Assembly: GCF_000242595.2 (NCBI RefSeq) | Contig: NC_017098.1 | Span: 1,302,001 to 1,366,000, forward strand | DNA from: Spirochaeta africana DSM 8902 | GTDB taxonomy: Bacteria; Spirochaetota; Spirochaetia; DSM-27196; DSM-8902 | Length of the DNA stretch: 64,000 bases | Direction: 5' to 3' | Shown: piece after piece, positions 1 to 64,000 of the stretch | How the letters are laid out: the number at the start of each line of letters is the position of its first letter | Position numbering within the stretch: the stretch's first letter is position 1 | Notes under the pieces: model-generated | The model's input: only the letters and a program-made list of their open reading frames with translations | Database searches by the model: none | Told to the model about the DNA's origin: nothing | Translations under genes and position numbers: made by a program

Positions 1-565
1 CGATGGTACCAAACTCCATGTCGACATCGGTCAGGGCCGAAAAGGTTTTCTGTGCGGTCTGGTTGCTTTCGGCCTGCATCGCCAGCAGGCGTTCCTCGGG
101 TTCCGAAAGGATGTGGGGCTTGTAGCGCAGCAGGCGCTCAAGGTAGATGCGGTATTCCTGAAGGATATCATCCGCAAGAAAATCGGCGATCCGGTCATTC
201 GGGATGGCCTGGATCTCCGGGGATTGATACGCTGCCTCGGTCTGGATCCGGGCGGACAGCTGCATAAAGCGGGCGTAGCGAGCCTGGTTGTCGCTGTTGC
301 CGGCGTCTTCGGCATAGCGCAGGTGGGCGTAATACCCCAGGCGTTCCTCCAGTTCACCCAGCTGCATCATGAACTGCAGGCAGTCATGCAAGGCCCTGGC
401 GGAGTTGCCCAGGGTGCCGCGAAACTCGGGAATGCGGGCACTGGTGTCGTTCAGCTGTTGCAGGGCGGCTTCCCATTCGCTGTCGGAGGCGAACAGGCTG
501 TCCAGGTTCCAGCGGTGTTCGGTAGGGACATTTTCTCGGGTGGGGGTGGTTGATTGGGTGCTCAT
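1..565 (-). CDS. pepF: Oligoendopeptidase F (M3B peptidase), N-terminal part
   Basis: This is the first 188 codons of a protein whose C-terminus lies beyond the left edge of the window. The N-terminus (STPTRENVPTEHRWNLDSLF-like, tryptophan and DLxxLF at about residues 19-25) and the helical stretch with LGYYAHLRYAED at about 75-87 are typical of M3B oligoendopeptidases, cytoplasmic zinc peptidases that degrade oligopeptides. The catalytic HExxH motif would lie outside the window, so activity cannot be judged. The ATG at 565 is preceded by a GAAAGGAA ribosome-binding site. It follows rdgB by 23 bases on the same strand, so the two are probably co-transcribed. Family assignment is confident from the N-terminal pattern; substrate is unknown. 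Confidence 0.8.
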   Translation of the reverse strand, partial: MSTQSTTPTRENVPTEHRWNLDSLFASDSEWEAALQQLNDTSARIPEFRGTLGNSARALHDCLQFMMQLGELEERLGYYAHLRYAEDAGNSDNQARYARFMQLSARIQTEAAYQSPEIQAIPNDRIADFLADDILQEYRIYLERLLRYKPHILSEPEERLLAMQAESNQTAQKTFSALTDVDMEFGTI

Positions 566-588
566 ATTAATTCCTTTCTGTGCGGCGG

Positions 589-1287
589 TCAGTCGGTTGC
601 CGGGGTGGCAGTTGATGTGCCGGCGGTGGGTGCCGATCCTGATTGCCGGGGTGGGGCAGTCTCTTCTGCGGCTTGCAGGGCGGCCAGGGCCTGTCGGACA
701 GCCTTTCCGCGGTGGCTCACCGCGTGTTTCTGTTCATCGCTGATGTCGGCAGCGGTGCAGCCGAACTGGGGAAGAAAAAAGACCGGGTCGTAGCCAAAGC
801 CGCCAGTACCCGAAGAAGGGGCGGTGGCGATCCGGCCTTCCAGGGTATCGGTAACGCAGATCTGCTGACCGGTCTGGCGCAGTACCGCAACGGCGCATAT
901 GTAGCGGGCAGATCGGTCGCGCCGGTCTCCCAGTTCGCGCAGCAGGCGTGCGGTCCGTTCGGCATCGCTGGCTGGCGGATTGTGCGGATCCTCGGCGCCA
1001 TAGCGTGCCGAGTGGATTCCGGGCCGGCCGTCAAGGGCATCGACACAGATCCCGGAATCATCGGCCAGCACTGCGGTAATCCGGTTCTGCACGGCGGCAG
1101 GCAGTGCTGACAAGGCCTGATGCAGTGCAGCAGCCTTGCCGAGTGCATTCTCGGTAAAGCTGCTGCCGGTTTCTTCATGAGAGAACGTGATGCCAAGATC
1201 TGCCGGGGTCCGGAAGGTTATCCCGGGCGCGATCTGTTGTATCTCGCGTATCTTGTGGGTGTTGTTGGTTGCTAACAGGACGGTCAT
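589..1287 (-). CDS. rdgB: XTP/dITP diphosphatase (RdgB/HAM1)
   Basis: Hydrolyses non-canonical purine nucleoside triphosphates (ITP, dITP, XTP) to monophosphates and so keeps them out of DNA and RNA. The N-terminal signature LATNNTHKIREI (residues 5-16), the ADDSGICVDAL block (about 74-84) with the metal-binding Asp pair, GRPGIHSARY, and the GFGYDPVFFLP and SHRGKA motifs are all present. The 232-residue product is longer than the usual 190-205 because of an Ala/Pro/Thr-rich tail of about 30 residues after the conserved helix. The start overlaps the end of the upstream sigma-like gene by 113 bases in another frame. There is no Shine-Dalgarno sequence; a TAAGAT -10 box ends six bases before the ATG, predicting a leaderless transcript. 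Confidence 0.93.
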   Translation of the reverse strand: MTVLLATNNTHKIREIQQIAPGITFRTPADLGITFSHEETGSSFTENALGKAAALHQALSALPAAVQNRITAVLADDSGICVDALDGRPGIHSARYGAEDPHNPPASDAERTARLLRELGDRRDRSARYICAVAVLRQTGQQICVTDTLEGRIATAPSSGTGGFGYDPVFFLPQFGCTAADISDEQKHAVSHRGKAVRQALAALQAAEETAPPRQSGSAPTAGTSTATPATD

Positions 1288-2206
1288 GCGGCAATCTTAG
1301 CACACACGGACGGGGTACATCCAGAACCTGCGGACTGGTTGACGGAGACCGGAACAGGCGGCGCATTGCCGATATCGAGGAATGAACCGATCCCACCGGT
1401 ATACCCAGCAGCTCTGCAATCTCCCGGTGCATCGGTTGACATCGCACCTGGCTCAGCTGTCGTCGTGTGGCTTCCAGTTTGGTGTGCGATCGTTCACAGT
1501 AGCTGTGCAGCAGTTTTTGCTCTGTCGGGTCGCAGCTGCGCTGCAGCCGCTGCTGCAGCACAAACAGCTCCACGAATGCCCGGTTGCGGCGCCGGCGCAG
1601 CATGGCTGCTCGCTGTGAGCGCTGATTCATCTGCTGCCGGAGGGTGTCTACCATACGAGTGAGCTCGGCTGTTTCGATACCGGCGGCGGTGCTGCACAGG
1701 GCTATCTCTTCCGGCAATATTGTGCCGGCATTCATAAGCACCAGGATCGCCATTCGCCTGCGCAGCGAGGCAAGCCGCATGGTGGCCGACCCGCACAGGG
1801 TATGCATGCGCTCAAGCAGCATGCCGGGTTTCTGCAGTACGCCCGATTGCGGCTGCAGCCGGGGATCATGGTACAGCTGGTGTTCACCGCCCAGCGCGCT
1901 GTCAAGGTCGGGATTCTCGTGACATTCCATTGCAGCGGCACGTCGCTTGGTAAAGGTTGCATACTGATAGCGCAGGCTGGTATGGAGGTAGGCATCAAAA
2001 CTGATGTTGGTACGGTACTGGTAGCGATGCAGCAGTCGTACCAGCCGACGGTAATAATACAGCAGAAACTCGCCGCTATCGTCCTCGGTACCGCGCCGGC
2101 TGCGTACCGGATAGGAATAAATCAGCGGTGCTGTCTGCCTGAACACCTCATGCAGGCCGCATTGCCCGCGCTGATACCTCAGCACAACCCTGGTTAACTC
2201 TGTCAT
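1175..2206 (-). CDS. Divergent sigma-70-like regulatory protein
   Basis: A 343-residue protein that I do not recognise by name. The N-terminal 90 residues resemble sigma-70 region 2: a YQRG...F helix, a stretch with EFLLYYYRRLVRLLHRY and a helix SFDAYLHTSLRYQY, followed by a basic segment. Near residues 277-302 a segment REIAELLGIPVGSVHSSI resembles a sigma region 4 helix-turn-helix. The middle is Arg/Gln-rich and helical. An alternative sigma factor or sigma-derived regulator is my inference. The start at 2206 is chosen because a perfect GAGGAGAGG site lies just upstream; an ATG 17 codons earlier lacks one. The last 37 codons overlap rdgB in a different frame, so the true functional C-terminus may be shorter or the overlap may reflect a recent loss of a stop codon. 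Confidence 0.55.
   Translation of the reverse strand: MTELTRVVLRYQRGQCGLHEVFRQTAPLIYSYPVRSRRGTEDDSGEFLLYYYRRLVRLLHRYQYRTNISFDAYLHTSLRYQYATFTKRRAAAMECHENPDLDSALGGEHQLYHDPRLQPQSGVLQKPGMLLERMHTLCGSATMRLASLRRRMAILVLMNAGTILPEEIALCSTAAGIETAELTRMVDTLRQQMNQRSQRAAMLRRRRNRAFVELFVLQQRLQRSCDPTEQKLLHSYCERSHTKLEATRRQLSQVRCQPMHREIAELLGIPVGSVHSSISAMRRLFRSPSTSPQVLDVPRPCVLRLPHDRPVSNQQHPQDTRDTTDRARDNLPDPGRSWHHVLS
1294..1299 (-). promoter_or_regulatory. -10 box of putative leaderless rdgB promoter
   Basis: TAAGAT on the minus strand ends six bases before the rdgB ATG, placing transcription start at the A of the start codon. The -35 region is weak (TGGATG at 18 bp). It lies inside the 3' end of the upstream gene. 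Confidence 0.4.
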
Positions 2207-2431
2207 CCTCTCCTCCTCACACTTTCGGGACATGCGGATGTACAGAATTCCGGCCAAGCCGGGCGACTGGCTCGTGCACGATTGTCCAAAAATTGGCCGG
2301 AGCGGGGGTGCCGGACAGCCGCAGCGAACGTGAAACGATATTTACCGGGTAGTGCGTCAGCGAGCACACGCGTTTCTGCCAGCAGAGAGGGCTGGAACAA
2401 GGAAAGTGTTACATTTGGTTACAAAAGCAGC

Positions 2432-3430
2432 TCAGTCGCGGTGGTGGTCGGTACATGCTGCACGAAGCAGCTCGACCACCTGCTGCTTGACCTCGGGAAT
2501 GGGCTGATCAAGCTTGAATCCGGCTGCGCGGGGATGTCCGCCGCCGCCAAACTGCAGGGCGATACGTGATACATCGATATGCTCGGCTGAGCGCAGGCTG
2601 CCGACGGTAATCCCGGGTTCGATCTCGCGCAGAAATGCGATAGCTTCGCAGCCCTCAATACTCAGCAGCAGGGAGTACAGGCTATCGCTGTCGCGCTGAT
2701 TCACCCCGAACTCCTGTTCATCGCTGAGCGGTGCATGTGATACGAAGAATCGTCCATCCATATAGGACTCGGCTCGCTCGAGCAAACGCCCAAGGTGTTT
2801 GCGGGACTGCAGTGACCGACCGTGGCTTACCGAACGGAATGTTTTTCGGGGGGAGGCGCCCTTGGTTACCAGCCTGCCGGCTGCCGAGAAGACCTCGCCG
2901 CTGCCGGCTTCCAGAAAACGGAAAAACCCGGTATCGGTAATAAGCCCCAGAAACAGCAGCTTTGCCTCATCCGGGGTAACCTCGCCGGCGGCATCCTCGA
3001 TGATCCGCTGGACCATAAGCGAGGTGGCTGGAATAGAGGGGTCTATCATGCGTACCGAACCGAAGGGGTGACCGGCAGCATGATGGTCGATAACCGCAAT
3101 CGGCAGCTGACGCACCTGGTTTTGCAGTTCCTCCCCGATGCGATCAAAGCTGGAGCTGTCCACCACCACCACCGCCGCGTCGGGATATTCCCGCAGCATA
3201 TCGGCCGGAATGGCAGGCTGGAACTCATCCCGGTACGGACGAATCTCTGTTCGGTCAAAGGGGCCGACATTATAGGTTTCTGCGACCTTCCCGGTACGAC
3301 GCAGAAAGCTGCGCAGGGCAAGAGCCGAGCCGACACAATCACCGTCGGGTTCAAGATGAGAGAGTATAAAAAAGGCCCGATGGCTGCGGAAAAAACGGCG
3401 CAGCTCATCGGGGATTACGAGCGACTGCAT
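2432..3430 (-). CDS. nrnA: DHH/DHHA1 phosphoesterase, NrnA-like oligoribonuclease/pAp phosphatase
   Basis: A 332-residue cytoplasmic phosphoesterase with the two DHH-family domains. The N-terminal metal site is visible as SHLEPDGDCVGS (about 24-35), a DSS motif (about 91-93) and VIDHH (about 114-118). The C-terminal DHHA1 nucleotide-binding loop is QFGGGGHPRAAGF (about 292-304). NrnA proteins degrade nanoRNA and dephosphorylate 3',5'-pAp; where a classical Orn is absent they also finish cyclic dinucleotide turnover, which may matter because a GGDEF protein is encoded in this window. It follows the anchored hypothetical gene by nine bases. No Shine-Dalgarno is present; a TTGATT-N17-TAAAAC promoter ends six bases before the ATG, suggesting additional leaderless transcription. 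Confidence 0.88.
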   Translation of the reverse strand: MQSLVIPDELRRFFRSHRAFFILSHLEPDGDCVGSALALRSFLRRTGKVAETYNVGPFDRTEIRPYRDEFQPAIPADMLREYPDAAVVVVDSSSFDRIGEELQNQVRQLPIAVIDHHAAGHPFGSVRMIDPSIPATSLMVQRIIEDAAGEVTPDEAKLLFLGLITDTGFFRFLEAGSGEVFSAAGRLVTKGASPRKTFRSVSHGRSLQSRKHLGRLLERAESYMDGRFFVSHAPLSDEQEFGVNQRDSDSLYSLLLSIEGCEAIAFLREIEPGITVGSLRSAEHIDVSRIALQFGGGGHPRAAGFKLDQPIPEVKQQVVELLRAACTDHHRD

Positions 3431-3436
3431 GCAGTA

Positions 3437-3465
3437 GTTTTAATATCTCAGCTCGAGAGAATCAA
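3437..3465 (-). promoter_or_regulatory. Putative leaderless promoter of nrnA
   Basis: On the minus strand TTGATT (3465-3460), 17 bp, TAAAAC (3442-3437), then six bases to the ATG. It overlaps the 3' end of the preceding gene. The -10 match is 4 of 6. Confidence 0.35.
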
Positions 3466-3880
3466 TCCCTGCAAAACGAGCCTGCCAGTCCTCGGTTCGA
3501 TCGATAGGTCGGTAGACCAGTGACTGACGGTTGCGCGGCAGAAAAAGGTTTACATGCGACTGCTCGCCATCGATAAACACCACGTTCATGAAGGGCACGG
3601 CCTTGTTGTCGCTGTATATTACTGTTCCGCGACCAGCGGCACTGCCGAACCAGTCCAGGGGCATGTTGGCGTAATGAAGTCGACCATTGCCGCTGCGGTA
3701 CAGTACGCGATAGCCATAGCGGGTTACATAGACCTCTTCGATTGGCAGTGAGCGAACATAAACGTTGGATGTGCTGCGATCGATCTCGAAATTCAGATTC
3801 ACTTGCCCAAAAAGGTGTATTCCTGATACTGCACCGGCTGTCAGTAATACTAAAATACATATGATTATTCGTCTGTTCAC
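3440..3880 (-). CDS. Hypothetical membrane-anchored or secreted protein
   Basis: A 146-residue protein starting with GTG at 3880 behind a strong GAGGAGGAATTC site. Residues 1-22 (NRRIIICILVLLTAG core) form a signal peptide or N-terminal anchor. The remainder is a small beta-rich domain with alternating hydrophobic strands (VYVRSLPIEEVYVTRYGYRV, VIYSDNKAVPFMNVVFIDG). I recognise no family. An in-frame ATG at 4003 is unlikely to be used because it has no ribosome site and would bury the signal peptide. It has its own promoter at 3935-3963 and is followed by nrnA after nine bases. Confidence 0.6.
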   Translation of the reverse strand: MNRRIIICILVLLTAGAVSGIHLFGQVNLNFEIDRSTSNVYVRSLPIEEVYVTRYGYRVLYRSGNGRLHYANMPLDWFGSAAGRGTVIYSDNKAVPFMNVVFIDGEQSHVNLFLPRNRQSLVYRPIDRTEDWQARFAGIDSLELRY

Positions 3881-3934
3881 GAATTCCTCCTCGCCAATGT
3901 GCATTCCAGGCGCAGTTGCCTGTCTACACGCTAA

Positions 3935-3963
3935 AGTATAGTCGCCCCATCCGGTGTTTGCAA
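3935..3963 (-). promoter_or_regulatory. Sigma-70 promoter for the hypothetical protein and nrnA
   Basis: Minus-strand TTGCAA (3963-3958), 17 bp, TATACT (3940-3935). Predicted transcription start is near 3928, giving a leader of about 48 bases that contains a small CAGGC/GCCTG hairpin. Confidence 0.55.
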
Positions 3964-3972
3964 GAAATTTAT

Positions 3973-4000
3973 CCACGGCGCGGATATAGCTGCGCCGTGG
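3973..4000 (-). terminator. Probable terminator after argF
   Basis: A perfect 9-bp stem CCACGGCGC/GCGCCGTGG with a 10-base loop lies 16 bases past the argF stop and is followed on the minus strand by ATAAATTTCTT. It would end the tig-clpPX-lon-argF block. Confidence 0.5.
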
Positions 4001-4015
4001 CAACTGCCGGGCGGG

Positions 4016-4951
4016 TTACTCGGGGTCTGCCATGGTCGCCAGCATTACCGCTTTGATAGTGTGCTTGCGATTCTCGGCCTGGTCCCATATCCGGGAGGTA
4101 CTGCCTTCGAATACTTCCTTGGTGACCTCCTGGCCAACCACTGCCGGCAGACAGTGCAGAAAAATGCAGTCAGGACCGGCCAGCTGCATCAGCGATGCAT
4201 TGACCTGGTACGGCTGGAGCAGGGCGGTACGCTGCTGCTGCTGGCTCTCTTCGCCCATAGATACCCATACGTCGGTATAGACGGCATCCGACCCGGCCGC
4301 ATCAGCAGGATCGCTGCTGACGTGGGTGCCGGCAGCAGCGAAGCTGCGCACCGTATCCAGGAGATCGGCCGGCGGCTGCAGCTCGCCAGGGCTGATAATC
4401 CGGCATTCTATGCCAAGCTTGGCGCAGATGATAATCAGCGAGGCAGCAACGTTATTGCGGCCGTCACCAATGTAGGTAAGGGTACGGCCAGCTGTGGTGC
4501 CAAAGGCCTCGCGCAGGGTCATGATGTCGGCCAGGGCCTGTGTCGGGTGGAAATCATCGGTCAGGCCGTTAAACACCGGCTTGCCGGAGTATTCAGCCAG
4601 GATCTCTACGGTGCGCTGACTGAATCCACGGAACTGGATCCCGTCGAACATTCTGCCAAGTACCCGGGCGGTATCCTCTACGGTTTCCTTGCCGCCAAGC
4701 TGGATGTCACTGGTCGAAAGGAACACCGGATGTCCGCCTTCCTCGCCGAATGCGGTTTCAAAGGCGCAGCGGGTTCGGGTGGAACGCTTCTCGAATATCA
4801 TCGCCAGGGTCATACCCTGGAACCGCTGCGGTCGGCGGCCATCGATGCGTTCCTTCTTTACGCGTGCGGCCAGATCAAGCAGGCCTTCGATTTCTTGCGG
4901 GGTAAAGTCCAGCAGGTGCAGTAATGAGCGTCCAGCCAGTTGTCCAATCAT
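4016..4951 (-). CDS. argF: Ornithine carbamoyltransferase
   Basis: Transfers the carbamoyl group from carbamoyl phosphate to ornithine to give citrulline (or the reverse in arginine fermentation). The 311-residue protein has the carbamoyl-phosphate loop STRTR at residues 57-61, DDFHPTQALAD in the ornithine domain, the SMG loop (VSMGEE) that distinguishes ornithine from aspartate transcarbamoylases, and FLHCLPA with HCLP at 266-269. Length is normal. The start has a GGAGG site seven bases upstream. It lies 35 bases after lon with no clear terminator between, only an 8-bp inverted repeat at 4967-4984. No arginine genes are next to it, so biosynthetic versus arginine-deiminase role cannot be decided here. 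Confidence 0.95.
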   Translation of the reverse strand: MIGQLAGRSLLHLLDFTPQEIEGLLDLAARVKKERIDGRRPQRFQGMTLAMIFEKRSTRTRCAFETAFGEEGGHPVFLSTSDIQLGGKETVEDTARVLGRMFDGIQFRGFSQRTVEILAEYSGKPVFNGLTDDFHPTQALADIMTLREAFGTTAGRTLTYIGDGRNNVAASLIIICAKLGIECRIISPGELQPPADLLDTVRSFAAAGTHVSSDPADAAGSDAVYTDVWVSMGEESQQQQRTALLQPYQVNASLMQLAGPDCIFLHCLPAVVGQEVTKEVFEGSTSRIWDQAENRKHTIKAVMLATMADPE

Positions 4952-4966
4952 ACCATGCCTCCGATA

Positions 4967-4984
4967 CGCACCGATTTCGGTGCG
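4967..4984. repeat. Inverted repeat between lon and argF
   Basis: CGCACCGA, two bases, TCGGTGCG: a perfect 8-bp palindrome in the 35-base lon-argF spacer. There is no T-run. It could be an mRNA-stabilising or processing hairpin or an operator; nothing decides between them. Confidence 0.4.
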
Positions 4985-4986
4985 GG

Positions 4987-7365
4987 TTACTCGGCGTACG
5001 CATCGTCTCCAAGCAGAAGACGCAACGCCTCCTGTATAGTAGCAGGAAAATGAAAGGTTGTCTGCTGTCGGATTTCTTTGGGCAGTTCATCGGCATCGTG
5101 CTTGTTCTCTGCCGGCAGGATTATCGATTTTATTTCGTTGCGGTGGGCCGCCAGCACCTTTTCCTTGATCCCGCCCACCGGCAGCAGCCGCCCGGTAAGG
5201 GTGATCTCACCGGTCATTGCCCAGCCTGGCTGCAGGGGTTGCCCCGACATGGCACTCAGCAGTGCTGCGGTTATGGTGATCCCGGCCGAGGGGCCATCCT
5301 TGGGTATCGCCCCCTCCGGCACGTGGATATGGATGTTCTGCTCAAAGGCATCGCTGCCAAGTCCCGGAAAGGAATCGGCGTGACTGCGCAGGAAGGTATG
5401 CGCCAGGCGGGCGCTTTCCTTCATGACATCGCCCAGGTTTCCGGTCAGGATGAAATCCGCCTTGCCGGGAAACAACGAAACCTCTACCGGCAGCAGGGTG
5501 CCGCCATGTTCGGTCCAGGCCATGCCCAGTGCCATGCCGACGCGTTGTTCGGTTACCAGCAGGTCGCGCCGGGCGGTGCGCTTGCCCAGAAAGCTGCGTA
5601 CGCGCGGCGGGGTAACCTGATAGCTGTAGGGTTCTTCCTCGGCCTTGGCCGGATAGCCGGCAGCGACCGCCTCGCGGGCTATCTTGCGCATGATCGATGC
5701 AATGTGGCGTTCCAGGCTCCGAACCCCGCTCTCCATGGTATATTCATGGATTACGGTGCGTACAGCGCTTGGCTGGAACCTGATCTCGGCCCAGTCAAGT
5801 CCGTTCTCGCGCTGCTGTTTGGGGATAAGAAACTGCTCGCTGATCTTGGCTTTTTCGTACTCGGTATAGCCTGGTACCTCAATGATTTCCATCCGGTCCC
5901 GCAAGGGGTGGGGGATGGTATGCAGACTGTTGGCGGTGGTTACGAACACAATCCTGGATAGATCATAGGGAACCTCAAGGTAGTGATCCATAAAGGTGTT
6001 GTTCTGTTCGGGATCCAGCACCTCCAGCAGGGCCGAGGAGGGATCGCCGCGATGATCCGAGGAGATCTTGTCAATCTCGTCGAGCAGGAATACCGGGTTG
6101 GTGGTTTTCAGCCGGCGCAGCCCCTGAATGATCTTTCCCGGCAGGGCTCCCACATAGGTTTTCCGATGCCCCCGAATCTCGGCCTCGTCACGAACCCCGC
6201 CCAGAGAAATCCGGGTAAACTCTCGCCCCAGTGCGCGCGCCATGGACTTGCCCAGGGAGGTTTTACCGGTACCGGGCGGGCCGACAAAACACAGGATCGG
6301 TCCCTTTACATTGGGGTTCAGGGCCTTGATGGCGATATACTCCAGGATCCGCTGCTTGGGCTTTTCCATGTTGTAGTGATCCTGGTCCAGAATAGCCGCG
6401 GCATCATCGATAGATGGGATCTCCCCGCCGGTTTCGCTCCAGGGCAGGTCGATAATCCATTCGATATAGGTGCGCAGAATACCGGCCTCGGGTGCCATGG
6501 GCTGCATGCGTTCCAGCCGCTTGAGTTCCTTGCGCGCCTTTTCTTCCACCTCGGGCGGCAGCTCGAGTTCGTCCAGGGCTTTGGCCAGCTCGCGGGCACC
6601 GCTGCTGTCGTCGGACTCCTTGCCGAGTTCCTTGTTGATCTCTTTCAGCTGTTCGTTCAGAAAGTACTCTTTCTGACTGCGTTCCATGCGCTGCTTGACC
6701 CGGTCCGAGATCTCCTTGCGGAGGGTCTGCACCTCTATCTCGGAATCAATCACCACCGCAGTTTCTTCCAGTCGGAACGAGGTGTCCTCGGAGTTCAGCA
6801 ACTCCAGCTTCTTTTCCCGGCTCAGGCTGGAGTGGCCAACGACCAGATCGACCAGTCGATCCGGGGCGTCGGCACGCTCAACCTGCCGCAGTACCTCGGG
6901 GTTGACCCGTTTGGAACCCTTGACGAGGTTGGAGAAGCTGTCCTGGATAGCTCGCATCAGATTGGCGGTGTTCTCCGGGGGCTTGCCGGCCGGTATCGTG
7001 GCCAGACGGGCCCGCAGCGGCGGTACCAGCTGGGTGTAGCTGTCGATCTTTACGCGGTATTCACCCTCCAGCAGCACCCGGGTGGAGCCGTTGGGCAGCT
7101 TCATGACCTGCAGAATCCGGGCCACGGTGCCGACCGGGTTCAGGGTCTGTTCGGCTGGCTTGCCGGAACCGCCCGGATCCTCAAGCTGGGGAACCACGAC
7201 CACCCGGCGATCTTCGGACATGGCGCTGTTGATTGATTCTACGCCGGCATCCTTGCCGATAAAGAAGGGGCCGACCATGTGAGGGAACAGGACGATATCC
7301 GGGCTCGGCAGCAGCGGCAGCTCCTGTGGAGCTGCCTTGCTGCTGGATCTATCAAAGAGTTTCAT
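4987..7365 (-). CDS. lon: ATP-dependent protease Lon
   Basis: A 792-residue cytoplasmic AAA+ serine protease that degrades misfolded and regulatory proteins. Order of domains: N-terminal substrate-binding LON domain ([20 protein letters not shown] at about 17-36), coiled-coil region, AAA+ module with Walker [14 protein letters not shown] near 356-368 and Walker [10 protein letters not shown], then the protease domain with the catalytic serine in KDGPSAGIT near 693 and the catalytic lysine in [12 protein letters not shown] near 735. Length is normal. Its ATG overlaps the clpX stop as ATGA, so it is translationally coupled to clpX in the tig-clpP-clpX-lon block. Confidence 0.97.
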
Positions 7366-8603
7366 GCCGATTGCTTCAGCTCGATTACTTCCGGCTTGGC
7401 TTCGCGGGCAATTACCTCGCGGGTTATGACGACCTTGCGGCGTCCCTCAAGGGAGGGGAGGTCAAACATAAGATCGATCAGCACGTTCTCTACGATCGAC
7501 CGCAGGCCACGGGCACCGGTCTTGCGACCGATAGCCATGCGGGCGATCTCCTGGACGGCCTCGCGCTGGAACTCGATCTCCACATCGTCCAGCAGCAGGG
7601 ATGCCTCGTACTGTTTGATGATCGAGTTGCGCGGCTCGGTAATAATACGCTCCAGGTCTTCCAGACTCAGTTCATCCAGGGGTACGCTGATCGGCATGCG
7701 CCCGATAAACTCCGGGATCAGGCCGTATTTCACCAGGTCATCCGGATGGAGTTCGGCGTACAGCTCGGAGAGGTTGCGATCCTTGGCCGAGGAAACCGTA
7801 GCCCCGAAACCCATCGGGTGTTCGGCGATTCGCCCCTCGATAATCCGGTCCAGTCCGACAAACGCCCCGCCGCAAATAAACAGGATATTGCTGGTGTCCA
7901 GCTTGATCATCTCCTGACTGGGGTGTTTGCGCCCGCCCTGCGGCGGTACCGAGGCTACGGTACCCTCGATGATCTTGAGCAGTGCCTGCTGGACACCCTC
8001 GCCGGACACATCCCGGGTAATCGATACATTCTCGGCTTTTCGACCGATCTTGTCGATCTCGTCGATGTAAATAATCCCGCGTTCGGCGGCAGCTATGTTG
8101 TTGCCGGCAGCCTGGATAAGCTTGAGCAGGATGTTTTCTACGTCCTCGCCAACGTAGCCCGCCTCGGTAAGGGTCGTAGCGTCGGCAATGGCGAAGGGAA
8201 CCTTCAGCTTGCGTGCCAGGGTGCGTGCCAGCAGTGTTTTACCGGTACCGGTAGGCCCGATCATCAGGACATTGGCTTTTTCAACCTCGACATCCTCCTC
8301 GATTTTGGCCTTGTGGGTTACCCGCTTGTAGTGATTGTACACCGCGACCGACAGGGTGCGCTTGGCACGTTCCTGGCCGACAATGTAGGAGTCAAGGTAT
8401 TCCTTGATCTCTTTGGGTGTAGGGATCGAGTCGAGATATTCTGCGGTAACCACATCCTCTTCGTCATCGATGATCTTTTTGCAGACATTGACACACTCGT
8501 CGCAGATGTATACCCCGGGTCCTGCAATCAGTTTTTTTGCCATTTCGGCATTCTTGCCGCAGAACGAGCAGGTCTTCTGATTGTCATTTCGCTTGTTCAG
8601 CAT
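7362..8603 (-). CDS. clpX: ATP-dependent Clp protease ATP-binding subunit ClpX
   Basis: A 413-residue AAA+ unfoldase that recognises tagged substrates and feeds them to ClpP. The N-terminal four-cysteine zinc-binding domain has Cys 12, 15, 34 and 37; Walker A GPTGTGKT is at 116-123, Walker [12 protein letters not shown] follows, and the ClpP-contacting loop appears as MGFGA, with Met where Ile or Leu is more common. The sensor-2 segment [11 protein letters not shown] is near the C-terminus. The start overlaps the end of clpP by 20 bases and the stop overlaps the lon start, so clpP, clpX and lon form one translationally coupled unit. Confidence 0.97.
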
Positions 8604-9201
8604 GCTTCTCCCTTATGAGTATCTGGTCGACAATGCCGTACTCTTTGCTTTCCTGTGCCGACATGAAGAAATCGCGCTCCATGTCGCTCTCGATCTTTTC
8701 GAAACTGTGTCCGGTATGATTGGCAAAGTAATCGATCAGCAATCGCTTCAGGCGGATAATCTCCCGCGCCTGGATCCCGATGTCGCTGGCCTGCCCGCGT
8801 GCACCGCCCCAGGGCTGGTGCATCAGCACCCGGCTGGAGGGCAGTGCAAAGCGTTTGCCGGCGGTGCCGGCTGCCAAGAGTACCGCACCCATCGATGCTG
8901 CCTGACCCATACAGATAGTCTGCACATCCGGCTTGATGTACTGGATGGTGTCATAGATTGCCAGGCCGGCGGTCACTGAGCCGCCGGGGGAGTTGATGTA
9001 GAGACTGATGTCTTTATCCGGATCCTGGGATTCCAGAAACAGCAGCTGTGCCACAACCAGATCCGCGGTTACATCGTGGATCTCGCCGTCCAGAAAGACG
9101 ATGCGATCCTTCAGCAGCCGCGAGTAGATGTCGTACGAGCGTTCACCGACACCGGTTTGCTCTACGACCATAGGCACCAATGTGTTGTTCTGTGCATTCA
9201 T
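8584..9201 (-). CDS. clpP: ATP-dependent Clp protease proteolytic subunit ClpP
   Basis: A 205-residue serine peptidase that forms the tetradecameric proteolytic chamber served by ClpX. Catalytic Ser103 sits in GQAASMGA and His128 in LMHQP; the Asp follows in the SAQE..YGIVD region around 177. Oxyanion strand [18 protein letters not shown] is intact. Length is normal. A GAGGATA site lies upstream of the ATG. It lies 24 bases after tig and overlaps clpX by 20 bases. Confidence 0.97.
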
Positions 9202-9225
9202 ATGTGTGTATCCTCGGATCTCAAT

Positions 9226-10578
9226 TTACTGATTCGGCTGTACAACGTCCAGGTAGCCGGACTTTTTTCCCTTTTTGATCTTGGCCTTGGCCAGCAGGGC
9301 GTCCTGGGCCTTGCGTTCCTGCAGGTCCTGTTTCAGATAGGGCATCATCCCCTGTTTGGTAAAGTACTCTTTCAGCTCTTCCAGGCTGGTGCCGCTGCCC
9401 TCGGCCTGCTCCTTCAGCTCTTCCTCGAGTTCATCGTCGCTGACCTCGATTTTTTCTAGCTCGATGAGCTTCTGGGTAATCAGGCTGCGCTTCAGATTCT
9501 TCTCGGCAGCCGGGCGCCATTCCTCAAGCAGCTCGTCCTTGGTTTTACCCTGCATCTGCAGCAGCTGCAGGACCTGATCCTCGGCTGCCCGGAACTGGTG
9601 GACAAAGCGGTGCCAGGAGTTTTCCAGCTCGGCATCCAGCATCGATGCCGGTACCGGAATGGTGCTGTTCTCGACCAGGGTATCCATAACCTGATCAACC
9701 TTTATCTGTCGCAGCCGGGTCTCGAGGTTTTTCTCCAGACGGTTGCGAATATCCTTTTTCAGATCATCGATGGTTTCGTACTTCTCGCTGACATCCTGAG
9801 CAAGCTCATCATCGATCGCCGGCAGATCCTTTTCCTTTACCGCGGTGATTTCCACCTCTATGGTTCTGGTCTGACCGGCAAGCTCGCTGTGCTCATAATC
9901 CTCGGCAAAGGTTTTGGTTATCTTCTTGCTGTCGCCCTTCTTCAGTCCCGCGATGTCGCTGTCCAGCTGGTACAGGTTGTACCCGCTGCCGACAGTAAAG
10001 GTAAAATCCTCGCGACGCGTGTTTTCGGTCGGGGTGCCGTCTTCGTTCAGCTCCTGGTAATTCAGGGTAACGATATGCCCGTCCTTGATGGCCGCATTTT
10101 CTTTCTCGACAACTACCGCGTTCTGTTCCTGCAGCTGCTCAAGCTCGCGCTTCTCGTCATCCTTGCTGATGGAAACCTGCGGCTCCTCAACCTGGATGCC
10201 GTCGTACTCTCCGATGGTGATCTCGGGGAATACATCGTAGGTAACCGCAAAGGTCATATCGCTTTCCATGGAGAAGTCAGGCTCGTCAGTCAGGGTAGGG
10301 GTGCAGTACGGCAGAGGCTTTTCCTCTATCTCGTCGAACACCGATCGCAGGGCGTTCTCGAGGCTTTTTTGCGAAGCCTCATGGCGAATCGATTCGCCGA
10401 ACTTGCGCTCCAGAACGGCAGGCGGGACCTTACCCTTGCGGAAGCCCTTGATCTGGGCATTCCTGGCATATTCCTTCAACAGTGTGTCGTATTCGCTGCG
10501 TACAGCATCCTGTTCGACGGTAATGGTAAGCTTTACCGCGGAGTTATCGAGCTGCTCAATCTTTTTTTCTTTGACCAC
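9226..10578 (-). CDS. tig: Trigger factor, ribosome-associated chaperone and prolyl isomerase
   Basis: Binds nascent chains at the ribosome exit tunnel and has a peptidyl-prolyl isomerase domain. The ribosome-binding signature GFRKGKVP is at about residues 44-51; the central FKBP-like domain (GHIVTLNYQ...TVGSGYNL) and a long helical C-terminal domain follow. I place the start at a GTG (10578) with an AAGGAT site seven bases upstream, giving the normal 450 residues. The open frame continues 40 codons upstream, but those codons run through the terminator and tRNA-Gly and are not credible protein. It heads the tig-clpP-clpX-lon block. Confidence 0.95.
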   Translation of the reverse strand: MVKEKKIEQLDNSAVKLTITVEQDAVRSEYDTLLKEYARNAQIKGFRKGKVPPAVLERKFGESIRHEASQKSLENALRSVFDEIEEKPLPYCTPTLTDEPDFSMESDMTFAVTYDVFPEITIGEYDGIQVEEPQVSISKDDEKRELEQLQEQNAVVVEKENAAIKDGHIVTLNYQELNEDGTPTENTRREDFTFTVGSGYNLYQLDSDIAGLKKGDSKKITKTFAEDYEHSELAGQTRTIEVEITAVKEKDLPAIDDELAQDVSEKYETIDDLKKDIRNRLEKNLETRLRQIKVDQVMDTLVENSTIPVPASMLDAELENSWHRFVHQFRAAEDQVLQLLQMQGKTKDELLEEWRPAAEKNLKRSLITQKLIELEKIEVSDDELEEELKEQAEGSGTSLEELKEYFTKQGMMPYLKQDLQERKAQDALLAKAKIKKGKKSGYLDVVQPNQ

Positions 10579-10598
10579 AGGTACATCCTTGCAAATAG

Positions 10599-10604
10599 AG
10601 TATA
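10599..10604 (-). promoter_or_regulatory. -10 box of probable tig promoter
   Basis: TATACT on the minus strand directly follows the T-run of the tRNA operon terminator, 20 bases before the tig GTG. The -35 region (CTGGAT within the terminator stem) is weak. Confidence 0.4.
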
Positions 10605-10635
10605 AAAAAAGCGTACTGGACATCCAGTACGCTTT
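10604..10635 (-). terminator. Rho-independent terminator of the tRNA operon
   Basis: A perfect 12-bp stem AAAGCGTACTGG/CCAGTACGCTTT with a 4-base loop, followed on the minus strand by a run of T. It lies six bases after tRNA-Gly and separates the tRNA operon from tig. Confidence 0.85.
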
Positions 10636-10640
10636 AAAAG

Positions 10641-10712
10641 AGCGAGAGACGGGATTCGAACCCGCGACATCCACCTTGGCAAGGTGGAGCTCTACCACTG
10701 AGCTACTCTCGC
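10641..10712 (-). tRNA. tRNA-Gly (anticodon GCC)
   Basis: Complete cloverleaf: acceptor stem GCGAGAG/CTCTCGC, anticodon stem CCACC/GGTGG around loop TTGCCAA, T-loop GGTTCGAATCC. The CCA end is not encoded. Last gene of the five-tRNA operon. Confidence 0.95.
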
Positions 10713-10765
10713 AAGTTTAGAAAAGTTCATGCGCTGCACTTTCCAGTGCGTTTCTCCGAGAGAAG

Positions 10766-10847
10766 TGCGAGAGAAGGGACTTGAACCCCCACACCCGAAG
10801 GTACCAGATCCTAAATCTGGCGTGTCTACCAATTCCACCACTCTCGC
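10766..10847 (-). tRNA. tRNA-Leu (anticodon TAG)
   Basis: Class II tRNA with a long variable arm (TACCTTCGGGT). Acceptor GCGAGAG/CTCTCGC, anticodon stem CCAGA/TCTGG around TTTAGGA. CCA is not encoded; discriminator is A. Confidence 0.95.
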
Positions 10848-10958
10848 AATCAGCGCCTTCTGTCAAGCGCACTTGCATGGGCGACTATAGCGGATTCAAA
10901 AAAAACCGTCAAGCGGTTTCGAAAATGAATCGCGGCGATAGTGCCGTCTTTTCTGTCT

Positions 10959-11031
10959 TGAGCCGTGTAGGGATCGAACCTACGACCCGCAGATTAAGAG
11001 TCTGCTGCTCTGCCAGCTGAGCTAACGGCCC
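10959..11031 (-). tRNA. tRNA-Lys (anticodon CTT)
   Basis: Acceptor GGGCCGT/ACGGCTC (one G-T pair), anticodon stem GCAGA/TCTGC around CTCTTAA, T-arm GTAGGTTCGATCCCTAC. CCA is not encoded. Confidence 0.95.
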
Positions 11032-11036
11032 AAAAG

Positions 11037-11110
11037 TACACCCGGCAGGATTCGAACCTGCGACCCACGGATTCGAAGTCCGGCACTCTATCCAGCTGAG
11101 CTACGGGTGC
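11037..11110 (-). tRNA. tRNA-Arg (anticodon TCG)
   Basis: Acceptor GCACCCG/CGGGTGT, anticodon loop CTTCGAA with TCG at 34-36, T-arm GCAGGTTCGAATCCTGC. The outermost pair of the anticodon stem is mismatched (C/T). CCA is not encoded. Confidence 0.93.
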
Positions 11111-11116
11111 ACATCG

Positions 11117-11189
11117 GGTGGATGACGGGGCTCGAACCCGCAACAACCAGAACCACAATCTGGTGCTCTACCATTGAACTACATCCACC
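11117..11189 (-). tRNA. tRNA-His (anticodon GTG)
   Basis: Acceptor GTGGATG/CATCCAC with the extra G(-1) opposite C73 that is diagnostic of tRNA-His; anticodon stem CCAGA/TCTGG around TTGTGGT. First gene of the five-tRNA operon. Confidence 0.95.
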
Positions 11190-11200
11190 GTGTGGGCAGG

Positions 11201-11229
11201 AAAGTACCCCATAGTACCGATATTGTCAA
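11201..11229 (-). promoter_or_regulatory. Sigma-70 promoter of the tRNA operon
   Basis: Minus-strand TTGACA (11229-11224), exactly 17 bp, TACTTT (11206-11201). Predicted start near 11194, five bases before mature tRNA-His. The -35 box overlaps the rarA stop codon. Confidence 0.75.
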
Positions 11230-13478
11230 GACTGCGCCGCAAGAAAAACAAAGTTCATATGCCAGGTTATCGGGGTGTCGGTCAGTGTTGACTGCAGCAG
11301 CTCCCGCAGTGTTTTCAGCTGGCCGGGGTCCAGGTGACGCTGCAGGGCTGTAGAGAATCGGGATGGCTGATGCAGGCCAAGCCACCCCGCAATTACCTCG
11401 GCAGAGAGTACCCGCGGTTCGCTCACACGGTGCTGCTGTACCTCAACCGAGGTCCAGCCGCTGGCACGCATAAGGCTCTCCAGTGACTCGGGTGTCCAGT
11501 CGGTTCGCGGGTCGTCCGGGTCGCGGTACACCTCCTGCTCTGCAGCCTGCAGCCCGGCAAGCACCGCCTCGGGAACATCGCTATGGTGCTCCAGGAGCAG
11601 CCCTGACAGGGTAGACCCGGCGGCCGGATACAGTTCAGCCAGTACCAGTCGGGCGTCGGGCGCACAAAGCTCACGCAATCTGGCTGAAGCAGCAGCCTTG
11701 TCCTTTTGCTCGATCAGCAGGTTGAGGGCAGCAATCCTGTCACACGCGAACGGCAGCTGCTCCGGCAGCAGGCCGGTGACGTCGTCGGCAGGATCGTTAA
11801 CCGCGTCGGACGATCCTGCCGGGGCCGCCAGAATGAGCGGCCGATCAACCTCGGGGAGTTCGGCGGCCATGTGCTGCAGAAACTCCTGCTCGGTGCCGGT
11901 TCGCGGCAGGACGGCGACCCCGCCCTCGGGGCAGCTGCGTACCGCTTCACCCGCCAGAATCGGGGTATGACTGCCCAGCACCAGGATACGGTGGTGGCGC
12001 TGGGGAGACAGTTCAGCCCAGATGGTATCCCGCAGCTGGTGCAGGTGAGCAGCACCGCTGCGCAGCACGCGCTGGATCCAGGCCTCCCGGCCATCGTTCT
12101 TCGGTGAGTAGGTCAGTATCTCCGGAAAACTTCGGGAGGTGTGCAGCGAGAGCTGGATCTCCCGGCGCCGGTGTACCGATGTGTAGATCGAGCCCTCGTA
12201 TCCCTCGCGTCCGGGCTGGTAGAAGATCTTGCCCTTCAGGCCGGATGGCAGGTACTCCTGGGCAACCCAGTGCTCACGATAGGCATGCGGATAGCTGTAG
12301 CCCTGACCGTGTCCGAAGCAATGCTTGTCGCGACTGGGATCCTTGAGGTGATTGGGGACATCGAACTGAGCCTCATGTTCGACCGCCTTCAGGGCGTCGA
12401 AGTAGCCAAGGCTCGAGTTCGATTTTGGTGCGGTAGACAGATAGAGCACGGCGTGGGTCAGGAAATACTGCCCCTCCGGCATGCCGACCCGTTCAAAGGC
12501 CTGGGATGCGGCATTGACTATACTCAGCGCATGCGGGTCGGCCAGCCCGACATCCTCACAGGCCAGAATCAGCATACGCCGAAGGATGTAGCGGGGGTCT
12601 TCGCCGGCATACACCATGCGGCTCATCCAGTAGAGGGCAGCGTCCGGATCCGAGCCGCGCACGGACTTGATGAACGCACTGATGGTGTCGTAGTGGTAGT
12701 CGCCCTCGCGGTCATACAGCACAGCCTTGCGCTGGATGCTTTCCTCGGCAACCTGCAAGGTAACATGGATTGCCTCCCCGGCCTCGGGCGGGAAGTGGTC
12801 CGGTGTCGTCTCAACCGCCAGTTCAAGTGCCCCCAGCAGGGTGCGGGCATCGCCGTCGGCCACATGGACCAGGTGGTCAAGTGCCTCATCATCTATGGTT
12901 ACGCGATAGGTGCCGTAGCCGCGCTGTGGGTCGCTCAGTGCCTGCCGGGCTACCTGATGCAGCTGTGCGGTGTTGAGCGGCTGCAGCTGGAAGATGCGTG
13001 AGCGGCTTACCAGGGCCGAGTTCACGGCGAAATAGGGGTTCTCGGTCGTGGCGCCGATGAATATCACGGTGCCGTTTTCTACCCAGGGGAGCAAAGCATC
13101 CTGCTGCGACTTGTTCCAGCGGTGCACCTCGTCTACGAACAGGATGGTGCTGCGGTCATACATGCTGCGTACTTCCTTGGCTTGCTGGATCGCCGCACGT
13201 ACCTCGGCGACACCGCCGAGTACCGCGTTCAGTGAGGTGAAGGCGCGCTTGGTGGTATTGGCGATAACCCTGGCCAGGGTGGTCTTGCCGGTACCCGGCG
13301 GGCCGGAGAATATAACCGAGCTCAGACGATCGGCCTGAATCGCGCGACGCAGCAGGCGACCCTCGGCCAGGATGTGATCCTGTCCGATAAACTCATTCAG
13401 ATTGCGCGGACGCATTCGATCGGGCAGGGGGGCATGCCCGGACGGGCTGGAAAACAGGCTTGGCTCGGATGGCGACAT
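11226..13478 (-). CDS. rarA: RarA/MgsA replication-associated AAA+ ATPase fused to a methyltransferase-like domain
   Basis: Residues 1 to about 440 are a complete RarA/MgsA protein, a clamp-loader-like ATPase acting at stalled replication forks: PLPDRMRPRNLNEFIGQDH at the N-terminus, Walker [15 protein letters not shown] near 58-71, Walker B ILFVDEVHRW, sensor GATTENPYFAVN, and the RarA tetramerisation region (SYPHAYREHWVAQEYLP). The remaining 300 residues look like a Rossmann methyltransferase-type domain (ILVLGSHTPILAGEA, a second block RLRELCAPDARLVLAELYP and a terminal beta region) but the glycine loop is degenerate. RarA fusions of about this length are known in other bacteria, notably cyanobacteria. 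The ATG has no Shine-Dalgarno; TATAGT ends six bases upstream. Confidence 0.9.
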   Translation of the reverse strand: MSPSEPSLFSSPSGHAPLPDRMRPRNLNEFIGQDHILAEGRLLRRAIQADRLSSVIFSGPPGTGKTTLARVIANTTKRAFTSLNAVLGGVAEVRAAIQQAKEVRSMYDRSTILFVDEVHRWNKSQQDALLPWVENGTVIFIGATTENPYFAVNSALVSRSRIFQLQPLNTAQLHQVARQALSDPQRGYGTYRVTIDDEALDHLVHVADGDARTLLGALELAVETTPDHFPPEAGEAIHVTLQVAEESIQRKAVLYDREGDYHYDTISAFIKSVRGSDPDAALYWMSRMVYAGEDPRYILRRMLILACEDVGLADPHALSIVNAASQAFERVGMPEGQYFLTHAVLYLSTAPKSNSSLGYFDALKAVEHEAQFDVPNHLKDPSRDKHCFGHGQGYSYPHAYREHWVAQEYLPSGLKGKIFYQPGREGYEGSIYTSVHRRREIQLSLHTSRSFPEILTYSPKNDGREAWIQRVLRSGAAHLHQLRDTIWAELSPQRHHRILVLGSHTPILAGEAVRSCPEGGVAVLPRTGTEQEFLQHMAAELPEVDRPLILAAPAGSSDAVNDPADDVTGLLPEQLPFACDRIAALNLLIEQKDKAAASARLRELCAPDARLVLAELYPAAGSTLSGLLLEHHSDVPEAVLAGLQAAEQEVYRDPDDPRTDWTPESLESLMRASGWTSVEVQQHRVSEPRVLSAEVIAGWLGLHQPSRFSTALQRHLDPGQLKTLRELLQSTLTDTPITWHMNFVFLAAQS

Positions 13479-13484
13479 GCGTAA

Positions 13485-13514
13485 ACTATATCATAGTTGA
13501 AAAAAGACAGGCAA
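13485..13514 (-). promoter_or_regulatory. Putative leaderless promoter of rarA
   Basis: Minus-strand TTGCCT (13514-13509), 18 bp, TATAGT (13490-13485), then six bases to the ATG. Confidence 0.4.
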
Positions 13515-13563
13515 ATCCTGCAGTTCTGGACGTTCCCGGCGGTGTGGTATACCTTTGGTCGGT

Positions 13564-15537
13564 ATGAAGGTGCTTACTCTCTGGCTATGGATGCTGCTGG
13601 GCGCTGCCGGGTTCGTCTGTGGAACCGAACAATCGGTATCGCTGACCGATTTTGCGCAGGATCTGGGTTCCTCCCGAATCGTAATGGATGTTCTCGAGGC
13701 TGTTCAGCAGGAACGCCAGGCAGAATTCGAGCGGCGGTATGCAGATGCGGTCGATTTTTATTACCGGGATTCAGTTGATTATGCCCGGCTGCTGGCCCTT
13801 GAGCCAACCGCCGAGTATCAGCGAAATCTTGATCTGCTTACGCAGCAGCTGCTGCAGGAAATGCCGCGTCCGCAAACCGAGGCATATCGCACGCGGCTGG
13901 ATGCCCTGATTGAGCTGCAGGTACAGCTGGGGGTTCCCCGGCAGCTTGTCGACGGGGTTGTCGCCATACTGCAGCAGGTTGCCGCCAGCTCCTATTCGGC
14001 CGAGGATATCGAGGAATACTTTGCCGAGGTCGATCGTTTACGGGTAGAGGCTCCGCGATCCGACGATCTGCGCACCTGGCGGTTTTTGCTGGCGCAGGAT
14101 GTGTCACAGCAGCTGGTACAGATGCTTTCGCATTTCGGGCCGGAACTGCCGCTGGCTATGCAGAGGGTTGCTGCCGAACTGTCGCTGCTCGACCAGGATG
14201 CCGGTGCCCGGCTCGAGGCTCGGGCAGACTACCTGCAGCAATCCCGTCAGCGCGAGGATGCGGCCAGGGACTGGGTTGCCGGGCTGCTTGAGTCAGCCGC
14301 GGGGCTGCCGCTGCACGAGGCCGGGGACGCAGCTTCCGGTGATGCCGGTGATGCCTCGGTCAGCGACAGTTCAGCCGAGCGTTCTCAGCGAGATAGCCCG
14401 GCCGGCGACAGTTCAGCCGGGGATGACCCGTCGGCTGCATCGCGGGGATATGTGTTTTCGCCGGGGGACATTCCGGTTACGGTACAGGAGCTCGGGCGCA
14501 TGATGCGCCGTGATCCCCTGCTGGCGGTAGCGGTTTCTGCCTTCCGGCTGCAGCTGGATCCGCGGCTGCCGGAATACCAGTTCTTTACCAACGTACTGCG
14601 AACAGCCCTGGGATGTTTCGGATGCGGGTTCGATCTTGTCAGCCCGGGATCACCGCGCAGCAGTGCGCTGCTTGATCAGGAGTATCTCGCCGAGTATGAG
14701 CGCCGTTCTCATGGGCTGGAACGGGGGATCCGCTCCTTTCAGGAGCAGGCCGGACGTTCCTGGCGAACCGATCCTCATCAGCGAACCGAGCTAATGGGCA
14801 GTCGGCTGACTCAGCGCGAACTTGACCAGGAGGAGCGGGCCCCGGAAGTTGTGGCAGACACCTTGCGAGAGTGGGGGGATGGTGCCAGAATCCCCGGGGC
14901 ACGAATGGAGCAGCTGTCGGTTTTCGGATTGCCAGCCGGTGTGCTGCTTGTAGAACCGGATATGGAGTATCAGACCCGCCTTGAGCGTACTCGCGCCACC
15001 TGGCTGCAGGATGCTGATGTATGGGAAGAGCAGGATGCGGTTCCGCTGACCGTGCGCGGCTGGTTTCTGCTGCATGGGCTGGTGGTGATCCCGACCGATC
15101 CCGACAATCCGTTGTGGGACGCCGGGGCCGGTGAACTGGCTCGTGCTGCTGCCCGTGAGTACGCCCTGGCGGCGGATAACCTGGCCGAACATACGGTGTT
15201 CAGCGAGACCTTCAGACATATCCTGATGGTAGAGGCCGCAGTCCGAATGGTCGAGATGTGGCATGTCTGGCTGCAGGCCGAGCTTGATCGGGCACTGCAG
15301 ACAGCGGGGTTCTCTCATCCTGATGCCTTTCTGTGGTACGGTAAACTGCAGGAATTCCTGCAGCAGCTGGAAACAACGGTACAGGATGCCGAGGGCCTCC
15401 GCCGTGGATTGGTCGAGGTGGTACAGGCGCCGCTCCAGTGGGATGTTCATCAGGATCAGCCGTCGGCGGGAGACTGGGAAGATCTGTACTACCGGGTTGC
15501 TGCAGCACTCAACATGATCGAAGGGGGGCTGGAATGA
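13564..15537 (+). CDS. Secreted protein of unknown function
   Basis: A 657-residue protein that I do not recognise. It begins with a signal peptide (MKVLTLWLWMLLGAAGFVCG, cleavage likely near residue 20). The first half is helical and Gln/Leu/Glu-rich; residues about 255-300 are a low-complexity Ser/Asp/Ala/Gly linker with an imperfect repeat of GDSSAG type; the second half contains a conserved-looking segment with two cysteines (GCFGCGF near 353). The start is taken as ATG 13564; a TTG three codons upstream is also possible. A TATACC -10-like box lies ten bases before the ATG. It overlaps the downstream lipoprotein gene as ATGA, so the two probably act together in the periplasm or at the outer membrane. 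Confidence 0.55.
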   Translation: MKVLTLWLWMLLGAAGFVCGTEQSVSLTDFAQDLGSSRIVMDVLEAVQQERQAEFERRYADAVDFYYRDSVDYARLLALEPTAEYQRNLDLLTQQLLQEMPRPQTEAYRTRLDALIELQVQLGVPRQLVDGVVAILQQVAASSYSAEDIEEYFAEVDRLRVEAPRSDDLRTWRFLLAQDVSQQLVQMLSHFGPELPLAMQRVAAELSLLDQDAGARLEARADYLQQSRQREDAARDWVAGLLESAAGLPLHEAGDAASGDAGDASVSDSSAERSQRDSPAGDSSAGDDPSAASRGYVFSPGDIPVTVQELGRMMRRDPLLAVAVSAFRLQLDPRLPEYQFFTNVLRTALGCFGCGFDLVSPGSPRSSALLDQEYLAEYERRSHGLERGIRSFQEQAGRSWRTDPHQRTELMGSRLTQRELDQEERAPEVVADTLREWGDGARIPGARMEQLSVFGLPAGVLLVEPDMEYQTRLERTRATWLQDADVWEEQDAVPLTVRGWFLLHGLVVIPTDPDNPLWDAGAGELARAAAREYALAADNLAEHTVFSETFRHILMVEAAVRMVEMWHVWLQAELDRALQTAGFSHPDAFLWYGKLQEFLQQLETTVQDAEGLRRGLVEVVQAPLQWDVHQDQPSAGDWEDLYYRVAAALNMIEGGLE

Positions 15538-16505
15538 GGCACCATCTGTACATACTGTTTTTCCTGCTGTTTCTTGCTGTTGCGGGGTGTCAGCCCCGGG
15601 TCGAGGTTGCCGATACCAGCGACGACAGCGCTGTTGAGCCGACCGATGTCACTGAGCCCGGTGTGCACACCCCGGATCCGCAGCGGTTTGCTGCCGAAAC
15701 CGAACCGGTGGACTGGGGCAGATTGGAGCTTGAATCCGATCCCCTGTGGCAGAGCGATCTGGTGCATATCGGGGTGCTGCCGCCGGTGCTGGTCGAGACC
15801 GGTGAGCTGACCGTGGTTGTTCTGCAGGTTATGGATGGTGCCGCCGCTCTGGATGCAGCCAGCGGCGAGCTGCTGTGGGAGCTTGATGTGCCGCTGCTTC
15901 AGCTGATGTTGGATGAGGAATTCCGGCTGCGGGCCGTAAATACCAGCGGCTACGAGCTGCTGGTTGCACCATTCGCCGGCACCGTAGAGCAGGAGGTTTT
16001 TACTGGCTGGGATACCATGGTTGCCCCGGAGTCCTGGGTGGATCCACCGATTGTGCAGGCCCGGTTCCAGCAGCTGGGCATTCGGTATGATACCGCCGGA
16101 ACCAGTGCCTGGCGTGCAGCGCCGCGACCTGAACCGGCGGCTGATCAAACAGCGAGCGACCTGGATCAGGAGGATGCCAGCGGGTCCGCAGGGGTGCTGC
16201 TGGGGCAGCGTCCTTTACTCCTGCGACCGCGGGGTGAACCCGTCGAGTTTGTCTTCCATGTTGCTGCCGACGGCAGCTACGAGTTCTACACCTCCGGTTT
16301 TGCCGAGCAGCCGGTACTGTTGTCGGTGCAGGACCGCGACGGCCATGTGCTGGGAGAGAACCAGGATTACGGTGGGCTGTCGGACGGGTTTGCCGTCCGT
16401 CTGGAGCAGGGGCGGGTATACCGGGCGATCCTGCAGCCACTCCCGGAAACACCTGTGGATGCAGAGATCACCCTGCACACGGCGCTTCTGCGGGACGAGG
16501 GGTAA
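15534..16505 (+). CDS. Lipoprotein with C-terminal beta-sandwich domain
   Basis: A 323-residue predicted lipoprotein: the N-terminus MRHHLYILFFLLFLAVAGC has a clear lipobox ending at Cys19. The middle (about residues 75-160) contains strands such as LTVVVLQVMDGAAALDAASG and is unlike any family I can name. The last 100 residues (from LLLRPRGEPVEFVFHV, then GSYEFYTSG and SVQDRDGHVLGENQDYG) resemble pre-peptidase C-terminal (PPC) type beta-sandwich domains, which often bind partners or carbohydrate outside the cytoplasm. The open frame extends 32 codons further upstream, but the ATGA overlap with the preceding gene and the lipobox fix the start at 15534. Confidence 0.55.
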   Translation: MRHHLYILFFLLFLAVAGCQPRVEVADTSDDSAVEPTDVTEPGVHTPDPQRFAAETEPVDWGRLELESDPLWQSDLVHIGVLPPVLVETGELTVVVLQVMDGAAALDAASGELLWELDVPLLQLMLDEEFRLRAVNTSGYELLVAPFAGTVEQEVFTGWDTMVAPESWVDPPIVQARFQQLGIRYDTAGTSAWRAAPRPEPAADQTASDLDQEDASGSAGVLLGQRPLLLRPRGEPVEFVFHVAADGSYEFYTSGFAEQPVLLSVQDRDGHVLGENQDYGGLSDGFAVRLEQGRVYRAILQPLPETPVDAEITLHTALLRDEG

Positions 16506-16532
16506 ATCCGAGCCTGCCGGTCTGTCTTCCGG

Positions 16533-17666
16533 TCAGTCTGTCAGGCTGTGCAGGGTTCCGCGTACCTTTTCCAGTTCCAGCGCACGCTGTTCGCCCGCGG
16601 CGATCTCGCTGCGCAGATCCTCGATCTCTTTCTGCTGTGAGGCGATGTTCTGCTCGATGTGATGAATGCGTTTCTCCAGGTCCTGGCGACGGGCGTGCAG
16701 CTTCTTTAACTGGATTGCTGCCTCGAGTCGTTCAATCCGGGTCTGCTCCGATGCAACCTGGTCGGTAAGGGCCTGAATCCTGCCGACCAGATCATGCACA
16801 TCGGCCGGCGTCGGCTCTTCCCGTTGCTGCATATGGCGAAAACAGGCCTTGCCCAGCAGCACCAGCTGGGTGTCTATCGCCTTTTTCTGCTGACGATCCT
16901 GCAGTTCAAGTTCATCCAGCCGCCGCTGCGGCTGCCGCAGAGCACCCAGCTTCTGAAGACGACTGTCCAGCTCTGCAGTTTTTGCTGCCAGTTCCTGTTC
17001 CTGCCGCTCAAGCTCCCGGATCCCTTCCTGGGTGGTGTAGTAACCGGCTGCGGCGGCTTCCAGGTCGGGGTCGTTCAGGCGCGGCAGGACATCCTCGCGC
17101 AGCAAACGTTCACCAAGCAGCTCGGCGGCGGTATCCAGCTCACGCTGTTGTACCGCATGTCGTGCCTGCAGGGTTTTGGCCTGAATCCGGTTGCGAATGC
17201 GCCCGAGGCCGCTGCCCTCGGTGCGGAGGCGGTCAATCTCGCGGGCAGTGTCGGCCAGGCGGCGCGATGCCTCCCGCGGGGCGGCGAACAGCTCCTTGAG
17301 CGCGGCGTCGGTCAGCTCGCGATGTCCATATAATGATAACGCCTGTCTCCCCAGATGCCGGAATACCGGTCTGTTGTCTGCCTCAAGCTCCCTGATCCGG
17401 CGCGGAATCTCTTTACGGTGCTGTGCCAGTTCATCTTTGTGCGCCAGGGTGTCCTGGATCTCGGTAATGACCGCGTGGTGCTGCTGCTGTTCTGCCCGCG
17501 CCTGCCCGATGTCCCGGATTGCCTGACGGATTGATTCGGTGGTGTCCTCGGAATACGGGGAATCGACCGCTGCGGCGCCCAGATCTCGCCAGGCCTCCTC
17601 CAGCGACTGGGTAGCGGCATTGACGCTCTGGCGGGCCTGTTTGACTGATCGCTGCAGTTCGCGCAT
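16533..17666 (-). CDS. Coiled-coil protein of unknown function
   Basis: A 377-residue protein rich in Gln, Arg, Glu, Leu and Ala with long heptad-like stretches over nearly its whole length (for example about residues 1-130 and 200-360). There is no signal peptide or membrane segment, so it is probably cytoplasmic. No catalytic motif is seen and I cannot assign a function. The start at 17666 is set by a perfect AAGGAGG seven bases upstream; the open frame runs 46 codons further without a ribosome site. It converges with the lipoprotein gene (27-base gap) and diverges from the sugar transporter operon. Confidence 0.5.
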   Translation of the reverse strand: MRELQRSVKQARQSVNAATQSLEEAWRDLGAAAVDSPYSEDTTESIRQAIRDIGQARAEQQQHHAVITEIQDTLAHKDELAQHRKEIPRRIRELEADNRPVFRHLGRQALSLYGHRELTDAALKELFAAPREASRRLADTAREIDRLRTEGSGLGRIRNRIQAKTLQARHAVQQRELDTAAELLGERLLREDVLPRLNDPDLEAAAAGYYTTQEGIRELERQEQELAAKTAELDSRLQKLGALRQPQRRLDELELQDRQQKKAIDTQLVLLGKACFRHMQQREEPTPADVHDLVGRIQALTDQVASEQTRIERLEAAIQLKKLHARRQDLEKRIHHIEQNIASQQKEIEDLRSEIAAGEQRALELEKVRGTLHSLTD

Positions 17667-17822
17667 CTGTTGCCTCCTTGGTACTGGTACAAGTGTATTG
17701 AAGAGACAGATAAAAGGCAAAGGAGTTACCTTTTCGGCGTAAATCTGTTTCCAGTACGTAAGCCAGCCAGTCTGCCTGCTGCAGACCCGGCGAAAACTCC
17801 GCAAAAGCGGGCGATCTTTTCG

Positions 17823-17851
17823 TTGACAGTCTGTGGCGAACAGCGTAAGAT
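17823..17851 (+). promoter_or_regulatory. Sigma-70 promoter of the sugar ABC transporter operon
   Basis: TTGACA (17823-17828), 17 bp, TAAGAT (17846-17851). Predicted start near 17858. The same -35/-10 pair with identical spacing stands before the nucleoside lipoprotein gene at 58074. Confidence 0.8.
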
Positions 17852-17862
17852 TGGTGTAACCA

Positions 17863-17872
17863 AAACCGGTTT
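17863..17872. promoter_or_regulatory. Candidate LacI-family operator
   Basis: AAACCGGTTT, a perfect palindrome with the central CG typical of LacI/GalR operators, sits 5-14 bases past the predicted transcription start. The LacI-type gene at 21370 is the obvious candidate repressor. Confidence 0.5.
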
Positions 17873-17912
17873 ATAACCTAAACCGAGACAACCTTTCAAA
17901 GGAGGAAGGATT

Positions 17913-19136
17913 ATGAAGCGAATCCTAACCGCTCTTATTCTCATGCTGATTGCTACCGGCATGGTATTTGCTGCTGGTCAGCAGGGGCCGCCCCCGGGCG
18001 CAACCGTGATCGAGCTGTGGACCAACGAAGGCGAGGCCGACGGTGGTTTCCAGTACGTTACTGCACTGGCCAAAGAGTACATGCAGCAGAATCCCGATGT
18101 GTGGATCAGCGTACAGAACAAAGGTACCGAAGATCTTCGCGAAGACTTCATCACTGCCAGTCTGGCAGGCGGCGCTCCGCAGCTGCTGTGGACCGTGAAC
18201 GACCATGCCGGTCCGTTCGTGATTGCCGACCTGATTCAGCCGGTTGGTGACATGTACGACGAAGATGCTTACATCGACGGCGTATACATGGAAGGGCAGA
18301 ACTGGGGTGTGCCGATCTACGGTGGTAACCACCTGATGCTGATGTACAACCGCAAGTTCGTTCCCGAGGCACCGCAGACAACCGACGAAATGATCGAGAT
18401 TGCTCAGCGCGTCATGGCCGAGAACGAAGGCGTTTACGGCCTGGTATGGGACATGGCAGAGTCATTCTGGACCGTTCCGTGGCTGGCAGGCTTCGGCGGC
18501 GGCGTATTCGCCGAGGACGGGGTTACCCCGACTCTGGACACCGATGCAATGCGCGGTGCCCTGCAGCTGATGTATGACCTCAAGTTCGAGTACCAGATTA
18601 CCCCGGAAGAAGCTGACTACAACACCATGGACACCCTGTTCCAGGAAGAGCGCGCGGCGATGATCATCAACGGCGACTGGACCCTGGGTCAGTACGAAGG
18701 TATCCTGGGCGACAACTTCGGTGTTGCACCGATCCCGCAGGTCAGCGCTACCGGCGAATGGCCCGCGCCGTTCACCAGCGGTCGCTACATCATGGTTCCG
18801 GCACAGGTTTCCGGTGAGGTAAAGGCCGCAGTAGAAGGTTTTATCAACTTTGCTATCAACGAGCAGAACCAGCGCAAGCTGATGGAAGAGATGAACCGTC
18901 TGCCGGCACTGCTGGCCCTGGCTGATGACCCGATCATCACCGAGAGCCGCATCCAGCAGGGATCACTGGCACAGCTGCAGCGTGGTACCCCGATGCCGTC
19001 GGTACCCGAAATGCGCGCTGTCTGGGATGCAATCACCCCCGAGCAGAACCGTGTTCTGGCCGGAGAAATCTCGCCTGCCGAGGCTGCCCGCAATATGCAG
19101 GAAGATGCCGAGGCCGGTATCCGTCAGATGCAGTAA
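17913..19136 (+). CDS. Sugar ABC transporter substrate-binding protein (MalE-type)
   Basis: A 407-residue periplasmic solute-binding protein for an oligosaccharide or sugar. It has a Sec signal peptide (MKRILTALILMLIATGMVFA, cleaved before AGQQG) and no lipobox cysteine. Features of the maltose-binding cluster are visible: IELWTNEGEAD strand, GAPQLLWTVNDHAGPF, IYGGNHLMLMYNRKF, and AAMIINGDWTLGQY in the hinge region. The start has AAAGGAGGAAGG. It is first in an operon with two permeases and is followed by an internal terminator that should raise its expression above theirs. No dedicated ATPase is encoded nearby, so a shared MsiK/UgpC-like ATPase elsewhere is expected. The sugar cannot be told from sequence. 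Confidence 0.9.
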   Translation: MKRILTALILMLIATGMVFAAGQQGPPPGATVIELWTNEGEADGGFQYVTALAKEYMQQNPDVWISVQNKGTEDLREDFITASLAGGAPQLLWTVNDHAGPFVIADLIQPVGDMYDEDAYIDGVYMEGQNWGVPIYGGNHLMLMYNRKFVPEAPQTTDEMIEIAQRVMAENEGVYGLVWDMAESFWTVPWLAGFGGGVFAEDGVTPTLDTDAMRGALQLMYDLKFEYQITPEEADYNTMDTLFQEERAAMIINGDWTLGQYEGILGDNFGVAPIPQVSATGEWPAPFTSGRYIMVPAQVSGEVKAAVEGFINFAINEQNQRKLMEEMNRLPALLALADDPIITESRIQQGSLAQLQRGTPMPSVPEMRAVWDAITPEQNRVLAGEISPAEAARNMQEDAEAGIRQMQ

Positions 19137-19152
19137 AAAACAGCACGTCTGA

Positions 19153-19181
19153 GGGCAGGGGTGCGCCCCTGCCCTTTTTTT
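19153..19181 (+). terminator. Internal (partial) terminator between binding protein and permease genes
   Basis: A perfect 9-bp GC stem GGGCAGGGG/CCCCTGCCC with a 4-base loop and seven T residues. The next gene's TGGAGG ribosome site follows at once, so read-through must occur at some level. Confidence 0.8.
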
Positions 19182-19190
19182 GGAGGTACA

Positions 19191-20327
19191 ATGGCTGGCT
19201 TAACCTTTCCCATTATCATCAACAGTATGTACGAGATCGGCGGTGCGGTTCTGTTTGCACTGATCGGCATCGTGCTTATTGAGGTGGTACTATATTTTGT
19301 CCTGGTGCGCGGACTGAAATGGTCTTACGGGGTGCCGATTATGCTGCTGGCGCCGGGGGCTATCGGGCTTCTGGTAATGGTGGTGGGACCTATTCTGTAT
19401 CAGTTTTATCTCGCGTTCACCAACATGAGTATTCGCCGATTTCCGACTGGCAATAATCCGCCGGATGTCGGACTCGAACCATTTATCGCAAACATTACCC
19501 GGGTTTTTACCGGACCGGTGCTGCAGAGACGCGGATTCTTTCCGCTGCTGTTCACCACCATCCAGTGGACCTTTATCCAGGTGGCAATTCACGTATCCTT
19601 CGGTATGGTGATTGCGCTCCTGTTGAATCGCAAGATGTATCTGCGCGGGATCTATCGCGCACTTATTCTGCTGCCCTGGGCACTGCCTCAGGTTATCGTT
19701 GCGCTTACGTGGCGCGGTGAGTTCAATTTTCAATATGGCTTTGTAAATATTATGCTCGATCGCATCGGGCTGGATCGCATTCGCTGGAAGTCCGACCCCT
19801 TCTGGAACTTTGTGTCGTTTCACATTGTAAACGGCTGGCTCGGGGTTCCCTTTATGATGACCATCCTGCTGGGCGGTCTGCAGAGTATCGACAACAACTA
19901 CTACGAGGCAGCCGAGATGGACGGGGCTGGTCCCCTGGCCAAGTTCCGGCATATCACCATCCCGCTGATACAGCCGGTTATGACCCCGGCAGTGATTCTC
20001 GGGATAATCTGGACATTCAACCAGTTCAATGTTCCCTACTTTCTGAACGAGCAGTCGATAGAGCGTAACAACATCCTGGTAACAGCCCTGTTCCGTTCGA
20101 TGACATCGTACTTCCAGTACGGCTTTGCGGCCACCCTCGGTTTCGTGATCTTCCTGCTGCTGCTGGGTATGGCTATCGCCTACATCAAGATTACCGGCTT
20201 CAAGGTAACCGGGGCCCTGAACTCCGGTACCCTTACCATGATCGGTACCGGCAGTGCCAAGAAGAAGGTAGCCGAGCAGATTGCGTTTGCCGAGCAGCGC
20301 GAAATTCTGGAAGAGGAGGGCGAGTAA
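19191..20327 (+). CDS. Sugar ABC transporter permease (MalF-type)
   Basis: A 378-residue inner-membrane subunit with several hydrophobic segments (GAVLFALIGIVLIEVVLYFV near 19-38, a second near 49-75, then the ABC permease core) and the EAA loop EAAEMDGAGPLAKFRHITIP that contacts the ATPase. Compared with the common 290-310 residues it has an added N-terminal hairpin, as MalF-like proteins do. ATG 19191 is preceded by TGGAGGTACA; the open frame starts 10 codons earlier inside the terminator and is rejected. It ends one base before the next permease gene. Confidence 0.92.
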   Translation: MAGLTFPIIINSMYEIGGAVLFALIGIVLIEVVLYFVLVRGLKWSYGVPIMLLAPGAIGLLVMVVGPILYQFYLAFTNMSIRRFPTGNNPPDVGLEPFIANITRVFTGPVLQRRGFFPLLFTTIQWTFIQVAIHVSFGMVIALLLNRKMYLRGIYRALILLPWALPQVIVALTWRGEFNFQYGFVNIMLDRIGLDRIRWKSDPFWNFVSFHIVNGWLGVPFMMTILLGGLQSIDNNYYEAAEMDGAGPLAKFRHITIPLIQPVMTPAVILGIIWTFNQFNVPYFLNEQSIERNNILVTALFRSMTSYFQYGFAATLGFVIFLLLLGMAIAYIKITGFKVTGALNSGTLTMIGTGSAKKKVAEQIAFAEQREILEEEGE

Positions 20328-20328
20328 T

Positions 20329-21267
20329 ATGCAGGCTACAGAAACTCAATTGAATAAAATCATGAAGCAGCCACGGTTCGTACAGGATATACAGAAGTAC
20401 GGTTTCGTCCGCTGGTTCTTTTTTCGCGCACGCGGCGATGCCCCGTTCAAGCGGATCCTGATTCATCTGGCGCTCATTATGTTCGTAGCGATTGCGGTTT
20501 ATCCCGGGCTTCGAATAGTGGCGGTCAGCCTGCGGCCGGGTAATCGTCTGCTGACCACTGACCTGAGCCTGATCCCGGAAGGTGCAAGCTTCGATAACTA
20601 TCGGGCTGTATTTGTAGGACAGAACGCCAACTTTCTGCTGTGGGTCTACAACTCGTTGATCATTACGATCTCTACATCAATTATCGGGGTAAGCCTGGCG
20701 GCGACCAGCGCCTATGCATTCAGCCGCTATCGCTTTCCCGGCAAGCTGCCTGGACTTATATTCCTGCTGACAACCCAGATGATTCCTGCCGGGATGCTCA
20801 TTATCCCGCTGTATATCCTGGCAGTTCAGTTCGGCCTGCGGGATCAGTGGTTGGGTCTGGTAATGGCCTACTCGGTTGGTTCTATCCCCTTCAGTATCTG
20901 GATACTCAAGGGCTACTATGACACCATACCGGTAGAGCTGGAGCAGTCGGCGATGATCGACGGTGCTACGGCGGTGCAGTCGTTTACCAAGATCATCCTG
21001 CCGCTGTCGACACCGGCACTGGCGATTGCCTTTCTGTTCAACTTTACCCAGGTCTGGAACGACTTCCTGCTTGCCCGGGTTATTATCCATCGCGATGCGA
21101 TGTACACCTGGACCCTGGGTTTGCAGCGCATGCAGGGGCAGTTTACCACCCAGTGGGGGCAGTTTTCGGCTGCATCGCTGATGATCTCGATACCGGTTAT
21201 TGCACTGTTTGTCGGGTCGTCCAAATACATGCTGTCCGGGCTGACGCTCGGTGGTGTGAAGGGATAA
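20329..21267 (+). CDS. Sugar ABC transporter permease (MalG-type)
   Basis: A 312-residue inner-membrane permease with six predicted segments and the EAA loop EQSAMIDGATAVQSFTKIILP (first Ala of EAA replaced by Gln-Ser). The C-terminal LTLGGVKG ending is typical of MalG proteins. ATG 20329 lies one base after the previous stop; its ribosome site GGAGGG is inside the previous gene. It completes the binding protein-permease-permease unit. Confidence 0.92.
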   Translation: MQATETQLNKIMKQPRFVQDIQKYGFVRWFFFRARGDAPFKRILIHLALIMFVAIAVYPGLRIVAVSLRPGNRLLTTDLSLIPEGASFDNYRAVFVGQNANFLLWVYNSLIITISTSIIGVSLAATSAYAFSRYRFPGKLPGLIFLLTTQMIPAGMLIIPLYILAVQFGLRDQWLGLVMAYSVGSIPFSIWILKGYYDTIPVELEQSAMIDGATAVQSFTKIILPLSTPALAIAFLFNFTQVWNDFLLARVIIHRDAMYTWTLGLQRMQGQFTTQWGQFSAASLMISIPVIALFVGSSKYMLSGLTLGGVKG

Positions 21268-21290
21268 CCAACTAATCCCGCGCCAGCAAC

Positions 21291-21320
21291 AGGCGGCCGT
21301 AGCAGACTGCGGCCGCCTTT
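21291..21320 (+). terminator. Probable terminator of the sugar transporter operon
   Basis: AGGCGGCCG/CGGCCGCCT 9-bp stem with a 10-base loop, followed by TTTCTGTT. The U-tract is short. Confidence 0.55.
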
Positions 21321-21353
21321 CTGTTGGGAAACCTATGTATTAACGGAAGAATG

Positions 21354-21365
21354 GCAGGTACCTGC
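21354..21365. promoter_or_regulatory. Palindrome at the lacI-type gene start
   Basis: GCAGGTACCTGC, a perfect 12-bp palindrome ending four bases before the ATG of the LacI-type regulator. It could be an autoregulatory operator or an RNA hairpin covering the initiation region; it does not match the AAACCGGTTT site upstream of the transporter. Confidence 0.35.
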
Positions 21366-21369
21366 ATAT

Positions 21370-22407
21370 ATGAAAGCTACGATAAATGACGTTGCCCGTA
21401 TATCCGGGTATTCCAAAACCTCGGTTTCTTTTGCCTTTAACGATCCGAAACGCATCTCGCCAACCGCGCGACAGAAGATTCTTTCCGTCGCGGATGACCT
21501 CGGATATTTTCCCGATCCGGCAGCACGACACCTCAGTATGCGACGTATCGGATCGGTCGGATTCCTGACCCCGCACGGGGTAGAGGCGAGTTTTCTGAAC
21601 CCGTATATCGTCGAGGTATTTCGGGGGGTAAGCGCTACCATGCAGGCCCATGGCCTGACGGTCACCGTGGTCAGTATGGCGCAGGATGTAATCGTAGAAG
21701 CGATTCGCAACGCAGCGGTTGGCGGCTTTATCTCGCTCGGACTGCAGCCTGAGGATGCTGTGCGCGATCTTATCGTGCGACGCAGCATCCCGTTCGTAAC
21801 GGTTGATGCCGGGCCGCTGGAGGGAATCAGCAGTGTAAACATCCGCGATCGCAAGGCTGCTGAGACCCAGATGGAGATGGTGCTGCATGACGGGCATACC
21901 AATGTCGGTATTGTGGCGTTCGAGGAGCCAACCGCATCCGAGGAGGCAACCGCTTCCGATATCTATGCTCAAAGGATTATCGGCTATACACAGGCCCTGG
22001 AGGCTGCCGGGCTGCCATCTGCTGGCAGTGAGCAGATCCCGGTGGTGCATGCCTCGGCGACCATCGACGGCGGCTATCGCGCCGCGAAGGACCTGCTGGC
22101 ACGATATCCCGACATGACCGCGATTGTTTCGATGTGCGATGTTGCTACCGCCGGCATATATCTGGCCTGCGAGGAACTCGGCCTGCAGATCCCGCGAGAC
22201 ATCTCGGTTGCCGGGTTCGATGACATACCCAACAATCAGTCATTGCGTCCCAGCCTGACCACCATATCCCAGCCAGGGTTTCGCAAAGGAGAAACGGCAG
22301 CCCATGTTCTGCTGGAGAACATGGAGGATCCGGAGAGCTACGTACACCGGCTGCTGGCTTACGAAATCATTCACGGGCAGTCTGTGTCGGCACCGCGTGC
22401 CAGGTAA
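21370..22407 (+). CDS. LacI-family transcriptional regulator
   Basis: A 345-residue repressor. The N-terminal helix-turn-helix TINDVARISGYSKTSVSFAFN spans residues 4-24 with the hinge helix near 45-58, followed by a periplasmic-binding-protein-like effector domain (GGFISLG, VTVDAGPLEG, GFDDIPNNQSLRPSLTTI). It lies 102 bases after the sugar permease gene, beyond the terminator, and most likely controls that operon through the operator at 17863, releasing it when sugar binds. The effector is unknown. There is no clear Shine-Dalgarno sequence. Confidence 0.9.
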   Translation: MKATINDVARISGYSKTSVSFAFNDPKRISPTARQKILSVADDLGYFPDPAARHLSMRRIGSVGFLTPHGVEASFLNPYIVEVFRGVSATMQAHGLTVTVVSMAQDVIVEAIRNAAVGGFISLGLQPEDAVRDLIVRRSIPFVTVDAGPLEGISSVNIRDRKAAETQMEMVLHDGHTNVGIVAFEEPTASEEATASDIYAQRIIGYTQALEAAGLPSAGSEQIPVVHASATIDGGYRAAKDLLARYPDMTAIVSMCDVATAGIYLACEELGLQIPRDISVAGFDDIPNNQSLRPSLTTISQPGFRKGETAAHVLLENMEDPESYVHRLLAYEIIHGQSVSAPRAR

Positions 22408-22509
22408 TTTCCGGAGGTCACCGGCCGGCGACGAGCAAGCTGCCGGCGCTGGTCAGTTGTCAGCGACGAGTTATTTGCCAGCGACGTGTACCCGTGGTAC
22501 GCGGCAGGG

Positions 22510-22737
22510 TTACTGCTGCAGCCTGGCGTTGTAGCCGATTCTCTGGACAACGGTGATAAGCTTCTCTACGGTATCGGGATTCCCGTCGTAGTCAAGCTGA
22601 ATCTGGTGAGAGGCACGATCCACGTAGACATCGTTTACCCCTTTTATGCGTTTGCCGACATGCTCAATGGTATATACACAGGACGTACAGGTGGCACCAT
22701 CTACATCCAGGATTGCCGTTGTTCGTTCATTGTTCAT
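22510..22737 (-). CDS. Heavy-metal-associated (HMA) domain protein, CopZ-like
   Basis: A 75-residue single-domain protein with the ferredoxin-like HMA fold pattern and a CxxC metal site in DGATCTSC (Cys 17 and 20). The usual GMTCxxC motif has Met replaced by Ala, and the conserved Tyr appears in IGYNARL at the C-terminus. Such proteins carry copper(I) or other soft metals in the cytoplasm. No copper ATPase or metal regulator is adjacent. The ATG lacks a Shine-Dalgarno; a TATATT box ends six bases upstream. Confidence 0.8.
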   Translation of the reverse strand: MNNERTTAILDVDGATCTSCVYTIEHVGKRIKGVNDVYVDRASHQIQLDYDGNPDTVEKLITVVQRIGYNARLQQ

Positions 22738-22743
22738 CAGGCT

Positions 22744-22772
22744 AATATACTGTCTGCTGCGGACAAAGAAAA
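22744..22772 (-). promoter_or_regulatory. Putative leaderless promoter of the HMA protein gene
   Basis: Minus-strand TTTTCT (22772-22767), 17 bp, TATATT (22749-22744), six bases, ATG. The -35 match is weak. Confidence 0.35.
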
Positions 22773-22783
22773 GCTGTCGCAGG

Positions 22784-23500
22784 CTACATGCGAATCATGT
22801 ATGGAATATCGGTTCTCAGGTGCCGGGGCAGAAATTCGTAGCGGTTCTGATACTCGATAAAGAACTCGCCGTTTACGGCGGTCAGATGGGTAATCCCGGC
22901 GTTGTGCGAGCCAAAGCGATGCAGCTGGCTATGTGAGCCATCAACCACTGCAGCGGCCAGTGCGCCGATAAAAATCCGGTGGCTCACCAGTATCACCGGT
23001 CGGGTATCCCCGTTGTGGCGGGCTATCAGCTCCCGCAGTACCCGTTTGGCACGCATATAGCACTGTCGTTGACTCTCCGGTGTTCGCATCGTGTTCCAGC
23101 CACTGATATGAATATGGTCGTCGCTCTGCAGCATAGGGAATGTGGCGTGCAGGTCGGTTGCCCCCAGGCCGGGATGCGGTTCATACCGTTCGTACTTTTC
23201 CGAATAGGCCACGCATCCGCCACGCTCGTGTATATCCCGCCAGGCCTGTATCGGTACCGTAAGCTTTGCCGACAGGGCTGCAGCGGTTTGCAGTGCCCGG
23301 GTCATATAGCTGGAATACAGCACTGGCGGGTTGTCGTATCTCTCGGAGAGATGATCCTGCAGAAAATCTGCGGCAGCGGCAGCCTGAGCAGTGCCCCGCG
23401 GGGTCAGCGCCGGGTCGTGGCTGCGTTTCAGATGATATTCGGCATCACCCTCAAGGCAGTTGTTGGTGGATTCGCCATGACGAATACAGTAGATGTGCAT
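22784..23500 (-). CDS. Histidine phosphatase superfamily protein (phosphoglycerate mutase-like)
   Basis: A 238-residue protein with the catalytic RHG motif at IYCIRHGEST (His 8), a second conserved His in VILVSHRIFIGAL, LTPRGTAQA and SSYMTRALQTA. These define the branch-1 histidine phosphatases, which work through a phosphohistidine intermediate. The insert between the two halves (HPGLGATDLHATFP, HISGWNTMRTPESQRQC) is unlike cofactor-dependent phosphoglycerate mutase, so the substrate is unknown. I start at ATG 23500; a TTG six codons earlier is possible. It lies 46 bases upstream of the HMA gene on the same strand. Confidence 0.8.
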   Translation of the reverse strand: MHIYCIRHGESTNNCLEGDAEYHLKRSHDPALTPRGTAQAAAAADFLQDHLSERYDNPPVLYSSYMTRALQTAAALSAKLTVPIQAWRDIHERGGCVAYSEKYERYEPHPGLGATDLHATFPMLQSDDHIHISGWNTMRTPESQRQCYMRAKRVLRELIARHNGDTRPVILVSHRIFIGALAAAVVDGSHSQLHRFGSHNAGITHLTAVNGEFFIEYQNRYEFLPRHLRTDIPYMIRM

Positions 23501-23618
23501 GGCTAAAACTACCTGCAAAACCCGGGTCGGTCAACACAGCCCGGTAGCTGACTGCCGTCAGGGTTGACGCCGGTCGTACTCTGCGGTACAAAACAGTCGT
23601 AAGAAGTAGGAGCCTCAA

Positions 23619-25253
23619 GTGATTAGTGTACATGACGTAAAGCTTTCGTTTGGAAACACCCCGCTGTTCAAGGAGGTAAATCTCAAGTTTACCCCCGGTA
23701 ACTGCTATGGGGTTATCGGTGCCAATGGAGCCGGAAAATCCACCTTTCTCAAGATTCTCTCCGGCGAGATACAACCGGATCATGGGGATATAAGCATTTC
23801 TCCCGGATCGCGGGTAGCGGTACTGCGACAGGACCAACATGCCTTTGACGAACACAGTGTGATGCACACCGTAATTATGGGGCATAAGCATCTGTACGAC
23901 ATAATGCTGGAGCGCGATGCCATTTATGCCAAGGAGGATTTCTCCGAGGAGGATGGCATTCGGGCATCGACCCTGGAGGGGGAGTTTGCCGAGCTGAATG
24001 GCTGGGAGGCCGAGGCAGAGGCTTCGGTGCTGCTTAGCGGGCTGGGAATCGAGGAGAATCTGCACGAAAAAAGCATGGCAGAGCTCGAAGGCGGGCAGAA
24101 GGTCCGCGTGTTGCTGGCTCAGGCGTTGTTTGGTAATCCGGATATCCTGCTGCTGGATGAGCCGACCAACAATCTCGACCTTGAATCGATCAACTGGCTG
24201 GAGGGCTTCCTGGAGAAGTTTCCCAATACGGTGATTGTGGTTTCGCATGACCGTCACTTTCTGAACCGGGTGTGTACCCATATTGCCGACATTGATTTCC
24301 AGAAAATATCGGTCTATGCCGGTAACTATGATTTCTGGTATCAGGCCAGTCAGCTGGCACTGAAACAGGCTCGCGATCAGCAGAAACGGGCAGAGGATAA
24401 AGCCAAGGAACTGAAAGAGTTTATTCAGCGCTTTGCTTCCAACGCTGCTAAAAGCAAGCAGGCTACATCGCGGAAAAAGATGCTGGACAAGCTTAATCTG
24501 GACAACTTCCAGGCCAGCAGCCGCCGCTTTCCCTACGTCAGCTTCAAGCCCGATCGTGAGTGCGGCAAGGTGGTGCTGGAGATCAACGATCTCTCCAAGA
24601 CCGTAGAGGGGGAAAAACTGCTCGATTCCTTCTCGCTGACGGTAAACCGGGGTGACAAGATAGCCTTCGTTGGTCGTGAACATGCGGCCAAAAGTGTACT
24701 GTTCGAGATTATCGCCGGTGATGTGGAACCCGACAGCGGCAGCTTTGAGTGGGGGGTAACCATAACCCCCTCGTATTTTCCGAATGAAAGCTCACGCTTT
24801 TTCAAACAGAACATTTCGATAATAGACTGGCTGCGGCAGTACACCAGCTCCAATGACGAGAGCTATGTGCGCGGATTTCTGGGGAGGATGCTGTTCTCCG
24901 GTGATGATGCCCTGAAAAATGTGCAGGTGCTGTCGGGTGGAGAGAAGGTTCGCTGCATGCTGTCCAAGATGATGCTGGAAGAGGCCAATGTGCTGGTTAT
25001 GGATGACCCGACCAACCACCTGGACCTCGAGGCTATTACCGCCCTGAACAATGCCTTGATCGAGTATCCCGAGGTGGTCCTGTTTACCTCGCATGACCAT
25101 CAGTTTGTCCACAGTATTGCCAACCGGATTATCGAGATAACCCCGAACGGGGTTATCGACCGTATGATGCCGTTTGATGATTACCTCGAAGATAAAGGGG
25201 TTCAGAAGCTGCGCGACGAGCTGTATCACGGACATCAGCGGGCAGCTATTTAG
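23619..25253 (+). CDS. ABC-F family ATPase (YbiT/EttA-like translation factor)
   Basis: A 544-residue protein with two ABC ATPase domains and no membrane segments, the layout of ABC-F proteins that act on the ribosome. Domain 1 is intact: Walker A GANGAGKST at 34-42, signature ELEGGQKVR, Walker B ILLLDEPTNNLDL. The linker (about 245-300) is Lys/Gln-rich. Domain 2 keeps signature LSGGEKVR and VLVMDDPTNHLDL, but its Walker A is GREHAAKS at 352-359, lacking two glycines; Asp replaces Glu in the second Walker B. The start is GTG 23619 with AGGAG upstream; a TTGACG-N17-TACAAA promoter precedes it. The gene converges with the photolyase gene, overlapping by eight bases. Confidence 0.9.
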   Translation: MISVHDVKLSFGNTPLFKEVNLKFTPGNCYGVIGANGAGKSTFLKILSGEIQPDHGDISISPGSRVAVLRQDQHAFDEHSVMHTVIMGHKHLYDIMLERDAIYAKEDFSEEDGIRASTLEGEFAELNGWEAEAEASVLLSGLGIEENLHEKSMAELEGGQKVRVLLAQALFGNPDILLLDEPTNNLDLESINWLEGFLEKFPNTVIVVSHDRHFLNRVCTHIADIDFQKISVYAGNYDFWYQASQLALKQARDQQKRAEDKAKELKEFIQRFASNAAKSKQATSRKKMLDKLNLDNFQASSRRFPYVSFKPDRECGKVVLEINDLSKTVEGEKLLDSFSLTVNRGDKIAFVGREHAAKSVLFEIIAGDVEPDSGSFEWGVTITPSYFPNESSRFFKQNISIIDWLRQYTSSNDESYVRGFLGRMLFSGDDALKNVQVLSGGEKVRCMLSKMMLEEANVLVMDDPTNHLDLEAITALNNALIEYPEVVLFTSHDHQFVHSIANRIIEITPNGVIDRMMPFDDYLEDKGVQKLRDELYHGHQRAAI

Positions 25254-26646
25254 AGCGGGCAGTTATCTGATCATCGTTCCAGCGGGCTGCGTAGCTATCG
25301 ATATCGAACTTGCGTCGCAGCCCGTTGTCATTCATGTAGCGGATCTTGCCGAAAACCGGCCGCTCCTGCCAGGCGCGGTCGTGTTTGCCAAAACACCAGG
25401 CCACCCCGGCATACCCGTTCGGATCCCGCCCGTCAAGTTCATAGGTGTCGTTCAACCGGATAAGGGTGGCAAATCCTTCCTGCCAGGTTTTTGACCACTC
25501 CAGTACCTTTTTTCCCCAGTACATCCGCATATACCCGTGCATATGACCGGTTTTTCGCAGCTGATTCTGGGCCGCATTCCAGTACGGATCATGAGTGTCA
25601 GCCAACGCAAACTCTTCGTACCGGTAGATATATTCACGCGGATCACCTGCATGCTCTGCCAGGGTCCTGACTGCCCAGTCCGGCAGACAGTCGGGTGAAT
25701 CATAGGCCTGGTTATAAGTGGTAAAGTTACAGGACAGCTCGCGGCGCACAATCAGTTCCTCGAACAGCACGTCTACACCTTCGCTTGATCCGCACTCTCG
25801 TGCATCCAGCGCCATCTGCACCGGCGAAATCATGCCAAAGTGCAGATACGGGCTGAGCAGAGACGAGCCTGCAGCGGCGGGATCGTTGCGGTCCAGGTGG
25901 AACCGATCCAGGCGGCGGTCCAGGAAATCCTGCCAGCGTTGCTGCGCCGAGAGTTCGCCGCCGCTGAAACAGTCGACCGCGGTTGCCACACTGTCCATCG
26001 AGAAAAAACCGCTGATGTAGTCAGGATTGGTTACCCGTTCGGTATCTATACTTCGGATGTCCGACAGAAAATCCTCGACATCGATTGCCGCACTGTTCTT
26101 CAGTTCTACTTCCGGTATCGGCTGCAGAAAGTGCTGCAGCAGCGGCTGAATCCTTGGCCGCAGAATCCCGGCCGAGTAGGCCTCTTTGTGGTATGCATGG
26201 TGAACCGGCACCACCACGTTAGACTCTACCTGCACCAGCGGCGAGGCGGCGTGACTCTGCAGATAACGATACCAGCCGGCATGCACCCGCAGATAGCCGC
26301 GGTCAAGCACCGTGAGCGCTGCATGCCGGGAAAGACCGGCAATGATCTGTGGCGGATCGCCTGCCACTACCTGCAGCCTGATGCCGCGGTCAGCCAGTTT
26401 TGCTGCCGTTTCCCGGATCCCCTCCAAAAGGAACCGGTAGTGACGCTCCTGGGCATCCGGATAATCAGGGGTCAGGCAGAACACCACTGCCAGGGGCAGC
26501 CCCCGCGTATTGGCATGGTGAACAGCATACTCAAGGGCATGGTTCCAGGTGCTGCGCAGTGAGGACTGCATCCAGTACAGAACATAGCGATGGGGAGAGG
26601 CGGCTGACGCCGCACCAAGGGTGGTTACTCGTTCACGTTGAGACAT
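25246..26646 (-). CDS. phr: Class II deoxyribodipyrimidine photolyase
   Basis: A 466-residue FAD enzyme that splits UV-induced cyclobutane pyrimidine dimers using blue light. Class II features are clear: N-terminal YVLYWMQSSLRSTWNHALEY, the ELIVRRELSCNFTTYN helix and the C-terminal flavin and DNA contact block MHGYMRMYWGKKVLEWS with NDTYELDGRDPNGYAGVAWCFGKHD. I take the start as ATG 26646. The open frame continues 178 codons upstream across the divergent activator gene and is not credible there. No Shine-Dalgarno is visible; a TATTTT box lies seven bases before the ATG, so it may be leaderless. Confidence 0.92.
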   Translation of the reverse strand: MSQRERVTTLGAASAASPHRYVLYWMQSSLRSTWNHALEYAVHHANTRGLPLAVVFCLTPDYPDAQERHYRFLLEGIRETAAKLADRGIRLQVVAGDPPQIIAGLSRHAALTVLDRGYLRVHAGWYRYLQSHAASPLVQVESNVVVPVHHAYHKEAYSAGILRPRIQPLLQHFLQPIPEVELKNSAAIDVEDFLSDIRSIDTERVTNPDYISGFFSMDSVATAVDCFSGGELSAQQRWQDFLDRRLDRFHLDRNDPAAAGSSLLSPYLHFGMISPVQMALDARECGSSEGVDVLFEELIVRRELSCNFTTYNQAYDSPDCLPDWAVRTLAEHAGDPREYIYRYEEFALADTHDPYWNAAQNQLRKTGHMHGYMRMYWGKKVLEWSKTWQEGFATLIRLNDTYELDGRDPNGYAGVAWCFGKHDRAWQERPVFGKIRYMNDNGLRRKFDIDSYAARWNDDQITARSK

Positions 26647-26649
26647 GTG

Positions 26650-26677
26650 TTGTAAAATACAAAAAAACCAGTAGAAT
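26650..26677 (+). promoter_or_regulatory. Putative promoter of the NtrC-type activator gene
   Basis: TTGTAA (26650-26655), 16 bp, TAGAAT (26672-26677), then eight bases to the ATG and no Shine-Dalgarno, suggesting a leaderless or nearly leaderless mRNA. The photolyase gene is divergent, with only 39 bp between the starts. Confidence 0.45.
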
Positions 26678-26685
26678 ATACAGCA

Positions 26686-28104
26686 ATGGGCGATACCAAC
26701 ACCGGAACAAGCGAAAAACCTGCTGCCGTACTGATTGTAGAAGACGATCCGGTGAGCTCCGAGCTCTACTCGGTCCAGATCCAGGACAAGCTTCCTGCGC
26801 AATGTGTGGTCTGCGATGACTCCCGCAAGGTTTTGCCGATCCTGGTCCAGCACAACATTGATCTGATTATTCTGGATCTTAACATGCCGCATATCTCCGG
26901 GCAGGAGGTGCTGGCACAGGTCAATCTGCAGTTTCCGGATATCCCGGTGGTGGTGGTTACCAGCGAGGACAGTATTCAGGTCGCGGTTGACTGCATGCGC
27001 CATGGCGCGTTCGACTTTATCACCAAGCCGGTGGCCGAGGCCCGGCTGATTACGGCGGTACAGCATGGCTTGCGGATCCGCTCGCTGCAGCAGGAGATCC
27101 ATTCCCTGTCGGATCGGCTGCAGGGGCTGCAGATCCGTAATCCGGAGGCCTTCTCCGGGATTATTACCGTCAGCCATCATATGCGCAGCATCTTTTCGTA
27201 TATCGAAGCCGTTGCCTCAAGCCCGAAACCGGTACTTGTACTGGGCGACAGCGGCACCGGCAAGGAGCTGATCGCCCAGGTCCTCCACCAGCTCAGTGGT
27301 CGAAGTGGTTCATTTGTGCCGGTAAACGTGAGTGGCCTTGATGACACCATGTTCTCAGACGCGCTGTTCGGGCACACCAAGGGTGCATTTACCGGTGCGA
27401 ACACTGCACGCAGCGGCCTGGTAGAGCAGGCTCGCGGGGGTACCCTCTTTCTGGATGAGATCGGTGATCTGCCGATGGGGCCCCAGGTCAAGCTGCTGCG
27501 ACTCCTGCAGGAAGGGGAGTACTACCCCCTTGGCGCTGATTCCCCCAAAACCGCCTCGGTGCGGGTTGTCGCCGCCACCAACGCCAATCTTACCCAGAAA
27601 ATGGAGCAGGGGGAGTTCCGCAAGGATCTGTACTACCGCCTGATGGCGCACACCGTCCGGGTGCCAGCCCTTCGCGACCGGATGGAGGATATCCCGCATC
27701 TGGTGGAGTATTTTGTAACCCAGGCCTGTGCGGAACTGTCACGCCCGCGTTTACAGGTACCGCAGGAGATCTACCGGATTCTGGCAGGGTATGAGTTCCC
27801 CGGCAATATCCGGGAGCTGCAGTCCATGGTGTTCGATGCCGCCAGTCGGGCCACCGGTGCACAGCTGCCGGTTGAACCCTTCCGTACCTATGTGGTCGGG
27901 CCGCCGAGTGTCCCGGATGCCTCCGGCATCCCCCAGGGCGGGGGTACCAGCATCAGCTATGCCGGGCAGTTTCCCACCATGGAGCAGGTGGAGCAGTTTT
28001 TTATGGAAGAAGCCCTCAGAATCGCGAGTGGAAACCAGTCTCGCGCTGCCGGTCTGTTAGGTATCAGCCAGTCGACCCTTAGCAGGCGTCTCAAGACCGA
28101 GTAG
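26686..28104 (+). CDS. Sigma-54-dependent response regulator (NtrC/AtoC type)
   Basis: A 472-residue activator with all three domains. Receiver (about 13-130): acidic pair ED(19)D, phosphoacceptor Asp64, Thr92 and Lys114. AAA+ domain (about 155-390): Walker A GDSGTGKE at 187-194 and the sigma-54-contacting GAFTGA loop at 233-238, Walker B GGTLFLDEIGDLP. A Fis-type helix-turn-helix closes the protein (SRAAGLLGISQSTLSRRL). It therefore activates RNA polymerase carrying sigma-54 from distant sites. No histidine kinase is adjacent, so it is an orphan. Immediately downstream lie two palindromes and a near-perfect sigma-54 promoter (28106-28264), the likely targets. Confidence 0.93.
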   Translation: MGDTNTGTSEKPAAVLIVEDDPVSSELYSVQIQDKLPAQCVVCDDSRKVLPILVQHNIDLIILDLNMPHISGQEVLAQVNLQFPDIPVVVVTSEDSIQVAVDCMRHGAFDFITKPVAEARLITAVQHGLRIRSLQQEIHSLSDRLQGLQIRNPEAFSGIITVSHHMRSIFSYIEAVASSPKPVLVLGDSGTGKELIAQVLHQLSGRSGSFVPVNVSGLDDTMFSDALFGHTKGAFTGANTARSGLVEQARGGTLFLDEIGDLPMGPQVKLLRLLQEGEYYPLGADSPKTASVRVVAATNANLTQKMEQGEFRKDLYYRLMAHTVRVPALRDRMEDIPHLVEYFVTQACAELSRPRLQVPQEIYRILAGYEFPGNIRELQSMVFDAASRATGAQLPVEPFRTYVVGPPSVPDASGIPQGGGTSISYAGQFPTMEQVEQFFMEEALRIASGNQSRAAGLLGISQSTLSRRLKTE

Positions 28105-28105
28105 T

Positions 28106-28120
28106 TATGCAAAATGCATA
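28106..28120. promoter_or_regulatory. Candidate activator-binding site 1 (enhancer)
   Basis: TATGCA-AAA-TGCATA, a 15-bp palindrome starting just after the activator stop codon, about 140 bp upstream of the sigma-54 promoter. With site 2 it shares ATGCAAA and GCATAGCC. Confidence 0.5.
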
Positions 28121-28133
28121 GCCGGTTGTTTTT

Positions 28134-28148
28134 TATGCAAATTGCATA
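28134..28148. promoter_or_regulatory. Candidate activator-binding site 2 (enhancer)
   Basis: TATGCAA-A-TTGCATA, a perfect 15-bp palindrome centred 28 bp from site 1 and about 110 bp upstream of the sigma-54 promoter, a usual distance for NtrC-type enhancers. Confidence 0.55.
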
Positions 28149-28247
28149 GCCCTGTCGCACTGGCTTGTGCGTGGTGAACCCTCTTGGATGTTGGCTGAAA
28201 GCATATAACTCATTACATACAAACAATATATGATCTCTAAGTGCATG

Positions 28248-28264
28248 TTGGCACATAAATTGCA
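28248..28264 (+). promoter_or_regulatory. Sigma-54 (-24/-12) promoter
   Basis: TTGGCAC-N5-TTGCA matches the sigma-54 consensus (TGGCAC, five bases, TTGCA/T) at every conserved position. Predicted transcription start is near 28275. Confidence 0.75.
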
Positions 28265-28274
28265 CATAGTATAC

Positions 28275-28438
28275 TGCACAGCAAATGGGCTGGTAATGGG
28301 AATCACCAGCCAGAAATGTAAGTAGTGATGTAAAAAATAGATATAAAAAGTAATTCTTCCGCAGCTACTGCGGTTGTTCCCATTCCTCCCTCCCTCATCC
28401 TCATACGGGGGCAAGTCGTTGACTTGTCCCCGTATTTT
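28275..28438 (+). ncRNA. Candidate sigma-54-dependent small RNA
   Basis: The stretch from the predicted sigma-54 start to the hairpin at 28403-28435 has no credible reading frame. It can form three stem-loops: 28288-28311 (7 bp, GGCTGGT/ACCAGCC), 28359-28373 (6 bp, CCGCAG/CTGCGG) and the terminator-like hairpin. Between the second and third lies an unpaired, strongly C/U-rich tract (28378-28402, with CCUCCCUCCCUC) that is complementary to GGAGG-type ribosome-binding sites. The layout resembles sigma-54-driven regulatory RNAs such as Qrr, but similarity to any known RNA is not claimed. The alternative is that this is a 5' leader of the CheY-like gene with an attenuator. Confidence 0.4.
28403..28438 (+). 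terminator. Terminator-like hairpin before the CheY-like gene
   Basis: A 14-bp stem (ATACGGGGGCAAGT with ACTTGTCCCCGTAT, one G-U pair), 5-base loop and a short TTTT tail. The TTGACT -35 box of the next promoter lies inside it. Confidence 0.55.
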
Positions 28439-28446
28439 GGTATACT
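28419..28446 (+). promoter_or_regulatory. Sigma-70 promoter of the CheY-like gene
   Basis: TTGACT (28419-28424), 16 bp, TATACT (28441-28446). Predicted start near 28453, 32 bases before the gene. Confidence 0.6.
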
Positions 28447-28484
28447 GCAAGAGGACGCGTATCTATGTACCAGGAGATGCCAGC

Positions 28485-28919
28485 ATGAAGACCAAATCCG
28501 ATTTTCCCAGCATCAATGACAAGGAACCAGAGGGGCTCAAGCCAGACGGCTCACCGTTTCGCGTGCTTGTGGTTGATGATTCCATGTTTACCGGAAAACA
28601 GCTCAGCCAGATTCTCACCAGTGCCGGTTTCGAGGTCGTAGCTACTGCTGGCGACGGGGCAGAAGGTGTAGAAAAGTACAAGGAACTTCACCCGAATATC
28701 GATCTGGTTACGATGGACATCACCATGCCCAAAATGGATGGGGTAACCGCGCTGGAGCATATCATCGCCTACGACAAGGAAGCCAGGGTAGTGATGATCT
28801 CCGCCCTTGGGAAGAACGATCTGGTGAAGAAATCCCTGCTGCTCGGCGCCAAGAACTACATCGTGAAGCCTCTGGACCGTAAAAAGGTGCTGGAGCGGAT
28901 TATCGCCATACTGAAGTAG
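28485..28919 (+). CDS. CheY-like single-domain response regulator
   Basis: A 144-residue receiver domain with no output domain, preceded by about 24 extra residues rich in Lys, Asp and Pro. Asp31-Asp32, phosphoacceptor Asp78 (VTMDITMP), Ser106 and Lys128 (VKPLD) are all present, so it should be phosphorylatable. It may serve the flagellar motor or a phosphorelay; the sequence does not decide. ATG 28485 has CAGGAG upstream; the longer open frame to 28374 includes the promoter and hairpin and is rejected. It stands alone behind its own sigma-70 promoter and downstream of the sigma-54 island. Confidence 0.85.
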   Translation: MKTKSDFPSINDKEPEGLKPDGSPFRVLVVDDSMFTGKQLSQILTSAGFEVVATAGDGAEGVEKYKELHPNIDLVTMDITMPKMDGVTALEHIIAYDKEARVVMISALGKNDLVKKSLLLGAKNYIVKPLDRKKVLERIIAILK

Positions 28920-28949
28920 CCCGGTTTCATGGCCTGCCTTGCGTACAAG

Positions 28950-28980
28950 ATCCGGGTACCGAGCCGATTCGTACCCGGAT
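28950..28980 (+). terminator. Hairpin after the CheY-like gene
   Basis: Perfect 10-bp stem ATCCGGGTAC/GTACCCGGAT with an 11-base loop, 30 bases past the stop. No T-run follows, so termination is uncertain. Confidence 0.35.
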
Positions 28981-29062
28981 GTTATGCGGCAGGTACCCCG
29001 TGGTTCCTGATTTGTTGTTTACCTGCATGCATTATCGTTATACAATCATGGCAGGGGTCTCC

Positions 29063-29833
29063 ATGAATAAAAATACCATTCCAGTTACCCATATCCTGTG
29101 GATTACAGCTCTGGTGCTTCTCATGCTGCTGGCAGGAGCACTGTACGCAGGCGACGATGACTATCAAGAGTATATGGATCTCATCCTGACGCATGCGGCA
29201 GAGGGTGAACACGCGGAAGCCATCGCACTGTACAGGGATCTTGAGCCTCCTGAGGACTTCCGGTACGAGCACTGGTATAACTTCGGGGTATTGTTGTTCG
29301 ACGCCGGCCGCTATGTCGAGTCCGCCGATGCGTTTGCCCGGGCTATTGATCTGGCCCCTCGTTCGGAGAATGCCTTGTTCAATGCCGGAACGGCTCTGTT
29401 GAATGCAGGTGAGTATCGCGAAGCCGAGGAGCTGTTCAGTCAGCTGCTTGAGATAGCGGATGATCCGCGCGGCTTTCTCAATCGCGGCAATGCGCGCTAT
29501 GCCCAGCAGGATCTGTCGCGGGCTGCTGCCGATTACCGCCAGGCAATCGAACTGAATCCATCGCTACCGGACGCACACTACAACTACGGCAATCTGCTGT
29601 ACGATCAACAGGAATGGATGGAGGCCGAGCAGGCCTTTACCCGCGCAATCGAGATAGACGCCGGATTTACCGAGGCACGCTTTAATCGCGGCAATGTCCG
29701 GATGCAGCTGGGGTTGTATGCCGCCGCCCTGGAGGACTACCAGAGCGTTGTTGCCCGTGATCCCGATAACGAAGATGCCCTGCAGAATGCAGCAATTGCT
29801 GAACAGCTTATCGAGCAAGGAGACAACGAGTGA
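29063..29833 (+). CDS. TPR-repeat protein, exported or membrane-anchored
   Basis: A 256-residue protein with an N-terminal hydrophobic segment (HILWITALVLLMLLAGALYAG, residues 10-30) acting as signal peptide or anchor, then about six tetratricopeptide repeats (HWYNFGVLLFDAGRYVESADAF, ALFNAGTALLNAGEYREAEELF, and so on) ending near residue 245. TPRs mediate protein-protein contacts; the partner is unknown. I choose ATG 29063 with AGGGG upstream; ATG 29048 lies within the predicted promoter (TTGTTT-N18-TATACA) and has no ribosome site. The stop overlaps the ackA start (GTGA), so expression is coupled to acetate kinase. Confidence 0.8.
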   Translation: MNKNTIPVTHILWITALVLLMLLAGALYAGDDDYQEYMDLILTHAAEGEHAEAIALYRDLEPPEDFRYEHWYNFGVLLFDAGRYVESADAFARAIDLAPRSENALFNAGTALLNAGEYREAEELFSQLLEIADDPRGFLNRGNARYAQQDLSRAAADYRQAIELNPSLPDAHYNYGNLLYDQQEWMEAEQAFTRAIEIDAGFTEARFNRGNVRMQLGLYAAALEDYQSVVARDPDNEDALQNAAIAEQLIEQGDNE

Positions 29834-31032
29834 AGAATTCATCGGCCAGGATACTGGTAATCAACTGCGGCAGCTCCTCTCTGAAATTCGAGGTGTTTGC
29901 CATGCCGGAGCGAAAAAGCCTGGGTCGTGGTCAGGTTGAGCGAATCGGCAAGGATGACGGCCACCTTGAACAGTGCAGCGTAAACGGGGTTATCGACCGT
30001 ACAGAACCGATTGCAGATCATTCTGCGGCGGTACAGCTGATGCTGGAAGCACTGGTAGATCCCAAGAACGGTATCCTGCATGACCTCTCCGAGATTACCG
30101 GGGTGGGGCACCGTGTGGTACATGGCGGCGAAAAATACAGCCAATCCGTACGGATCGATGAAAAGGTTGCGACTGCCATCGAAGAGTGTATAGAGCTGGC
30201 GCCACTGCACAATCCGGTTAACCTGACCGGTATTCAGCGGTCCCAGGAAGCGCTGCCGGGTGTGCCCCAGGTAGCAGTGTTCGACACCGCTTTTCATCAA
30301 ACCCTTGCCCCGTCGGCCTTTCTATACGGGCTCCCACGCGAGTTTTACGATAAATACAAGATCCGTCGCTACGGATTTCATGGAACCAGTCATCGCTACG
30401 TTGCCGGAGAGGCGACCCGGTTCATGAAACGACACCCGGACAATACCAACCTGATTGTGTGCCACCTGGGTAACGGAGCCTCGATTACGGCAATAAGCTC
30501 CGGCAAGTCAGTGGATACCTCTATGGGGTTTACCCCGCTGGAAGGGCTGGTTATGGGGACCCGCAGCGGTGATATCGACCCGGCTATTCTGTTCTATTTG
30601 ACCGAACGCGGCTACACCGAACGGGAGCTGAACACCATCCTGAATAAAAAGAGCGGACTGCTGGGACTTTCCGGTATCTCGAACGATCTGCGGGATATTG
30701 AGGCTGCAGCCGAAGCCGGCAACAAGAATGCTATCGAGGCACTTGAGGTCTATGCTCACAAGATCCGGCATTATATCGGTGCCTATGCGGCCAACATCGT
30801 TCGCACCGACATACTGGTGTTTACCGGCGGGATAGGACAGTTTGGCACCCGTATGCGTGAACGGATCTGTACCCGGCTGGAGAACCTCGGGTTTGTAATC
30901 GATCACCGGAAAAACCTCGAGAACGGCAGCTCTGCCGGGATCATCAGTAAAGAATACAGTCCTACCGCGATCGTGGTTATGCCCACCAACGAGGAGCTTC
31001 AGATCGCAATCGATACCTACGAGCTGCTGTAA
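29830..31032 (+). CDS. ackA: Acetate kinase
   Basis: A 400-residue ASKHA-fold enzyme that makes ATP and acetate from acetyl phosphate, the last step of acetate fermentation. All family motifs are visible: VINCGSSSLKF (residues 9-19), GHRVVHGG, VFDTAFHQTL, YGFHGTSHRYV, CHLGNGAS and MGTRSGDIDP. Length is normal. The start is GTG 29830, overlapping the TPR gene stop, with AAGGAG seven bases upstream. No phosphotransacetylase gene is adjacent. Confidence 0.97.
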   Translation: MKNSSARILVINCGSSSLKFEVFAMPERKSLGRGQVERIGKDDGHLEQCSVNGVIDRTEPIADHSAAVQLMLEALVDPKNGILHDLSEITGVGHRVVHGGEKYSQSVRIDEKVATAIEECIELAPLHNPVNLTGIQRSQEALPGVPQVAVFDTAFHQTLAPSAFLYGLPREFYDKYKIRRYGFHGTSHRYVAGEATRFMKRHPDNTNLIVCHLGNGASITAISSGKSVDTSMGFTPLEGLVMGTRSGDIDPAILFYLTERGYTERELNTILNKKSGLLGLSGISNDLRDIEAAAEAGNKNAIEALEVYAHKIRHYIGAYAANIVRTDILVFTGGIGQFGTRMRERICTRLENLGFVIDHRKNLENGSSAGIISKEYSPTAIVVMPTNEELQIAIDTYELL

Positions 31033-31039
31033 CTTCTGC

Positions 31040-32626
31040 ATGATTCCCGATGCATTCGCCGATTCCTGTGCTGAGTGGTTCGACACCAGGCAGCGCAGGT
31101 CCGCTCAGCTCACCACGGATGACCCGGACTGGTATATCGCCGCACACGACGCGGCACAGGAAGTCCAGGTTCGCAGCTGTCTGCCCCCGGAATATGTTGA
31201 TCTGCCATCAGGACCGTATCCACTCGCGGTATTTCACACCCGCCTGGCAGCACAGCGAAGCAGTCTTGCTGCCAGACCTGCAGTGCTGAACCCGCTGCAC
31301 CATCAACTGCTGAGAGGTGAGCAAATCACGCTGCATGCGCTCGAGCAGCGTGCCGCTATCCGACACCCCTGGCTCGGATTCCGTGGTATCTGGTGTTCCG
31401 CCGATCTGCTGTTGCCGGTCGGCAGCAAGGGGTGGAAGATTGTACGAGTACTACCCAACGGCAAACTCCGTCCCGGTATCATATCCCAGACTGCGCTGTT
31501 TTACGCCGCTATCCGGAATGCTGGAGCTGAACATATCGAAATCGAGTTCTGGTACCTTGATCCGACCCTCCAGTATGGAGAACCGTGGCGATTCCGCCAG
31601 AAACCGGGGGCGCGTCTGGTGCATGCAAAGCTTGTCGAGCTGGAACCGCTTATTGGCGATTTTTTGCAGATGATTAATCCCGGCACAGGGGATTACCTTA
31701 TCGAAGCTGGTCAGGTAAGCGATGCAGCCAGCGAGGCCGGCAGTGGTGAGGCAGCCAGCAGTCAGGCGGATACCAGTGAAGCCGGTACCAGCCAGGCCGA
31801 CAACCATGATGCCCCGTCGCTGTCCCATGTCCAGTACCTTCTGCGTGGCAAGCTTGACAAGCGCCGACTTGTGGCACAGGGAATCACGGATATTCGCACC
31901 ATTCCTGCTGATACCCGGATGTCACAGCGGCAACGCCACCAGCGAACTGCCCTGATCAGTGGTGAACCTGTCAGCGATCCGGTTTCCCTGCGCACCTGGC
32001 TTGCCGCAATCCCCGAACCAATCCTGTTTCTTGATTTTGAGTCAATACAGTCGTCACTGCCACTGTTTCCGCACACGGTTCCCTGGCAGTATATCCCGGT
32101 TATGTACTCACTCACCGATGCCAGTGGGCATGATAGCTGGGAGTGTATTGCACCCGGGTCTGGTCAACTGGAGCGCCTGGCGCGTTCGCTGGCACGGCAG
32201 CTGGCCTCGGCTGCAGCTGTCGGGGTGTTCGGGGCCGCGATGGAGCAGCGGTGTTTGCAGCTGCTGGCCCGGATTGCCGCAGACCCTGCCGACAGTACCA
32301 TACTGAAGCAGGCAGCAGGCAGGCTGGTAGACCTGCACACACCCTTCGAGTCGGGCTGGCTGTATTTTGCCCCTCAGCGTGGTAAAACATCCCTGAAGGC
32401 GCTGGTGCCAATCATTACCGATGAACAGGATAAAACGGAGGGTATCAGTGATGGACGGGAGGCAAGCCTGCAATACTACTGGCAGCATGCAGGCTATCCC
32501 GACGGTACCTGGCCGGTAAGACTGCGGCAGCGTGAGGTAATGGCGCAGATAGAGCGATACTCGCGCGATGATACGCGCAACCTGCACCGGCTGTGGAGAT
32601 TTCTGCATTGTCATGCAGGCGATTAA
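31040..32626 (+). CDS. DUF2779-domain protein, putative nuclease-related
   Basis: A 528-residue protein. The C-terminal half carries a DUF2779 domain with an RNase-H-like acidic start ILFLDFESIQSSLP (about 331-344), PWQYIPVMYSLTD, a HTPFESGWLYF segment and YSRDDTRNLHRLW near the end. Relatives usually have an N-terminal PD-(D/E)xK nuclease-like region containing an aspartate followed by an E-x-K strand; here the Asp survives in SADLLLP (about 117-123) but the expected EVK is KIVRVLPNG, so that site looks inactive. A low-complexity Ser/Ala/Glu/Gly linker (about 228-265) separates the halves. It lies seven bases after ackA. Biological role is unknown. Confidence 0.65.
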   Translation: MIPDAFADSCAEWFDTRQRRSAQLTTDDPDWYIAAHDAAQEVQVRSCLPPEYVDLPSGPYPLAVFHTRLAAQRSSLAARPAVLNPLHHQLLRGEQITLHALEQRAAIRHPWLGFRGIWCSADLLLPVGSKGWKIVRVLPNGKLRPGIISQTALFYAAIRNAGAEHIEIEFWYLDPTLQYGEPWRFRQKPGARLVHAKLVELEPLIGDFLQMINPGTGDYLIEAGQVSDAASEAGSGEAASSQADTSEAGTSQADNHDAPSLSHVQYLLRGKLDKRRLVAQGITDIRTIPADTRMSQRQRHQRTALISGEPVSDPVSLRTWLAAIPEPILFLDFESIQSSLPLFPHTVPWQYIPVMYSLTDASGHDSWECIAPGSGQLERLARSLARQLASAAAVGVFGAAMEQRCLQLLARIAADPADSTILKQAAGRLVDLHTPFESGWLYFAPQRGKTSLKALVPIITDEQDKTEGISDGREASLQYYWQHAGYPDGTWPVRLRQREVMAQIERYSRDDTRNLHRLWRFLHCHAGD

Positions 32627-32636
32627 CCGCTATACT
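32608..32636 (+). promoter_or_regulatory. Leaderless promoter of yhbY
   Basis: TTGTCA (32608-32613), 17 bp, TATACT (32631-32636), then six bases to the ATG at 32643. It overlaps the end of the DUF2779 gene. Confidence 0.6.
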
Positions 32637-32642
32637 GATCAG

Positions 32643-32969
32643 ATGTTGCAGCTAAACAGTTCACAGCGTCGCTATCTGTCCCGCCAGGCTCATGACCTTG
32701 ATCCGATTGTGATGGTTGGCAAGCGAGGTTTCACCGATCAGATTGTCGAGGCTGTGCAGCAAGCTCTTCATGCACACGAACTGATAAAGATCCGCTTTGT
32801 AGACTACAAGGCTGATCGGGTGACCATAACCGAGGAGCTTGCCCGGCGTGCGGATGCTGTCGTGGTGCGGGTTATCGGAAATGTCGCGATTCTGTTTCGT
32901 GAACAGCCGGATCCAAAGAAACGCCGCTACCGGCTTCCAGCACCGGCACCGGCATCAGTGGAGGAGTAG
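32643..32969 (+). CDS. yhbY: YhbY/CRM-domain RNA-binding protein
   Basis: A 108-residue protein of the CRS1-YhbY (CRM) family, which associates with pre-50S ribosomal particles. The start LNSSQRRYLSRQAHDLDPIVMVGKRG contains the conserved GxxG-type loop (VGKRG), and HELIKIRF and VRVIGNVAILFR complete the fold. An open frame of 25 further codons upstream overlaps the DUF2779 gene; the ATG at 32643 gives the usual N-terminus and sits exactly six bases behind a consensus promoter, with no Shine-Dalgarno. It converges with the GGDEF gene after 30 bases. Confidence 0.88.
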   Translation: MLQLNSSQRRYLSRQAHDLDPIVMVGKRGFTDQIVEAVQQALHAHELIKIRFVDYKADRVTITEELARRADAVVVRVIGNVAILFREQPDPKKRRYRLPAPAPASVEE

Positions 32970-32999
32970 ACCCATTCCTCGCAAATCGGGAGTGATAAC

Positions 33000-35900
33000 C
33001 TACGCCTGCGGCCGGTATACCACTACATTCCCTTTGCCGCTTTTCTTGGCGGCGTACACAGCCTCGTCTGCCATCCGGATAAGATAATCAGTGTTGCCGG
33101 CAGCCGTATCGCTGCGATCGACGGCCTCGCTTGCCATGCTTGAACTGCTGATACCGATTGAGCAACTCAACTGGCGTTCTGCCGGTATCTGCGGGTCAGC
33201 GCCAGTTCTGCGGCGGATAGTTTCCAGAAACATGTCATGGTGTTCTATCTGGCGGATAATCCGTCTGGCCAGCCGCAGTCCACCCTCTATGGTGCTTTCC
33301 GGCATCAGGATAATGAATTCATCGCCACCAAAACGGTAGGCTGTGTCGGTTTCTCTGCAGGATTCCTGCAGCAGCTGTCCCGCATATCTGATCAGATCAT
33401 CTCCCACGCTATGCCCAAAGCTGTCGTTGTAGTACTTGAAATTATCCAGATCTATGAACAGTACCAGCAGCGAGCGGCCTGGTCCCTGACCGTAGCGGGC
33501 TATCCGCTGCAGTTCCTGGGTGATGCGGGAATACAGGCTGCCGCGATTGTACAGCCCGGTCAGATAGTCGGTCTGACTCAGTTCGGTCAACAGACGGTTT
33601 TTCTCACGCAGCTCATGGTTCTGCTCCAGGATTCGGTCACGCTGATACAGGGACAGCAGAGAATCCTCGATTATCGTACGTGCAATCGAGTAAATCCTGC
33701 GCTGATCATGTACCAGAGACAGGGTAGACTCGGTGCCGGCAAGGATGAGATACCCGGTAATCCGTTCGCCTTGCGGCTGTGCCAGGCGTATCGGTGCGGC
33801 GTATACCCAGTGTGCCTGCAGCTCTTCCGGTATCCGCTGTGAGCTTCCGGGCAGAATCAGGCGCTCGAATTCAAGCCCTTTTACCAATGAGATTGTTTGC
33901 TGGTAGCTGGTAACCTCGGTGATCGCAGAAGGTCGCGCATATTGCAGGGAAACCCCACCATCCGGGTCGGCATGGAAATACAATGCCCGGAAGATACCGA
34001 GGTTGTTGTACAGTACATCCATACAGCTGTGCACAAAATCACTGTATTCGATGGTACGATGGCGTACAGACTGCAGCAGGTTGATGAAATGTATCTCGTT
34101 AATGCGCCGCTGCAGGCTGCGGACGTGTCGCTGTACCCGTGCTGTCGCGGCCACCCAGTCTATATCGGAGCGTCTGGTACGTGGGGAAAACCCGATGCGA
34201 TAGTCCGGCTGCCCGTTGCGAACCGCCTCAGCAGCATGCCAGTAGACCCCCTCGATCAGGCCATGCATCCCTGACTGACACTCATGCAGACAATCATTGG
34301 CAAGCTGCTGGTCATTGTAACGCCGCGCAGCAACGGCGGTCTCCAGCAGCAGTCGCGGCTTGATGTAGCCGATATACTCACCGGAGGCGTCTATCAGTCG
34401 CAGGGCAGTGGTAAAGCAATCCCTGGCCTGTGCCCAGTCACCAGAGCCAGCACGGAGCAGGGCTTGCAGATACTGGAAATAGCATGTTTCCTCGTTTTTA
34501 CCGGGTAAGGGTTCAAGCTGATGGGTTTCTATTGTCAGCAGTACCTGCCAGGCCCGGGCAACCCGCCCGGTTTTTATACATGCCAGGCCGAACAGGGACA
34601 GGATGCAGTAACGGGAATGAAATGCCAGATGCTCACGTTCTATCGCCTGCATCAGCTCCAGACAGTGTTCAAGACAGCTGAGCGCATACTCGAACTCATC
34701 GGCAAAGAAGGCATTCTCCCCCAGGTTGAAAAGTGTCATGGCGGTTTCATGGTGATCATGCTGATGGCGCAGGAGCTGCAGTGCGGTATCAAACGATTTC
34801 TGTGCCTTGTCAAACTCGGCCGTCATAAAGTAATAAAAGCCAAGTCCGTTGTTTATATAACTCAGTTCCAGCTCGACACCAAGCTGTTGCTTGAGCCGGA
34901 GGCTTTTTTTATAGTTGCTGATTACCCGTCGGTAGTCACCCTGAACCGAAAACGCCAGCCCTTGCAGCTGGTATCCTGCAGCCAGCATATAGGTGTTGCC
35001 AAGGCGACGGGCAATACGCATCCCGCGTTGATGGGTAAGATGCTCCTGTTCGGTATAGTTGCTGTAAAGATTATACGGATTGATGCACACAAAGGCCTCG
35101 GTGTTGGCCAGTCGCTGACGGTGTACCAGCTTGATAAGGCGGTAGTACAGTTCTCGAAAATCATCCGGCGGCATCGAGCGGATTCTCCCCTCGATCAGGT
35201 AGCGTACAAACAGGGCAAAGCAGATTACCGCATCGTCCTCTATAGCCTCGGCAATGCTCAGGGCATGATTGGCCATGCTCTGGGCTGCCTGGATATTGTC
35301 TTTCTGCAGATACACCAAGGCAATACAGCGATAGGCATTACTGATATCGGCTTGCTGACCGCGCTGCTGAGCCAGTGACAGATAGCGATGCAGCTCGGTG
35401 ATGGCCTGTTCGGGCTCATTAAGGTAGTAATGGCTCATCCCGGAGAGGAGTGCGGTTCTGATCCGGTTCTCCGGTGAAACTCGCAGTGACTGCTCCTCGG
35501 CAAGCTGTTGAACCTCGCGCAATTGATCAGCACAATCCCGGTAACACAGAAAATGAAATGCATTGGCGGCGTTTTCCAGCCGGCCGGCGAGGTTGCCGAT
35601 GCGAGGGCGGGGTGTGCGTACATCAGCAGCGGCTGTCTCATGATAGCTGAGCAGGAGCCCGGCCTTTTCCGCTGCCTGCAGCAGCTCCTGCCAGCGGCTC
35701 GAATCGACTCCGTGGGTGGCGATGCCCAATGGCAGCAGGCTGCATATCAGGACCATCGAACGGGGCGGGTCGGCCAGTAGCTCACAGAGAACATCGATAC
35801 TGGAGTGCGGTAGCAGCTGGATATTGCGCAGGTATACACAAAAGGGTGTCTCGGGTTGAATGGCCCGGAGGAGCTGAACAATGGCACCGGTCATCTCCCG

Positions 35901-36284
35901 TTGTTCAAACCCTGTTTCATGGAGCAGTACCTCATCATGGCGATGTGGTGACCGGGAGTGAAAGTAGTCTGAAAAAACAGGATGGTGCAGCGAATACGCG
36001 GCAGAAAGAGCCTGGCTTTGCTGTGTCGGAGTGAGCAGTGATCCAGCCCAGTCCAGGAACGGGAAGTAGGGGGCATAGCTTTTTTGCTGCAGTGTACAGC
36101 CAAGCACTGATGTAGTGCCGATGTGTTGAGCAATTATCGGATCGAGACGTTGGTGCATCCGATCCGGATCTGGTGACTGCAGGAAAACAACACCGGACTC
36201 GCCGTTTCGGGCTGACTGAAAGACACGCCGGATCAGCAGTGATTCATAATCAAGTTGGCTGTCGTCAGTGTGCGAGCTGCTCAT
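33000..36284 (-). CDS. Large TPR-GAF-GGDEF diguanylate cyclase
   Basis: A 1094-residue cytoplasmic signalling protein. Residues 1 to about 220 resemble the ATPase module of MalT/AAA_16 proteins, but the Walker A position reads FLQSPDPDRMHQRL, so ATP binding is probably lost. About 230-720 are TPR-like helical repeats, about 760-900 a GAF-like domain, and about 925-1090 a GGDEF domain with intact FGGDEF and an RETD inhibitory site five residues before it. This predicts an active, product-inhibited cyclic-di-GMP synthase controlled by protein or ligand binding. The ATG at 36284 has no Shine-Dalgarno; TACACT lies seven bases upstream. It converges with yhbY and follows the MarR gene by 60 bases. 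Confidence 0.85.
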   Translation of the reverse strand: MSSSHTDDSQLDYESLLIRRVFQSARNGESGVVFLQSPDPDRMHQRLDPIIAQHIGTTSVLGCTLQQKSYAPYFPFLDWAGSLLTPTQQSQALSAAYSLHHPVFSDYFHSRSPHRHDEVLLHETGFEQREMTGAIVQLLRAIQPETPFCVYLRNIQLLPHSSIDVLCELLADPPRSMVLICSLLPLGIATHGVDSSRWQELLQAAEKAGLLLSYHETAAADVRTPRPRIGNLAGRLENAANAFHFLCYRDCADQLREVQQLAEEQSLRVSPENRIRTALLSGMSHYYLNEPEQAITELHRYLSLAQQRGQQADISNAYRCIALVYLQKDNIQAAQSMANHALSIAEAIEDDAVICFALFVRYLIEGRIRSMPPDDFRELYYRLIKLVHRQRLANTEAFVCINPYNLYSNYTEQEHLTHQRGMRIARRLGNTYMLAAGYQLQGLAFSVQGDYRRVISNYKKSLRLKQQLGVELELSYINNGLGFYYFMTAEFDKAQKSFDTALQLLRHQHDHHETAMTLFNLGENAFFADEFEYALSCLEHCLELMQAIEREHLAFHSRYCILSLFGLACIKTGRVARAWQVLLTIETHQLEPLPGKNEETCYFQYLQALLRAGSGDWAQARDCFTTALRLIDASGEYIGYIKPRLLLETAVAARRYNDQQLANDCLHECQSGMHGLIEGVYWHAAEAVRNGQPDYRIGFSPRTRRSDIDWVAATARVQRHVRSLQRRINEIHFINLLQSVRHRTIEYSDFVHSCMDVLYNNLGIFRALYFHADPDGGVSLQYARPSAITEVTSYQQTISLVKGLEFERLILPGSSQRIPEELQAHWVYAAPIRLAQPQGERITGYLILAGTESTLSLVHDQRRIYSIARTIIEDSLLSLYQRDRILEQNHELREKNRLLTELSQTDYLTGLYNRGSLYSRITQELQRIARYGQGPGRSLLVLFIDLDNFKYYNDSFGHSVGDDLIRYAGQLLQESCRETDTAYRFGGDEFIILMPESTIEGGLRLARRIIRQIEHHDMFLETIRRRTGADPQIPAERQLSCSIGISSSSMASEAVDRSDTAAGNTDYLIRMADEAVYAAKKSGKGNVVVYRPQA

Positions 36285-36344
36285 ACCCTGTAGTGTATCA
36301 CGGAGTATGCTGTCACGGATACAATCTTTGGGTATCAGAGGATA

Positions 36345-36818
36345 TCAGAAACTTTCGGCTATTGCGGGATCTACCGGAATCTTGTCGGTTTCCATCAGGC
36401 TGGAGGTGAGCTCCAGCGAGGACAGTATCATCTGCTGCTGCCACTCCGGTAGCTTATCAAAGCGACGGGAAAAGTCTTCCTGAAAGATGGTAGGGTTTTC
36501 CGCCAGAATGGCGTTGGCAGAATCGGTAAGGGTTACCAGTACCCGTCGTTTGTCGACCTCGCTGCGCGTCCGCTGTACAAGCCCGCGGTTCTCCAGTCGA
36601 TCAAGAATGCTGGTGACGGTTGCCTGGCTCAGCGATACTGATTGTGCCAGATTGCCGATTGTGGGATGGGCCTGCGAGGCAATCGCCTTTAGCAGCATCA
36701 GCTGGGGACCGGTCAGTCCGAAGCGCTTGTTCAGCTGTTTTGAGTGTATCGACAACGCTTGAAATATCTTGCGAAGATGCTGGTAGACTTCGTTACGGAT
36801 ATCTGAACTGGGAACCAT
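36345..36818 (-). CDS. MarR-family regulator, probable controller of proVWX
   Basis: A 157-residue winged-helix protein: helix-turn-helix PTIGNLAQSVSLSQATVTSILDRLENRGLV (about 70-99 counted from this start) and wing RTRSEVDKRRVLVTLTD. MarR proteins of this kind (EctR, OpuAR and similar) control osmoprotectant synthesis or uptake in halophiles, and this gene is divergent from a glycine betaine transporter, so I infer that role. The start at 36818 is supported by a TTGCCC-N17-TACCCT promoter ending six bases upstream (leaderless); an ATG 25 codons earlier is possible but has no ribosome site. Candidate operator at 37037-37058. Confidence 0.8.
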   Translation of the reverse strand: MVPSSDIRNEVYQHLRKIFQALSIHSKQLNKRFGLTGPQLMLLKAIASQAHPTIGNLAQSVSLSQATVTSILDRLENRGLVQRTRSEVDKRRVLVTLTDSANAILAENPTIFQEDFSRRFDKLPEWQQQMILSSLELTSSLMETDKIPVDPAIAESF

Positions 36819-36824
36819 GCGCAA

Positions 36825-36853
36825 AGGGTATCCTGAAAAATCATTTTGGGCAA
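36825..36853 (-). promoter_or_regulatory. Putative leaderless promoter of the MarR gene
   Basis: Minus-strand TTGCCC (36853-36848), 17 bp, TACCCT (36830-36825), six bases, ATG. Confidence 0.4.
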
Positions 36854-37016
36854 TATATAAAATCCTTAGAGGACGAAAAGAATGTTCCTGCATGAAATTC
36901 TTGGCCAGGCCTGTATGATATTGCTTAAACTGTTACATATAAACGAAATAACGTCTTGCAATCACCGCAGCGTGACAGGCGTCCATCGAAATATCCTGCT
37001 ATATGCCCCGAAAATG

Positions 37017-37045
37017 TTGACGTTACATAGTGTTTTTACTATAAT
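37017..37045 (+). promoter_or_regulatory. Sigma-70 promoter of proVWX
   Basis: TTGACG (37017-37022), 17 bp, TATAAT (37040-37045). Predicted start near 37052. The region from 36854 to 37016 between the divergent genes shows nothing else I can name. Confidence 0.75.
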
Positions 37046-37058
37046 AATGCTTATACTA
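37037..37058. promoter_or_regulatory. Candidate MarR operator overlapping the proVWX -10 box
   Basis: TACTATAA-N6-TTATACTA, an inverted repeat with 7 of 8 matching positions covering the -10 box and start site, as expected for a repressor. EctR-type regulators bind AT-rich pseudo-palindromes at this position. Confidence 0.45.
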
Positions 37059-37077
37059 GAAAAGATTTAAGGTGATT

Positions 37078-38307
37078 ATGGAAAAGAATACAGAAACAAA
37101 CCCCGAGCGAAAAGTAAAAATTCGCATAGAGGGTGTGTACAAGATTTTCGGGCGTCATCCTGAGCGTGCCCGCAAGATGGTCAAGGAAGGTTTCAGCAAG
37201 GAAGAAATCCTGGAAAAGACAGGATGTGCAGTCGGGGTTGCCGACGCCTCTTTTGACATATACGAAGGGGAAACCCTGGTCGTGATGGGATTGTCCGGAT
37301 CGGGTAAGTCAACCCTGATCCGTACGGTAAATCGACTCATCGACCCTACCTTCGGGAAGATATATATCGATGACGAAGACATCACCGCGATGGGCGAGGA
37401 TCGTCTGCGCGAAATTCGACGAAAAAAATTCGGCATGGTGTTCCAGAGTTTTGCACTCTTCCCGCATCGGACCGTGCTGGATAACGCCATGTTCGGTCTG
37501 GAGATTCAGGGCGTAGCCCTGCAAGAGCGGCGTGAAAAGGCATTGCGTGCCTTGTCGCAGGTCGGTCTGGCGGGGTGGGAGGATTACTATCCGGCCAACC
37601 TTTCCGGCGGAATGAAGCAGCGTGTCGGTCTGGCCCGTGCACTGGCAATAGAACCGGATGTTCTGTTGATGGACGAGGCGTTCAGTGCGCTGGACCCGCT
37701 CATTCGTACCGATATGCAGGATGAGCTGCTTTCCCTTGAAAGTGAGGTGCACAAGACCATCCTGTTTATCACCCACGACCTTGACGAGGCTTTGAAGATG
37801 GGCGACCGGATCGTCTTGATGAAAGACGGCAAGGTCGTCCAGATCGGTACCCCCGAGGAAATCCTTATGAACCCTGCCTCGGACTACGTTGCCAAATTTG
37901 TGGAGAATGTTGATGTTACCAAGGTGTTGACTGCTCGTGATGTGATGCGGCGACACACCCCGGTTGCGTTTGTAAAGGATGGACCACGGGTTGCACTGCA
38001 CAAGATGAAAGACAACGGGATATCCGGAATCTTCATCACCCGACAGAACCACGAGCTGGTTGGTCATGTCACGGCCGACCGTGCTGCCGAGGCAGCCAAA
38101 CGTGAAGAGAAATGGCTGGAGCACATTACCATTGCCGATGAGTGTTCAACTGTACAGCTTGATACCCCGGTCAAGGATATCTTTCCGCTGGTATCTTCCA
38201 GCCCGAATCCGATCGCGGTGGTAAACGAGCGAAATATTCTGCAAGGGGTAATTGTTCGCGGTTCGGTGCTGGCTGCTCTTGCTGAAGGAGACAATGACAA
38301 TGAATGA
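37078..38307 (+). CDS. proV: Glycine betaine/proline ABC transporter ATP-binding protein
   Basis: A 409-residue peripheral ATPase of the ProU/OpuA class. It has the family-specific N-terminus YKIFGRHPERARKMVKEGFSKEEI, Walker A GLSGSGKST, signature LSGGMKQR, Walker B VLLMDEAFSALDP and two C-terminal CBS motifs (about 290-400) that sense ionic strength in OpuA. I use ATG 37078 with AAGG five bases upstream; a GTG two codons earlier is possible. First gene of proVWX, which imports compatible solutes in response to osmotic stress. Confidence 0.95.
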   Translation: MEKNTETNPERKVKIRIEGVYKIFGRHPERARKMVKEGFSKEEILEKTGCAVGVADASFDIYEGETLVVMGLSGSGKSTLIRTVNRLIDPTFGKIYIDDEDITAMGEDRLREIRRKKFGMVFQSFALFPHRTVLDNAMFGLEIQGVALQERREKALRALSQVGLAGWEDYYPANLSGGMKQRVGLARALAIEPDVLLMDEAFSALDPLIRTDMQDELLSLESEVHKTILFITHDLDEALKMGDRIVLMKDGKVVQIGTPEEILMNPASDYVAKFVENVDVTKVLTARDVMRRHTPVAFVKDGPRVALHKMKDNGISGIFITRQNHELVGHVTADRAAEAAKREEKWLEHITIADECSTVQLDTPVKDIFPLVSSSPNPIAVVNERNILQGVIVRGSVLAALAEGDNDNE

Positions 38308-39247
38308 GTCACAAAATATATTTCAGACACTTGCATCCTGGTTTACCGACGGTCTGCCGCTGGCGCAGTGGATCGACACCTTCCTGCGGTTTTTGACCGA
38401 TAACATTTCCTGGCTGACACGCGGGATTTCCCGGTTTGTGTCCAGCGGAATCAATGGACTGGTGGATATCCTGATGTTCCCCGGTCCGTTCATGATGATT
38501 CTGATTCTCACCGCGCTGGCAGTCCTTGCAGCGTTGCCTGATACAAAGGCGGCACTGAATGAGGGTGGCACCCAGCGTCGTCGCTGGCAAAGCAAGCTGA
38601 AGATTGTGCTGAAAAGTAATGGTCTGGCCTTTTTTACCTTTGTCGGGATGTGGCTGATTGTGAATCTGAATCTCTGGAGCCAGACAATGTCGACCCTGGC
38701 GCTGGTGCTGGTCAGCACCGCTATCGCCGTTGCCCTGGGGCTTCCGCTGGGTATTCTGGCCGCATTGAACAAGACATTTTTCCAGATCGTGAAACCGGTA
38801 CTGGACTTTATGCAGACCATGCCGGCCTTCGTATACCTGATCCCGGCGATTCCGTTTTTCGGACTGGGGCCGGTTTCGGCGAGCTTTGCGACGGTAATTT
38901 TCTCGATTCCCCCGGCGATTCGACTGACCGCCCTGGGAATCAAGCAGATTGACAAGGAGATGATCGAGGCATCGGATTCCTTCGGTTCCACAACACTGCA
39001 AAAACTGACCAAGGTCCAGATGCCGCTGGCTATGCCGACCATAATGGCCGGGGTAAACCAGACCATCATGCTTGCCCTGTCAATGGTGGTTATCGCAGCC
39101 ATGATTGGTGCTGGCGGTCTGGGCTCCGAGGTATGGCGCGCCATTCAGCGTCTGCGCCCTGGTGAGGGTTTTGTAGCGGGTCTGGCAGTTGTTATTCTGG
39201 CGATCGTACTCGACCGGCTCACCCAGAAGATCAGTCGTTCAAAGTAA
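38300..39247 (+). CDS. proW: Glycine betaine/proline ABC transporter permease
   Basis: A 315-residue inner-membrane protein with an amphipathic N-terminus, about seven hydrophobic segments and the EAA-like loop EASDSFGSTTLQKLTKVQMPLAMPTI. The AGGLGSEVWRAIQRL block and FVYLIPAIPFFGLGPVSA are typical of ProW/OpuAB. The gene overlaps the proV stop. Two ATGs (38294 and 38300) are available; the second has the better nine-base spacing from GAAGGAG. Confidence 0.94.
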   Translation: MNESQNIFQTLASWFTDGLPLAQWIDTFLRFLTDNISWLTRGISRFVSSGINGLVDILMFPGPFMMILILTALAVLAALPDTKAALNEGGTQRRRWQSKLKIVLKSNGLAFFTFVGMWLIVNLNLWSQTMSTLALVLVSTAIAVALGLPLGILAALNKTFFQIVKPVLDFMQTMPAFVYLIPAIPFFGLGPVSASFATVIFSIPPAIRLTALGIKQIDKEMIEASDSFGSTTLQKLTKVQMPLAMPTIMAGVNQTIMLALSMVVIAAMIGAGGLGSEVWRAIQRLRPGEGFVAGLAVVILAIVLDRLTQKISRSK

Positions 39248-39297
39248 TCAAAAGCGGGTAACCGCGGATAATACACAATTCCATTAGGAGGAATTTT

Positions 39298-40164
39298 ATG
39301 AAAAAAGCAATGCGACACACCGCAGTGGCAGCCGCTGTCTTGGTAATTGCTGCTGCACTGGTATTTGCCGGATGCGCACCGGCTGAAGACGAGCAGGAAG
39401 TAACCCTGCTGTACGTTGAGTGGGTTGGCGAAGTAGCCTCCACCTATGTTGCCGCAGTGGTTCTGGAAGAAATGGGCTACGAAGTAGACACCATCTCGGT
39501 CAGCGCCGCCGCAATGTGGGAAGGTATCGCCAGCGGAGATGGTGATGCAATGACCTCAGCATGGCTGCCTGGTACCCACGGTGCCTATCTTGAGCAGACC
39601 CAGGACCGCGTCGAAGAGGTCGGGGTAGTGATGACTGGTGCTCGCATCGGTCTGATGGTGCCGACCTATGTTGACATTGATACGGTTGCCGATCTTGAGG
39701 AATATGCAGATCGCTTTGACAACCGGATTGTCGGTATTGATCCCGGCGCCGGGCTGATGAGCGCCACCGAAGAGGCCCTCGAGGTATATGGCCTTGACAG
39801 CATTGATCTGCTTGAAGGAAGCGACGCTACCATGGTAGCTGCACTTGAAGATGCCTACCGCAACGAGGAATGGGTGGTGGTCACCGGCTGGACCCCGCAC
39901 GTTAAAGAAGCCCGCTTTGATCTGAAGTATCTGGAAGATCCCGAGCTGGTATTCGGCGAGGAAGAATACGTTGCCTCGATTGTTCGCAGCGGCCTGGCCG
40001 ACGAAAAACCGGAGGTTTACGAGTTTTTTACCAATTTCAGCTGGTCGGTAGAAGCGTTTGCTGACCTGATGCTGTGGAATGACGAACCGGGTTCTGATCC
40101 CTATGCCAACGCACAGCGCTGGGTAGAGGAAAACCGAAGCCTGGTTGATTCCTGGATCAACTAA
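39298..40164 (+). CDS. proX: Glycine betaine-binding lipoprotein
   Basis: A 288-residue solute-binding protein of the OpuAC type. The signal peptide ends in a lipobox LVFAGC (Cys 25), so it is tethered to the membrane as in OpuA systems. Aromatic residues expected to cage the quaternary ammonium are present (VEWVGE, MWEGIASGDGDAMTSAWLPGTH, VVTGWTPHV). The start has AGGAGG upstream. It is followed by a strong terminator. Confidence 0.93.
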   Translation: MKKAMRHTAVAAAVLVIAAALVFAGCAPAEDEQEVTLLYVEWVGEVASTYVAAVVLEEMGYEVDTISVSAAAMWEGIASGDGDAMTSAWLPGTHGAYLEQTQDRVEEVGVVMTGARIGLMVPTYVDIDTVADLEEYADRFDNRIVGIDPGAGLMSATEEALEVYGLDSIDLLEGSDATMVAALEDAYRNEEWVVVTGWTPHVKEARFDLKYLEDPELVFGEEEYVASIVRSGLADEKPEVYEFFTNFSWSVEAFADLMLWNDEPGSDPYANAQRWVEENRSLVDSWIN

Positions 40165-40182
40165 GTCGGTCAACCCGATTGT

Positions 40183-40213
40183 AACGGTCGCCTGCGGGCG
40201 GCCGTTTTTTTTT
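40183..40213 (+). terminator. Rho-independent terminator of proVWX
   Basis: A 10-bp stem (AACGGTCGCC with GGCGGCCGTT-type partner, one G-U pair), 4-base loop and nine T residues. Confidence 0.9.
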
Positions 40214-40249
40214 GCTTGTCAAACCTGCTCAGGCTGTGCAAAATGGGGT

Positions 40250-40714
40250 ATGTTCGACCTGCATCTGCGGATGAAGCCGGTAAAGCCGGATCTGCTGCAT
40301 ATCCATATTCCCCTGCAGTTTCGCTGGCTGTTTGCTACCCTTGCCATACTTACCGCCTGGGTCGCTATCTCTACCGGTATCTGGTCCCCGGTTGCCATCG
40401 GGGTGCTGGTGCTGGCGCTTCTTGGGTTGATCTACGATGAACGCTGGATATTTGATCGAGTCACTGGCGAGGTACACTACCGGATCGGATTTCTGTTTAT
40501 CGGCCGCCATCTTGTGCTTGCCATGCGGGATATCGACCATTTCGAATTCCGGGTGGTGCATCAAAAAGGCCGGGAGCTGTGTCAGACTGTTTTGTGGACA
40601 ACCGGTCTGGAACCGTTTCTGGTGGAGTCTCAGCCAGCAGCCTACCGTACGCTTTTGCTGCACGAGGCCGAACTGCTGGCCGAGTTTTGCGGACGACCGC
40701 TGTCGCAGCCGTGA
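40250..40714 (+). CDS. Small membrane protein of unknown function
   Basis: A 154-residue protein with a hydrophobic hairpin near residues 24-62 (FATLAILTAWVAIS and GVLVLALLGLIY) and a soluble C-terminal part with strands (RIGFLFIGRHLVLAMRDIDHFEFRVV). It resembles short bacterial PH-like membrane proteins in layout, but I cannot assign a family. ATG 40250 follows a poor GGGG site; ATG 40271 is an alternative. It sits between the proVWX terminator and hemW (convergent). Confidence 0.5.
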   Translation: MFDLHLRMKPVKPDLLHIHIPLQFRWLFATLAILTAWVAISTGIWSPVAIGVLVLALLGLIYDERWIFDRVTGEVHYRIGFLFIGRHLVLAMRDIDHFEFRVVHQKGRELCQTVLWTTGLEPFLVESQPAAYRTLLLHEAELLAEFCGRPLSQP

Positions 40715-40722
40715 CTGCTATC

Positions 40723-40797
40723 CCTGATTGCAGTACTGACCGGCAGCACTGATTGCAGCCCTAACCGGCAGCACTGATTGCAGCCCTAACCGGCAGC
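40723..40797. repeat. Three tandem 25-bp direct repeats
   Basis: Three adjacent copies of a unit like ACTGATTGCAGCCCTAACC plus GGCAGC; copies 2 and 3 are identical and copy 1 differs at four positions. They fill the convergent gap between the membrane protein gene and hemW and run into the last hemW codons. No spacers, so not a CRISPR. Confidence 0.85.
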
Positions 40798-42105
40798 AGT
40801 CTGCACCGGTGGCCAGTGTATCCTGTCGGGCAGACTGCGGTGCGGTGAGGCCGCTATATTGCCGAGGCCATGACGAATAACTTGGTTCAGCAGCAGCCGT
40901 CCCCGGGCAGTGCAGCGGATAGCATCCTGGTCATCCGACTCGAACAAATCCTCCTGCCCGTGCATGAACTCCTGAAGAATCTCCAGTACCCCGGAGCCAA
41001 ACGATGCTATGAGATCCCGGCGGGATATCCCCCAGATCGTACGCAGGCCGGTAATACAGTAATCAGTGAACATATCGGCAGGATTCAGTGGCTCTATCTC
41101 GTGCCGCCAGGAAGGACAGGAAGGGGCGCTATAATGAAACAGATCGGGGTTGGTCAGTCGCCCAGGAAACCCGATCCCGTCGTGGTCAGTCAGGGGAATG
41201 GTCCCCACTGCCCCCGGCCCCAGGCCGATATACGGGCGCATCTGCCAGTAGGCGATATTGTGACGCGAGTACCTCTTGTCGCGTGCGTAGTTGGATATCT
41301 CGTAGTGCTCGTAGCCGGACTGCTGCAGGCCAAGATGCAGCTGCTCCCACAAGCTGTCCTGCTCCGGCAGTTTCAGGTCACCGCGCTCAATCATCTGGTG
41401 CAGCGGGGTCTGCGGCTCAACCGTCAGGGTGTAGTGTGATACATGGTCGGGCTGCCAGCGCTGCAGCTGCTGCAGATCCAGCGTAATGTCTGCTGCTGTC
41501 TGGCCGGGAATTCCCGAGATCAGATCAATACTGTAGGTGTGATCCGCAGATGTCCAGTTACGACTAACCAGCTGCAGGGCTGAGGATATTGAGGAAGAAT
41601 AGGCTCTTCTGGTCAGCGTACGCAACAGATGATCCGAAAAGCTCTGTATGCCAATGCTCAACCGGGTAACCCCTGCTTTTTTCAACACCTGTAACAGCTC
41701 CGGGGTGATATTCTCCGGATTGGCCTCGAAACTCCACTCGCTGCAGGTGTGAGGATCCAGCTGCAGTACGGCCGACAGTTTCCCGAGGAAGTCCTCCAGC
41801 AGGGATGGCGGAATCACACTGGGTGTGCCTCCGCCAATATACAGGGTGCGCACCTTCGGGGTGCTGCAGTGCTGCATGAAAAAAGCAGCCTCCTCGATGA
41901 TTCGCGCCAGGGTACGATTCAGGACTGCGGGAGACCATCCGGTTTCGAAATAGAAATCACAATAGCGGCAGCGACTGGAACAGAATGGTATGTGGACATA
42001 CACCGAGGTTTCTGTCAACGGGTGGGGATATATCGTGCGGCCGATTGCAAGGTCTCGGTACGCAGCCTGTTGTTCCGGGGAAAGTGGCGAGTAGGGGCGT
42101 CGCAT
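40786..42105 (-). CDS. hemW: Radical SAM HemW-like protein (coproporphyrinogen oxidase family)
   Basis: A 439-residue radical SAM protein. The 4Fe-4S ligands are Cys42, 46 and 49 in YVHIPFCSSRCRYC; GGGTPSVI and LSIGIQSFSD follow, and the C-terminal domain keeps NIAYW and GLGPGAVGT. This matches HemW/HemN-type proteins; HemW acts in heme handling rather than as a true coproporphyrinogen dehydrogenase. The product is longer than the usual 375-390, with an N-terminal extension of about 30 residues. TGGAGG lies five bases before the ATG. It follows pfp on the same strand beyond a terminator hairpin. Confidence 0.88.
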   Translation of the reverse strand: MRRPYSPLSPEQQAAYRDLAIGRTIYPHPLTETSVYVHIPFCSSRCRYCDFYFETGWSPAVLNRTLARIIEEAAFFMQHCSTPKVRTLYIGGGTPSVIPPSLLEDFLGKLSAVLQLDPHTCSEWSFEANPENITPELLQVLKKAGVTRLSIGIQSFSDHLLRTLTRRAYSSSISSALQLVSRNWTSADHTYSIDLISGIPGQTAADITLDLQQLQRWQPDHVSHYTLTVEPQTPLHQMIERGDLKLPEQDSLWEQLHLGLQQSGYEHYEISNYARDKRYSRHNIAYWQMRPYIGLGPGAVGTIPLTDHDGIGFPGRLTNPDLFHYSAPSCPSWRHEIEPLNPADMFTDYCITGLRTIWGISRRDLIASFGSGVLEILQEFMHGQEDLFESDDQDAIRCTARGRLLLNQVIRHGLGNIAASPHRSLPDRIHWPPVQTAAG

Positions 42106-42143
42106 AGGCCTCCAGGCTGCTGCTGGCAGTGCAGCAGAAAGAA

Positions 42144-42174
42144 GCCAGCCGCCCTGCGATGCAGGACGGCTGGC
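42144..42174 (-). terminator. Terminator hairpin after pfp
   Basis: Stem GCCAGCCG/CGGCTGGC continued by CCTGC/GCAGG around a GAT loop with one-base mismatches between; minus-strand tail TTCTTTCT. It lies 25 bases past the pfp stop. Confidence 0.65.
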
Positions 42175-42198
42175 GTGTCAAAGTGCGAGATTACCTGA

Positions 42199-43863
42199 TC
42201 AGGAGCGTTCCAGCCCCAGGGTGATGGTAGGCTGATCGCAGACCTCTGCCGGCCCATAGTACTGGATCGCCCCGGGAAATACGTAGCTTGTCTGGGTTGC
42301 CCAGATCTGGCGATGCTTCACAAACTCCTGGAAGGGCTTGCCGTCAAGCTCCACCAGCGCCTTGCGAATAACCGGCTTGGCTGAGCCGTGACGCTGCTCC
42401 ATGTTCATCATCATGGTAAGAGGGATACCACCTGCCTGCCACTCAGCAGCCGGCTTGTCCAGGTTGCGAACCGAGCTGAGGTAGCCGGTCAGCCCCTGTG
42501 CAATCAGCAGAAAGGCAGTATAGCCAAGGCTGTAGCAGTAATCAGCATCAAAGTTGGACGGAAAGGCGCAGCGCCCCTCGTAGCCGAAAAAGTGATTCAA
42601 TGCCGAAAACTTGCCGCTGTAGCTGCCGGCCTTCTGAAGTTCGACCAGACGCTTCTCTACCATACCAATCAGCAGCTTCTCGGTTTCGATGCGGGATACC
42701 TGTACGTTGCCATGAGGATCACGATCCATCAGCAGCTGCTTCTGGATGTCGGCCGGCAGTTCCTTGAACACGGCACCCGAGGCCGCACTCAGCTTGCTGA
42801 TTACCCAGGCGGTCTGATCCTCGAAGCTCGAAAGTTTTTCGTACTCGGCAGCCTCCTTGGCCAGCAGATCGTTCAACTGAGCGATCAGTTCGTTCATCTC
42901 GGGGATGAACTCGATCAGCCCCTCGGGGATCAGCACCAGTCCGAAGTTCTCGCCATTGCTGCTCCTGGTAACCACGGTGTCGGCGATCGAGTTTACAATC
43001 TGCTCCAGGGTCTGCTTCTTTTCTGCGATCTCTTCGGAAATCAGGCAGATGTTCGGACGGGTTTGCAGCGCGCATTCAAGTGCGATATGACTGGCCGAAC
43101 GACCCATCAGCTTGATGAAATGCCAGTATTTTTTTGCGCTGTTGGCATCGCGACCGATGTTCCCGATAAGCTCGGCATAGGTTTTAACCGCGGTATCAAA
43201 CCCGAACGAGGTCTCGATGTACTCGTTCTTCAGGTCGCCGTCAATGGTCTTCGGCACGCCGATCACCTGAATGTTGGTCCCTTCCTGGATGAAGTATTCG
43301 GCCAGCAGGGCGGCATTGGTGTTGGAGTCGTCACCGCCGATTACAACCACGGCATTCAGCTGCAGTTCTTTGGCCACCCGCAGGGAATCAGCAAACTGCT
43401 GGTCGGTAGAAATCTTGGTGCGACCGCTGCCGATCATGTCGAAACCGCCGGTGTTGCGGTACTCATCCATGAAGCTGTCGGTGATCTCGACGTAATCCTT
43501 CTCCAGCAGACCGGATGGACCACCCTTGAAGCCGATCAGTACCGATTCAGGATTGCCCTTTTTCAGACCATCGTAGATACCGGCAATAACATTGTGCCCG
43601 CCAGGTGCCTGGCCGCCAGACAGAATCACCCCGACACGCAGCAGCTTGCTGCTGACATCATTGGAACCACTGGTGAAAGACGCTATCGGCTTGCCGTATG
43701 TTTTGGCGAACAGCTCCTTCAGCCTGGCCTGGTCGGCAATGGCTTCGGTAGCAGCACCGAACTCGACCGAGATACTTGCCAGATCGCTCTGGAGCGCCTT
43801 GGGGAGCTTTGGCTGGTACTCGTATCGTGCCTTCTGTAACGGAGATAATTGTAGTGTTTTCAT
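42199..43863 (-). CDS. pfp: Pyrophosphate-dependent 6-phosphofructokinase (long form)
   Basis: A 554-residue enzyme interconverting fructose 6-phosphate and fructose 1,6-bisphosphate with PPi as phosphoryl donor. Key motifs: GGQAPGGHN (83-91), GGDDSNTNA (176-184) where the Asp after GGD marks PPi rather than ATP use, PKTIDGDL (204-211) with the PPi-type lysine, and MGRSASH (253-259). Length and sequence match the long PfpB group found in spirochaetes and plants. The ATG has no Shine-Dalgarno; a TTGCAA-N17-TAATAT promoter ends six bases upstream, predicting a leaderless mRNA. Confidence 0.96.
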
Positions 43864-43869
43864 GGCGCC

Positions 43870-43898
43870 ATATTACCTGTTGCGATTGATTGTTGCAA
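43870..43898 (-). promoter_or_regulatory. Leaderless promoter of pfp
   Basis: Minus-strand TTGCAA (43898-43893), 17 bp, TAATAT (43875-43870), six bases, ATG. TTGCAA is its own complement and could also serve the divergent pullulanase gene. Confidence 0.6.
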
Positions 43899-43947
43899 GC
43901 TGACCGATCTTGCGGCTAAAGCGGTTATATGCTTCAATGTGCACACC

Positions 43948-45945
43948 ATGTTCAGCTTCGACGAGTCTTACGAACCCTATCCCGTGCCCGATAACACCCA
44001 TCCTCTCGGCTGCAGCTACCGATCCGGAGCCGCCGTTTTTTCGCTCTGGTCGCCGGATGCCGATGATGTGCTGCTGCATCTGTACCACCCGGGTGAATCC
44101 GAACCGACGACGGTCCACCGACTGCAGTATAACCCGCAGAACGGCGTCTGGAGCTCGGCTGAGCCTGTGGCCGATTGTCTCGGGATGGCCTATACCTATG
44201 TTGTAGCGCGACATGGTCACAAACATGAGTGTCTTGATCCGTATGCCATCGCCATGGAACCCACCCGACTCCCGTCGGACCGGCAGCTGAGATCCTCCGG
44301 CCGAGGGATTGTAGTCGACCCGGTAGAACTCGCAGGGTATGCTGCTGCCCCGATGGCGACAGCGGTTCCCCCGGAGCAGACCGTCATTTACGAGGTTCAT
44401 GTACGCGACTTCACCATTGCAGCCGCCACCGATGCCAAGCCAGGAACCTTTGCAGCCTTTCGCGAACGTATTCCGTATCTGCAGGATCTTGGTATTACCC
44501 ATGTTCAACTGTTACCGGTCTGGAAATCAGCATTTATAGATGAGATGCAGCAGGCATATGAGCATACCGGCAGAACCCACGGCAACAACTATAACTGGGG
44601 ATATGACCCGCAAAATTATTTTTCCGTGAACGGATGGCTGAGCACGGATCCGACCGATCCCACTGCGGGTATTCGTGAGCTTGCATCATTGATAAACGAT
44701 CTTCACCAGGCCGGAATCGGGGTAATATTCGATGTGGTCTATAATCATATGGGTGATGCGCGGTTTCTGGAAGACATCGTGCCGCACTATTTCTTCCGAC
44801 GCGATATTGCCGGCGAGTTTACCAGCAACAGCGGCTGCGGCAATGATATTGCCAGCTGTCGGCAGATGGCCCGGCGCCTTATCCACGATTCATTGTGCTA
44901 TATCGCGGAAACATTTGGCGCCGACGGCTTTCGCTTTGATCTTATGGGGCTGATTGACAGTGAAACCATCCTGCAAGCCAAACACACCGTTCAGCAAAAG
45001 ACCGGGCGACAGCTGCTTTTTCTCGGAGAGGGCTGGCGCATGTACAACGGGCCGGAAGGCACCCGAGCGCTGGATCAGGATTTCCTGACCGAGACCGACG
45101 AGGTTGCGGTCTTCAGTGATGAACTCAGAGATCTGCTGAAAGCCGGCGGACTTGCCGAGGAAGGGAACGGTTTTGTGACCGATCTGCCGGTAGATACCCG
45201 CCAGCTGTATCATAACCTTGTGGGCGATCCACAGAACTACTTTCGCAGTATGACACCGGGGTGTGTTGTCAACTACATCGCTGCCCACGATGGTCTTACC
45301 CTGCATGACTCGATTATCCACAATAGCCGACTGGATCCGGGCAATCCGCAAGATCGTGAATCGCTGCGCCGACGCATACTGATGGCCAATTTTCTGCTAC
45401 TGACCAGCCAGGGGATTACATTTTTACATGCCGGCCAGGAACGTGGCCGCAGCAAGCATATCCCCAGTCATCAGGAGAAATGTATCGGGCAGTTCGTCCA
45501 TGATTCCTACAACTCTGATGACAGGGTCAACCAGTTCGTCTGGGAGCTCGACGAATGGCAGCAGCAGCTGCTGACCTACACCCGAAGCCTGATACACCTG
45601 CGACGAAGCGAGGATATCTTTGCCATCGGGGATCACAGTCGTATCTACCGGGCAGCAGAGTATGTTGACACCGGTGTCGGGACGGCGGTAGCCTATGGAT
45701 TGCGAAAAGATCGTGCAGAGCTGTACCTGATTATGGCCAATGCCGCAGTGGATCCGGTAACAATCGCATTGCCCGATCAGCTGTGCGGCATTGATACCCA
45801 CACCGCGCAGCGCACGGTAGTGGTCGATACCGCCCGGGTCAGCGCTGACGGGATCGAGCGGCCGGAAGGTCTGCTGCTGCAGGCAGATGCGGTTACGCTT
45901 GAGGGGCTGTCCTGGACAATGCTGCGGGTGGGCTGTATGTACTGA
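43948..45945 (+). CDS. pulA: Type I pullulanase / GH13 alpha-glucan debranching enzyme
   Basis: A 665-residue glycoside hydrolase that cuts alpha-1,6 bonds in pullulan or branched glucans. An N-terminal CBM48-like domain (about 20-110) precedes the catalytic barrel with the type I pullulanase signature NYNWGYDP, DVVYNHMGD, GFRFDLMG (nucleophile Asp331), LGEGW (acid/base Glu361) and AAHDGLT (Asp448). There is no signal peptide, so it should act on intracellular glycogen or imported maltodextrins. GTG 43939 is an alternative start; neither has a Shine-Dalgarno. The stop TGA is the first three bases of the adjoining IS terminal repeat. Confidence 0.92.
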   Translation: MFSFDESYEPYPVPDNTHPLGCSYRSGAAVFSLWSPDADDVLLHLYHPGESEPTTVHRLQYNPQNGVWSSAEPVADCLGMAYTYVVARHGHKHECLDPYAIAMEPTRLPSDRQLRSSGRGIVVDPVELAGYAAAPMATAVPPEQTVIYEVHVRDFTIAAATDAKPGTFAAFRERIPYLQDLGITHVQLLPVWKSAFIDEMQQAYEHTGRTHGNNYNWGYDPQNYFSVNGWLSTDPTDPTAGIRELASLINDLHQAGIGVIFDVVYNHMGDARFLEDIVPHYFFRRDIAGEFTSNSGCGNDIASCRQMARRLIHDSLCYIAETFGADGFRFDLMGLIDSETILQAKHTVQQKTGRQLLFLGEGWRMYNGPEGTRALDQDFLTETDEVAVFSDELRDLLKAGGLAEEGNGFVTDLPVDTRQLYHNLVGDPQNYFRSMTPGCVVNYIAAHDGLTLHDSIIHNSRLDPGNPQDRESLRRRILMANFLLLTSQGITFLHAGQERGRSKHIPSHQEKCIGQFVHDSYNSDDRVNQFVWELDEWQQQLLTYTRSLIHLRRSEDIFAIGDHSRIYRAAEYVDTGVGTAVAYGLRKDRAELYLIMANAAVDPVTIALPDQLCGIDTHTAQRTVVVDTARVSADGIERPEGLLLQADAVTLEGLSWTMLRVGCMY

Positions 45946-45961
45946 CGCCAATTTTGTTTTT
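45942..45961 (+). repeat. Left terminal inverted repeat of the IS
   Basis: Begins CTGACGCCAATTTTGTTTTT; its bases 2-4 are the pullulanase stop codon. Confidence 0.85.
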
Positions 45962-45968
45962 ACCCACT

Positions 45969-47204
45969 TCAGGCCAGCAGATGCGCCGCACGCCTGTCAT
46001 TTCCAGGCATCCGTTTGGTAAGTACTTGCCCGGTAACAGAATCCACTACCGGCGGGTTTTCGTACTGCTGCTGCCAGATGGCACTGATCCAGTCCGGACA
46101 CCCGCGATGTACCGCATGACTGTGCAAAAATCGTCTGGTATGTCTCAGTTTCAACATCCGTTGCGCTACTTGCGACTGACCGAACACGGCAGCCTGGGCA
46201 TGCGTTGCGTCTCCTTCCGTCCTACAGCGACCGGTAATCCGCTCCGGCTTGGCAAAGGTATGCGCTCCAAGCTCAATGGTCACCCGCTGCATAGCCATAT
46301 TCACCTCCCGCGCGAATCGCACTGTCTCACGCACATGATCTGCCATATCCTTGCGAATCTCCCGATCGATATAGTTCACCGGAAAGAGTGGATTCTGCCG
46401 GCTCCGTACAGCCCGGGACGATACGGTGCAATGGGTAAATCCGCCGGCATGCATCGCCTCACGAATCCAGGGAACCTTCTGTAGTGCCCTGGGATATGCG
46501 GTGTGTTGGTCGGTCCACAGCTTCCAGGGGGACGCAGGATTCGAGATGGGAATGCGGTTGTACAGGGCATCAAACACCTGGGCACATGAAGCTACCAGTG
46601 ATCCCCGAGCAGGTTTCCAGTGTATATCGATCATATGACGAAAAACACGCTGGGCAGCAGTCATGCGACCTTTGCGTCGCAGCACTGAGCCGGTAAATCC
46701 ATATACCGAAAGACTTTCACACCCCACCAGGATGTTCAGGTGCAGCGGAAAATACTGAGACCGTACAAAAGATTCAAAACCATCAAAGGCGCAGTTCTCC
46801 CCAAGTGGATGGTCACGGCTTGCCTCCGCATAGAGTGCCAGGTAACTGCGCGCCAGTCGCTGGCACCGGTTCTTTACTAGGCGCCCGCTGGCCATGATTG
46901 CACGGCCAATCTGGCGCTGTCCTGAACTAGCTATCAGCATTGATTCGATACGATCATACTTGATCACTCGGTGCACCCAGTACTGCATCGAGAATGACTG
47001 GGTAGAAAAGGTTTTCCCGCATGCCTTACACCGAAATCTCTGTACCGTACCGTGGGCTTGGGCATAGTGGGTGCCGAACTTGATGTACCATCTATTGTTG
47101 TGCTGCTCTCCAGGGTGATGAAAAGTACAAGCAGGGTTGGTGCAGAATTCGGGGCTGCTTGTCTCCTCGGTTTCTGCCGATGCGGATACGACAAGGTTTT
47201 CCAT
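45969..47204 (-). CDS. IS transposase with N-terminal zinc ribbon
   Basis: A 411-residue protein. An N-terminal zinc ribbon has Cys21, Cys26, Cys59 and Cys62 (CTNPAC and CKAC), followed by a helix-turn-helix-like segment (GRAIMASGRLVKNRCQRL). A DDE-type core is suggested by Asp141 (FDGFESF), Asp232 (LWTDQHTAY) and an acidic residue in NYIDREIRKDMADHVRET. This general plan resembles IS1/IS1595-like transposases, but I cannot place it in a named family. The frame is intact, so the element may be active. The start has AGGAGG immediately upstream, held in a 10-bp hairpin. Confidence 0.82.
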   Translation of the reverse strand: MENLVVSASAETEETSSPEFCTNPACTFHHPGEQHNNRWYIKFGTHYAQAHGTVQRFRCKACGKTFSTQSFSMQYWVHRVIKYDRIESMLIASSGQRQIGRAIMASGRLVKNRCQRLARSYLALYAEASRDHPLGENCAFDGFESFVRSQYFPLHLNILVGCESLSVYGFTGSVLRRKGRMTAAQRVFRHMIDIHWKPARGSLVASCAQVFDALYNRIPISNPASPWKLWTDQHTAYPRALQKVPWIREAMHAGGFTHCTVSSRAVRSRQNPLFPVNYIDREIRKDMADHVRETVRFAREVNMAMQRVTIELGAHTFAKPERITGRCRTEGDATHAQAAVFGQSQVAQRMLKLRHTRRFLHSHAVHRGCPDWISAIWQQQYENPPVVDSVTGQVLTKRMPGNDRRAAHLLA

Positions 47205-47229
47205 GTATTACCTCCTATAAGGTAATACA
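47204..47229 (-). promoter_or_regulatory. Hairpin covering the transposase ribosome-binding site
   Basis: Perfect 10-bp inverted repeat TGTATTACCT/AGGTAATACA with a 6-base loop. In the mRNA it holds part of the AGGAGG site and the A of the start codon, so it should limit transposase translation. Confidence 0.6.
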
Positions 47230-47261
47230 GGAAAAACCACCGTGAAAATTGGTGTAGCAAA

Positions 47262-47281
47262 AAAAATAAAATTGGCGTCAG
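47262..47281 (-). repeat. Right terminal inverted repeat of the IS
   Basis: On the minus strand CTGACGCCAATTTTATTTTT, one difference from the left end; its bases 2-4 are the feoB stop codon. A second AAAATTGG copy lies 21 bases inside (47246-47253). Confidence 0.85.
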
Positions 47282-49062
47282 TGTAGAAGGATCCCCCCCA
47301 GTTGTGCTACTACTGTCCCGCCGGCGAATGCTGTCAGCGTTGTCCCTGCCAGTACAGCGATGGCGATCTTGATTCCCAACTCACGAGCTACTGTTACTAC
47401 CATTGCAATACATGGTATGTACAGCAGCGCTACCACTGAGCCGGTAAGCAGCTGAATCGTAGACAGCTGCATATCCAGCAGCGGAAGCACCGTAAGCTCA
47501 CGACGGACAATCCCCATGAGCAGGGGGACCGATGCCTCACTGGGCAGCAGCAGCAGCCTGGTAACCAGGGGTTCCATAGCGGTGCCGATCCAGTACAGAA
47601 TGCCCAATTCATACAGCACAGCGGCAGCCAGGATCGCCACGATCATCGGGGCTGCCCCGTCGTACAGATAGCTGTGGGCCCGCATCCAGATTTTTTTTCC
47701 GATGATGCGCCCGTTTGGCGGTAACAGCGGCGGCAGTTCGAGCACGATCCCGGGACTGGCGCCGGGGAGTAGGCTGTCGAGCAGGAGTCCTGCAGTGATC
47801 ATAACGGCAATGCTGATCAGGAACACCAGGCCAAGCAGTCCCAGACTGTATTCTGCCAGCAATGCGATGAATGCGCCGGTTTGGGATACACAGGGAACCG
47901 ACAGGCACACCAGCCAGGTTACGATCAGGCGCTGTTTGCGTGACGGCAGTGCCCGGGTCGCCATGATAGCTGGAATTCCGCAGCCATAGCCAAGCAGCAG
48001 CGGGATTACACTGCTGCCGCCTATGCCGAGTCGGCGGAAGATTCCGTCAAGCAGGGCTGCCAGTCGCGGGAGATAGCCGGAGTCTTCAAGCAGTGCAAAG
48101 GCTGCGTAGAAACTGATCACATACGGAAATACCAGGGCAAATGGCCATTCTATACCCTTGATCAATACGCCGTAATCCCCGATCAGTATCGCGGTTGCGG
48201 CATCGGGTAGCGGCAGGGCACTGATCCAGGTGGTGATTGCCGGAAACAGGGCGCCGCGCAGCAGCGGTAGCAGGACAAAACGTCGGAAGCCCATACCGGC
48301 GCCGATTACGACGGTAAACACTGCTGCCATTACGGCCAGGGCGATGGGAATCCCGGGCATTGGCGCAACAAGTCGGTGATCCCAGGTGCGGCGTACGGAG
48401 GTGTGAGAATGGCCGTCGCTGCCACCCAGGGCATCTGCCGCCGCCGCCTCTGCTGCGGGCCATGGATCAAAATCTTCCAGTTCGGGTTCTTTGTTGCGTG
48501 ATGGGGCGTTATATGTCAGCTGTTCAGCGGTAACCTGCCGCAGGGTAGCAAGGCCTTGCCCGGAAACTGCAGATACTGCGACGCACCGGATTCCGTGGAG
48601 ATGGCGCTCAAGGTGTTCAAGATTGATGGTATCAGGATCGACGAGGTCGATTCGATTGACAGCCGCTATAGTCGGAATGCCGAATCGCTGGATCTGCAGC
48701 AACAGCGCGAGCCCTGCCTCAAGGTTCAGGGCATCCAGGACTACGATTACGGCATCGGGGGTGTCGTTCAGCATCTGCACCGCGACTTGTTCGGCCTGGT
48801 TGCCGGCCTGCAGGCTGTAGGTGCCGGGTACATCCTGCAGCTCGCAGTGCTGCCCGCCAAAGGTTGCGGTGCCAGCGGTGTATTCCACCGTGGTGCCGGC
48901 AAAATTGGCGGCGGCAACGTTCAGTCCGGTGAGTTTGCCAAATAGTACGCTTTTGCCGACGTTTGGCATTCCCATCAGCAGTACGCGGTGATTGCCTGCT
49001 GATGCGGCTGTGCCGGGGCCGCAGGACTGGTTGCAGCGATGACAGGAGTGGCGGCGACCCAT
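47278..49062 (-). CDS. feoB: Ferrous iron transport GTPase FeoB (short form)
   Basis: A 594-residue inner-membrane Fe(II) transporter. The N-terminus carries a cysteine cluster CHRCNQSC (residues 7-14), then the G domain: G1 GMPNVGKS (31-38), G2 FAGTT, G3 DVPGTY, G4 NRID. An acidic and His-rich linker leads to the membrane domain with the conserved gate segments (GYGCGIPAIMATRAL, LVCLSVPCVSQTGAF). It is shorter than the common 650-780 residues. ATG 49062 shares a base with the upstream stop (TGATG); the open frame extends 87 codons further but that part is antisense to nothing sensible and overlaps the upstream gene. The stop TGA is provided by the IS right end. Confidence 0.92.
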   Translation of the reverse strand: MGRRHSCHRCNQSCGPGTAASAGNHRVLLMGMPNVGKSVLFGKLTGLNVAAANFAGTTVEYTAGTATFGGQHCELQDVPGTYSLQAGNQAEQVAVQMLNDTPDAVIVVLDALNLEAGLALLLQIQRFGIPTIAAVNRIDLVDPDTINLEHLERHLHGIRCVAVSAVSGQGLATLRQVTAEQLTYNAPSRNKEPELEDFDPWPAAEAAAADALGGSDGHSHTSVRRTWDHRLVAPMPGIPIALAVMAAVFTVVIGAGMGFRRFVLLPLLRGALFPAITTWISALPLPDAATAILIGDYGVLIKGIEWPFALVFPYVISFYAAFALLEDSGYLPRLAALLDGIFRRLGIGGSSVIPLLLGYGCGIPAIMATRALPSRKQRLIVTWLVCLSVPCVSQTGAFIALLAEYSLGLLGLVFLISIAVMITAGLLLDSLLPGASPGIVLELPPLLPPNGRIIGKKIWMRAHSYLYDGAAPMIVAILAAAVLYELGILYWIGTAMEPLVTRLLLLPSEASVPLLMGIVRRELTVLPLLDMQLSTIQLLTGSVVALLYIPCIAMVVTVARELGIKIAIAVLAGTTLTAFAGGTVVAQLGGILLH

Positions 49063-49865
49063 CAGGCTGTTTCCTGCTGTACCCGAATTTGTCGTGCCAG
49101 TCGATGGCAGACCGCAATCCTCCGGTTGCCAATGCAGACGATACAGGGGCCGCCAAAGGCAGCGCGGCCAAGATAGGTTATCTTCTTGCCGGCACGCAGA
49201 GACATGCTGGGAAGATCCCCGTGCTCGGGTACGGTCTTGATGGTAGCGGCCTGGCCGTGCGGCAGATGCAGCAGGCTGCAGTTTCCTCCCTGCTGCCGTA
49301 TATGACTGACGTTGCCGGTCCACCGTCGAAACCGACGGGTGGCTGGGATATGGCAGTGTGCATCAAACTGGGTGCGGGGATACATACGCCTTACCAGTGG
49401 CGAACGGCTACGCCATATCACCACGGTGTTGGGGGACTCACGATGCAGTCGCTGTATGATTGCAGCCGCACATGGCACATGCAGTGATATCCAGACGGCG
49501 TCATACCCCGCAAGATTGATCAGTTCACCCTGAGCACAGCTGCAGCGTACCCGATGATGGTAGTCCGGGGATGTCTGCTGCAGGAACTGCGCCGCTTTGT
49601 CGGCAGCATGCCGGCAGCAGTCGACCGCATCGACCTGGAAACCGGCTTTGGCCAGTGCTGCTGCAGTAAACGGCACGGCACCGGCACCAATGTGCAGCAC
49701 TCGAGCGTCCCGGGGGAGGTCGGCGGCGGCAATTTCCCTTCGGATCATGCTCCGGTAGAACAGATGATCATATACAGTGCGCAGCAGCCGGCTTTGCTGC
49801 AGCAGTTTTCCTTCGAAGATGCCGACAGTGGTACAGGCATTGGTAAGAATATGATTACGCGGCAT
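49062..49865 (-). CDS. Methyltransferase-like domain fused to FeoA
   Basis: A 267-residue fusion. The N-terminal ~190 residues are a Rossmann domain with a SAM-type loop HIGAGAVPFTAAALAKAG (motif I GAGAVPFT at 60-67) and VDAVDCC, very similar in layout to the product of the preceding gene. The C-terminal ~65 residues match FeoA: LPSMSLRAGKKITYLGRAAFGGPCIVCIGNRRIAVCHRLA, the SH3-like domain that assists FeoB. ATG 49865 overlaps the upstream stop by 11 bases; the stop overlaps the feoB start. The Rossmann part has many cysteines. The combination suggests a role tied to iron uptake; the reaction is unknown. Confidence 0.75.
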   Translation of the reverse strand: MPRNHILTNACTTVGIFEGKLLQQSRLLRTVYDHLFYRSMIRREIAAADLPRDARVLHIGAGAVPFTAAALAKAGFQVDAVDCCRHAADKAAQFLQQTSPDYHHRVRCSCAQGELINLAGYDAVWISLHVPCAAAIIQRLHRESPNTVVIWRSRSPLVRRMYPRTQFDAHCHIPATRRFRRWTGNVSHIRQQGGNCSLLHLPHGQAATIKTVPEHGDLPSMSLRAGKKITYLGRAAFGGPCIVCIGNRRIAVCHRLARQIRVQQETA

Positions 49866-50403
49866 AGAGTATCGACCTGTCAAATGTTTTCATCGGCTGG
49901 AATACGCTACCTGATGGCGCTGCTCCCGTCGGTATGGCATCGTACTGGGCAGCAAACCGCGGTGCCGGGGCCCGGAATACCAGGCGGCTGCCGGTCGGAA
50001 TTGTGTCAAGCAGATTCTGCAGGATTTCCTGTTTCGGTCGTGCCTGAAGAGCCACCAGTGCCACCGTACAGTCAGAGGCATCCACTCTGCAGCCATCGCC
50101 GCAGCGTATCTTTACCAGTGCCTCGAGGCCGGCGGCGGCTATAACCCGCCGGGCAATGGCAACAGCGGTTGGATCTATGTCCAGCGCGGTTACCCGGGCA
50201 CCGGTTTTCTGCGCGAGGTGGATAGCGGTAAATGGTATGGCACCGCATCCGATCTGCAGCACCCGGTCATGCTCGGTGATACTGGCCAGATCAATCTCAC
50301 GCTGAACGATTGATTCGTACGGGGCTGAATACCACCGTACCGCAATCGGCAGTCCGGCACATAATTTTTCTGCGGCTGCGACAACCGGCTGAATAATCGA
50401 CAT
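49855..50403 (-). CDS. Class I SAM-dependent methyltransferase-like protein, nicotianamine-synthase-like
   Basis: A 182-residue protein with a SAM-binding loop VLQIGCGAIPFTAIHLA (motif I GCGAIPFT at 52-59) and acidic motif II ALDIDPTAVAIARRVI (Asp75, Asp77). The G-x-G-x-x-P-x-T form of motif I and the DID sequence are more like nicotianamine synthases than ordinary methyltransferases, so transfer of an aminocarboxypropyl group is possible; this is inference. AGGAGAGG precedes ATG 50403. It heads a translationally coupled operon with the FeoA fusion and FeoB. Confidence 0.65.
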   Translation of the reverse strand: MSIIQPVVAAAEKLCAGLPIAVRWYSAPYESIVQREIDLASITEHDRVLQIGCGAIPFTAIHLAQKTGARVTALDIDPTAVAIARRVIAAAGLEALVKIRCGDGCRVDASDCTVALVALQARPKQEILQNLLDTIPTGSRLVFRAPAPRFAAQYDAIPTGAAPSGSVFQPMKTFDRSILYAA

Positions 50404-50509
50404 ATCCTCTCCTGGAGCTTGGACAATCAAGTGTTTGTCTCGACTAACAGCCTATCCGGGAATCGGCGGCTCGTCAACCTATCGATAAAAAAATATTTTA
50501 ACCTGTCGG

Positions 50510-50538
50510 TTGACCGCAGAGTCCGGGAGGGCTATGGT
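50510..50538 (+). promoter_or_regulatory. Leaderless promoter of manA
   Basis: TTGACC (50510-50515), 17 bp, TATGGT (50533-50538), then six bases to the ATG. Confidence 0.55.
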
Positions 50539-50544
50539 ATTCTG

Positions 50545-51807
50545 ATGGACGTCGCTTTTTATCCGTTGCATAACCCGGTCAAGCATTATGCCTGGGGTTC
50601 TACCGAGCGTATTGCCAGGTTTCAGCACCGTCGTTTTCCTACTCCGCAGCCGGAGGCCGAGGTGTGGATGGGTGCGCACCCCAGCGATTCCTCGATGCTG
50701 CAGATAGCAGGCCGTCGGTGCAGTCTGTGGCAGGCAGTCGCTGACAATCCTGAATACTGGCTGGGTTCGCAGGTTGCCAGGGATTTCGACCGGCAGTTTC
50801 CATTTCTCCTCAAGATCCTTGCTGCGGAAAAGGCCTTGAGTATCCAGGTGCATCCAACCAGGGATCAGGCCGAGCGGGGCTTTCGCTTTGAGGAGCAACA
50901 TGCTGTTCCGCATGATGCGCCTCATCGCATATATCGTGATCGCAACCATAAGCCCGAGCAGATGGTGGCATTGTCGGAGTTCCAGGCCATGTGCGGCTTT
51001 CGTACTGGCAGCGCTATCGCTCAGCGCATGCGTCCGCTGCATCGCTACACCAGTGTGTCGGGTCGGGACGAACAGGCGCTGCAGGAGCTCTGGTCGGTAC
51101 TGGAGATGATAAGCAGCGACACCGATGGCATTGGCAGTTTCTTCCGTACATTGATGGCGCTGCAGACCGATCATCCGGCTGCTGCTGCAGCACTGCTGCA
51201 CGGGGGGGTACAGGCAGCATCTGCAGAGCTGGCGGAAATTGACGCTTTTGCTGCGGCCTGGGTGCGACGCCTTAGCCGTCAGTTTCCCGATGATCCAGGG
51301 GCTCTTGCGCCGCTGTATCTGAACACGGTATCTATCTATCCTGGTGAGGCGCTGACCCTTGCGGCCGGAATCCCCCACGCCTATCTTGATGGCCTTGGCG
51401 TTGAGGTCATGGCTAACTCTGATAATGTGATCCGTGCCGGTCTTACCGTCAAGCATATCGATGTTCCGTCGCTGGTAGATACGGTTCGCTGTCGTTCATT
51501 TGTGCCGGACACAGCAGGGCCGCAGCCAGTTGCTGACGGTGTGGAGCAGTATCCGCAGGTTTTTCGGGAGTTCGCGCTGTTTCGACTTACCACCGGGCCG
51601 GTTCGTATTACACGCGACGCCGGATGTGCGGGCCGCGGACCGCGTATCCTGCTTGCCGATTCCGATGCACAGCTGCGGATTGTCGATACCCAGGGACGCT
51701 GGGAAGATATCAGCGGCGGGAGTGCAGTGGTAATTCCGCATGCGACCGAGGAGTTCAGGCTGCAGGGGACTGGCTGCGGATACCTTGCCACTGCAGGTGC
51801 GGTATGA
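50545..51807 (+). CDS. manA: Mannose-6-phosphate isomerase, class I
   Basis: A 420-residue zinc enzyme interconverting mannose 6-phosphate and fructose 6-phosphate. Visible signatures: NPVKHYAWGS at the N-terminus, zinc ligands in IQVHPTRDQAE and HKPEQMVAL, and IPHAYLDGLGVEVMANSDNVIRAGLT. Length is normal. The open frame starts 42 codons earlier inside the divergent operon's leader; ATG 50545 gives the family N-terminus. There is no Shine-Dalgarno, and the consensus promoter six bases upstream predicts a leaderless mRNA. The stop overlaps the next gene as ATGA. Confidence 0.93.
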   Translation: MDVAFYPLHNPVKHYAWGSTERIARFQHRRFPTPQPEAEVWMGAHPSDSSMLQIAGRRCSLWQAVADNPEYWLGSQVARDFDRQFPFLLKILAAEKALSIQVHPTRDQAERGFRFEEQHAVPHDAPHRIYRDRNHKPEQMVALSEFQAMCGFRTGSAIAQRMRPLHRYTSVSGRDEQALQELWSVLEMISSDTDGIGSFFRTLMALQTDHPAAAAALLHGGVQAASAELAEIDAFAAAWVRRLSRQFPDDPGALAPLYLNTVSIYPGEALTLAAGIPHAYLDGLGVEVMANSDNVIRAGLTVKHIDVPSLVDTVRCRSFVPDTAGPQPVADGVEQYPQVFREFALFRLTTGPVRITRDAGCAGRGPRILLADSDAQLRIVDTQGRWEDISGGSAVVIPHATEEFRLQGTGCGYLATAGAV

Positions 51808-52268
51808 GCGTGGTCACGGTACAGACAGTTTTTCTTGATGCCGATTCCCTGCCGGCCAGGGTGCGGGAGATTACCTATCGCCGGGGCTTGAAGGGCGATG
51901 TTCAGGTGGTAGTCGTAGCCAACCGCAGAATCCCGCATCCTGCTGATGATCATATAACCATGGTGCAGGTCGATGCCGGCGAGGGCAAGGCTGATGAATA
52001 TATTCTCGCCCATGTACAGGCCTGTGATCTGGTCGTAACACGGGATATTCCCTTGGCTCATGAGCTTGCTGTGCGGGGCATACGGGTAATCAATGATCGG
52101 GGCACCTGGTTTGATATCGAGACGGCCAAAGAGCGTCTGTCGGTGCGTGATTTCGCCTATGATCTGCGCAGCAGCGGGATTGATCCGGGGTTCAGTGACC
52201 GTTTCGGGCAGCGCGAGCTGCGGCAGTTCGGCGCTACATTTGAGCAGGCTTTGACCAGACCATACTGA
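51804..52268 (+). CDS. YaiI/YqxD family protein (DUF188)
   Basis: A 154-residue cytoplasmic protein of the DUF188 family, which has a PIN-like fold. Family motifs: FLDADSLPARVREI at the N-terminus, ANRRIPHP, VDAGEGKADEYI, DLVVTRDIPLA, and RVINDRGTWFD. The conserved aspartates that could bind metal are present, so a nuclease activity is possible but not established. It is translationally coupled to manA. Confidence 0.88.
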   Translation: MSVVTVQTVFLDADSLPARVREITYRRGLKGDVQVVVVANRRIPHPADDHITMVQVDAGEGKADEYILAHVQACDLVVTRDIPLAHELAVRGIRVINDRGTWFDIETAKERLSVRDFAYDLRSSGIDPGFSDRFGQRELRQFGATFEQALTRPY

Positions 52269-52274
52269 TACTAT

Positions 52275-52304
52275 TTTACTCAGTCTATCCTGATGTAGTA
52301 TACT
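52275..52304 (+). promoter_or_regulatory. Sigma-70 promoter of the flavodiiron protein gene
   Basis: TTTACT (52275-52280), 18 bp, TATACT (52299-52304). Predicted start near 52311, 36 bases before the ATG. Confidence 0.5.
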
Positions 52305-52346
52305 TGGCACACAATACAGCAATGAAACACAGAAGTGAGGTTTAAT

Positions 52347-53597
52347 ATGTCCGAGAATACCGTGACCGAAGTCGTTCAGGGTGTGTACCGCCTGTCTGCC
52401 AACGTTGACAATATTCTTTTCGAGGGTATCTGGCCAATCCCGAAGGGGGTTGCCATGAACTCATATATCGTCAAGGGCGATAAGGTGGCAATTATCGATG
52501 GGGTGTGTGAATGGGACGGGGTGCCGGAAACCCTGTTTGCGCAGCTTGAGCAGATGCAGGTTAAGGTGGAGGATATTGACTACGTTATCCTGAACCACCT
52601 TGAACCTGACCATACCGGCTGGCTCAATGCATTCAAGAAGATTCGCAGTGATTTTACCATAGTCACCAGCAAGAAGGGTGCCGCAGTAGCCGAGGCGTTC
52701 TACGGGATTACCGAGAATATCCATACCGTCTCCAGTGGCGATGAAATCGATCTTGGACAGGGCAGGGTGCTGCAGTTCTACGAGATCCCGAACGTACACT
52801 GGCCGGAAACTATTGCCACCTATGATACCAGGAGCAAGACACTTTTTCCCTGCGACGCATTCGGATCGTTCGGATCGGTTTCAAGCAGTGCCCCGTACGA
52901 TGATCAGCTGACGCAGGATGAGATTGATTTCTTCGAGGATGAGGCGCTGCGCTACTACGCGAACATCGTGGGTGCGTTCAGCCTGCCAACCAGGAAGGCG
53001 ATCGAGAAGCTCGGGCCGCTGGATATTCAGATCATTGCTCCAGGACACGGGATCGTCTGGCGCAAGGACCCGGCCAAGATCGTGAACGACTATATCCGGT
53101 ATGTGAGCTACTCCAAAGGCCCTGCCAAGCCCCACGTTACCGTTATCTGGGGCAGCATGTACGGCATGACCGAACAGGGTGTGCAGCCGGTGGTCGAAGG
53201 TCTTGAGAGTGCTGGTGTTACCGTGCATGTCCATCGGATCCCTGAATCAAATATTTCCTACATCCTCAAGGATGTATGGCAGTCGACCGGGGTTGTTCTT
53301 GGTATGCCTACCTATGAATACAAGATGTTTCCACCGATGGTGGCGGCCCTGGATGAAATCGGCAAGAAAAAGGCCCTGAACCGCAAGGCTTTCCGGTTCG
53401 GCTCGTACGGTTGGTCGGGCGGTGCCCAGAAAGAGCTTGATGAAATTACTGAACGGCTGAAAATGAACTGGGATTTCATCGAGCCCGTCGAGTTCAAGGG
53501 TGCTCCCTCCGCGGCTGAGCTTGAGCTTATCCGTACTCGTGGCCGGGAACTCGGTGAGGCGGTTGTACAAGCCGTCAATGCTGCCAGCGGTTCATAA
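52347..53597 (+). CDS. Flavodiiron protein (A-type flavoprotein; oxygen or NO reductase)
   Basis: A 416-residue two-domain protein that reduces O2 to water or NO to N2O in anaerobes. The metallo-beta-lactamase-like domain carries diiron ligands in LNHLEPDHTGW, the His of NVHWPETI, Asp in FPCDAFGSFG and His in APGHGIVW. The flavodoxin-like domain starts near residue 255 with VTVIWGSMYGMTEQG binding FMN. No rubredoxin domain is fused. Start ATG 52347 has GTGAGG upstream. Its neighbour is a hemerythrin-bearing chemoreceptor, so both likely serve oxygen defence. Confidence 0.93.
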   Translation: MSENTVTEVVQGVYRLSANVDNILFEGIWPIPKGVAMNSYIVKGDKVAIIDGVCEWDGVPETLFAQLEQMQVKVEDIDYVILNHLEPDHTGWLNAFKKIRSDFTIVTSKKGAAVAEAFYGITENIHTVSSGDEIDLGQGRVLQFYEIPNVHWPETIATYDTRSKTLFPCDAFGSFGSVSSSAPYDDQLTQDEIDFFEDEALRYYANIVGAFSLPTRKAIEKLGPLDIQIIAPGHGIVWRKDPAKIVNDYIRYVSYSKGPAKPHVTVIWGSMYGMTEQGVQPVVEGLESAGVTVHVHRIPESNISYILKDVWQSTGVVLGMPTYEYKMFPPMVAALDEIGKKKALNRKAFRFGSYGWSGGAQKELDEITERLKMNWDFIEPVEFKGAPSAAELELIRTRGRELGEAVVQAVNAASGS

Positions 53598-53647
53598 TTG
53601 CAGTCTGCAACCGGGCCGGTGAAACCATGCCCGAACAGGTAAGTTAC

Positions 53648-53724
53648 TGATGCCAGTTTTGTTGTTCGGGGTCTCAGCGGGCTGCTGTCGGCCTCTCAGA
53701 GGGCAAACAACAAAACTGGCGTCA
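53648..53724. mobile_element. Miniature inverted-repeat element related to the IS at 45942
   Basis: A 77-bp sequence with 19-bp terminal inverted repeats: left TGATGCCAGTTTTGTTGTT, right (complement) TGACGCCAGTTTTGTTGTT. These match the IS ends (TGACGCCAATTTTGTTTTT) at 17 of 19 positions on the right side. There is no coding capacity, as expected for a MITE moved in trans. No target duplication is evident. As RNA it could fold into a long hairpin after the flavodiiron gene. Confidence 0.65.
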
Positions 53725-53740
53725 CCAGGAAAGGGGTACC

Positions 53741-55432
53741 ATGAAAACTGGTCAACAGGGGTTCGTATTACGTGTCATAGCGCGGTTGGTAAGGGTGTCT
53801 GCCCCGCCGGCTGCTGGCGGCGGGCTGGTCCTGGCAGCCCAGGCTATGGGTGGACTGGCCGCAGCGGCGATCGCGATTGTGGTGATGTGTGCCGCGGCGG
53901 TGGTGCGTGATGCACGCGCACGGGCTGCTGCAGCGGTGAAAGATCTCGACACCCCCGATACCCGGGCAATACCTGTCCGGGAGCTGACCGAACCGGCAGG
54001 TATCGCTGCGTATCTTGAACAGCAGGGAACCCGGCAGCGCGAGGCCCTGTTCGAGACAACCGGCAGATTTGATGACGCTGCAACTGCGCTGGGAGAGGTG
54101 GCTGGTGCGACTGAATCCCAGTTGCGAGCGGCGGCAGAAAGTGCCGAGGCGGTCATCGAGATTATGTCGGGAAGCCAGGTGCTGATGCAGCAGCTTGAGC
54201 AACAGCGCAACTCGGTAGATGACACCACCGCAGCGATCGAACAGATGTTTCAGACTATCCAGTCGATTACCGGAAATGCTGAGCACATACAGGACCGGAT
54301 GCAGGAGTTGCGTGGGGTCGCCGAAGAGGGCCGGGAGACCCTTGGACAGCTGAATCAGGCGGTCCAGCAGGCTTCGCAGCAGTCACAGGCACTGGAGCAG
54401 GCCAACAAGCTGATCGATGATATCGCTGCGCAGACCCATCTGCTGGCGATGAATGCTGCCATAGAAGCTGCCAAGGCCGGCAGTTATGGGGCCGGCTTTG
54501 CGGTGGTTGCCGGCGAGATACGCAGCCTTGCAGCCGAGGCTGCTGCCGGGGCTGCGCGATCACAGGAGGGGCTGACGCAGCTGGACAGCTCTATTGTGCG
54601 CATGGCACAGGATTTCTCCGGCATGAGCGAACTGTTTGGCAGGCTGGAGTCGCATATCGATACGGTCTACGACCATCAGCATGCCACCATGGTTGCACTG
54701 CAGGAACAGCGTGAAGGCAGCAATCATATACTGCAGTCGGCCCAGCAGCTGCAGCGCAGTGTGGAAACGGTTGACGAACAGCAGCGACGGATTCATTCCG
54801 CCACCGAGCGCACCAGCAGTCTGATTACCGAGCTTCACTCCATGAGCAATGCAAATCATCACAGGGCGCAGGAGCTTACCGGTACTGCGGCTCAGCTCCA
54901 GCAGATCGTAGAGGTGTCTGCCGGCTGGTCACTGAGCATAGAGCAGGGGCTTTCGGTGCTGCATGCCGTGTTCTCGCGGTATCCGGTGCCGGCATCATCG
55001 GATCTGGATACCCGCTTCTTTCGCTGGACAGAGGATCTGGCGACCAACGTGGAACTTTTTGATCAGCAGCACCAGGAACTGATCCGGATTCTCAATGATA
55101 TGCATCGTGCGGTTATCGATGGTGAAGGGCGTGCCCGGGTGGGCTCTATTCTCGATCGGCTGCTGGAATACACCGATTATCATTTTACCTGCGAGGAGCG
55201 TAATTTCCAGCAGCACGGGTATCCGGAGTGCGAACTGCATACCCAGATCCACCGGAAGCTGGTGGCTACCGCAATGGAGCTGAAGCAGCGATTTGATGAG
55301 GGGCGCAGCAGTGTGGTGCTGGAGACACTGCAGATCCTGCGCTCCTGGCTGATCAATCATATCCGGGAGTGCGACGGGAAATACAAGCGGTTTTTCGAAA
55401 ACAAAACCGTTGTTGCGGGCGAGGCGTCCTGA
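53741..55432 (+). CDS. Methyl-accepting chemotaxis protein with C-terminal hemerythrin domain
   Basis: A 563-residue receptor. One membrane segment (about 25-55) is followed by a cytoplasmic signalling domain with the hairpin tip IDDIAAQTHLLAMNAAIEAA and GFAVVAGEIRSLA (about 224-266). The last ~130 residues form a bacteriohemerythrin domain: FDQQHQELIRIL (about 438-449), YHFTCEERNF (about 480-489), LHTQIHRK and WLINHIRECDGKY supply the His and acidic diiron ligands. This predicts an O2 or redox sensor feeding the chemotaxis pathway. There is no periplasmic sensor domain. The start has AGGAAAGGGG upstream. The tip has His where Asn is usual (QTHLLA for QTNLLA). Confidence 0.92.
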   Translation: MKTGQQGFVLRVIARLVRVSAPPAAGGGLVLAAQAMGGLAAAAIAIVVMCAAAVVRDARARAAAAVKDLDTPDTRAIPVRELTEPAGIAAYLEQQGTRQREALFETTGRFDDAATALGEVAGATESQLRAAAESAEAVIEIMSGSQVLMQQLEQQRNSVDDTTAAIEQMFQTIQSITGNAEHIQDRMQELRGVAEEGRETLGQLNQAVQQASQQSQALEQANKLIDDIAAQTHLLAMNAAIEAAKAGSYGAGFAVVAGEIRSLAAEAAAGAARSQEGLTQLDSSIVRMAQDFSGMSELFGRLESHIDTVYDHQHATMVALQEQREGSNHILQSAQQLQRSVETVDEQQRRIHSATERTSSLITELHSMSNANHHRAQELTGTAAQLQQIVEVSAGWSLSIEQGLSVLHAVFSRYPVPASSDLDTRFFRWTEDLATNVELFDQQHQELIRILNDMHRAVIDGEGRARVGSILDRLLEYTDYHFTCEERNFQQHGYPECELHTQIHRKLVATAMELKQRFDEGRSSVVLETLQILRSWLINHIRECDGKYKRFFENKTVVAGEAS

Positions 55433-55444
55433 GGGGGGCGCTGT

Positions 55445-55472
55445 CTGTCCCGCCGCGTGTGCGGCGGGACAG
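55445..55472. terminator. Hairpin in the convergent gap between MCP and TraB/GumN genes
   Basis: Perfect 12-bp stem CTGTCCCGCCGC/GCGGCGGGACAG, 4-base loop. It lacks a T-run on either strand, so it may be a bidirectional transcript-end hairpin rather than an intrinsic terminator. Confidence 0.4.
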
Positions 55473-55477
55473 CAGCA

Positions 55478-56482
55478 TCAGTAACGGACTGCTCTGAGGC
55501 CCTCGGCACGCAGCAGCTCGATTACATTATCCGGGCCCACCAGATGTCCGGCGCCGACGACCACAAATACATCCTTTCCTTCTGCCAGTTGTTCGCGCAG
55601 CGGCGGGATCCAGGCACGATTACGGTCTACAAACATGCTGTCATAATATGTTGCCAGCTCGGGATCATCCCGCATGCTGCCGGCGATAACCTCTTCCATT
55701 CCTGTCAGGTCGCCAGTCCGCCAGAGTGTAAGAAGTTGCGCGATATAGCCGCTGATGTCCTGGAAATTCTCGATGCTGCGCATCAATTCGGCTGCCTGGG
55801 TGCTGGTCGGCAGATTGCCGAGTATGCCAAGCTGTTCCTCGATGGTCTCCAGGGCGATTACCGGGATGTCCAGGTCTGCGGCGAGCTCAGCGAAATGCAT
55901 GTCGATGCCGTACTCTGCCTTGATGCCTTGCTGCTCGGCCAAACTGGTAACCAGGGTTGCTTCCAGTACCCACGGCTTGAGGTGACGTACCATGTCAAAG
56001 GGTATGCCGAGTGATCCGAGGGTGTCGCTGAGCAACTCGATCTCGTGTTCATTCAGGTCGTCCTCAAGGTTGCTGCCGTCTGGGTATTCCATGAGCGACT
56101 GCAGACCAAAAAAGGCGTTCGGGGTGGCCTGGGCAAGGTCTATCTCCAGGACAAGGACATCGCTATTCTCGAAGAGGCTGTAGACAATATCCGGCAGCGG
56201 GTATACATCCCGGGTAGCAAGGTGAATCGAGCCGTAGATGTGCAGTACCCCGGTGTCCCGCTCGGCTGAGTCAGGAGTAGCCAGGCTGCCATCGGCCAGG
56301 AATGCCTGTGGCTCGGCAACGCTCCAGAGGAACAGTTCGCCACGGTCATCATCGAGTCTGGGTTCGGCAAGCCGATCGTCGGTGTCGGTTGCGCAGCCAA
56401 TGCTGAGCAGCAGCACGGCCATCAGCAGCGATGCGGCAGCGTATACGGGGGCGATCAGGCGTCGGGAATTAGAAATCTGCAT
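55478..56482 (-). CDS. TraB/GumN family lipoprotein
   Basis: A 334-residue protein with an N-terminal signal and lipobox (VLLLSIGC, Cys 30), so probably a lipoprotein. The TraB/GumN (TIKI-like) core is recognised by [18 protein letters not shown] (GxxH), [26 protein letters not shown] and [12 protein letters not shown] (second conserved GxxH-type motif). Members are proposed metal-dependent proteases in some lineages; activity here is unknown. It overlaps the end of asnS by 14 bases and follows it in one transcription unit; an AAGGA site lies nine bases upstream. Confidence 0.82.
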
Positions 56483-57857
56483 GTTTTACCGTCCTTGGGA
56501 AGGGGATTACGTCTCGAATGTTCTGCATGCCGGTGACATACTGAATCAACCGTTCAAAACCCAGACCAAAGCCGGAATGCGGGACACTCCCGTAACGGCG
56601 CAGGTCGAGGTACCACCAGTAGTCGTCCGGATTCAGCCCGGCAGCCTGCATGCGGGATTCCAGCTTCTCCAGATTGTCTTCACGCTGGCTGCCGCCGATG
56701 ATTTCCCCGAGGCGGGGTACCAGGACATCCATGGCGCGTACGGTTTTGCCATCGGGGTTCTGCTTCATGTAGAATGCCTTGCACTCGGCGGGGTAGTCGT
56801 ACACAATCACCGGACAGTTGTGGATCTGTTCGGTCAGGCACTTTTCGTGCTCGGTCTGCAGGGCCGCACCCCATTCCGGGGGATAGGTAAATTCAATCCC
56901 GCTGTCCTTGAGCTGGGCAATGGCTTCGGTGTAGCTGATCCGCTTGAACGGGCTGCGGGCAACCGCCTGCAGCGACTCAATCAGGCCCTTCTGGATGCGC
57001 TGGTCAAAGAGCTGCATGTCCTCGGGACAGTCGTTCAGTACATCGCTGATTACCGTTCGCACAAAATCCTCGGCCAGGTCCATGTTGGCCTCGAGATCGC
57101 AGAAGGCAAGCTCCGGTTCGATCATCCAGAATTCCGCCAGGTGACGCACCGTGTTGGAGTTTTCGGCCCGAAAGGTCGGGCCGAAGGTGTAGGCGCGGTC
57201 CAGGGCACAGGCGTAGACCTCGGCCTGCAGCTGCCCGGTTACGGCCAGGTAGGCCGGTTTGCCGAAAAAGTCGCGGCTGTAGTCTATCGTGGTTGGCTGC
57301 AGCCCGGCCAGTTTGTCCAGCGGCATGGTGGTGACCTGGAACATCTCGCCGGCGCCCTCGGCATCGATCCCGGTGATTATCGGGGTGTGAATCCACAGAA
57401 AGCCGCGATCCTGGAAAAACCGGTGGATAGAGGTACTCATGTTGTTGCGAACCCGGGCAATCGCACCAAAGGCGTTGGTGCGCGGCCGCAGATGGGCAAT
57501 CTCGCGCAGATACTCAAAGCTGTGGCGCTTTTTCTGCAGGGGGTAGTCCGCCGGGCAGTCGCCGACAACCGTAAGCCGGTCGGCATGCAGCTCCACTGCC
57601 TGGTTCTTGCCGGGCGATTCGACCAGCTTTCCTTCTACCGTGACCGCAGCTCCGGTAGCCAGGCGCTTGAGCTGGTCGCCGCCGGCAGGGCCGGCTTTAT
57701 CAATAATAATCTGCAGATTCTTCAGGCAGGAGCCATCGTTCAGCTCGATAAAAACAATATCCTTGGTATCCCGATGGGTGCGTACCCATCCCCTGGTGGC
57801 AACCCGTGCATCCCCCGGGCTTGATGCCAGTAACTGGCGTACTCGCTGATTATCCAT
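56469..57857 (-). CDS. asnS: Asparaginyl-tRNA synthetase
   Basis: A 462-residue class IIb aminoacyl-tRNA synthetase. The N-terminal OB-fold ([21 protein letters not shown]) is followed by motif 1 ([11 protein letters not shown]), motif 2 ([24 protein letters not shown]) and motif 3 ([15 protein letters not shown]). The [14 protein letters not shown] and asparagine-specific context favour AsnRS over AspRS. Length is normal. The ATG lacks a Shine-Dalgarno; TTGACG-N17-TAATCA ends six bases before it, predicting a leaderless mRNA. Confidence 0.96.
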
Positions 57858-57863
57858 GCAGTA

Positions 57864-57892
57864 TGATTATCACAACCGTGCCCAGCCGTCAA
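57864..57892 (-). promoter_or_regulatory. Leaderless promoter of asnS
   Basis: Minus-strand TTGACG (57892-57887), 17 bp, TAATCA (57869-57864), six bases, ATG. Confidence 0.55.
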
Positions 57893-57981
57893 ACCCCGGG
57901 AGCCCGGACCCTGGCCCATAACCGTGAGCGGGCACCGCGGCTGCGGGGATCAGCGCCAGGGATGGGAGGGGCGCGCACGCG

Positions 57982-58045
57982 GTCCGGGTGTCAGCCCGGA
58001 CGGTACCCCCGGACAGCCCGTCGCCCGCCTGTCGGTCAGGCGGGC
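57982..58045. repeat. GC-rich double inverted repeat in the asnS/BMP intergenic region
   Basis: Two perfect hairpins: GTCCGGG/CCCGGAC (57982-58001, 6-base loop) and GCCCGCCTG/CAGGCGGGC (58023-58045, 5-base loop). The stretch is far more GC-rich than its surroundings and non-coding. Function is unknown. Confidence 0.5.
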
Positions 58046-58073
58046 GGGCGCCCGAAAAGAGGTGGAAAACTGC

Positions 58074-58102
58074 TTGACAGGGAATGACCGCAGGCCTAAG
58101 AT
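58074..58102 (+). promoter_or_regulatory. Sigma-70 promoter of the nucleoside uptake operon
   Basis: TTGACA (58074-58079), 17 bp, TAAGAT (58097-58102). Predicted start near 58109. Confidence 0.8.
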
Positions 58103-58137
58103 TTTGAGAATCTCGTGTTCAGAGTAAAGGAGAACAG

Positions 58138-59238
58138 ATGATGAAAAAGACGGCAGTTGTACGGATCATGCCGATGCTGGTGGTTCTGCTGGCAGCAATC
58201 GGGCTGATGATGGTGTCCTGCACCGGCGAGGATGCCGACAGCGACATGCTGCGGGTAGGAATGGTTACCGATGCCGGGACCATTGATGACAAGTCCTTCA
58301 ATCAGGGTACCTGGGAAGGGATTCTGGCGGCGGAACGGGATATGGATATCACCATCCGCTATCTGCAGCCGACCGGTACGACCGAGGCGGACTATGTCAC
58401 CGAGATCACCAACCTGCGCGATGCCGGGTTCCAGCTGATTATCACCCCGGGATTCAAGTTTGAGACCGCAGTGTTCCGGATGCAGGATCGCTACCCCGAG
58501 GTCAATTTTGTACTGATTGACGGGGTGCCGAACAACGGGGTGTTCGACGACACCTATGAACAGAAGGTTGCCGACAATACCGTAGCGGTATTCTTTGCCG
58601 AGCATGAGGCCGGGTTCCTGGCCGGTGTGGCTGCTGCGCTCGAGCTGCAGTCCGGTGAGTTCGGGTTTATCGGGGGGATGGAGATCCCGCCGGTGCAGAA
58701 GTTCAACTGGGGCTATCAGCAGGGTATTGCCTATGCCAATGCCAACCTGGGCACCGATATCAGTATCGTTCGTCAGAATGTTATCTATCAGGGTACCTTC
58801 GACGACGTTGCTGCCGGCCAGCAGATTGCCGCCCAGATGTTTGATCGCGGGGTCGATGTGATCTTTGTTGCAGCCGGCGGGGTCGGAGTCGGGGCGATCA
58901 ACGAGGCCAAGGCTCGCGCCGGGCAGGGTGCCTGGATTATCGGGGTAGATGCCGACCAGTACGATGAAGGGATCTATCGCGACAACGACTCGATTATCCT
59001 GACCTCGGCCATGAAGCGGGTAGATACCGTTGCCTATGACATGATCGCGGCTCAGCTGGCCGGGGAGTTCCCTGGTGGCGAGACCCTGATGTTTGATGCA
59101 TCCAACGATGGCATCGGGCTGCCGGACGAGAATCCGAATCTGAGTGCGGAGGTGCTGGCTCAGGTGGACCAGGTGCTGCAGGGTCTGCGCGACGGCAGCA
59201 TTGTGGTGTCGGCGGAGCAGGGGAACCTGATCCGCTAA
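58138..59238 (+). CDS. BMP/PnrA-family purine nucleoside-binding lipoprotein
   Basis: A 366-residue basic-membrane-protein family lipoprotein (TmpC/PnrA/Med type). The signal peptide ends in a lipobox MMVSC (Cys 22 or so). The nucleoside-binding fold is marked by LRVGMVTDAGTIDDKSFNQGTWEG, VLIDGV, GFIGGMEIPPVQKFNWGYQQG, IIGVDADQYDEG and DGIGLPDENPNLS. In Treponema the homologue binds purine nucleosides. AAAGGAG precedes the ATG. A strong terminator follows, yet the downstream genes (adenosine deaminase, PNP, ABC ATPase, permease) belong to the same pathway. Confidence 0.93.
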   Translation: MMKKTAVVRIMPMLVVLLAAIGLMMVSCTGEDADSDMLRVGMVTDAGTIDDKSFNQGTWEGILAAERDMDITIRYLQPTGTTEADYVTEITNLRDAGFQLIITPGFKFETAVFRMQDRYPEVNFVLIDGVPNNGVFDDTYEQKVADNTVAVFFAEHEAGFLAGVAAALELQSGEFGFIGGMEIPPVQKFNWGYQQGIAYANANLGTDISIVRQNVIYQGTFDDVAAGQQIAAQMFDRGVDVIFVAAGGVGVGAINEAKARAGQGAWIIGVDADQYDEGIYRDNDSIILTSAMKRVDTVAYDMIAAQLAGEFPGGETLMFDASNDGIGLPDENPNLSAEVLAQVDQVLQGLRDGSIVVSAEQGNLIR

Positions 59239-59257
59239 CCGCGTATACCCATAGGGA

Positions 59258-59287
59258 AGGGCTGCTGCAGTTGCAGCAGCCCTTTTT
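59258..59287 (+). terminator. Rho-independent terminator after the BMP lipoprotein gene
   Basis: A 12-bp stem AGGGCTGCTGCA with its exact complement, minimal loop, followed by TTTTT. It probably makes the binding protein more abundant than the downstream enzymes. Confidence 0.85.
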
Positions 59288-59371
59288 ATCGATGCTCCGA
59301 TCTGCAGATTGCAGCGGCTGGTTTGCTGGCTGGCAGTCACGGGGTCGGATATGTTCCTGCAAGGACCGAGT

Positions 59372-60589
59372 ATGAGTCACCGAGATCCAGCCTTTCTGAA
59401 GGCGATTCCCAAAACCGATCTGCATGTGCATCTGGACGGCAGTTTGCGCATTCCTACCCTGATAGAGCTGGCCGAGACGGCTGGGGTTGAGCTGCCGGCT
59501 CGTGACGAGGCGGGGCTGCGCAGACTGGTGTTCAAGGACAGCTATGCCAGTCTCGAGGAGTATCTGCAGGGTTTTGCCCTGACCACGGCGGTGATGCAGA
59601 CCCGCGAGGCGCTGCATCGGATCAGCTATGAGCTGATGATGGATAATGCGGCCGAGGGGGTGCGGTACATCGAGGTGCGATTTGCGCCGCAGCTGCTGAT
59701 CTCCGACCGGTTGAGCTTTCGTCAGGTTATGCAGGCGGTGGACGACGGGCTGCGACAGGCCCGGGACGAACTGAATGCGGGCTGTGGCGAGGACGAGCCG
59801 CCGTACGAATACGGAATTATCGCCTGTGCCATGCGGTTTTTTACCCGGGATTTCTCCCCCTATTACCGTGATTTCTGGCAGGTTCATCAATTTTCGACAC
59901 CGAAAGAGATTATCCGGATGGCTGGTGTGGAGCTGGCCAAGGCGGTGAACCGGCTGCGTCGGGAAACCGACATCCAGGTGGTGGCCTTTGATCTGGCCGG
60001 GGCCGAGTACGGCTACCCGGCTGCCGATCACGCCGAGGCTTACGGCCTGGTGCACAAGGGGTTTCTCTGCAAGACGGTGCATGCGGGCGAGGCCTTCGGA
60101 CCGGAAAGTATCTTTCAGGCGGTTACCGAGCTGCATGCCGATCGGATCGGGCACGGGCTGCATCTGTTCGATCCGGATATGATAACCAGCCCGGACATTG
60201 AAGATCCGCAGCGGTATGTCGAGGATCTGGTAAATTACCTGGCTGATCGTCGGATTACGATCGAGGTGTGTCTGACCAGCAACATGCAGACTACACCGGC
60301 GATGCGCGATTTGCGTAACCATTCCCTGGCGCGAATGCTGGATCACAACCTGTCGGTGAGCTTCTGCACTGACAACCGGCTGGTGTCCAATACCACGGTC
60401 ACCAACGAGCTGCAGCTGGCGCTGGATACATTTGATTTTGATGCGCATACCCTGCGCAACTGCATTGTCTATGGTTTCAAGCGGTCGTTTTTTTATCATC
60501 CCTATACCGAGAAGCGTCGCTATGTGCGCAGCGTTATCGATTACTATCAGCGTATTGCTGCCAGATACGGGGTAAAGGAGCAAGTATGA
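59372..60589 (+). CDS. add: Adenosine deaminase
   Basis: A 405-residue zinc amidohydrolase converting (deoxy)adenosine to (deoxy)inosine. Visible: zinc HxH in TDLHVHLDGSL, the catalytic His-Glu region KTVHAGEAFGP, DRIGHGL, and CTDNRLVSNTTVTNEL, in which the usual TDDP is TDNR as in a known bacterial subgroup. It is longer than the ~330 of E. coli Add, with an insertion around residues 130-160. ATG 59372 has AAGGAC seven bases upstream; earlier in-frame starts (59351, 59309) are less likely. The stop overlaps the PNP start as ATGA. Confidence 0.92.
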   Translation: MSHRDPAFLKAIPKTDLHVHLDGSLRIPTLIELAETAGVELPARDEAGLRRLVFKDSYASLEEYLQGFALTTAVMQTREALHRISYELMMDNAAEGVRYIEVRFAPQLLISDRLSFRQVMQAVDDGLRQARDELNAGCGEDEPPYEYGIIACAMRFFTRDFSPYYRDFWQVHQFSTPKEIIRMAGVELAKAVNRLRRETDIQVVAFDLAGAEYGYPAADHAEAYGLVHKGFLCKTVHAGEAFGPESIFQAVTELHADRIGHGLHLFDPDMITSPDIEDPQRYVEDLVNYLADRRITIEVCLTSNMQTTPAMRDLRNHSLARMLDHNLSVSFCTDNRLVSNTTVTNELQLALDTFDFDAHTLRNCIVYGFKRSFFYHPYTEKRRYVRSVIDYYQRIAARYGVKEQV

Positions 60590-61416
60590 ACGGCATGAAG
60601 GAACACCTGCAGCATACCGTAGCAACCCTGCGTGACTATGGGGATTTTCGTCCCGAGGTCGGCCTGGTGCTGGGCAGCGGTCTGGGTGGCCTGGTTGATC
60701 TGATGGAGGTAACCGCCGCGATTCCCTACCGGGATATCCCGCATTTTGCCGAGTCGACGGTGGCCGGGCACTCCGGGCGGCTGGTGTTCGGCCGGATCGG
60801 GGCGGTGCCGGTGGTGGCGATGCAGGGGCGCTTCCATTACTACGAGGGGCACCCGATGCGGTCGCTGGCCTATCCGATCGCCTGCATGCGGGAGCTGGGG
60901 GTCACCAGGCTGGTGGTCAGTAACTCGGCTGGTGGTCTGAACCCCGGGTTTGTGCCGGGGGATCTGATGCTGATCAGTGATCATATAAATCTGTTTGGCG
61001 ACAACCCGCTTATCGGTTTGAATGATGATGAGCTGGGCCCGCGCTTCCCGGACATGACCGCCCCCTACGATCCCGGGTTGATGGCGCGCGCCGATGGTGC
61101 CGCCGCGGCGCTGGGGTTCGAGTTCCGGCGGGGGGTGTATGCCGGGGTTACCGGGCCGAATTACGAGACTGCTGCGGAGATTCGCTATCTGCGTACCATT
61201 GGCGCCGATGCGGTGGGGATGTCCACAGTGCCGGAGGTGATTGCCGCCCGCTATCTGGGGCTGCAGGTGCTGGGGATTACTTGCATAACCAACATGGCTA
61301 CCGGTATTGCGGAAACCCCGCATTCCCATGCGGAGGTGGTCAAGACCGCACAGGCGGCAGCAGACCGGTTCTGTCGGGTGGTAATGGAGATCGTTGCCGG
61401 CCTGGAGGGAGCGTAG
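60586..61416 (+). CDS. punA: Purine nucleoside phosphorylase (class II PNP type)
   Basis: A 276-residue phosphorylase splitting purine nucleosides into base and ribose 1-phosphate. Motifs: VGLVLGSGLGGL with the phosphate-binding loop, GHSGRLVFG, MQGRFHYYEGHPM, VSNSAGGLNPGFVPGDLMLI, VYAGVTGPNYETAAEIR and VGMSTVPEVIAARYLGLQVLGITCITNMATG. This matches the trimeric PNP family, which uses guanosine and inosine. AAAGGAG precedes the ATG. Together with adenosine deaminase it salvages imported nucleosides. Confidence 0.96.
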   Translation: MNGMKEHLQHTVATLRDYGDFRPEVGLVLGSGLGGLVDLMEVTAAIPYRDIPHFAESTVAGHSGRLVFGRIGAVPVVAMQGRFHYYEGHPMRSLAYPIACMRELGVTRLVVSNSAGGLNPGFVPGDLMLISDHINLFGDNPLIGLNDDELGPRFPDMTAPYDPGLMARADGAAAALGFEFRRGVYAGVTGPNYETAAEIRYLRTIGADAVGMSTVPEVIAARYLGLQVLGITCITNMATGIAETPHSHAEVVKTAQAAADRFCRVVMEIVAGLEGA

Positions 61417-61417
61417 T

Positions 61418-62941
61418 ATGGAATATGTCGTAGAGATGCAGGGGATACGCAAGGCCTTCCCCGGTATTCTCGCCAACGATGACATCACCCTGCAGCTGAG
61501 AAAGGGTGAGATACATGCCCTGCTGGGCGAGAATGGTGCCGGCAAATCAACCCTGATGAGTATCCTGTTCGGATTGTATCAGGCCGATGCCGGCCGTATC
61601 CTGGTGCGGGGCAGCGAGGTCGAGATCGCCAACCCGACCGCTGCGACCAACCTTGGCATCGGGATGGTGCATCAGCACTTCAAACTGGTACAGAATTTTA
61701 CCGTAACCGAGAATATCGTGCTGGGTCTGGAGCCGCATCGCTTCGGGGTGCTGAACATGCAGCAGGCCGAACAGCGGGTTGCCGAGCTGTCGCGGCGCTA
61801 CAATCTGAATGTCGAGCCACGCGCCAGGATCGAGGATATCTCGGTCGGGATGCAGCAGCGTGTCGAGATTCTGAAGATGCTGTACCGGGACGCCGAGGTG
61901 CTGATCTTTGACGAGCCCACCGCGGTACTTACACCGCAGGAGATCCTGGATCTGATGCAGATCATGCGGGATCTGATTGCCGAGGGCAAGTCGATAATCC
62001 TGATTACCCACAAGCTGAAGGAGATCAAGGCGATAGCCGAACGCTGTACGGTGATTCGCCGCGGCCGCTATATCGGAACGGTCGAGGTGGCGGCCACCAG
62101 CGAGGCGCAGATGGCGCAGATGATGGTCGGGCGCGAGGTGTCTTTCCATGTGGACAAGCAGCCCCGGCAGCCTGGTGAGGTTGTCCTGGAGATCCGTGAT
62201 CTGGCGGTGCAGGATTCCCGCAAGCTGCCGGCGGTCAAGGGGGTGTCCTTGCAGCTGCGGCGTGGTGAGATCCTGGGGCTGGCCGGGGTGGACGGCAACG
62301 GCCAGACCGAACTGGTCGAGGCGCTGATCGGGCTGCGCCGGGTCGAGAGCGGCAGTATTATTCTGGATGGCAGGGATATTACCAATGCCGGGATTCGCCA
62401 GCGGATCGAGCAGGGGATTGCGCATATTCCGGAGGATCGGCAGAAGCGGGGGCTGGTGCTTGACTACAGCCTTGAGGAGAATCTGGTGCTCTCTACCCAT
62501 CGGAAGCCTCCGTTTGCTCGCTGGGGACTGCTGCAGTTCCCGGCGATTCGCGCCCACGCCGATCGGATACGCCAGGCGTTTGATGTCCGGACCGCAAAAG
62601 GTGTGGGGGTCAAAGCACGCACTATGTCCGGCGGGAATCAGCAGAAGGCGATTATCGGACGCGAGGTGGATCATTCACCCCTGGTGCTGGTAGCGGTGCA
62701 GCCGACCCGCGGGCTGGATGTTGGCAGCATTGCCTATATTCACCGGCGTCTGGTGGAGAATCGCGAAGCGGGGAAGGCGGTGCTGCTGGTGTCCCTGGAA
62801 CTGGACGAGATACTGGATCTTTCCGACCGTATCGCGGTTATCAATCACGGCGAGATTGTCGGTGAGGTCGAGGCGGCGGCTACCAACGAGTATGAGGTAG
62901 GTCTGATGATGGCCGGGGTTCACAAGGAGAGCACTTCATGA
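61418..62941 (+). CDS. Nucleoside ABC transporter ATP-binding protein (two ABC domains)
   Basis: A 507-residue duplicated ATPase of the NupO/BmpC-associated type. Domain 1: Walker A GENGAGKST, signature ISVGMQQRVEI (diverged LSGGQ), Walker B VLIFDEPTAVLTP. Domain 2: GVDGNGQTEL in place of a canonical Walker A, signature MSGGNQQKAI, and VLVAVQPTRGLDVGS. Such asymmetry is standard in this family. GGAGGG precedes ATG 61418. The stop overlaps the permease start as ATGA. Confidence 0.93.
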   Translation: MEYVVEMQGIRKAFPGILANDDITLQLRKGEIHALLGENGAGKSTLMSILFGLYQADAGRILVRGSEVEIANPTAATNLGIGMVHQHFKLVQNFTVTENIVLGLEPHRFGVLNMQQAEQRVAELSRRYNLNVEPRARIEDISVGMQQRVEILKMLYRDAEVLIFDEPTAVLTPQEILDLMQIMRDLIAEGKSIILITHKLKEIKAIAERCTVIRRGRYIGTVEVAATSEAQMAQMMVGREVSFHVDKQPRQPGEVVLEIRDLAVQDSRKLPAVKGVSLQLRRGEILGLAGVDGNGQTELVEALIGLRRVESGSIILDGRDITNAGIRQRIEQGIAHIPEDRQKRGLVLDYSLEENLVLSTHRKPPFARWGLLQFPAIRAHADRIRQAFDVRTAKGVGVKARTMSGGNQQKAIIGREVDHSPLVLVAVQPTRGLDVGSIAYIHRRLVENREAGKAVLLVSLELDEILDLSDRIAVINHGEIVGEVEAAATNEYEVGLMMAGVHKESTS

Positions 62942-64000
62942 GGCTGCGCATCAATAGAGAGTTTTTAATCGGGTTGATCACGGTAGCCCTCGGGTTGATT
63001 GCCGGTGCACTGCTGATGCTGCTGACCGGGCATGATCCGGTGCGGGGGTATCGCTTTCTGTTTGCCGGTAGTTTGATGAACATCGAGCGGATCGGGAATA
63101 CCCTGGCTATGGCAACCCCGCTGATCCTGACCGGGCTGTCGGTCGGGTTTGCCTTTCGCACCGGGCTGTTCAATATCGGGGCCTCGGGTCAGGTGCTGAT
63201 GGGCGGGCTGGCGGCCACTATTATCGGGCTGACCGTGCCCCTGCCGCGCCCCCTGCTGCTGAGTGTGATGGCACTCGGCGCGACAGCTGGCGGGGCTTTG
63301 TGGGGGCTGGTCCCCGGTTTGCTCAAGGCTCGCTACAACGTGCATGAGGTTGTCGCAACCATCATGATGAACTGGATTGCCTACTGGGTGACCTACTACA
63401 CCATCCGTAATCACTTCAGTCGTGCCGGACTGGCTACCGAGTCACGCCGGCTGGGGCGTGCAGCCTCTCTGCAAACCGACTGGTTGAGCAATCTGTTCAA
63501 TGGATCCTATATCAATCTCGGCATCTTTGTGGCGCTGGCTGCGGTGGTGATCGTGGCGATTATCCTGAACCGAACGGTGCTGGGATTCCAGCTGAAAGCG
63601 GTAGGCTTTAACCGCTTCGCGGCCGAGAATGCCGGGATCAGTGTAAACCGCAATATCGTGCTGTCGATGATGATTGCCGGCGGGCTTTCCGGGCTGGCCG
63701 GGCTTACCTTCTACACCGGCTATGCGGTGAACATGGAGATCGGCAGGATGCCGGCAATCGGGTTTGACGGTATTGCGGTAGCCCTGCTGGGTGCCTCCTC
63801 GCCGTTCGGTATCCTGGGGGCGGCCTTGTTCTTCGGTATTTTGCAGTCAGGGAAGGGCTTTATGAGCGCGATGACCGCCATTCCGCCGGAGATCGGCGAC
63901 ACGATCATCGCCTCGATCATCTATTTTGCGGCAACTGCGGTGCTTATCCGCAAGCTTATTGCGTATTGGGCTCAGCGCCTGGCACCAGAGAAGGGAGACG
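62938..64000 (+). CDS. Nucleoside ABC transporter permease, 3' end beyond the window
   Basis: The first 354 codons of a membrane protein with at least eight hydrophobic segments, of the branched-chain amino acid/ribose permease superfamily (NupP type). Characteristic stretches are GLSVGFAFRTGLFNIGASGQVLMGGL, NVHEVVATIMMNWIAYW and IGFDGIAVALLGASSPFGILGAALFF. The predicted full length is around 360-380 residues, so only the last residues are missing. A second permease (NupQ type) is expected just beyond the window. Confidence 0.93.
   Translation, partial: MRLRINREFLIGLITVALGLIAGALLMLLTGHDPVRGYRFLFAGSLMNIERIGNTLAMATPLILTGLSVGFAFRTGLFNIGASGQVLMGGLAATIIGLTVPLPRPLLLSVMALGATAGGALWGLVPGLLKARYNVHEVVATIMMNWIAYWVTYYTIRNHFSRAGLATESRRLGRAASLQTDWLSNLFNGSYINLGIFVALAAVVIVAIILNRTVLGFQLKAVGFNRFAAENAGISVNRNIVLSMMIAGGLSGLAGLTFYTGYAVNMEIGRMPAIGFDGIAVALLGASSPFGILGAALFFGILQSGKGFMSAMTAIPPEIGDTIIASIIYFAATAVLIRKLIAYWAQRLAPEKGD

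Follow-up and report, generated by a model that had tools for sequence, protein, structure and literature searches.

A predicted sigma-54-dependent small RNA with a tandem GUAAAAA array next to an NtrC-type activator gene in Spirochaeta africana and its relatives

Background

Does the spacer that follows an NtrC-type activator gene in the soda-lake spirochaete Spirochaeta africana hold the gene of a small RNA, and if so, how could such an RNA act? An initial annotation of the locus proposed that the activator, a response regulator, drives a discrete, roughly 165-nt RNA through a sigma-54 promoter and remote palindromic enhancers, a proposal that is strongly supported by the comparative genomics presented here.

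Methods

The window, i.e., the whole stretch of DNA that was analyzed (64,000 nucleotides), comprises bases 1302001-1366000 of a single-contig genome of 3,285,855 bases (G000). The order was sampled with 46 genomes from 8 families, most of the relatives being represented by draft genomes, and a promoter-anchored alignment was built for 36 genomes. The core letters TGGCA and TGC belonged to the search pattern for this alignment, so that their invariance across the 36 genomes is given by construction. Arrays were controlled with reversed patterns and shuffled sequences, and some of the counts vary with the search pattern chosen. Protein labels in the regulon and around the arrays were assigned by reading the sequences by eye, with no family match. 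Five clustered tRNA genes (Gly, Leu, Lys, Arg, and His) were also seen in the window, on the minus strand at 10640-11188.

Results

The features of the locus are listed in Table 1. According to Pfam, the activator combines a receiver domain, a GAFTGA-bearing AAA+/sigma-54 interaction domain and a Fis-type helix-turn-helix; the GAFTGA motif and the stop codon at 28102-28104 agree exactly with what had been annotated. Orthologues (E ≤ 1e-90) are encoded in 40 of the 46 genomes of the order, while the score of the protein against TIGR02915 (292 bits) is below the cut-off of that family (502.6 bits). The genome also encodes RpoN, and rpoN is present in 20/20 high-quality genomes. Divergent to the activator lies a gene for a phr2-type photolyase (25246-26646, minus strand; score below the NCBIfam cut-off); many relatives likewise have its start region upstream of their activator gene.

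Table 1 Features of the activator locus (positions in the window)
Feature	Position	Strand	Basis or remark
NtrC-type response regulator / enhancer-binding protein	26686-28104	+	Pfam; orthologues in relatives
Palindrome 1, TATGCAAAATGCATA, putative enhancer site	28106-28120		Exact match; ~142 bp upstream of -24
Palindrome 2, TATGCAAATTGCATA, putative enhancer site	28134-28148		Exact match; ~114 bp upstream of -24
Sigma-54 promoter TTGGCAC-N5-TTGCA, TTGGCACATAAATTGCA	28248-28264	+	Strict consensus match; kept in 36 genomes
Predicted small RNA, ~165 nt	28276-28439	+	Begins ~12 nt beyond -12, ends at terminator
Degenerate array GTAAGTA (28318), GTAAAAA (28330), ATAAAAA (28343)	28318-28349	+	Spacing 12, 13
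Intrinsic terminator-like hairpin and T-run	28403-28439	+	Stem-loop 28403-28435, -24.7 kcal/mol, then TTTTGG
Sigma-70-like promoter of the CheY-like gene, TTGACT-N16-TATACT	28419-28446	+	Overlaps terminator
CheY-like response regulator	28485-28919	+	Pfam Response_reg; neighbour with own promoter

Both palindromes were recovered by exact match, although the gap between the stop codon and the first of them is 1 bp and not 2 bp as initially given. They belong to a class (ATGC-N5-GCAT) that is placed at regular distances from the promoter throughout the 36-genome alignment: ~113/142 bp in the genome of the window and in G022 and G023, ~92/176 bp in families f3, f4, and f6, and ~97/127 bp in f7. 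The double palindrome was found in 21/46 genomes, with 0 matches for the reversed control pattern, and sites of the palindrome 1 class precede sigma-54 promoters in relatives as well. The promoter itself stands exactly where it had been annotated and is one of only 5 matches to the strict sigma-54 consensus in the whole 3.29-Mb genome. Its consensus among the 36 genomes is TTGGCACG-N4-TTGCW (also given as CTTGGCACG-N4-TTGCW), in which two letters outside the search pattern are conserved, namely a G following TGGCAC (33/36) and a W following TTGC (36/36). The initial annotation had made its proposal depend on the presence of a -24/-12 element in relatives, and such an element is conserved in the 36 genomes. 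Together with palindromic sites at regular distances and a GAFTGA activator, it gives the locus the features expected of a sigma-54-dependent small RNA gene.

The conserved core of the predicted RNA, absent from the initial annotation, is a tandem array of the motif ADGUAAAAA (D = A, G, or U) with a period of 11-13 nt. Between +20 and +260 of the 36 regions, 97 copies of GTAAWA were observed vs. 13.2 ± 3.6 in shuffled sequences, and spacings of 11, 12, or 13 nt between copies occurred 45 times vs. 0.1. At least two copies are present in 26/36 genomes, copy number ranges from 1 (family f7) to 7 at a fixed period, and an A occupies position -2 in 97% of the copies, even though it was not part of the search. 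Triple arrays gave 22 matches in the 46 genomes, the reversed pattern gave 1. The longest array (L096, G028) has seven GTAAAA copies at an exact 12-nt period, located 121-199 nt past the promoter, and across genomes the distance between promoter and array varies from 28 to > 120 nt; the array is always on the transcribed strand and ahead of the terminator. The window's own array is degenerate, yet with a matrix derived from the other genomes its triple score (p about 0.0005) is far above that of shuffled sequences. The motif is predicted to be mostly unpaired (mean unpaired probability of 0.71 vs. 0.40 for the remainder of the RNA), a value just modestly higher than the 0.63 of other A-rich segments. 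A literature search on GUAAAA and small RNA returned nothing relevant.

The succession of promoter, array and terminator-like hairpin is found in most of the 36 genomes, and this conservation indicates that a discrete non-coding RNA of ~165 nt very probably exists. The terminator-like hairpin proposed for its end was confirmed in the window, and an automatic terminator test gave a negative or weak result for a number of genomes (e.g., G005, G020, G023, G026, and G027), partly because the hairpin has no clear T-run or because contigs end. Two further elements of the initial annotation are present in the window but not conserved: the internal hairpins (28288-28311 and 28359-28373) are lineage-specific, and the C/U-rich tract (CCTCCCTCCCTC at 28385-28396) fails in the role of pairing with ribosome-binding sites. 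As a functional element the tract was rejected, CCTCC/CTCCT following the last motif in just 8/36 genomes and in some of these beyond the RNA. Three genomes of genus g8 (G019, G020, and G021; loci L230, L121, and L120) carry CACCUCCUUU, which equals the anti-Shine-Dalgarno end of 16S rRNA, directly 3' of the last motif. No Rfam family matches the window's RNA at the gathering or at a relaxed threshold; membership in a known family was also rejected for ten relative loci, for which a group II intron lying apart from the array was the sole match.

The layout of palindromes, sigma-54 promoter and short RNA recurs in 36 genomes of the order, in about 32 of them directly 3' of the NtrC-type activator gene. 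G019-G021 have it ahead of a CheY-like gene, their activator being located elsewhere or not recovered, and G045 has it within a lipoprotein gene leader. A CheY-like gene comes next in many genomes, including that of the window, where its -35 element TTGACT (28419-28424) lies inside the terminator hairpin; a similar TTGNNN-N17-TATAAN is found at the same place in relatives, most of which have a sigma-70-like promoter of their own for cheY. Promoter and array persist where another gene, or a gene on the opposite strand, comes next, which argues for a free RNA, and the CheY-like gene is probably outside the RNA unit. A second copy of this gene (78% identical) was noted at G000:C1:1885614-1886045 on the minus strand, and in relatives such as G001 one CheY-like copy comes after a CheX-like gene.

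The strict promoter-plus-array pattern had no match in 349 genomes of other orders. When activator loci outside the order were read, three (G219, G348, and G367) were seen to have a sigma-54-like site, 2-3 GUAAWAA copies and a terminator-like hairpin, and members of family f35 have palindrome, promoter, CheY, and copies of a UUAAAAA variant. Activators outside the spirochaetes (L031-L038) come with no comparable array; in L036 the activator is divergent from the sigma-54 promoter of an envelope gene. In L033, from a deltaproteobacterial MAG, TTGGCACAGTTCGTGC stands after a related activator and ahead of a response regulator gene whose leader contains GTAAAGTTAAAAAGG; this arrangement may be an ancient form of the layout.

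The double palindrome also occurs at many further loci (0 matches for the reversed control), and at most of the readable ones a sigma-54 site lies no more than about 250 bp away, ahead of a lipoprotein gene whose lipobox reads CSNPFG, CANPFG or the like. A second member in the genome of the window, near 970.5 kb (L072), encodes a lipoprotein of 237 aa (CSNPMGSS) whose C-terminus resembles Lcl_C, with a score slightly under the Pfam cut-off. Since the same palindromes stand ahead of sigma-54 lipoprotein promoters, the RNA would be part of an envelope regulon; these lipoprotein genes had no place in the initial annotation, whose 'self-contained unit' is therefore too narrow a description. Arrays turned up at other genes too: G045 has one in the leader of a gene for a giant lipoprotein, G010 one behind a sigma-54 lipoprotein gene, G030 one that separates pilin-like from chaperone-like genes, and G015 a second multi-copy array (L223, G015:C55, 1352-1394) located after the gene of a probable outer-membrane protein and before that of a small membrane protein. 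GUAAAAA as a general element of activator or lipoprotein leaders was considered and rejected. Two-copy arrays searched genome-wide as a target signature were not enriched vs. the reversed control, which means that no group of target mRNAs shows up by this route. As a side observation, the lipoproteins of the regulon (L190, L195, L196, L198, L202, and L215, as well as L072) share the lipobox C[SA]NPFG or a similar one, in many cases with an acidic or Ser/Gly linker behind it, and this lipobox could be a surface-sorting signal.

Discussion

The explanation that we favor overall, and regard as reasonably probable, is an activator-driven sigma-54 RNA whose array acts as a decoy for an RNA-binding factor. 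Once switched on by a kinase, the response regulator would bind both palindromes 3' of its own gene and make sigma-54 RNA polymerase start near 28275, giving rise to a discrete RNA that ends at the terminator and has the mostly unpaired array as its core. Through the same palindromes the activator would drive surface lipoprotein genes too, while the array would titrate, in trans, a factor that acts on envelope-protein mRNAs, as CrcZ and CsrB do with other motifs. The decoy is suggested by fixed-period multi-copy arrays, which point to protein binding, and by arrays at envelope mRNAs, which point to the same factor; several unpaired copies of one motif, as a decoy should have, are predicted, and 1 to 7 copies at a fixed period are as expected for protein-binding arrays. 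On the other hand, family f7 keeps a single copy, for which a sponge has no need, and the degeneracy of the window's array also speaks against a decoy. Titration thus appears to be the most likely action of the RNA, though we put it forward with reserve. More tentatively still, the locus may represent a new and widespread spirochaete small RNA family, in which the 12-nt ADGUAAAAA array titrates an RNA-binding protein and forms the hub of an Hfq-independent control of lipoproteins and pilins, one sigma-54 activator switching both the RNA and the lipoprotein genes.

The main rival, in our judgment rather unlikely, is a base-pairing small RNA whose unpaired GUAAAAA copies act in trans, Qrr-like, as seeds for UUUUUAC in target mRNAs. 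Highly conserved 7-mers predicted to be single-stranded would suit such seeds, as would the retention of a single copy in some lineages, and regulons that couple envelope genes with a repressing small RNA are known, those of the sigma-E small RNAs among them. However, seeds consisting nearly of A and U alone would pair weakly, neither a strict 12-nt period nor up to seven copies would be needed, no UUUUUAC was found by eye in the lipoprotein leaders inspected, and the Hfq profile (PF17209) detected no protein in the 46 genomes while detecting the controls, although a very divergent Hfq-like protein could escape it.

It is improbable that the RNA is a leader or attenuator of the CheY-like gene, with sigma-54 transcripts at times extending past the hairpin as far as cheY: the terminator stands immediately ahead of this gene, which is the next one in many genomes, but the gene's own sigma-70-like promoter, within or downstream of the terminator in most relatives, and the persistence of promoter and array ahead of other genes do not fit. 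The repeats might instead work as DNA, a protein bound to tandem GTAAAAA sites controlling the promoter or cheY. Tandem sites of a single orientation downstream of a promoter would allow this, yet a 12-bp period is out of register with the helical repeat, the distance to the promoter varies, and the copies always lie on the transcribed strand before a terminator, in G010 even after a gene, which makes this reading very improbable. Hardly any weight is given to a sigma-70 start at TTGGCA-N16-TATACT with a sigma-54-like overlap by chance; TTGGCA at 28248 and TATACT at 28270-28275 make a fair site in the window, but a -10-like hexamer occurs there in just 2/36 genomes, whereas the -24/-12 element is conserved, including letters outside the search.

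For an order in which Hfq was not detected, the locus offers a predicted, conserved RNA whose defined motif could be used as bait in the search for a new RNA-binding regulator. It also connects this RNA with a set of surface lipoproteins under sigma-54 control, a theme known from the RpoN pathway of Borrelia as well (PMC3037356).

Comparison with known systems

Several small RNAs invite comparison. The Qrr RNAs of Vibrio pair with mRNAs through Hfq. The predicted RNA resembles the LuxO-Qrr system as a sigma-54-dependent small RNA under an NtrC-type response regulator; it differs in the lack of an Rfam match and in having an array in place of the Qrr pairing stems, and with Hfq not found in 46 genomes the Qrr-type mechanism considered initially is unlikely. 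CsrB/RsmZ decoys carry a repeated GGA motif. Here, too, a multi-copy single-stranded motif suggests protein titration, but GGA is not repeated, occurring once in 28276-28439. In the PrsK-PrsR/RpoN PEP-CTERM regulon, an NtrC-like regulator and RpoN control surface-protein genes (PMC9850573). This parallels the lipoprotein genes described above, although our activator is below the TIGR02915 cut-off. To our knowledge, no small RNA has been described for that regulon.

Two precedents for the layout come from Pseudomonas and Azotobacter. NrsZ of Pseudomonas aeruginosa is encoded in the spacer downstream of ntrC and activated by NtrC with RpoN (PMC9308961), and it shares with the predicted RNA the position 3' of an NtrC-type activator gene and an RpoN-type promoter; unlike the latter, NrsZ uses a conserved ACAGGCAG motif, is processed and has no tandem array, and its regulon differs. 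In the CbrB-CrcZ system of Pseudomonas and Azotobacter, the small RNA gene adjoins that of its NtrC-type activator and has an RpoN promoter (PMC6292655, PMC4063720). The likeness extends to repeated, A-rich unpaired motifs and to the proposed titration of an RNA-binding protein, while the motifs (ADGUAAAAA with a 12-nt period vs. CA motifs in CrcZ) and the phylum differ, no sequence or covariance match was found in Rfam, and Hfq, the partner of CrcZ together with Crc, was not found here, so that neither the CrcZ nor the Qrr mechanism is transferable as such. The RNA would thus be a new family with a known architecture, that of an activator-adjacent RpoN small RNA, and an unusual core, i.e., CrcZ-like with another motif and another partner.

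Follow-up and report, generated by a model that had tools for sequence, protein, structure and literature searches.

Prokaryotic MITEs (miniature inverted-repeat elements) have inverted repeats of 4-30 bp, QMITE of Coxiella and Chunjie of Geobacter being examples (PMC10969869). As described there, such elements are short and noncoding, carry terminal inverted repeats, lie dispersed in intergenic DNA, share their ends with a resident insertion sequence (IS), form a long hairpin as RNA and are flanked by repeats that fade with age, and in each of these respects the family described below is alike (PMC10969869). The family is unlike these in being very short (77 bp), in not being AT-rich (G+C 43/77), in its low copy number of nine and in its degenerate target duplications. 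The REP elements of the GTAG and CGTC superfamilies are likewise short dispersed extragenic palindromes, with CGTC-tagged REPs reported from Spirochaetes and with tags that are unpaired at one end (PMC3733652). Literature searches lying mostly outside the subscription journals, and to that extent weak, returned no MITE of Spirochaeta africana, no miniature inverted-repeat element of Spirochaeta, only off-topic papers on S. africana insertion sequences, and no IS with a preference for terminators or stop codons of the type discussed below.

The window is the whole stretch of S. africana DSM 8902 DNA that was analysed, 64,000 nucleotides in length (NC_017098.1, positions 1,302,001 to 1,366,000), and its features are collected in Table 1. 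A reading made from the letters of the window (the sequence-only reading) had described a 77-bp MITE with the ends of an IS in the same window, lying between a flavodiiron gene and an MCP-hemerythrin gene, a location that agrees with the gene coordinates. The 19-bp terminal inverted repeats, which differ from each other at 1 base, are real, in that the 19-mer end repeat with up to three mismatches found three matches in the window (both MITE arms and the IS left end at 45943) and none in 100 shuffles. The differences from the IS ends had also been named correctly, as A/G at position 9, T/G at position 17 and a C-to-T change at position 4 of the left arm, to which can be added an A at position 14 of the IS right end and a G at position 17 in one IS copy. 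The claimed long RNA hairpin, with arms of 33 nt each and 79% complementarity, was confirmed by its folding energy, which was -42.9 kcal/mol with flanks (z -4.6) and -41.2 for the 77-mer alone (z -6.8).

Table 1. Features of the window around the element and its probable mobiliser, with the related short elements of two other genomes.
Feature	Position	Strand	Remarks
MITE, window copy	53648..53724	.	77 bp; nine genome copies and alignment of copies
Left terminal inverted repeat	53648..53666	+	one C-to-T change, base 4
Right terminal inverted repeat	53706..53724	-	with next 12 bases inwards resembles IS left end
TAC outside left repeat	53645..53647	+	matches TA[C/G] beginning the ends of related ISs
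Candidate left target duplication	53636..53643	+	CAGGTAAG; best flank direct repeat, 7/8
Candidate right target duplication	53726..53733	+	CAGGAAAG; pairs with CAGGTAAG
IS with matching ends, probable mobiliser	45943..47280	-	ends 45943-45961 and 47262-47280; one of four copies
Transposase gene of IS, 411 aa	45969..47204	-	open frame, alignment of members
FeoB-type gene	47278-49323	-	right of IS, stop on IS-repeat TGA
504-codon frame			left of IS, stop on IS-repeat TGA
Flavodiiron-type gene	52335..53597	+	metallo-beta-lactamase and flavodoxin domains; upstream of MITE
MCP-hemerythrin gene	53741..55432	+	ATG 16 bases past last base of MITE, AGGAAAGGGG between
Short elements with G070 IS ends			121-290 bp; L227, L229, L231, L232, L233 (G070), L228 (G090)

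Multiple dispersed copies with the same ends had been set as the check for a MITE family and a single copy as its refutation. Nine full-length matches (76-87 bp) to the 77-mer are present in its own genome (3,285,855 bases, one contig), with identities to the window copy of 100, 91, 90, 88, 86, 83, 82, 76 and 76%, two of the nine being 87 bp and one 76 bp in length, scattered over unrelated places of the 3.29-Mb chromosome. In keeping with this, when the nine copies were made into a covariance model and both strands were scanned with it, these nine were recovered and no further hit had an E-value below 2. An end-motif pattern had 29 matches genome-wide, whereas the reversed pattern used as a control had none, and the 25 genome matches with up to two mismatches could all be assigned to MITEs (eight of the nine), to the four ISs or to one half-site. 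Two solo half-sites of the end repeat were observed, one with two mismatches where a possible signal-peptide frame begins (L073, 1501-1519) and one in which the likeness runs on into the MITE core (L075, 1501-1530). Since nine dispersed copies share their ends with a four-copy IS, the proposal of a MITE with resident IS ends is supported: each element is below 500 bp with no transposase gene, has 19-bp inverted repeats and shares its ends, apart from positions 9 and 17, with an autonomous element of the same genome. Positions 53648-53724 are thus a member of a MITE family of familiar type. MITE copies were absent from the other 99 genomes of a relatives search of 100 (none of the 99 of the same family, and none a close relative in which an empty site could be seen), one end repeat had no exact match in viral contigs, and a plasmid search found no match. 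Over 84,980 species genomes the end-repeat pattern found 18 stretches with one match each in unrelated taxa, where about 8 matches would be expected by chance on a random-base estimate.

By ORF analysis none of the nine copies is coding and all of them lie between genes; the ORF overlaps at L001 and L003 are frames that run through the MITE ahead of a plausible start codon. With a coding share of 89.1% in the 140 kb sampled, nine intergenic sites out of nine would have a probability of 2e-9 under random landing with no selection.

The 1.34-kb IS is present as four copies in the genome, 98-100% identical to the window copy and each with an open 411-aa transposase frame. Pfam gave nothing at cut-off for this transposase, while NCBIfam matched IS1 at 27.6 bits, short of the curated cut-off of 100, and the ISL3 profile scored 15.9 bits against a cut-off of 180. 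Such weak matches recur among the seven aligned transposases (IS1 in 7/7, ISL3 in 6/7) and form the likeness to these two families, from which the resident IS differs in scores far below cut-off and in its single 411-aa reading frame. The alignment has 38 invariant columns, including C21, C26, C59, C62, D141, D232 and D280, the conserved cysteines and aspartates being a putative zinc ribbon and putative catalytic acids. Relatives of the transposase were found in 19 of 392 sampled genomes of the spirochaete phylum, its own included, the full-length ones mostly at 30-42% identity; four distant relatives in viral contigs (21-27% identity) were set aside. A single-sequence structure of the transposase was rejected, with a mean pLDDT of 33.8.

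The inverted repeats of the IS relatives mostly begin TAGTG or TACTG, and in the S. africana genome TA followed by C or G stands just outside TGACGCC at 9/18 MITE flanks and 5/8 IS flanks. Given the TA[C/G]TG starts of the relatives, the true ends probably include three extra TA[C/G] bases, and while the 77-bp element of the sequence-only reading is real, the unit that moves probably extends a few bases further, over about 53644-53725. The two flanks of the same MITE copy share direct repeats more often than mispaired flanks do (set-wide permutation p 0.00095, allowing up to four bases of slack), and a target duplication made by the MITE, now degenerate, is likely. No clean duplication of fixed length was found among the nine MITEs, with two of nine copies having none, and at the four young IS copies the flank direct repeats were not above those of mispaired flanks. 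Direct repeats were also seen in individual IS copies of two other genomes, 10 bp in one G070 copy and 11-12 bp in two G001 copies; these repeats of 10-12 bp (L183, L272 and L275) lie 1-3 bases outside the IS ends, most sister copies being without them.

With high confidence the element can be described as a MITE with a noncoding core and IS-type ends that was very probably moved to nine intergenic sites by the transposase of the resident IS or of a sister version. This transposase would bind the inverted repeats, and the bound MITE would then be carried to these sites, the window copy inserting between the flavodiiron and MCP-hemerythrin genes. Comparison of the ends suggests that one MITE end may be a copy of the IS left end: when read inwards, the right end of the MITE is similar to it over about 31 bases with one gap. 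Beyond the 19-bp repeat this likeness has p 0.0075, in one of four end-to-end comparisons, the other three showing no likeness beyond chance. When the MITE core was compared with the IS by shuffling, 35 of 36 comparisons were not below p 0.05 and one was, and the rest of the core appears to have no recognisable IS derivation.

At position 9 the eight IS ends all have an A and most MITE ends a G, and the MITE copies are far more diverged than the IS copies (76-91% as against 98-100% identity to the window copy), so the present IS need not have moved the MITEs, and the MITE burst is either older than the present IS copies or came about via a sister IS. Another possible mobiliser, if the less probable one, is a sister IS that has since been lost and whose ends had a G at both positions 9 and 17; both of these observations favour it. 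Against it, the first eight end bases are identical in MITE and IS, one end of the resident IS already has a G at 17, the genome retains no other element with ends of this kind, and cross-mobilisation despite a few mismatches is common for MITEs. From the shared ends we infer that the transposase of the resident IS probably moved the MITE.

The hairpin raises the question of a function at the site. A hairpin kept under selection, whether to terminate the flavodiiron transcript or act on its stability or to regulate the MCP-hemerythrin gene from its 5′ side, would account for a strong hairpin in an intergenic gap and for the six of nine MITE copies that lie within 50 bp past a stop codon, but such a role is very improbable. 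An intrinsic terminator would have a GC-rich stem and then a T-tract, and there is no T run past either stem foot on either strand, the sole terminator-pattern match lying inside the stem. Across the nine copies a compensated double change was found in just one of 27 stem pairs, the pairs decaying rather than co-varying, and in the most diverged copy the excess stability of the hairpin is gone (z -0.1). The only Rfam matches to the long hairpin were to microRNAs, all sub-threshold, and these were taken as an artefact. Conservation at the same site in relatives, named in the sequence-only reading as evidence for a terminator, was not seen either in the 99 genomes or at the flavodiiron loci. The flavodiiron gene itself is conserved (49/51 genomes, its own included), and at 15 other flavodiiron loci the downstream stretch was different and had no MITE repeat (one having only about 30 bases there). 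No MCP-hemerythrin gene directly followed the flavodiiron gene at these 15 loci, three of which had a match to the hemerythrin part elsewhere. At L235, one of the 15, nine bases identical to those that begin the end repeat, with no second arm, lie about 75 bases past the flavodiiron stop and are taken as a chance match.

With the ribosome-binding-like AGGAAAGGGG and the ATG (53741) of the MCP gene immediately past its end, the hairpin could alter the MCP mRNA, and by this placement an effect on expression of the MCP-hemerythrin gene is possible; nothing was found that points to selection on the hairpin for such an effect, and control of the neighbouring genes by the hairpin is speculation. On balance the inverted repeats of the MITE account for the hairpin, which is best taken as their by-product. 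A REP-type origin, with a RAYT (Y1) transposase as the mobiliser, is very improbable, for although the element is a short dispersed extragenic palindrome that ends in CGTCA, both its ends are fully paired and match a TIR-type IS, unlike the REP end with its unpaired tag (PMC3733652), and no Y1 transposase was found in its genome by a search that was positive in 5/14 control genomes.

ISs related to the resident IS have also made MITEs. In another spirochaete genome (G070), where a related IS has inserted about 13 times, there are also short elements that share the ends of this IS, at least five in number and 128-290 bp in length. For one of these elements an orthologue of 121 bp is present in G090. 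This pair (L227 and L228) shares its flanks, which places the insertion before the two species split.

The position of the copies relative to genes may point to a target preference. Six of the nine MITEs (L001, L002, L003, L004, L007 and L009) lie within 50 bp past a stop codon, as against 16% of noncoding positions (p 0.001, with the 50-bp threshold picked afterwards), and at L007 the upstream frame ends on the MITE's own TGA. At the IS in the window the TGA of its repeats is the stop codon of both convergent neighbours. When gene ends were counted by flank as ORFs of at least 120 codons whose stop falls between -3 and 15 nt from the element end, they were found at 6/8 flanks for the own IS, 7/21 for G070, 4/8 for G001 and 3/18 for the own MITEs, over a background of 0.8-2%. 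Counted by insertion, using codon-scored gene calls with the stop at -3 to 12 nt, the figures were 3/4 for the own IS, 2/4 for G001, 9/15 rows for G070 (13 insertions if two interrupted copies are counted once each) and 3/9 for the own MITEs (L006 among them being doubtful, with its ORF on the strand opposite the called gene). The corresponding null was 6-10% of noncoding positions or, weighted by flank motif, 3, 15 and 2% for G000, G070 and G001. Of 17 further loci tried with a looser ORF threshold of 100 codons, those with no or a doubtful repeat being dropped, six of the eight with clear ends had a stop within -3 to 12 nt, L082 among the six being the same insertion as L197. The MITEs of G070 were at gene ends in 4/5 cases (L228 being the orthologous copy in G090 and L230 being without a second end). 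A second related subfamily in G001 gave 2/8, and unrelated control ISs of G001 gave 0/4 and 2/8, a third control group having been dropped for want of clear ends. Among the IS relatives at L173-L201, L145-L148 and L081-L105, the stop codon of a long frame is often no more than about 12 bases from the element, which in several cases lies exactly one base past it, a pattern that is weaker in the second G001 subfamily.

Under a strict criterion, a hairpin with a T-tract within 25 nt of the element end was found at 1/18 own MITE flanks (L006), 0/8 own IS flanks, 3/25 in G070 and 1/9 in G001, as against 0.2-0.45% of all positions. The elements at L177, L179 and L181 (G070), L146 (G001) and L006 (own genome) end 8-18 bases past a terminator-like stem with a T-tract. 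Perhaps terminators are targeted in the relatives. The gene-end bias, uneven between subfamilies, is a lead and not a result, and it is only tentatively suggested that the transposase of this IS group prefers the 3′ ends of genes, at or up to about 12 bases past stop codons, sometimes supplying the stop, or beside terminator T-tracts.

The element in the window belongs to a MITE family for which no print record was found, recognised together with its probable mobiliser, and the analysis indicates an uncurated spirochaete IS group that has been a source of MITEs more than once. This wider IS group may be of more interest than the MITE itself. Were the preference for gene ends true, elements of the group would spread without damaging genes and their MITEs would be safe-haven elements of gene ends; if the bias holds, the group would offer a simple model for how a single-protein transposon finds harmless sites.
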